Below, piece after piece: positions 1-16,349 of a stretch of 16,349 nt of DNA; within the stretch, counting starts at the first letter, position 1; the number at the start of each line of letters is the position of its first letter. The translations under genes and the position numbers were made by a program. The notes under the pieces are model-generated. The model saw only the letters and a program-made list of their open reading frames with translations. It was not told where the DNA came from and searched no databases. This DNA comes from an uncultured Rubrobacteraceae bacterium (GTDB taxonomy: Bacteria > Actinomycetota > Rubrobacteria > Rubrobacterales > Rubrobacteraceae): the NCBI GenBank assembly GCA_902806015.1, contig CADCUZ010000016.1:1-16349 (forward strand), written 5' to 3'.

Positions 1-221
1 GCCCCTCGCAGGTGGGGAGGATAGCGCCGGAACTCTCGGCCCGGTGGGACAGGGAACGGAGGGTGGGGGTCGTAATTTCGCTTCTAGGGGACCACCACAT
101 CCCGCTGGGCTCGCTCGTCTCCCGTAGGGTGCCGTTCGGGGAGGCGCCCGGGGTTTACCGGATGCTCGACAGGGGCAACCACGGGGCCGTGCAGGTCGTC
201 TTCGACTACGGGGAGGGTTGA
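1..221 (+). CDS. Zinc-type alcohol dehydrogenase-like protein, C-terminal fragment
   Basis: Only the last 72 residues are inside the window; the reading frame is open from base 3 and the start lies upstream. The visible part reads SQVGRIAPELSARWDRERR, then a stretch ending SRRVPFGEAPGVYRMLD and AVQVVFDYGEG. In zinc-dependent medium-chain dehydrogenases this is the end of the Rossmann half and the last catalytic-domain strand, where 'xHRxPFEEAxEAYxLLD' is a common pattern. Catalytic zinc ligands and the NAD(P)-binding glycine motif are not visible, so cofactor and substrate cannot be judged. The stop codon overlaps the ATG of the next gene by one base (TGATG), so it is translationally coupled to the pterin-synthase-like gene and probably works in the same pathway. 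Family assignment is from memory of this tail pattern and is fairly secure; the substrate is unknown. Confidence 0.75.
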   Translation, partial: PSQVGRIAPELSARWDRERRVGVVISLLGDHHIPLGSLVSRRVPFGEAPGVYRMLDRGNHGAVQVVFDYGEG

Positions 222-601
222 TGTACGAGGTATACGTCGCGGCGCCGTTCGAGGCGGCCCACCGCCTGAAGGGGGAATGCTTCGGGCCGGCGGCCCGCAC
301 CCACGGCCACACGTACAGGCTCGAGTCGGTGGTGCGCGGCGAGGATCTGGCCGAAGACGGGAGCTTGCTGGATGTAGGCGAGCTCCGCGGGACGGTGGAA
401 GGGGTGGCTGCCCTCCTGCACTACCGGGATCTCGACGAGGTCCCAGGACTCGCGGGCAAGAACACCACCGCCGAGGTAGTGGCGGGGTTCTGTTGGGATG
501 GGATCTCACCTTCCCTCCGGGGGCGTGGACTCGCCACCCTCACGGTGCGGGTCTGGGAGTCGCCGCAGGTCTACGCCGCCCGCGAGGGGGCCCTCGGCTG
601 A
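221..601 (+). CDS. 6-pyruvoyl-tetrahydropterin synthase / QueD-like protein
   Basis: Encodes 126 residues, close to the usual 120-140 for the T-fold family that acts on dihydroneopterin triphosphate. Family marks are PFEAAH with the first zinc histidine (H14), the HGH pair (H28, H30), NTTAEVVA in the place of the family's 'pTxEnlA', and the pterin-anchoring glutamate in VRVWESP (E113). Two things differ from QueD and animal PTPS. The only upstream cysteine (C20) is seven residues before HGH rather than three. The catalytic Asp-His pair of 'LDHRxLNE' reads His-Tyr (LHYRDLDE, H67-Y68). The zinc site and pterin anchor are therefore kept while the classical proton-relay residues are not, so the reaction may differ from both tetrahydrobiopterin and queuosine synthesis. 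ATG 221 is preferred over TTG 218 because it overlaps the upstream stop. No other queuosine genes are nearby. Confidence 0.85.
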   Translation: MYEVYVAAPFEAAHRLKGECFGPAARTHGHTYRLESVVRGEDLAEDGSLLDVGELRGTVEGVAALLHYRDLDEVPGLAGKNTTAEVVAGFCWDGISPSLRGRGLATLTVRVWESPQVYAAREGALG

Positions 602-603
602 CC

Positions 604-1650
604 TTGCGCGTCGCCTCTGTCACGGTGGGGGACCCGGACCGTCTCACCGGTGGCTACCTGTACAACAAGCGCCTTGCTGAAGGACTGGTGGAGAACGGTG
701 TGGAGGTGCAAGCCTTTGTTCCCTGCGGCGCGGAACCGGGGGACCAGGCCGCGACGGCGACGGCTTTCGGCGACGGGTTCGACCCCTCCCGGTTCGACGC
801 CGTGGTGGTGGACGCGCTCGCCCGCGTCGTCGTCGCCCCCCACCTGGACCGTTGGAGATCCGGCCGTCCTGTCGTGGCGCTGGTCCACGAACTGCCCGGC
901 GTCGCCGACCCCTCCTCTGACGACCGGGAGCGTTTGCTCGAGGTGCCCCTCCTCAGGTCGGACCGGCTCGTCACCGTAAGCCGGCACGGCGGTGAGGTCT
1001 TGCTGGGCAGGGGAGCCCCCGCCGCGCGCGTCCGCGTCGTCCCGCCCGGCTTCGACAACCTGGGTCGTCATCCGGAAGTGAAGCCTCGCGAGGCAGAGAA
1101 GATCCCGCGTGTCCTGTGCGTGGCGCAGTGGATCCCACGCAAGGGCGTTCTCGACCTCGTCCGGGCCTGGCGGACGGTGGGTGGGACCGGCGCGGTCCTC
1201 GACCTCGTCGGCGAGACCGGCGCCGACGCGTCTTACGCGGCAAAGGTGCGGGAGGCCGCGGCGGGGGACCCCTCGATCACCGTTCACGGGCCGGTCGACG
1301 ACGCTACCCTCGCCGGCCTCTACGCCTCTGGCGCCCTCTTCGCGCTGCCCTCCCGCTACGAGGGCTACGGTATCGTCTACGCCGAGGCGCTCTCTTTCGG
1401 GCTCCCCGTACTCGCCTGCCGGGCAGGGCCGGTCCCCGAGGTCGTCGGCGGGCAGGCCGCCCTGCTCGTCCCACCGGGAGACACGGACGCTCTCTCTGAA
1501 GCGCTGGGCCGCCTCCTCTCGGACGGCGGGCTCAGGGAGGAGATGTCCGCCGCCGCGCGACGCCGGGCCGCCGGTCTTCCGCGCTGGAAAGACACGGTGG
1601 AGGGATTTCTCGCGGTGTTGCGGGGGGCCATCGAGGAGCGGGGAAGATGA
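604..1650 (+). CDS. GT4-family glycosyltransferase
   Basis: Encodes about 348 residues with a GT-B layout. The N-terminal half begins LRVASVTVGDPDRLTGGYLY, with the glycine-rich acceptor loop (GGYLYNKRL), and contains VALVHELPG and SDRLVTVSRHGGEVLL. The C-terminal donor half has VLCVAQWIPRKGVLDLVRAW, the EX7E-type element in SRYEGYGIVYAEALSFGLPV, and VGGQAALLVPPGD. These are hallmarks of retaining GT4 transferases that use NDP-sugars. I place the start at TTG 604, just after the previous stop; CTG 598 is possible, and GAGGGGG at 584-590 could serve either. The frame is open further upstream, but that part is a shadow of the pterin gene. The stop overlaps the next ATG (ATGA). Its position between a pterin-synthase-like gene and a methyltransferase suggests it glycosylates a small molecule rather than a polysaccharide; that is inference. 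No signal peptide or membrane segment is visible. Confidence 0.85.
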   Translation: MRVASVTVGDPDRLTGGYLYNKRLAEGLVENGVEVQAFVPCGAEPGDQAATATAFGDGFDPSRFDAVVVDALARVVVAPHLDRWRSGRPVVALVHELPGVADPSSDDRERLLEVPLLRSDRLVTVSRHGGEVLLGRGAPAARVRVVPPGFDNLGRHPEVKPREAEKIPRVLCVAQWIPRKGVLDLVRAWRTVGGTGAVLDLVGETGADASYAAKVREAAAGDPSITVHGPVDDATLAGLYASGALFALPSRYEGYGIVYAEALSFGLPVLACRAGPVPEVVGGQAALLVPPGDTDALSEALGRLLSDGGLREEMSAAARRRAAGLPRWKDTVEGFLAVLRGAIEERGR

Positions 1651-2519
1651 GCGGGCCGGGGGAGCACGGCCCGCGCGCCCAGAACCGACGTTCGTGGAAC
1701 GCGGTCGTGGGGGCGCACGAAAGCCACCGCGGGGACCTCGCAGGTTTCCTCAAGGCCGGCGGCTCCACGCTCTTTCCCGAAGAACTCCGACTCCTTGGCG
1801 ACCCGTCGGGCCGAACGGTGGCGCACTTGCAATGCAACTGCGGGGGCGACTCGTTGAGCCTCGCCCGCCTCGAGGCGGAGGTGACGGGCGTGGACCTCAG
1901 CGATGGGGCGGTACGCGCGGCCCGCCGCCTCTGTGAGGCGAGCGGCGTGCCGGCCCGGTTCGTCCGCGCCGACGTGTACGAGTGGCTGGCGGAGACCGCG
2001 AAGGGTGGTGCCCGCTTCGATACAGTCTTCGCCTCCTACGGCGTCGTCTGCTGGCTGCCGGATCTCACCTCCTGGGCCGGTGGAATAGAGGGTGTCCTGG
2101 TGCCCGGCGGACGTTTCGTGCTCGTGGACTTCCACCCGGCCGCGGACGTCTTGGACGAAGGCTGGTACCTCGCGCGCGACTACCCATCCGGCGGAGAACG
2201 GCTGATCCTCGAAGAGGGCGTCGGCGACTACGTAGCCGCCTCCGGCGGCGGGCTCACGCCCGCCGGCTTCGTGGAGGGCGCCGATGGGTTCGAGAACCCC
2301 GAACCGTGTTACCTGTTCCGGTGGGGGCTCGGAGAGGTCCTCACCGCCCTGGCCGGGGCTGGGCTACAGATAACGGCCCTCGAAGAGTACCCATACTCCA
2401 ACGGGGAGCGGCGTTATGCGGGCATGCGCGAGTTGCCCGGACGGCGGATGGCCCCGCCGGAGGGCGTGCCCGCCCTGCCCCTCATGTACGGGGTACGGGC
2501 TGAGAAAAGCGGCCGCTAA
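1647..2519 (+). CDS. Class I SAM-dependent methyltransferase
   Basis: Encodes 290 residues. The start ATG 1647 overlaps the previous stop (ATGA) and follows a GAGGAGCGGGGAAG ribosome-binding region. SAM-binding motif I is HLQCNCGGDSLSLARL (around residues 60-75), followed by the acidic strand end VTGVDLSDGAVRAARRL with D83 likely contacting the SAM ribose. Motif II/III-like elements follow as FDTVFASYGVVCWLPDL and LVPGGRFVLVDFHP. The 'HLQCNxGxDSLSLA' form of motif I occurs in a small-molecule methyltransferase group in which Cys-Asn replaces the usual GCG. The C-terminal third (after about residue 170) has no motif I recognise and probably forms the acceptor pocket. As the last gene of the operon it probably methylates the product of the preceding enzymes. 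It converges on the antiporter gene with a gap of only 14 bases. Confidence 0.85.
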   Translation: MSGPGEHGPRAQNRRSWNAVVGAHESHRGDLAGFLKAGGSTLFPEELRLLGDPSGRTVAHLQCNCGGDSLSLARLEAEVTGVDLSDGAVRAARRLCEASGVPARFVRADVYEWLAETAKGGARFDTVFASYGVVCWLPDLTSWAGGIEGVLVPGGRFVLVDFHPAADVLDEGWYLARDYPSGGERLILEEGVGDYVAASGGGLTPAGFVEGADGFENPEPCYLFRWGLGEVLTALAGAGLQITALEEYPYSNGERRYAGMRELPGRRMAPPEGVPALPLMYGVRAEKSGR

Positions 2520-2533
2520 TGCCCGGCACCCGC

Positions 2534-3568
2534 CTACGGCGTGTAGAAGAACGCCAGGGCGGAGATGAGGTAGACGCCCAGGAGCATCGCGCCTTCGAGC
2601 CAGTTGGACTTGCCGTCGAGGGCGACGAAGCCGGTGATAATGACGGAGGCGGCCAAAGCCCCGAGCTCCAGCGGGGTGAAGACCAGCCGTAGGGGTTGGC
2701 CGATGATGGCGCCGAAGAAGACCAAGATGGGGGTGACGAGTAGGGCGACCTGGATCGAGGAGCCGAGGGAGATGCCCATCGAGAAGTCCATCTGGTTCTT
2801 GTAGGCGATCTGGACACCCACGATATGCTCGGCGATATTGCCGACGACCGGCACGATGATGATGCCGACGAAGAGCTCTGAGAGGCCGACCTCCTCGGTA
2901 AGCGGCTCCAGGGCCCCAACGAACGCCTCGGAGACGTAGGCGACCGCCGCCGTCGCCCCGAGCAGCAGCACGAACGAGGCCGTCCTCCCAAACTGCGGCT
3001 CGTGGTGCTCGGCGCCCGCCTGGCCCTCGGGTGAGCGGAAGTAGAAGACCAGATACAAGATGTAGAGGACGAACATCACCACGGCCACCTCGATGCTAAG
3101 AAAGGTTGGGGGTGTGCCTGGGATGGTCGCGGCGAAGATCGTGGGTAGGGAGAGGGCGACGGCGACGATGGCGAGCATGGAGGCATTGACGCCGGCGATG
3201 GTAGAGGAGAAGGTCTGGGTGCCGTTCTTGAGGCCGCCGAGAAGCAGGCTCGCGCCGAGCACGAAGAGCACGTTGCCGATGATCGAGCCGACGATGGACG
3301 CTTTGACCACGGTCGTCAGGCCCGCGGAGAGGGCGAAGATCGTGATGATGAGCTCGGCGGCGTTGCCGAAGGTGGCGTTCAGGATGCCGCCTATGCGGGG
3401 GCCGGCGTGGGCGCCGAGGCTCTCGGTGGCCTGGCCGAGCACCCAGGCCAGCCCGATCAGGGCAAGCGCCGTGAGCGCGAAGATCAGCAGTACGGGTGCG
3501 TGCAGCAGCTCTACGACCACGACCGCCGCGGCCAAAACCGCTGTTACGCCGTAAGCGATCTTCCTCAA
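2534..3568 (-). CDS. cax: Calcium/proton antiporter (CaCA superfamily, Cax type)
   Basis: Encodes 344 residues, a typical bacterial Cax length, with about eleven hydrophobic segments, so an inner-membrane exchanger that expels Ca2+ against H+. The duplicated cation-binding repeats are clear. The first is GGILNATFGNAAELIITIFA (E72) followed by KASIVGSIIGNVLFVLGAS. The second is VPVVGNIAEHIVGVQIAYKN (E247) followed by GISLGSSIQVALLV. A charged loop near residues 178-195 (RSPEGQAGAEHHEPQ) separates the halves and corresponds to the acidic or polar linker of the family. The start is TTG at 3568, read on the minus strand, with GAGAGGGG about seven bases upstream; no better ATG exists. It stands alone, convergent with the methyltransferase and divergent from the PHP phosphatase. 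Confidence 0.93.
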   Translation of the reverse strand: MRKIAYGVTAVLAAAVVVVELLHAPVLLIFALTALALIGLAWVLGQATESLGAHAGPRIGGILNATFGNAAELIITIFALSAGLTTVVKASIVGSIIGNVLFVLGASLLLGGLKNGTQTFSSTIAGVNASMLAIVAVALSLPTIFAATIPGTPPTFLSIEVAVVMFVLYILYLVFYFRSPEGQAGAEHHEPQFGRTASFVLLLGATAAVAYVSEAFVGALEPLTEEVGLSELFVGIIIVPVVGNIAEHIVGVQIAYKNQMDFSMGISLGSSIQVALLVTPILVFFGAIIGQPLRLVFTPLELGALAASVIITGFVALDGKSNWLEGAMLLGVYLISALAFFYTP

Positions 3569-3598
3569 TGCCAGCCCCTCTCTACCGCCCGTTTAAAG

Positions 3599-3625
3599 GT
3601 CTCGCCCATCATATAAGATAGGTAG
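3599..3625. promoter_or_regulatory. Candidate divergent promoter between cax and PHP gene
   Basis: The 95-base gap between the two divergent genes contains one AT-rich island, ATCATATAAGATAGG, in an otherwise GC-rich setting. Read on the minus strand it gives TATGAT, a good -10 element for cax. Read on the plus strand it gives TATAAG or TAAGAT, with TTTAAA about 16 bases upstream of the latter as a weak -35. Neither strand shows a convincing -35, so this is a positional and compositional call only. Confidence 0.35.
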
Positions 3626-3663
3626 AGCGACCTTGTACCCCGATACCCCCGGAGTGAGATCTC

Positions 3664-4422
3664 TTGATCGATTACCACCTGCACGTCATAGCCCACGACG
3701 ACCGCCCGATGACGGTCGAGAACATCCTGAGCTACTGCGAGGTGGCGAAGTCCAGGGGCGTGCGCCAGATGGGGATCACGGAGCACGACCGCTACCTGGA
3801 CAAGATAGACGTCGCCGCCTTCCAGGAGGCGAGGGAGGGGATCAGAAACGTGGGGCTGCGCCTCGGCATCGAGGTAGACTTCGTCCCCGGCCAGGAAGGG
3901 CGGATGGACGCCGACTCGACGGCGCTCCCCTACGACTACGTGATAGGCTCCGTTCACCGCGTGGACGGAGCCGAGGTGGACCGGGCCACCGACCAGAGTG
4001 TCTACGAGCGCTACGAGACCTACGAGCTCTACGCGGCCTACTACAGCAACGTCCGCGAGGCCGCCCTCTCGGGGCGCTTCGAGGTCATAGGGCATCCCGA
4101 CCTCATCAAGATTTTCCGCCGCTACCCGGACAGGGACATCACCCCGCTGCTGGAGGAGACGGCCGACGCCGTCGCCGAGTCGGGCGTCGTCGTGGACGTG
4201 AACGCGGCGGGCCTAAGGAAGCCGGTGGGCGAGATCTACCCCTCACGGAGGTTTTTGGAGATGTTCCACCGCCGCGGCGTCCCCATCATCCTCTCCTCCG
4301 ACGCCCACGCACCCGGGGAGGTCGCCGCCGGCTACGACAAGAGCCTGAAGCTCGTCCACGACGTCGGCTACCGCGAGGTCGCCACCTTCGAGAACCACGA
4401 ACGCAGCTCCCTCTCGCTGTGA
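3664..4422 (+). CDS. PHP-domain phosphatase, HisJ (histidinol-phosphatase) family
   Basis: Encodes 252 residues with the full set of PHP metal-binding motifs in order: DYHLH (H5, H7), GITEHD (E40, H41), GIEVDF (E70), GSVH (H98), GHPD (H144) and SSDAH (D213, H215). This arrangement forms the trinuclear metal site of HisJ-type phosphoesterases, which hydrolyse L-histidinol phosphate in the ninth step of histidine synthesis. Length and motif spacing match HisJ rather than polymerase-type PHP proteins. No other his gene is in the window, so the true substrate may be another phosphate monoester. The start is TTG 3664, which gives the expected short N-terminus before HLH and has GGAG about ten bases upstream. 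The stop overlaps the GTG of the next gene (GTGA), indicating co-translation with the tRNA-editing protein. Confidence 0.87.
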   Translation: MIDYHLHVIAHDDRPMTVENILSYCEVAKSRGVRQMGITEHDRYLDKIDVAAFQEAREGIRNVGLRLGIEVDFVPGQEGRMDADSTALPYDYVIGSVHRVDGAEVDRATDQSVYERYETYELYAAYYSNVREAALSGRFEVIGHPDLIKIFRRYPDRDITPLLEETADAVAESGVVVDVNAAGLRKPVGEIYPSRRFLEMFHRRGVPIILSSDAHAPGEVAAGYDKSLKLVHDVGYREVATFENHERSSLSL

Positions 4423-5129
4423 CCGAAGAACTTTTCCTTACGGACTCCTACCTCAAGGAGTTTCGGCCGGTCGTGAGGAAGATCGACGGCCGGGAGGTGA
4501 TCCTGGATAGGACCGCCTTTTTCCCCGGCGGAGGAGGCCAGCCGGCGGACAAGGGCACTTTAGGCATCGGACCGGTGAACGCTGCAGTCGTGGATGCGCG
4601 CCGGGAGGGGCGCCGGATCGTCCACGTCCTCGACCGGGCCATCCCCGACACCGTGAAGGAGTTGAAGGGGGCGCTGGACTGGGAGCGTAGGTATGCTCAC
4701 ATGCGCTACCACACGGCGCTTCACGTCCTCTCGGGGTTGATCTGGAGGGAATTCGACGCCAAGGTAACCGGCGGCCAGATGCGCGCCGACCGGGCCAGGA
4801 TGGACTTCTCCTTCCCCGGCGAGTGGACTGCCGAAGTCGTTAGCGAGATAGAACGCCTGACCAACGGGGCGCTCGCCGAGAACCGCCCGGTAAAGGTCTA
4901 CGAGTTGCCCCGCAAGGAGGCGCTGAAGAACCCCGATCTCATCCGCACGCAGGTCAACCTCGTACCCGAACGCGTGGAGACGATCAGGATAGTCGAGATA
5001 GAGAATTTGGACACCCAGGCCGACGGCGGCACCCACGTCGCCAACACGAGAGAGGTGGGGGAGATCAGCATAATGGCCCACAAGAGCAAAGGCCGCCAGA
5101 ACAAGCGCGTAGAGTTCGCGCTGCGATGA
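4419..5129 (+). CDS. AlaX-type alanyl-tRNA editing protein
   Basis: Encodes 236 residues, the size of medium AlaX proteins, free-standing relatives of the AlaRS editing domain that hydrolyse Ser-tRNA(Ala) or Gly-tRNA(Ala). Motifs are RTAFFPGGGGQPADKG (glycine-rich element), RYHTALHVLSG (zinc histidines H98 and H102), VTGGQMRADRARMDF, DTQADGGTHVANTREVGE (H206) and the C-terminal KSKGRQNKRVEFAL. In classical AlaX and AlaRS the stretch before GGTHV carries a zinc-binding cysteine (CGGTHV). Here that residue is D202, so the fourth ligand would be aspartate or water. The frame is open for hundreds of bases upstream, but that is the shadow of the PHP gene. GTG 4419 is chosen because it overlaps the preceding stop and gives the family's normal N-terminus (LFLTDSYLKEF). 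The stop overlaps the next ATG (ATGA). Confidence 0.9.
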   Translation: MTEELFLTDSYLKEFRPVVRKIDGREVILDRTAFFPGGGGQPADKGTLGIGPVNAAVVDARREGRRIVHVLDRAIPDTVKELKGALDWERRYAHMRYHTALHVLSGLIWREFDAKVTGGQMRADRARMDFSFPGEWTAEVVSEIERLTNGALAENRPVKVYELPRKEALKNPDLIRTQVNLVPERVETIRIVEIENLDTQADGGTHVANTREVGEISIMAHKSKGRQNKRVEFALR

Positions 5130-5662
5130 GGCAGACTGCCGTGCTTCTAGCCCTGGTAATGCTCCTGGCTGGGTGCGGCCAGGACTCGCGAGGCGTTGGT
5201 ATGACGGGTAAAAAGGAGGCTGACGCTCCCCGCACGGTCCTCCGGGAAGGATCCTCGCGGCCGGGGAACACCCCCTCGCAGGCTCGCGCGTCCAAGGCCG
5301 TCTTCATAGACACCTCCGACAAAGATAGCGTCACGGTGAGGGTCGAGATCGCGGACGACGCGGAGGAGATGGCCCGGGGCCTTATGGGCCGCACGGCGCT
5401 AGCCGAGGGGGCGGGGATGCTTTTCGCGTACCCCGAGGAGCGGGAGCTGTCATTCTGGATGAAGAACACCCTGATCCCGCTCTCCATAGCCTTTATGGAC
5501 TCCGAGGGGCGCATCGTGGACATCCAGGACATGGAAGCGCTGGACGACACGCCGCCCCACTACGCTTCGGCCGAGCCCGCACGCTACGCCTTGGAGGTAA
5601 ACAAGGGCTTCTTCGACGAGCGCGGCGTCGAGGTGGGTGACAGGGTCAGGTTGCCGATCTGA
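5126..5662 (+). CDS. DUF192 family lipoprotein
   Basis: Encodes 178 residues. The N-terminus MRQTAVLLALVMLLAGC is a lipoprotein signal: one Arg, a hydrophobic core and the lipobox LAGC with C17 as the lipidated residue. A low-complexity linker follows (about residues 18-65). The DUF192 domain then spans about residues 68-178, with VRVEIADDAEEMARGLMGR, GMLFAYPEE, the signature FWMKNTLIPLSIAFMD, a short IVDIQDMEALD strand, and the C-terminal YALEVNKGFFDERGVEVGDR. DUF192 proteins are small beta-barrels of unknown biochemical role, usually secreted or membrane-anchored, so this one probably sits on the outer face of the cytoplasmic membrane. It is the last gene of the PHP-AlaX-DUF192 operon, with a four-base overlap at its start. 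Function unknown. Confidence 0.9.
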   Translation: MRQTAVLLALVMLLAGCGQDSRGVGMTGKKEADAPRTVLREGSSRPGNTPSQARASKAVFIDTSDKDSVTVRVEIADDAEEMARGLMGRTALAEGAGMLFAYPEERELSFWMKNTLIPLSIAFMDSEGRIVDIQDMEALDDTPPHYASAEPARYALEVNKGFFDERGVEVGDRVRLPI

Positions 5663-5672
5663 GCGCCGGGTC

Positions 5673-5726
5673 GGGGCTCTGGTGCCCCCACACGTTTCCG
5701 TGGTTTCCCTCATTTTAACCATCCTG
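5673..5726 (+). terminator. Weak candidate terminator after the DUF192 operon
   Basis: A GGGGC/GCCCC stem (5673-5677 with 5684-5688, six-base loop) is followed by a second small stem, CACG-TTTC-CGTG, and then the T-richer stretch GGTTTCCCTCATTTT. The position, eleven bases after the DUF192 stop, fits transcription termination, but stems are short and the T-tract is broken. Confidence 0.3.
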
Positions 5727-5811
5727 GGGTACCCTTCGGGTGTTGGTTGGGGGCTGGTCGGAAGGGCGGTGGTGTCGCCGGTGGCCGAGGTGGCGGTCGT
5801 CGGGGTCGGGT

Positions 5812-5902
5812 ACGTCAGAAATTGGTCGAAGTTCGGCCCGGACTCCGGCTCGAACGTGCAGATCCGGTAGATCCCCTTTGCTACTTCGTCGACCTGCGCC
5901 AT
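5812..5902 (-). pseudogene. 5' remnant of a metallo-beta-lactamase-fold gene
   Basis: From ATG 5902 on the minus strand the first ~30 codons begin MAQVDEVAKGIYRICTFEPE and include GPNFDQFLT. This resembles the first strands of MBL-fold hydrolases of actinobacteria, which as I remember them begin 'DEIADGIYRISTFVPE...FNQFL'. A strong AGGAGGAAG Shine-Dalgarno sits six bases upstream, so the start region is intact. After about codon 30 the frame turns into a Thr/Pro-rich low-complexity stretch (TYPTPTTATSATGDTTALPT) and then runs antisense into the DUF192 gene. No HxHxDH metal-binding motif follows in any frame. I infer a truncated gene; the recombination point is near 5812. It could instead be a very short expressed peptide. 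Confidence 0.5.
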
Positions 5903-6020
5903 ACGCTTCCTCCTCGTGCGCCCCTTTTCCGGCGTGGCCCCTACCTACGGGGCGCGTCAGCCCGCGGGCTCCGTCGTTCAGGCAGCACGAAAGGACGAGA
6001 CAAAGCGCACGAAGCCGTAC

Positions 6021-6081
6021 CACGCAAAAGTTGATCTTTGCGTGCTCCCGTTGCGCGATCCTCCCCCGCTACCGGAGGATC
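6021..6081 (-). terminator. Tandem hairpins downstream of the GalT-like gene
   Basis: Two perfect 8-bp stems lie just past the 3' end of the minus-strand sugar cluster. GATCCTCC/GGAGGATC (6057-6064 with 6074-6081, nine-base loop) overlaps the stop codon. CACGCAAA/TTTGCGTG (6021-6028 with 6037-6044, eight-base loop) follows. Neither is followed by a T-tract on the minus strand, which is common for terminators in high-GC actinobacteria. They could also stabilise the mRNA 3' end. Confidence 0.4.
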
Positions 6082-7168
6082 AGGCCCCGGCCTCCCGCAG
6101 CGCCCCCGCAACCCGGAACGGGTCCGAAGCGACCACCGGGGCCGCGTACAATTCCATGGCCCCGATATCCGAGGTGCGGTTGGTCGGATCGCCGCGGTCC
6201 ACGATGTGGACGACGGTCGGGAAGCCCGTCCAATCTTCTTCGGCGGGCGCGAGCGGCGGCATGTAGAAGGCGACGTTGAAGGCTCGGGCGCCGAGGTCGC
6301 CTACGAACAGGCGCAACAACGCCCCGACGGTCCGGTGCAGGGCCGCGTCCCCCGGTTCGGGGCCGATCACCACGAGCTCCTTCTCCTTTACGGGCGTGAG
6401 GCTGGCGAACGCCTTGACGCCCTCCTCAACCGGAACGCCGAGGCCCAGCGCCTCGTGCGCCCGGTAGAGGTCCCCGAAGTAGTCCGTGCGGTGCTTGGAG
6501 CGGTATCCGGCGGCGGCGCGACGGAGGCGCTCGACTTTGGGGTAATGGGCGCCGCGGGTGGCGGTCACCTGGGCATGGCCGTGGATGATAGAGCCGCCGG
6601 CCCGCCAGAGGCAGTTCCACATGAGGAAGGGGTACTTCGCCTCCGGGTCGGCCCCGACGGCCCTGCGGCACCACTCAAGGCCCACGCAGACGTAGTCCGA
6701 GACCTTCCCGGGCGTCAGGTGGAGGGGGTTGTGCTCGTCGAAGACCACGACGCCGTGGAAACCGTCGTACTTGGCGATGTTCGAGGCGGTCGTGGCGTGT
6801 TCGCCCTCGACGCGGCCGAAGACGTCGGCCGGGGTGCCTTCCACGGGACGGCAGAACGGGTCCCCTTCCGTGGCGGCTATCTCGCGGTCGAGGTCGAGGC
6901 TCACGCCGGTATCCAGCGGGCGGGAGGCGCGGAGCTCGTTGAAGAGGGTGCCTTCCAGGGTGATCCTGTTGGTCACCTTGACGATGCGCTGCTCGGTCAC
7001 GGCGTCCACGGAGCCGAAGGACTTCTCGATCCAGGGTCGCATGACCTCCGGCGGGTCGAGGCGTCCGGTCGTGGCGGAGGTGTTCAGGATGCGCTCGGCG
7101 AGGGCGCGGTCCGCCGGGGGGAGGCCTTCTATCAGGGCCGGAAGGTCAGCGATGCTGGGCTCTCTCAT
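6080..7168 (-). CDS. GalT/HIT-superfamily nucleotidyltransferase-like protein
   Basis: Encodes 362 residues. The key motif is WRAGGSIIHGHAQVTATRGA with H196-G-H198-A-Q200, matching the 'GxSxxHPHxQ' active site of galactose-1-phosphate uridylyltransferase, whose second histidine carries the covalent UMP. Upstream are KVTNRITLEGTLFNELRASR, GDPFCRPVEGTPADVFGRVEGEH and YDGFHGVVVFDEHNPLHLT, resembling the first HIT-like repeat. Downstream lie LTPVKEKELVVIGPEPGD and AFNVAFYMPP. The second proline of HPH is Gly here (HGH), so it is outside classical GalT and nearer to GalT-like phosphorylases or nucleotidyltransferases. ATG 7168 has GAGGAG seven bases upstream; the open frame beyond it is non-coding. 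It lies 181 bases after the fusion gene and probably has its own promoter. A sugar-nucleotide role in the disaccharide cluster is inferred; the exact substrate is unknown. Confidence 0.75.
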   Translation of the reverse strand: MREPSIADLPALIEGLPPADRALAERILNTSATTGRLDPPEVMRPWIEKSFGSVDAVTEQRIVKVTNRITLEGTLFNELRASRPLDTGVSLDLDREIAATEGDPFCRPVEGTPADVFGRVEGEHATTASNIAKYDGFHGVVVFDEHNPLHLTPGKVSDYVCVGLEWCRRAVGADPEAKYPFLMWNCLWRAGGSIIHGHAQVTATRGAHYPKVERLRRAAAGYRSKHRTDYFGDLYRAHEALGLGVPVEEGVKAFASLTPVKEKELVVIGPEPGDAALHRTVGALLRLFVGDLGARAFNVAFYMPPLAPAEEDWTGFPTVVHIVDRGDPTNRTSDIGAMELYAAPVVASDPFRVAGALREAGA

Positions 7169-7196
7169 CCTGCTCCTCTGCTGGTCTCGTGCGCGA

Positions 7197-7210
7197 CGCG
7201 GCACATTATG
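7197..7210 (-). promoter_or_regulatory. Candidate -10 element for the GalT-like gene
   Basis: The 181-base gap upstream of the GalT-like start contains CATAAT on the minus strand (7205-7210), five of six matches to TATAAT, which would start transcription near 7197 and leave a leader of about 30 bases. No good -35 is visible at 16-18 bases. Read-through from the fusion gene is equally possible. Confidence 0.35.
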
Positions 7211-7349
7211 CAGGCCGGAGGCTCGGCCGTGCTTGGGGCTCCCGCCGCTTACGGAACCGGAGAACCCCCACCCGGGGTCGTCCTCCCCCGGCAGGGGCTC
7301 CGCCAGGGAACCGCGGAAGAGGCGCGACCCCAACGCCTCCTTCGCCGGG

Positions 7350-9818
7350 CTACGCCCTCTGGTCGGCCCCCTGTTCGAGCCGGCGGTAGAGCGTCTCGCG
7401 GTCGATCATGCGCTCGACGTGGCCCTCCATCCCGAGCTTGAGCGCGGCGACCTCGTGGGCGAAACGCACGCTCGTCGGCCAGTCCTTGCCGTCGAGGTGG
7501 GCGACGAGCAGCGCCGACCAGAAGGCGTCGCGGGCGCCGGTGACGCTCTGCACGTTCACCTTGGGCAGGGGGCCCACCCGCTCCACCGAGGAGCCGTCTG
7601 AGACGACCACCACGCCGCCGCTGCGGGTCATCACGACGACCTGCGCCCCGAGGTCGTGGAAGGTGTCCAGGCACGCCTCCTCGAGCGCGTCGTCGCTCAT
7701 GTTCGGGTCGAATAGGCGCCTGGCGTCTTCGAGGGAGGGCTTGACGATGGTGGCGTAGGGGAGGACCTCGGCGAGCACCTCCCAGGCCTCCTCGCGGTCG
7801 GGCCACACGCGCGGGTCGTAGTTCGGGTCCAGGGAGACGACCTTGCCGAGCCTGGCGCCGAGCCGCATGGCCCTCCTCACGGCCAGCCGCTGCGGGTCGC
7901 GGGAGAGGGCGAAGGCCGAGGTGTGGACGGCCCGTGCCCGCTCGACGAGCTCGTCCGGAACCTCCCTGATGTTAAGCAGCGCGTCTGCGCCGCGGTTGAC
8001 TTGGAAGTCCGGCACGTTGACGGTCCTGGTGACGAAGGCGTTCGTGGTCGGCTCTCCCGGCGCGCGATGGACGCCCTCCGTGGAGACGCCGTGGCGTCCG
8101 AGCTGATCCTCGACGAACTCGCCGAAGTAGTCAGCGCCGACCTTTGTGATCACCGCCGAGCGACCGCCGAGCTTAGCGACGTAGACGGCGACGTTGGCCG
8201 GCTGGCCGCCCAGGTAGCGCGAGAACCTGTCGGCGGTCCTGAGCGAGATCCTGAACTCGTGCGAGATAAAGTCCACGAGCGACTCCCCGACCGCGAGCAC
8301 GTCTAGCCCGAAGTACAGCCTATCCAGCGTCTCTAGCGAGGTCCCCTCGTCCGAGCCGGGGTCTGTGAAGTACTTCGGGCTCTCCAGCCGTACCCGAGGC
8401 GTTGGGAAGCCGTCGGCCGGGTCCTCTTCCCCGACCCTTCTCTCCTTGGCTATTGCGTCCAGGTACCCCTCGGCGGTGCGCTCCCAGGTGTACTTGGCGA
8501 GCACGCGCCCGTATCCGGCCTCGGCGTAGCGGCGCCACCGCCCGACGTCGCCCACGACGGAGTAGAGGCCCGCCGCGACCTCCTCGGGGTCGCCCGGGTC
8601 CACAAGTAAGCCGTACTCCTCGTCCCCCTCGCGCAGGGACTCGCTCGGCCCCCCATTCTTAGTGACAACCGCCGGCAGGCCGGCCGCCATCGCCTCCAGC
8701 GGCGCGAGCCCGAACGGCTCGTAGTTGGCAGTAAGCGCGAAGACCGAGCGCCGTTCGGAGAGGAAGCGGTAGGCGGCGGCCAGGCGCCGCTGCCCCCGTA
8801 CGGCGAACATCGAGACCATGCCGCGCATCCTGGCCCGATCCATCGTCTCCATGATCCCGTCGAGCACGGCCCGCTCGCCGTCGTCGGCGTCACTGTAGTC
8901 CTCCAGTGGGTTTTCCATGTTGCCCGTGAGGACGACCAGGTTCGCGCTCTCGCGCAGGGTCGGGCTGCTGGCGAAGGCCTCGACGAGCGCCCGGTGGTTC
9001 TTTTTCGGGTCGAGCCGGCTTGAGGCGACGACGCACGGTAGGCCTACGCGCTCCGGGTCGAGGTCGCGCTCCAGGCAGGCCAGGACGTGCCCGCGCACCG
9101 CCCCTTCGTCGTCCGCGCGGGAGTTTTTGTCGAAGATGTGCATAGCGACGCCGGGGGGCACGGCGGCGAAGTGGTCCCCGTCCATGGGGTCCACGGCTCC
9201 GCGGTAGGCGTTGTGGGTGTACTGGACGAAGCGTTCCTGGCCCGTGCTTGTGACGTTGAGCCGCGAGCGGTTCATCGCCAGCCGCTCGGCCACGATGCGC
9301 TTCGAGAAGTGGTACTTCTTATCGGTCTCCGCGATATCGCGGCGGCGCACGCCCATCTTGTCCATCTTTTGGGCTCCTAAAGAGTGGGCCGTGAAGCTGA
9401 ACGGGATGCCGGTCCGATCCTCGATGAGGACCGCGCACAGACCGCCGTCCCCGTAGTGCGAGGTAACGGTGTCGGGCAGCGAGTCCTCGCGCTCGTAGAA
9501 GGAGAGCAGGTTCGGCACGAACTCGGTGCCCAGGTAGGGCCAAAGCTCCTCTTTGGGGAGGAAGCCGTCGGGACCGCAGGGGACACGGAGTATCCGCACG
9601 TTCTCGTGGCCGGGGTAGGCGTCGGTCTCCCCGGCGAACTCGGGCCACTCCGGGTCGACGACGCGGCGGGTGACGATGTCCACCCTGTGGCCGAGGTTGC
9701 CCATCGCGAGCGCCAGCTCCTTGACGTAGACGAGCTGGCCACCGAAGTCCGGGTGGGCGGTCCAGTACGAGTCTTCGGGGTCGAAGTTGCCCTGCGGGTT
9801 GATAAACGCTACGTGCAT
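7350..9818 (-). CDS. Sucrose-phosphate-synthase-like glycosyltransferase fused to PfkB sugar kinase
   Basis: Encodes 822 residues. Residues 1-460 are a GT4 glycosyltransferase of the sucrose-phosphate/mannosylfructose-phosphate synthase type: HPDFGGQLVYVKELA near the N-terminus, FTAHSLGAQKMDKMGV (H145, K151), RIVAERLAMNRSRL, SRLDPKKNHRALVEAF, and NYEPFGLAPLEAMAAGLP (E367, E375) followed by TKNGGPSES. In this family the first three elements bind fructose-6-phosphate and the last the NDP-sugar. After a linker (about 460-504), residues 505-822 form a PfkB kinase with DVLAVGESLVDF, YLGGQPANVAVYVAKLGG, SLDPNYDPRVWPD and VKPSLEDARRLF. Its anion-hole motif reads TGARDAF (R763, D764) instead of GAGD. 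It sits 19 bases after the upstream glycosyltransferase, preceded by GAGAGGA. The fusion could channel fructose-6-phosphate directly to the transferase, if the kinase is active. Confidence 0.88.
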   Translation of the reverse strand: MHVAFINPQGNFDPEDSYWTAHPDFGGQLVYVKELALAMGNLGHRVDIVTRRVVDPEWPEFAGETDAYPGHENVRILRVPCGPDGFLPKEELWPYLGTEFVPNLLSFYEREDSLPDTVTSHYGDGGLCAVLIEDRTGIPFSFTAHSLGAQKMDKMGVRRRDIAETDKKYHFSKRIVAERLAMNRSRLNVTSTGQERFVQYTHNAYRGAVDPMDGDHFAAVPPGVAMHIFDKNSRADDEGAVRGHVLACLERDLDPERVGLPCVVASSRLDPKKNHRALVEAFASSPTLRESANLVVLTGNMENPLEDYSDADDGERAVLDGIMETMDRARMRGMVSMFAVRGQRRLAAAYRFLSERRSVFALTANYEPFGLAPLEAMAAGLPAVVTKNGGPSESLREGDEEYGLLVDPGDPEEVAAGLYSVVGDVGRWRRYAEAGYGRVLAKYTWERTAEGYLDAIAKERRVGEEDPADGFPTPRVRLESPKYFTDPGSDEGTSLETLDRLYFGLDVLAVGESLVDFISHEFRISLRTADRFSRYLGGQPANVAVYVAKLGGRSAVITKVGADYFGEFVEDQLGRHGVSTEGVHRAPGEPTTNAFVTRTVNVPDFQVNRGADALLNIREVPDELVERARAVHTSAFALSRDPQRLAVRRAMRLGARLGKVVSLDPNYDPRVWPDREEAWEVLAEVLPYATIVKPSLEDARRLFDPNMSDDALEEACLDTFHDLGAQVVVMTRSGGVVVVSDGSSVERVGPLPKVNVQSVTGARDAFWSALLVAHLDGKDWPTSVRFAHEVAALKLGMEGHVERMIDRETLYRRLEQGADQRA
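9528..9681. repeat. 154-bp direct repeat, copy in the fusion gene
   Basis: This block is identical base for base to 11038-11191. It encodes residues 47-97 of the fusion protein (DIVTRRVVDPEWPEFAGETD through WPYLG). Immediately outside it the two genes diverge at both DNA and protein level. Perfect identity including synonymous positions indicates recent gene conversion. Confidence 0.95.
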
Positions 9819-9837
9819 CCGCCCATCCTCTCTGTCG

Positions 9838-11328
9838 TTACCCTGCCGGGCGCTCCCCTTGGGTCTCCCATCCCCGAAGCCGCGGCAGCCCCGCCGGGGC
9901 CGGCCGCCGGGCGAATTCGGGGATGGGGAAGGAGGGGTCCCCGCCCCTCTCCCCGCGCGCGGCCTCCCCCGCCAGCTTCAAGTAGCCTTCGGCGGTGCGG
10001 CGCCAGTTGTAGAGGTCGCGGGCCCGTTCGAGGCCCTTGCCAGCGTAGGCCTTCCAGGTCTGCCGGTCTGATAGGAGGCGCAGCAGCTTCGCGGCGATGT
10101 CCCCGGGGTCGTGGGGGTCCGCGAGGAGGCCGGCCCGCCCGCCGTCGGTAGTCTCCTGCGGGCCGCCGTTCTGCGTGACGACCACGGGGAGGCCGACGGC
10201 CATCGCCTCGACAACCGTCATGCCGAAGGGCTCGTACTCGGCGGGGAGGCAGAAGACGCCGCCCGTCTCCGCGCCCCAGCGGTAGAGGGCGGCCAGTGCC
10301 GTCTGCCCCGAGAGGCCGAAGGCCGAGATGCCGCCCCACAGGTTAGAGCGGTCTACGGTCGAGATCAGGGCGTCCAGGAGGGGACGCTCCTCGTCCGAGG
10401 CGCCGCCGGGGTCACGCAGCGGGTCGTCGAGGCCGCGCGTGATGACGAGCAGGTTCGCCCGCTCCCGGAGTTCGGGGTTGCTGGCGAAGGCCTCGACGAG
10501 CGCCCGGTGGTTCTTTTTCGGGTCGAGCCGGCTCCAGGCGATAACGGCCGGCAGGTCCCGCCGCCCCGGGTCGATGTCTCGCCCGTGGGCGGCCCGGATG
10601 CGTTCCCGGTTCTCTCCTTCGTGCGGGCCCCGTGCGTCAGGGTCGAAGATGTCGAAGTTCACCCCGGGCGGGATCACGGCGAAGCGCCCATCGTCCTCGA
10701 CGTCCACTGCGCCGCGGTAGGCCGGGTGGTCGTACTGCTCGCGGCGCTCGGCCTCGCTGTTCGCCACGTTCGCCGCCGAACGCGCCATCGCCGCCCGCTC
10801 CGCCCCCAACCGCGCCCCGAAGTTGTACCGGGCGTCGGCCGTTGATAAATCGTCTGGGCCCTGCAGGAGCCCGTCGAGCTTCCAGGCCCCGAGCGAGTGG
10901 CCCGTGAAGGTGAAGGGAACGCCCGAGGCCTCCGCCAGCAACGCCGCCGCGAGGCCGCCGTCCGCGTAGTGGCCGGTCCAGAGGTCGGGCCAGGAACCTT
11001 CCCTCCGGTAGAGTTCGGCCACGCCCCCCGCCCACTCGCCCAGGTAGGGCCAAAGCTCCTCTTTGGGGAGGAAGCCGTCGGGACCGCAGGGGACACGGAG
11101 TATCCGCACGTTCTCGTGGCCGGGGTAGGCGTCGGTCTCCCCGGCGAACTCGGGCCACTCCGGGTCGACGACGCGGCGGGTGACGATGTCCGCCTGGTGG
11201 CCCATTTTTTCGAGCACCCGGGCGACCTCCCGAACGTAGACGAGTTGGCCGCCGAAGTCCGGGTGGGAGGCAAGGTAGCTGTTGCGCGGGTCGAAGTTCC
11301 CTTGCGGGTTCACGAAAGCGACGCGCAT
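9838..11328 (-). CDS. Sucrose-phosphate-synthase-like glycosyltransferase
   Basis: Encodes 496 residues, a paralogue of the glycosyltransferase half of the adjacent fusion but without a kinase domain. It has SHPDFGGQLVYVREVA, FTGHSLGAWKLDGLL (H144, K150), RLGAERAAMARSAANVANSE, SRLDPKKNHRALVEAF, and EYEPFGMTVVEAMAVGLPVV (E366, E374) followed by QNGGPQET. Acceptor-side residues of the sucrose-phosphate synthase type are kept, but GAQKM has become GAWKL and the donor loop is QNGG rather than KNGG, so donor or acceptor may differ from its partner. The C-terminal 40 residues are Pro/Arg-rich and look disordered. ATG 11328 has GAGGA eight bases upstream. It starts 27 bases after the standalone kinase and is certainly co-transcribed. 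Residues about 47-97 are encoded by DNA identical to the fusion gene. Whether the two act as a heteromer or make different products is unknown. Confidence 0.87.
   Translation of the reverse strand: MRVAFVNPQGNFDPRNSYLASHPDFGGQLVYVREVARVLEKMGHQADIVTRRVVDPEWPEFAGETDAYPGHENVRILRVPCGPDGFLPKEELWPYLGEWAGGVAELYRREGSWPDLWTGHYADGGLAAALLAEASGVPFTFTGHSLGAWKLDGLLQGPDDLSTADARYNFGARLGAERAAMARSAANVANSEAERREQYDHPAYRGAVDVEDDGRFAVIPPGVNFDIFDPDARGPHEGENRERIRAAHGRDIDPGRRDLPAVIAWSRLDPKKNHRALVEAFASNPELRERANLLVITRGLDDPLRDPGGASDEERPLLDALISTVDRSNLWGGISAFGLSGQTALAALYRWGAETGGVFCLPAEYEPFGMTVVEAMAVGLPVVVTQNGGPQETTDGGRAGLLADPHDPGDIAAKLLRLLSDRQTWKAYAGKGLERARDLYNWRRTAEGYLKLAGEAARGERGGDPSFPIPEFARRPAPAGLPRLRGWETQGERPAG
11038..11191. 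repeat. 154-bp direct repeat, copy in the standalone glycosyltransferase gene
   Basis: Second copy of the block at 9528-9681, offset by 1510 bases, in the same reading frame and strand. A shorter perfect match of 55 bases also links the genes at 8966-9020 and 10479-10533, over the region encoding SRLDPKKNHRALVEAFAS. Confidence 0.95.
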
Positions 11329-11355
11329 CCGGCCGTCCTCAGCTTTCCTGCGGGT

Positions 11356-12321
11356 TCATTTTTCCTCCCCGTCGGCTTCTTCGTCCAGACAGGCGTAGAT
11401 CTCGTCGCGGTCGATGTCCGCGGGGAGGGGTCCCTTCGTGGTGAGCTTCCGCTCGACGATCTCGCGGGCGAAGAGGACGGACCGCTCGACCTCGTTGCCG
11501 TCAAGGAGCGCCGTCAGGAAGCCGGCCCAGAAGGAATCCCCGGCGCCGGTGGCGTCGACGACCTCGACGGGGCGGGCAGGGACGTGGGCCGTGATCTTGC
11601 CGTTCTCCGAGACCAGGTTCCCCTCGGCGCCCATTGTGAAGATGACGGTCTCGGGGCCGAGGTCGTGGAACATCTCGATGTACTGCTCGGGCTCGTGGTC
11701 CGGGCCGAAGACGCGCCTGGCGTCGTCCGCGGAGGGCTTGGTAACGTTGACGTGGCGGTAGGCCTCGCGGATCACGCCCTGCGCCTCCTTGTAGTCCGGC
11801 CAAACGCGCCGGCTGTAGTTGGGGTCGAGCGAGACGATCTTGCCCATCTCCCGCGCCTTTCGGAAGGTCCCTATGACTGCCGAGCGGCACGGCTCGCGCG
11901 CGAGGGCGAAGGTCGAGGAGTGGACGACCTTCGCGCGGTCTATAGCCTCCTCGGGAATTTCCTTGGACTCAAGCAGAAAGTCGCCGATGCGGAATTCCTC
12001 GAAGTCCGGGGTGGCCGCGGTGGAGGAGACGAAGATCACGGATGTGTTCGTCCTATGGTCCATCTGCAGGTAGTCGGTGACGACCCCGTGGCGTTGTAGC
12101 TCGCTTTTTAAGAACTTCCCGAACGCCCCGATGCCGGTCTTGGCGATCACCGCCGACCGCCCCCCGAGCTTGGAGACGTAGACTGCGATGTTGGCCGGAG
12201 ATCCCCCAAGGTACCGCTTGAACGTGGTCGCGTTGCTCAGGGTGTCGGTCTTCTCGGCGGAGATAAAGTCGACCACCATCTCCCCGATGGTGAGGACGTC
12301 TAGTTGTTGGTCGGCGGCCAT
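11356..12321 (-). CDS. PfkB-family carbohydrate kinase (probable fructokinase)
   Basis: Encodes 321 residues, a normal PfkB length. Motifs in order are DVLTIGEMVVDFI (substrate strand), YLGGSPANIAVYVSKLGG (first PfkB signature), SLDPNYSRRVWPD, TKPSADDARRVFG, FTMGAEGNLV, and the second signature DATGAGDSFWAGFLTALLDG with the anion hole G259-A-G-D262, where the aspartate is the catalytic base. All are intact, in contrast to the fused paralogue. Next to sucrose-phosphate-synthase-like enzymes, a fructokinase making fructose-6-phosphate is the most economical role. 2-Keto-3-deoxygluconate or inositol-pathway kinases share these motifs and cannot be excluded. It is the first gene of the cluster. 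There is no Shine-Dalgarno before ATG 12321, and a -10-like TAATCT ends eight bases upstream, so the mRNA may be leaderless. Confidence 0.88.
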   Translation of the reverse strand: MAADQQLDVLTIGEMVVDFISAEKTDTLSNATTFKRYLGGSPANIAVYVSKLGGRSAVIAKTGIGAFGKFLKSELQRHGVVTDYLQMDHRTNTSVIFVSSTAATPDFEEFRIGDFLLESKEIPEEAIDRAKVVHSSTFALAREPCRSAVIGTFRKAREMGKIVSLDPNYSRRVWPDYKEAQGVIREAYRHVNVTKPSADDARRVFGPDHEPEQYIEMFHDLGPETVIFTMGAEGNLVSENGKITAHVPARPVEVVDATGAGDSFWAGFLTALLDGNEVERSVLFAREIVERKLTTKGPLPADIDRDEIYACLDEEADGEEK

Positions 12322-12345
12322 ACGGCGTAGATTACTCTACCGGGC
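12322..12345 (-). promoter_or_regulatory. Candidate promoter/operator of the sugar cluster
   Basis: An inverted repeat GTAGA-TTAC-TCTAC (12327-12340) lies six bases upstream of the kinase ATG. On the minus strand it contains TAATCT, positioned so that transcription would begin at or next to the start codon. A weak -35-like TGCACG lies 17 bases further upstream. The overlap of a palindrome with a -10 suggests repressor control of the whole minus-strand cluster. This rests on position and symmetry only. Confidence 0.4.
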
Positions 12346-12589
12346 CTGTACCGTGCATGGGGGACGCCGGTGGGCCGGACCGGCGAGGGATGCCGTCGGT
12401 AACCGCTTGCGCAACCACGGCCGCGTCCTGTGGCAAAGGGCGACGGCCGAAAGGCGACAGCCTTCACCCCCACCACGCGCGTGAACCGCGGCAATGTAGT
12501 GGCTGCATCGGGGTTAGAATTTTATGGTCGGACCTCTACGAAGCGAGAGGTCATGAAGGGCGTGTTGGCTCCAGCCCCCTAGGCCACAC

Positions 12590-12770
12590 CGGCGAGCAGA
12601 AACACCCGTACGGCGCCGGCCGCGAATGGCACCCAAGTTTCGACGGCTTCCTCACCTTCGACGCCTCCCGCTGGATGAAGCAAGACCGCATGATGGGCCG
12701 CAGCTACCCGAACCCCGCCAACGTCGACGTCTTCGACGGGAACGCGCGGTTCAAGATACCGGGTCCTACA
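12590..12770 (+). pseudogene. Coding-like remnant of unknown gene
   Basis: In one plus-strand frame these ~60 codons read like a real globular protein: HPYGAGREWHPSFDGFLTF, DASRWMKQDRMMGRSYPNPA, then NVDVFDGNARFKIPG. Almost every third codon base is G or C, matching neighbouring genes, and the residue mix is rich in aromatics and balanced, unlike the flanking Arg/Ser/Pro-rich translation. There is no fitting start or ribosome binding site, and coding character stops just before the 11-bp inverted repeat. I do not recognise the family. Most likely a decayed internal fragment of a lost gene. Confidence 0.4.
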
Positions 12771-12780
12771 CCAGCTGAGG

Positions 12781-12851
12781 CGGCTCACAGATGGCCCACG
12801 TCCCCTACGCGAGCCGCGCCCCGGTCGGCCCGCCAACGAGTCTGTGAGCCG
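12781..12851. repeat. 11-bp perfect inverted repeat bounding a 49-base core
   Basis: CGGCTCACAGA at 12781-12791 is exactly complementary to TCTGTGAGCCG at 12841-12851. The core is GC-rich and non-coding in appearance. It could be a long stem-loop, a terminator-like structure, or the ends of a very small non-autonomous element. No convincing target-site duplication flanks it. Confidence 0.6.
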
Positions 12852-13144
12852 GAGTTCGGGCGACCCGACAGCTACCACTCTCCCCCCGTGCCCCCACGCG
12901 GGAACTCCAGCAGCCGAACGGGCTCGCGCCGGTCTTCCTCCGAGAGCCCGGCGAAGGGCTTCGCCACCGCCCTCTCTGTTGCCTGTCGCGCAGGGCGTCC
13001 ATGGTCCGCGCCACCCGCGGGGGCAGGGCCGGCGTCCGGGTGCGTCCCGCCGGGGACGGCGCGGGGCGGTGGTGGACGGTGGAGCCGCTTACGGACTTTG
13101 GGCGTGGTGGGGTGGAGACTTAGGGTTAACGTTTGCGGTCAGGG

Positions 13145-13150
13145 TATAGA
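13145..13150 (+). promoter_or_regulatory. Candidate -10 element of the dehydrogenase/exporter operon
   Basis: TATAGA lies 42 bases upstream of the dehydrogenase start, in an AT-richer patch preceded by TTAGGGTTAACG. TTAGGG at 19 bases is a poor -35 and TTAACG is too close at 13 bases. The strong GAGGAGAAGG ribosome binding site at 13181-13190 follows at the expected distance. Confidence 0.35.
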
Positions 13151-13191
13151 CTCAGGGCGCTCGCGAGGTTCAGAGACGAAGAGGAGAAGGT

Positions 13192-14052
13192 TTGGATAAC
13201 TCCGGCATGGGCGGGAATGTGGCGCTGGTCACGGGCGGGACCTCCGGCATCGGGAAGGCGACGGCGACGGCGTTGGCCGCGATGGGGGCGGACGTCGTGG
13301 TGGTCGGGCGCAACCGCGAGCGGGGGGAGCAGGCGGCGGCGGAGATCCGGGCCCGGACCGGCGGCAGGGTAGACCTAGCGCTCTCGGACCTCGCTTCGCA
13401 GGCTGAGGTGCGCGCGCTCGCGGAGGGATTCCGCCGCCGCTACGACAGGCTCGACGTGCTCGTCAACAACGCGGGGCTCGTGCAGAGTACGAGGACCGAG
13501 AGCCCTGACGGCATCGAGACGACATTCGCCATCAACCACCTCGCGCCGTTCCTGCTCACGAACCTGCTGCTCGACGTGCTCAAGGAGAGCGCGCCGAGCC
13601 GGATCGTCACCGTCTCCTCGGAGGCCGAGCGGTGGGGCAACGTGGACTTCGAGGACCTGCAGTCCCGGAAGAAGTACCGGGGTTTTCCGGTCTACGGGAT
13701 GACCAAGCTCGCCAACATCATGTTCACCTACGAGCTCGCGGAGCGGCTGAAGGGCACGGGGGTCACGGCCACCTGCATGCACCCGGGGGCGGTCAACACC
13801 AGGTTCGGCGCGGACAGCACCGGTCCCATGACCATTCTCTTCCGCCTCTCTAAGCCGTTCATGAGGACGCCCGAGCAGGGGGCCGACACCCTGATCTGGC
13901 TCGCCTCATCGCCCGAGGTCGAAGGGCTGAGCGGCCGGTACTACTCTGACCGCAAGCCCATCGAGCCGAAGAAGATCGCGCAGGACCCGGAGGCCCGCCG
14001 CAGGCTCTGGGAAGAGAGCGAGAGGCTCACGGCCCTTGGGGTGACGGCGTAG
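13192..14052 (+). CDS. Short-chain dehydrogenase/reductase, retinol-dehydrogenase-like
   Basis: Encodes 286 residues with the classical SDR set: cofactor motif TGGTSGIG (residues 14-21), Asp in LSDLAS, NNAG (92-95), the active-site Asn in INHLAPF, catalytic Ser in VTVSSEAERWG (142-143), and YGMTK (Y168, K172), followed by MHPGAVNTRF. R40 and N41 after the second strand (VVVVGRNRERGEQ) favour NADP(H). The sequence INHLAPFLLTNLLLDVLKES and the length fit the retinol-dehydrogenase/WW-oxidoreductase-like group, which in bacteria acts on varied, mostly unknown hydroxyl or keto substrates. I choose TTG 13192 because the AGGAG in GAGGAGAAGG lies five bases before it; ATG 13207 is a possible alternative start. 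The stop TAG overlaps the GTG of the ABC ATPase by one base, so expression is coupled to the exporter. Confidence 0.9.
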   Translation: MDNSGMGGNVALVTGGTSGIGKATATALAAMGADVVVVGRNRERGEQAAAEIRARTGGRVDLALSDLASQAEVRALAEGFRRRYDRLDVLVNNAGLVQSTRTESPDGIETTFAINHLAPFLLTNLLLDVLKESAPSRIVTVSSEAERWGNVDFEDLQSRKKYRGFPVYGMTKLANIMFTYELAERLKGTGVTATCMHPGAVNTRFGADSTGPMTILFRLSKPFMRTPEQGADTLIWLASSPEVEGLSGRYYSDRKPIEPKKIAQDPEARRRLWEESERLTALGVTA

Positions 14053-15041
14053 TGGGGCGCGACCGGGGGATAGTGGTCGAGGGGCTCGTCCGGGAGTTCA
14101 AGAAGGGGCCACGGGCCGTGGACGGGATCGACCTGCGCGTCGAGCCGGGCGAGGTCTACGGCTTTCTAGGCCCGAACGGGGCCGGCAAGTCCACGACGGT
14201 CCTGATGCTGACGACGCTGCTGCCGCCCACGGGCGGGACCGCGAGGGTGGCCGGCTACGACATCGTCAAGGAGGGGCCGCAGGTCCGCGCCTCCATCGGG
14301 GCGGCGCTGCAGGAGGCGGCGCTGGACCCTTTCTTGACCGGGCGCGAGCACTTGAACCTGCAGGCCGCGTTGCATGGCATCCCGCGTGCGGATCGCAAGA
14401 AGCGGGGGAACGCGCTGCTGGAGCGGGTCGGGTTGCAGGAGGCGGCCGACCGCAGGGTGCGCGGCTACTCCGGCGGGATGAAGCGGAGGCTCGACCTCGC
14501 GCTCGCGCTCGTGCACGAGCCGCAGATACTCTTCCTCGACGAGCCGACGACGGGCCTCGACCCGCAGAGTCGCAGCGCCTTGTGGAGCGAGGTCAGCCGG
14601 CTGGCCAGGGACGAGGGCGTCACCGTGTTTTTGACGACGCAGTACCTCGAAGAGGCCGACGTGTTGGCCGACCGGGTCGGGATCATCGACCGGGGCAGGA
14701 TCGTGGCCGAGGACACGCCCGAAGCGCTGAAGGCCGAGATCGGGCGCCCCAGCATCGAGGCGACGCCGGCCTCGCGCCACGAGCGTGACGCCGTGGTGGG
14801 CGTCCTCGGGCGCTTCGGGGAGGAGATACCCTCGCAGCCCGGCACGGTGGCGGTCCGCCTCTCGGGCGGTGCCGCGGGCCTCGCGGGCGTCGTGCGCGCC
14901 CTGGACGCGGAGAACCTCAAGGTCTCGAACCTCAGGCTGGAGGAGCCGAGCCTCGACGACGTCTTTCTCGTCAAGACCGGTCGCTCCTTGGAGGGTGCCG
15001 GCAGCGAAGGGGCCACGGACGCGGAGGAGGCCCAGGCGTGA
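14052..15041 (+). CDS. ABC transporter ATPase, DrrA (daunorubicin resistance) type
   Basis: Encodes 329 residues. Walker A is GPNGAGKST (40-48), the Q-loop is around Q87, the signature YSGGM is at 139-143, Walker B ILFLDEP is at about 159-165, and the D-loop follows as TTGLDPQSR. The switch motif is LTTQYLEEADVLADR: the usual H-loop histidine is glutamine, which is typical of DrrA-type exporters. The C-terminal ~90 residues include LRLEEPSLDDVFLVKTGR, the DrrA family's characteristic extension. This is the cytoplasmic motor of an ABC-2 exporter, whose relatives pump anthracyclines, other antibiotics or lipids. The substrate cannot be told from sequence. The start is GTG 14052, overlapping the dehydrogenase stop; the stop overlaps the permease GTG (GTGA). 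Confidence 0.93.
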   Translation: MGRDRGIVVEGLVREFKKGPRAVDGIDLRVEPGEVYGFLGPNGAGKSTTVLMLTTLLPPTGGTARVAGYDIVKEGPQVRASIGAALQEAALDPFLTGREHLNLQAALHGIPRADRKKRGNALLERVGLQEAADRRVRGYSGGMKRRLDLALALVHEPQILFLDEPTTGLDPQSRSALWSEVSRLARDEGVTVFLTTQYLEEADVLADRVGIIDRGRIVAEDTPEALKAEIGRPSIEATPASRHERDAVVGVLGRFGEEIPSQPGTVAVRLSGGAAGLAGVVRALDAENLKVSNLRLEEPSLDDVFLVKTGRSLEGAGSEGATDAEEAQA

Positions 15042-15814
15042 CGGGCTCTTCTTTTTTCACGCAGGTCACGGCGCTCGCCCGCCGCTCGACGGTGCGGACG
15101 ATGCGCCAGCCGGCGGTCATCATCTCGGCGCTGCTCTTCCCGATGGTGTTTTTCTCCATAAACGCGAGCGGGCTGGACGCCGCCTCCCGGCTGCCGGGGT
15201 TCCCGGCTGACTCGTACCTGGACTTCGCTTTCGCTTTTCCGCTCGTGCAGGCCTCGCTGTTCGGCGCGATCACGGCCGGAAGCGACCTCGCCCGCGACAT
15301 CGAGAACGGCTTCTTCGACCGGCTCTCCCTCACCCCGATGCGACCATCGGCCCTTCTCGCCGGGATGCTGGCGGGCGTCGTGGCGCTCGGGCTCATCCAG
15401 GGCGTCGTGTTCCTGGCCTTCGGGTTGTTGATGGGCGTGAACATCAGCAGCGGCATCCCGGGGATGCTCGTGATCGTGGCGCTCACGGTCCTCGTGGCCC
15501 TGGGCTTCGGTGGCCTCGGCGCGATGCTGGCGATACGGACGGGCTCCGTGGAGGCGGTCGAGAGCGCGTTCCCGCTCTTTTTCGTGGCGATCTTCATGTC
15601 GTCCATCAACCTGCCGAGACACCTTATAGAGCAGGACTGGTTCCGGTTTATCGCCACGGTCAACCCGATAAGCTACCTCGTCGAGGGCATCCGCAGCCTG
15701 GTCATCACCGGCTGGGACGGCCAGGCCCTCCTGCTCGGCTTCGGCTGCGCGGCGGCGATCGTGGTGCTCGCCATCGGCGGGGCGGCGGCCTCGATGCGCA
15801 CGAGGGTGGCTTAG
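15038..15814 (+). CDS. ABC-2 type permease (first of two)
   Basis: Encodes 258 residues, the normal size of DrrB-like ABC-2 permeases, with about six hydrophobic segments (for example PAVIISALLFPMVFFSI and GLIQGVVFLAFGLLMG). Family marks are the N-terminal amphipathic region with a basic stretch (ALARRSTVRTMRQP), the coupling segment DIENGFFDRLSLTPMRPSAL after the second segment, and the C-terminal NPISYLVEGIRSLVI, a well-known ABC-2 signature. It forms the membrane channel with the preceding ATPase, overlapping it by four bases, and is followed after one base by a second permease, so the exporter is probably a heterodimer. Confidence 0.92.
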   Translation: MTGSSFFTQVTALARRSTVRTMRQPAVIISALLFPMVFFSINASGLDAASRLPGFPADSYLDFAFAFPLVQASLFGAITAGSDLARDIENGFFDRLSLTPMRPSALLAGMLAGVVALGLIQGVVFLAFGLLMGVNISSGIPGMLVIVALTVLVALGFGGLGAMLAIRTGSVEAVESAFPLFFVAIFMSSINLPRHLIEQDWFRFIATVNPISYLVEGIRSLVITGWDGQALLLGFGCAAAIVVLAIGGAAASMRTRVA

Positions 15815-15815
15815 G

Positions 15816-16349
15816 GTGGGCGGCTTCTTCGCGGTTGCGTGGGCGGTCGCGGGCAGGCAGACGTACAAGTACTTCACCAACCCCGCGTTTTTGGCCCCGG
15901 CTCTCTTCCCGCTCTTCTTCTTCGTGGCTTTCGCGGGCGGCCTGACGAGGGTGGGGGACATACCCGGCTTTAACTACGCGGCGGGTTACATCGCGTTCCA
16001 GTACGTCTGGGCGCTGTTGCAGGCCGTCACGATGGGCGGGGCGTTCACGGGGTTCTCCATAGCGAGCGACTTCGAGAACGGCTTCGCTCGGAGGCTCATG
16101 CTCGCGGCGTCCAACCGGTACGGGATCATCCTCGGCTACACCATGGCTTCGCTCGTGCGGGCCTTTATGACGGGGACGCTCGTCACCGTGCTGGCGCTCG
16201 TCACCGGCATGCCCATAACCGGCGGCTTCGACTTTTTCGGCCTGATAGCCCTCGCCATCCTCGCCAACATCGCGGCGACGCTCTTCGGGGCCGGCGTCGC
16301 GATGATGCTGCGCACCCAGCAGGCGGGGCCCGTGATAAGGACCCCGATC
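15816..16349 (+). CDS. ABC-2 type permease (second), 3'-truncated by window end
   Basis: Open from GTG 15816, one base after the first permease's stop, to the last base, giving 178 codons without a stop. The protein starts VGGFFAVAWAVAGRQTYKYF and has hydrophobic segments at ALFPLFFFVAFAGG, YIAFQYVWALLQAV and LIALAILANIAATLFGAG. The coupling element IASDFENGFARRLMLAASNR parallels DIENGFFDRLSLTPMR of the first permease, so it is a paralogue. Relatives are about 250 residues, so roughly the last third, including the expected NPxxYxxE-like signature, lies beyond the window. It completes an ATPase plus two-permease exporter. Confidence 0.88.
   Translation, partial: MGGFFAVAWAVAGRQTYKYFTNPAFLAPALFPLFFFVAFAGGLTRVGDIPGFNYAAGYIAFQYVWALLQAVTMGGAFTGFSIASDFENGFARRLMLAASNRYGIILGYTMASLVRAFMTGTLVTVLALVTGMPITGGFDFFGLIALAILANIAATLFGAGVAMMLRTQQAGPVIRTPI

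Follow-up and report, generated by a model that had tools for sequence, protein, structure and literature searches.

A four-gene unit at the left edge of the window

The DNA analyzed here (the window) is a stretch of 16,349 nucleotides from an uncultured Rubrobacteraceae bacterium (contig CADCUZ010000016.1). Its start falls inside a dehydrogenase gene, which is followed by genes for a PTPS-like protein, a GT4-type glycosyltransferase and a class I SAM methyltransferase, all on the plus strand. The window holds the C-terminal 72 codons plus stop of the MDR dehydrogenase (positions 3–221), whose TGA (219–221) shares base 221 with the ATG of the PTPS-like gene (221–601, 126 aa), giving TGATG. The glycosyltransferase gene (604–1650) begins with TTG after a gap of 2 nt, and the ATG of the methyltransferase gene (1647–2519) overlaps its end by four bases (ATGA). 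The gene order and overlaps given in the preliminary description were confirmed from the sequence and its open reading frames; 'operon' refers here to gene overlap and order only.

A Pfam search confirmed the PTPS (PF01242), glycosyltransferase group 1 (PF13692, PF00534) and class I methyltransferase (PF08242, PF13649) domains, the nearest PDB entry to the last being MitM (2.1e-9). The dehydrogenase fragment (3–218) on its own gave no Pfam match; it matches, at 41–79%, full-length dehydrogenases encoded directly upstream of the PTPS-like gene in related loci, which are ADH_zinc_N proteins. Their nearest profile is BchC, yet they score far under its cut-off, and what we take to be the Cys and His positions of the catalytic zinc are altered in all 24 aligned copies, hence our term zinc-less, BchC-like dehydrogenase. 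BchC itself oxidises a secondary alcohol. Among PDB proteins the glycosyltransferase matches MshA (2.5e-20) better than the cyanobacterial tetrahydrobiopterin glucosyltransferase (2.1e-7); judged by sequence it is a generic GT4 enzyme, and the parallel previously drawn to the cyanobacterial enzyme is not supported.

The PTPS-like protein has lost the catalytic triad

Databases give the PTPS-like protein a QueD-type label, its named homologues being called 6-carboxy- or 6-pyruvoyltetrahydropterin synthase, although the active site is rebuilt. We aligned 174 sequences, namely 120 database rows, 46 loci and 8 Streptomyces-type sequences, of which rows and loci may overlap. The catalytic Cys is replaced by Ala in all 174 (Ala24 in the window, codon 290–292; 120/120, 46/46 and 8/8, against Cys in 10/10 canonical controls). 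The triad Asp-His positions are occupied by His67-Tyr68 (419–424): Tyr stands at the His position in 165/174 (113/120, 45/46 and 7/8), and the Asp position mostly holds His, also Asp or Asn. The pterin-anchoring Glu is present in 174/174 (Glu113, codon 557–559; 120/120, 46/46, 8/8) and in 10/10 controls. The metal-site histidines are kept in nearly all sequences except the Streptomyces type: the first, His14 (260–262), in 120/120 database homologues and 44/46 loci, and the second and third, His28-Gly-His30 (302–310), in 120/120 and 46/46, the third being Ala in 8/8 Streptomyces-type sequences.

The protein thus shares PF01242 (cut-off reached), the T-fold, the metal histidines and the pterin-anchoring Glu with QueD and PTPS-I, -II and -III (COG0720), but has neither their triad nor any of their motifs. 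The published signatures are CxxxHGH for PTPS-I, CxxxxxHGH for PTPS-II and ExxHGH for PTPS-III (PMC5041015). The PTPS-I motif with its Asp-His triad is absent; the window sequence FGPAARTHGH has Gly at the place of the PTPS-II Cys; and three residues before HGH, where PTPS-III has Glu, the window protein has Ala and the close family shown Thr, Ser or Ala. The match to the QueD profile (TIGR03367) scores 47.6 bits, under the cut-off of 89.25, and in a tree the family separates from 13 canonical proteins at a branch supported by 100/100. By motif, then, the 126-residue protein is neither QueD nor PTPS. Motifs, cut-off and triad loss led us to reject a QueD, BH4-type or folate-type PTPS identity, and without the triad PTPS/QueD chemistry is not expected. 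The earlier label 'pterin-synthase-like' stands for domain and fold and fails for the triad, whereas the statement that the gene set lies outside queuosine and folate synthesis agrees with a protein fitting neither enzyme type. By both sequence and fold the nearest solved structure is SCO6650 of Streptomyces coelicolor (PDB 3d7j, released 2008); GCH I and FolB were also matched at lower Z (about 9–10), as expected for the T-fold superfamily.

The quartet is part of a larger conserved gene set

In relatives, the quartet makes up the right-hand end of a longer series comprising dihydroneopterin aldolase (FolB), a stand-alone RibD_C reductase, dehydrogenase, PTPS-like protein, glycosyltransferase and methyltransferase. 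BLAST with both of the relatives' proteins found neither FolB nor RibD_C inside the window; the cluster continues past its left edge, on the side where relatives have RibD_C and then FolB. We counted partners lying up to 4.5 kb from the PTPS-like gene in 45 family loci from 44 genomes (L001–L021, L024, L025, L106–L110, L112, L113, L142–L149, L151–L156 and L161; L007 and L014 share a genome), and in 57 ordinary PTPS/QueD loci as controls. Excluded were L150 (same place as L025), L157, L158, the 3-kb loci L081–L100 and L117–L141, L162, which turned up only afterwards, and the six regions of the Streptomyces type. The glycosyltransferase was found in 44/45 family loci against 5/57 controls (the matches in L007 and L014 being weak and on the opposite strand), the dehydrogenase in 41/45 against 0/57, RibD_C in 37/45 against 1/57, FolB in 30/45 against 0/57, the methyltransferase in 24/45 against 0/57 and GTP cyclohydrolase II (GCH II, RibA) in 10/45 against 1/57. 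Several of the 45 loci lie on short contigs, and the gene search, a BLAST of chosen queries against six-frame open frames, may have overlooked partners of dissimilar sequence. The association is not due to chance, and the quartet proved to be a true, widely conserved unit. As the larger set occurs in Rubrobacter, Chloroflexota and Thermomicrobiales, it is not restricted to actinobacteria as first supposed. A search of openly licensed papers returned no description of this cluster.

Six compact clusters consist of RibD_C, dehydrogenase, PTPS-like protein and glycosyltransferase and have neither FolB nor methyltransferase. Ten loci have neither of these two genes, but four of them (L014, L016, L025, L145) miss the entire left half and therefore say little on a joint loss.

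RibA lies immediately upstream of RibD_C on the same strand in L012, L154 and L162, and is first in the operon in one locus beyond the ten counted. The L012 and L154 proteins pass TIGR00505 (241.5 and 231.9 bits, cut-off 205.85) and keep the three Cys. RibD_C has ArfC structures as its nearest PDB entries (1.2e-33 and 2e-32, compared with 8.6e-9 for Rv2671), yet stays under the ArfC equivalog cut-off TIGR01508 (145.4 bits for L106 and 150.6 for L154 against 186.45), and the four copies scanned have no deaminase domain. FolB passes TIGR00525 (L106, 103.6 bits; L015, 94.5; cut-off 72.15), and in L106 the residues that we presume to be those of the aldolase site are aligned. GCH I was found in 34 of the 36 cluster genomes searched and never beside the cluster, the nearest on the same contig being about 64 kb away (G507; split assemblies give no distance); G451 and G432, both of uncertain completeness, gave no match. 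The idea that the cluster stands in for a missing GCH I was rejected on these counts. The nearby GTP cyclohydrolase that the preliminary description would have taken as support is thus present as GCH II in a part of the family, and not as GCH I.

A sister cluster in Streptomyces

Streptomyces carries a sister cluster around SCO6650, in which dehydrogenase, PTPS-like and glycosyltransferase genes follow in the same order in six regions (L101–L103 and L111 are presumably the SCO6650 neighbourhood itself). SCO6650 has likewise lost the triad Cys and His and kept the Glu, and in these traits and in its dehydrogenase and glycosyltransferase neighbours the window protein is SCO6650-like. It differs in keeping HGH where the Streptomyces type has HGA in 8/8, with loss of the metal site. 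The Streptomyces-type regions further carry LPG-synthase-like and CDP-alcohol transferase genes and, in four of them, a Met-type RibA with a creatininase; FolB and the methyltransferase had no match there. SCO6650 is reportedly inactive as a PTPS, and we know of no role for proteins of its type. At residue 105, RibA has Met in the 4 clusters that include the creatininase and Tyr in the 11 without. SCO6655 is said to make formamidopyrimidine (FAPy) owing to Met in place of Tyr. With Met found only where the creatininase is present, both forms could end at 2,5-diamino-6-ribosylaminopyrimidinone phosphate (DARPP).

The archaeal start of riboflavin and F420 synthesis (ArfA/ArfB/ArfC) resembles the cluster in its GCH-type enzyme, in the deaminase-less reductase and, in the Streptomyces type only, in a creatininase-family gene. 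Here, in contrast, the cyclohydrolase is a bacterial RibA, creatininase and RibD_C fall under the ArfB and ArfC cut-offs (the creatininase is nearer to MftE than to ArfB and under both cut-offs), and the cluster continues with PTPS-like, dehydrogenase and glycosyltransferase genes.

A candidate pathway from GTP

The quartet is probably one end of a conserved, undescribed bacterial pathway leading from GTP to a sugar-decorated, pterin-like compound. We give about an even chance to a dedicated pathway whose product is a pterin-type metabolite, glycosylated and in many lineages also methylated, with the window holding its last four genes. From the gene set, linkage, homology, active-site losses and family-level identities of RibA, RibD_C and FolB established above, we infer substrates, step order, oxidation position, ring closure, sugar, methyl site and product as follows. 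GCH II, from the cluster or as the riboflavin RibBA, would open GTP to DARPP, and the ArfC-like RibD_C would reduce the ribosyl to a ribityl chain; as it has no deaminase domain, the 2-amino group of the pterin pattern would be retained. The dehydrogenase may then oxidise a secondary hydroxyl on the ribityl chain, whereupon the triad-less T-fold protein would hold the 2-amino-4-oxo substrate via Glu113 and, with its metal site, condense the ketone with the 5-amino group to a dihydropterin ring. FolB might trim or epimerise the side chain, and the GT4 enzyme and methyltransferase would attach sugar and methyl group.

A pathway from GTP to a pterin is supported by linkage far above control, RibA directly before RibD_C in three loci, the closeness of RibD_C to ArfC, FolB above its cut-off, and retention of the Glu with loss of the triad. 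Against it count the near-universal GCH I, which leaves no gap requiring a GCH II route, RibA near only a minority of loci, the compact clusters, and the scores of RibD_C and creatininase below their cut-offs. As the Streptomyces type lost the metal His, metal-assisted ring closure cannot be general. Only tentatively, and as a rather doubtful proposal, do we suggest a GCH I-independent route to the pterin ring itself, built from GCH II, the ArfC-like reductase, the zinc-less secondary-alcohol dehydrogenase and T-fold ring closure, with FolB, glycosyl and methyl tailoring. In GCH I, ring closure proceeds via a 1-amino-1-deoxypentulose formed by Amadori rearrangement; this route would regenerate the same intermediate from a riboflavin-branch pyrimidine, and its product, as yet undescribed, might serve Rubrobacter and Chloroflexota, and in a variant Streptomyces, as a cofactor or pigment or be exported.

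A glycosylated, methylated pterin could instead derive, much as in cyanobacteria, from dihydroneopterin made by GCH I, which we consider possible but not favored. FolB would act on dihydroneopterin and RibD_C would reduce a dihydropterin; the side chain would be shaped by the PTPS-like protein together with the dehydrogenase, and glycosyltransferase and methyltransferase would finish the product. The frequency of FolB and GCH I fits this, as does the distant GT4 kinship with tetrahydrobiopterin glucosyltransferase. It also fits that a title in a reference list (PMC10530724) calls Rv2671, a Pfam relative of RibD_C, a functional analogue of DHFR. However, it is GCH II that adjoins part of the family, the compact clusters do without FolB, and RibD_C is so much closer to ArfC that its reading as a plain DHFR analogue was lowered. 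Bacterial pterin glycosides are described from cyanobacteria (PMC13259868). There, too, a GT4 enzyme (BGluT) adjoins a pterin-type protein, but the cluster enzyme is only distantly related, the PTPS-II motif is absent, and linkage is to GCH II instead of a GCH I and PTPS-II feed. The pterin glycoside first suggested for this locus is partly supported: the adjoining FolB and the kept Glu strengthen the link to pterins, and the cyclohydrolase linked in part of the family is GCH II.

A ribityl-pyrimidine glycoside without a pterin ring, a side product of the riboflavin branch, appears unlikely. RibA and RibD_C would make the pyrimidine, the PTPS-like protein would bind or rearrange it, and dehydrogenase and glycosyltransferase would modify its chain; the linkage of the first two, the loss of the triad for pterin side-chain chemistry and the gene content of compact clusters, which is all it needs, agree with this. 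FolB with an intact aldolase site has no obvious pyrimidine task in most large clusters, and the invariant Glu speaks for a pterin, although its ligand could also be a pyrimidine. Quite improbable is a folate-related role, in which the cluster FolB feeds folate and the other genes serve salvage or storage of folate precursors: the cluster FolB is the sole FolB match in 15 of 19 genomes with any (many being incomplete MAGs), but HPPK was not found in the Chloroflexus-type genomes G014–G017 despite FolB, and a separate FolB adjoins HPPK in G007, G009 and G010. That the gene is simply a QueD or PTPS gene with unrelated neighbours, as database names would have it, is scarcely credible given the missing signatures and triad, the unreached QueD cut-off, the linkage and the split in the tree.

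The candidate pathway from GTP to a pterin-like compound looks conserved across two phyla or more, and Streptomyces has a sister form of it. Solving it would give SCO6650-type proteins a role and account for the additional GCH II gene that some of these bacteria carry, and a new way of making the pterin ring might come to light. Supplying a cofactor to aromatic amino acid hydroxylase was considered as a general role and set aside, PF00351 being present in only 5/16 cluster genomes, all of them Chloroflexota and none Rubrobacter-type. Further along the window, the plus strand encodes a HisJ-family PHP phosphoesterase (3664–4422; NCBIfam NF005596, 221.7 bits, cut-off 202). Among the loci compared, L009 has no such gene, and in L001, L003, L006, L012 and L106–L110 it lies 2–4 kb downstream of the PTPS-like gene as a possible, though unproven, partner of the cluster.

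The quartet recurs as a conserved gene set

Judged by its relatives, the window (16,349 bases) is Rubrobacter-like, and its 5' end falls inside a dehydrogenase gene represented by its last 72 codons, whose stop TGA (219-221) overlaps the ATG of the PTPS-like gene (221-601, 126 residues). There follow a complete gene for a GT4-type glycosyltransferase (TTG 604 to 1650) and, with an ATGA overlap, one for a class I methyltransferase (1647-2519). Pfam agrees with the latter three assignments; the dehydrogenase fragment by itself gave no Pfam match, and full-length dehydrogenases at the equivalent place in relatives match it at 41-79%.

Scanning a species-genome collection with the 126-residue protein yielded 103 places encoding relatives, and among the best 80 of these, which were retained, 23 (L001-L021, L024, L025) form the close family by motif. 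Maps of these loci, and of more extended regions in other genomes, contain one recurrent gene set. Rubrobacter-type loci carry FolB (dihydroneopterin aldolase), an acyltransferase and, in many cases, a Tet-like MFS gene alongside the latter on one strand, and RibD_C (a stand-alone ArfC-like reductase), dehydrogenase, PTPS-like protein, glycosyltransferase and methyltransferase on the other. This arrangement is intact in five large-contig genomes (L106-L110; contigs of 2.9-4.4 Mb), including the window's nearest relative, L106 (89% for the PTPS-like protein; also the nearest row in the tree). The Chloroflexales order, on a single strand, is methyltransferase, FolB, RibD_C, dehydrogenase, PTPS-like, glycosyltransferase, and six other Chloroflexota regions (L151-L154, L156, L161) hold a compact RibD_C, dehydrogenase and PTPS-like set, adjoined by the glycosyltransferase in five. 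Relatives of the window protein occur in 26 of 301 Chloroflexota genomes. For SCO6650, which typifies the sister Streptomyces type, the phylum of Rubrobacter yielded relatives in 35 of the 296 genomes, both types counted. One Chloroflexota cluster has two PTPS-like copies about 4 kb apart (L142:6755-11300), and in two Chloroflexota genomes (L157, L158) the PTPS-like protein is of the Streptomyces type and its gene has no neighbor among the partners searched for. We found no description of the cluster among the openly licensed papers searched; SCO6650, for which a solved structure exists, and SCO6655 have reportedly been studied singly.

As a control, 57 loci with ordinary PTPS/QueD were analyzed in the same way, counting partners up to 4.5 kb from the PTPS-like gene. 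The 45 family loci have the glycosyltransferase in 44 cases, dehydrogenase in 41, RibD_C in 37, FolB in 30, methyltransferase in 24, acyltransferase in 19 and RibA (GCH II) in 10. The control counts were five for glycosyltransferase, one each for RibD_C and RibA, and 0/57 for dehydrogenase, FolB, methyltransferase and acyltransferase. With its partners far commoner than in controls and the set recurring in Rubrobacter-type, Chloroflexales and other Chloroflexota loci, the quartet is indeed a conserved unit, which the preliminary description had named as support for its reading. FolB and methyltransferase also co-occur (of the 33 loci flanked by 2.6 kb or more to either side, 22 have both, 10 neither and one FolB alone), the evidence being moderate because four of the ten 'neither' loci are without the whole left half.

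All Rubrobacter-type loci but L010, which ends at FolB, have the acyltransferase next to FolB (17 of 18). It also lies near RibA in L146-L148, and together with the MFS gene it could mean acylation and export. Nine Rubrobacter-type loci, L009 not among them, have a HisJ-family phosphoesterase gene 3' of the methyltransferase, which could take off a phosphate or serve histidine synthesis. In five Streptomyces-type regions (L101, L102, L103, L104, L111) a membrane protein resembling LPG synthase and a divergent CDP-alcohol transferase are encoded beside the dehydrogenase, PTPS-like and glycosyltransferase trio, hinting at a lipid link for these clusters.

GCH II accompanies part of the family

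A nearby GTP cyclohydrolase had been named beforehand as support for a pterin product. Such linkage exists in part of the family, and the enzyme is GCH II, not GCH I. GCH I (PF01227) is encoded in 34 of 36 cluster genomes, located elsewhere than the cluster; the nearest on the same contig lies about 64 kb away (G507), split assemblies giving no distance. The ten loci with RibA represent nine genomes, and the other 35 are without RibA nearby. In L012, L154 and L162 RibA precedes RibD_C on the same strand, L162 reading RibA, RibD_C, dehydrogenase, PTPS-like, glycosyltransferase (match in two frames), methyltransferase. RibA is also present in five of six Streptomyces-type regions, and long open frames for RibBA occur in the Rubrobacter-type genomes. 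Stand-alone RibA-RibD_C pairs with Tyr-type RibA and without other cluster genes (L163:4213-5555, L165:6853-8165) occur in two genomes that hold the full cluster too.

At the position of E. coli Tyr105, RibA has Met in the four Streptomyces-type regions where it adjoins a creatininase-family gene; Tyr stands there in 11 clusters without a creatininase match in the stretch at hand. Met-type RibA (SCO6655) is reported to yield formamidopyrimidine. In that case the creatininase might act as its deformylase, all cluster versions then meeting at 2,5-diamino-6-ribosylaminopyrimidinone phosphate (DARPP); we offer this step as a suggestion, since the protein resembles MftE more than ArfB and reaches neither cut-off.

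A candidate route and its alternatives

None of the four cluster RibD_C copies scanned shows a deaminase domain; without deamination, the 2-amino-4-oxo arrangement typical of pterins would be retained. The reductase is nearest to ArfC-type structures (1.2e-33, 2e-32), albeit under the ArfC equivalog cut-off (145.4 vs 186.45), and distant from the mycobacterial DHFR analogue Rv2671 (8.6e-9). The dehydrogenase belongs to the MDR proteins; among NCBIfam profiles it matches BchC best, at a score far under the cut-off (76-78 vs 291). The positions that correspond to the catalytic-zinc Cys and His carry other residues in each of the 24 copies aligned.

From the observed genes, linkage, homology and lost and kept residues, we infer substrates, step order, sugar, methyl position and product of a general pathway from GTP via a GCH II pyrimidine to a glycosylated, often methylated, pterin-type metabolite, which we hold to be about evenly balanced between right and wrong. 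GCH II would form DARPP, RibD_C would reduce the ribosyl to a ribityl chain and the dehydrogenase would oxidise a secondary hydroxyl. Oxidation at C2' would lead to the 1-amino-1-deoxypentulose intermediate that is also reached by GCH I, through Amadori rearrangement. The PTPS-like T-fold protein, with its pterin pocket kept and triad gone, may then close the oxidised ribityl pyrimidine to a pterin ring independently of GCH I; it is a reasonable catalyst by analogy, as GCH I ring closure is likewise carried out by a T-fold enzyme, and this specific version is tentative and on balance improbable. FolB, its aldolase site intact in the copy aligned (L106), would trim or epimerise the side chain, and glycosyltransferase and methyltransferase would decorate the product.

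Several observations weigh against the general pathway: with GCH I in almost every cluster genome, there is no gap for a second route to fill; the 35 loci without nearby RibA would need DARPP from RibBA; compact clusters manage without FolB and methyltransferase; and the Streptomyces-type PTPS-like protein has lost one metal ligand, hence a metal-assisted reaction cannot be general. A pterin glycoside derived from GCH I, as in cyanobacteria, is a possible if somewhat unlikely alternative that accounts for FolB but leaves the RibA linkage unexplained. The converse holds for a ribityl-pyrimidine glycoside, to which RibA and RibD_C would fit and FolB would not, and which we consider doubtful. A folate role appears very unlikely, as four Chloroflexus-type genomes (G014-G017, those of L015-L018) gave no HPPK match, and a separate FolB adjoins HPPK in G007, G009 and G010. 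The same four Chloroflexus-type genomes gave no clear DHFR_1 match either. Chance adjacency of a normal QueD is hardly credible given the lost triad residues and linkage far above control.

In Chloroflexus-type genomes GCH I has as a neighbor a protein of about 280 aa with two PTPS domains in tandem (L160:9442-10299), the second of which reads CxxxxxHGH, the PTPS-II signature; some of these genomes have an aromatic amino acid hydroxylase.

Other genes in the window

A 417-residue open frame on the minus strand (6083-7333) has relatives in nearby Rubrobacter-type loci and gave no Pfam match at 1e-5. Genes for a GT4-PfkB fusion (822 aa), a second GT4 protein and a separate PfkB kinase lie together at 7353-12321, also on the minus strand. 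The fusion and the second GT4 gene have in common a 233-nt direct repeat of 91% (9528-9760, 11038-11270), a pattern suggestive of recent duplication or conversion.
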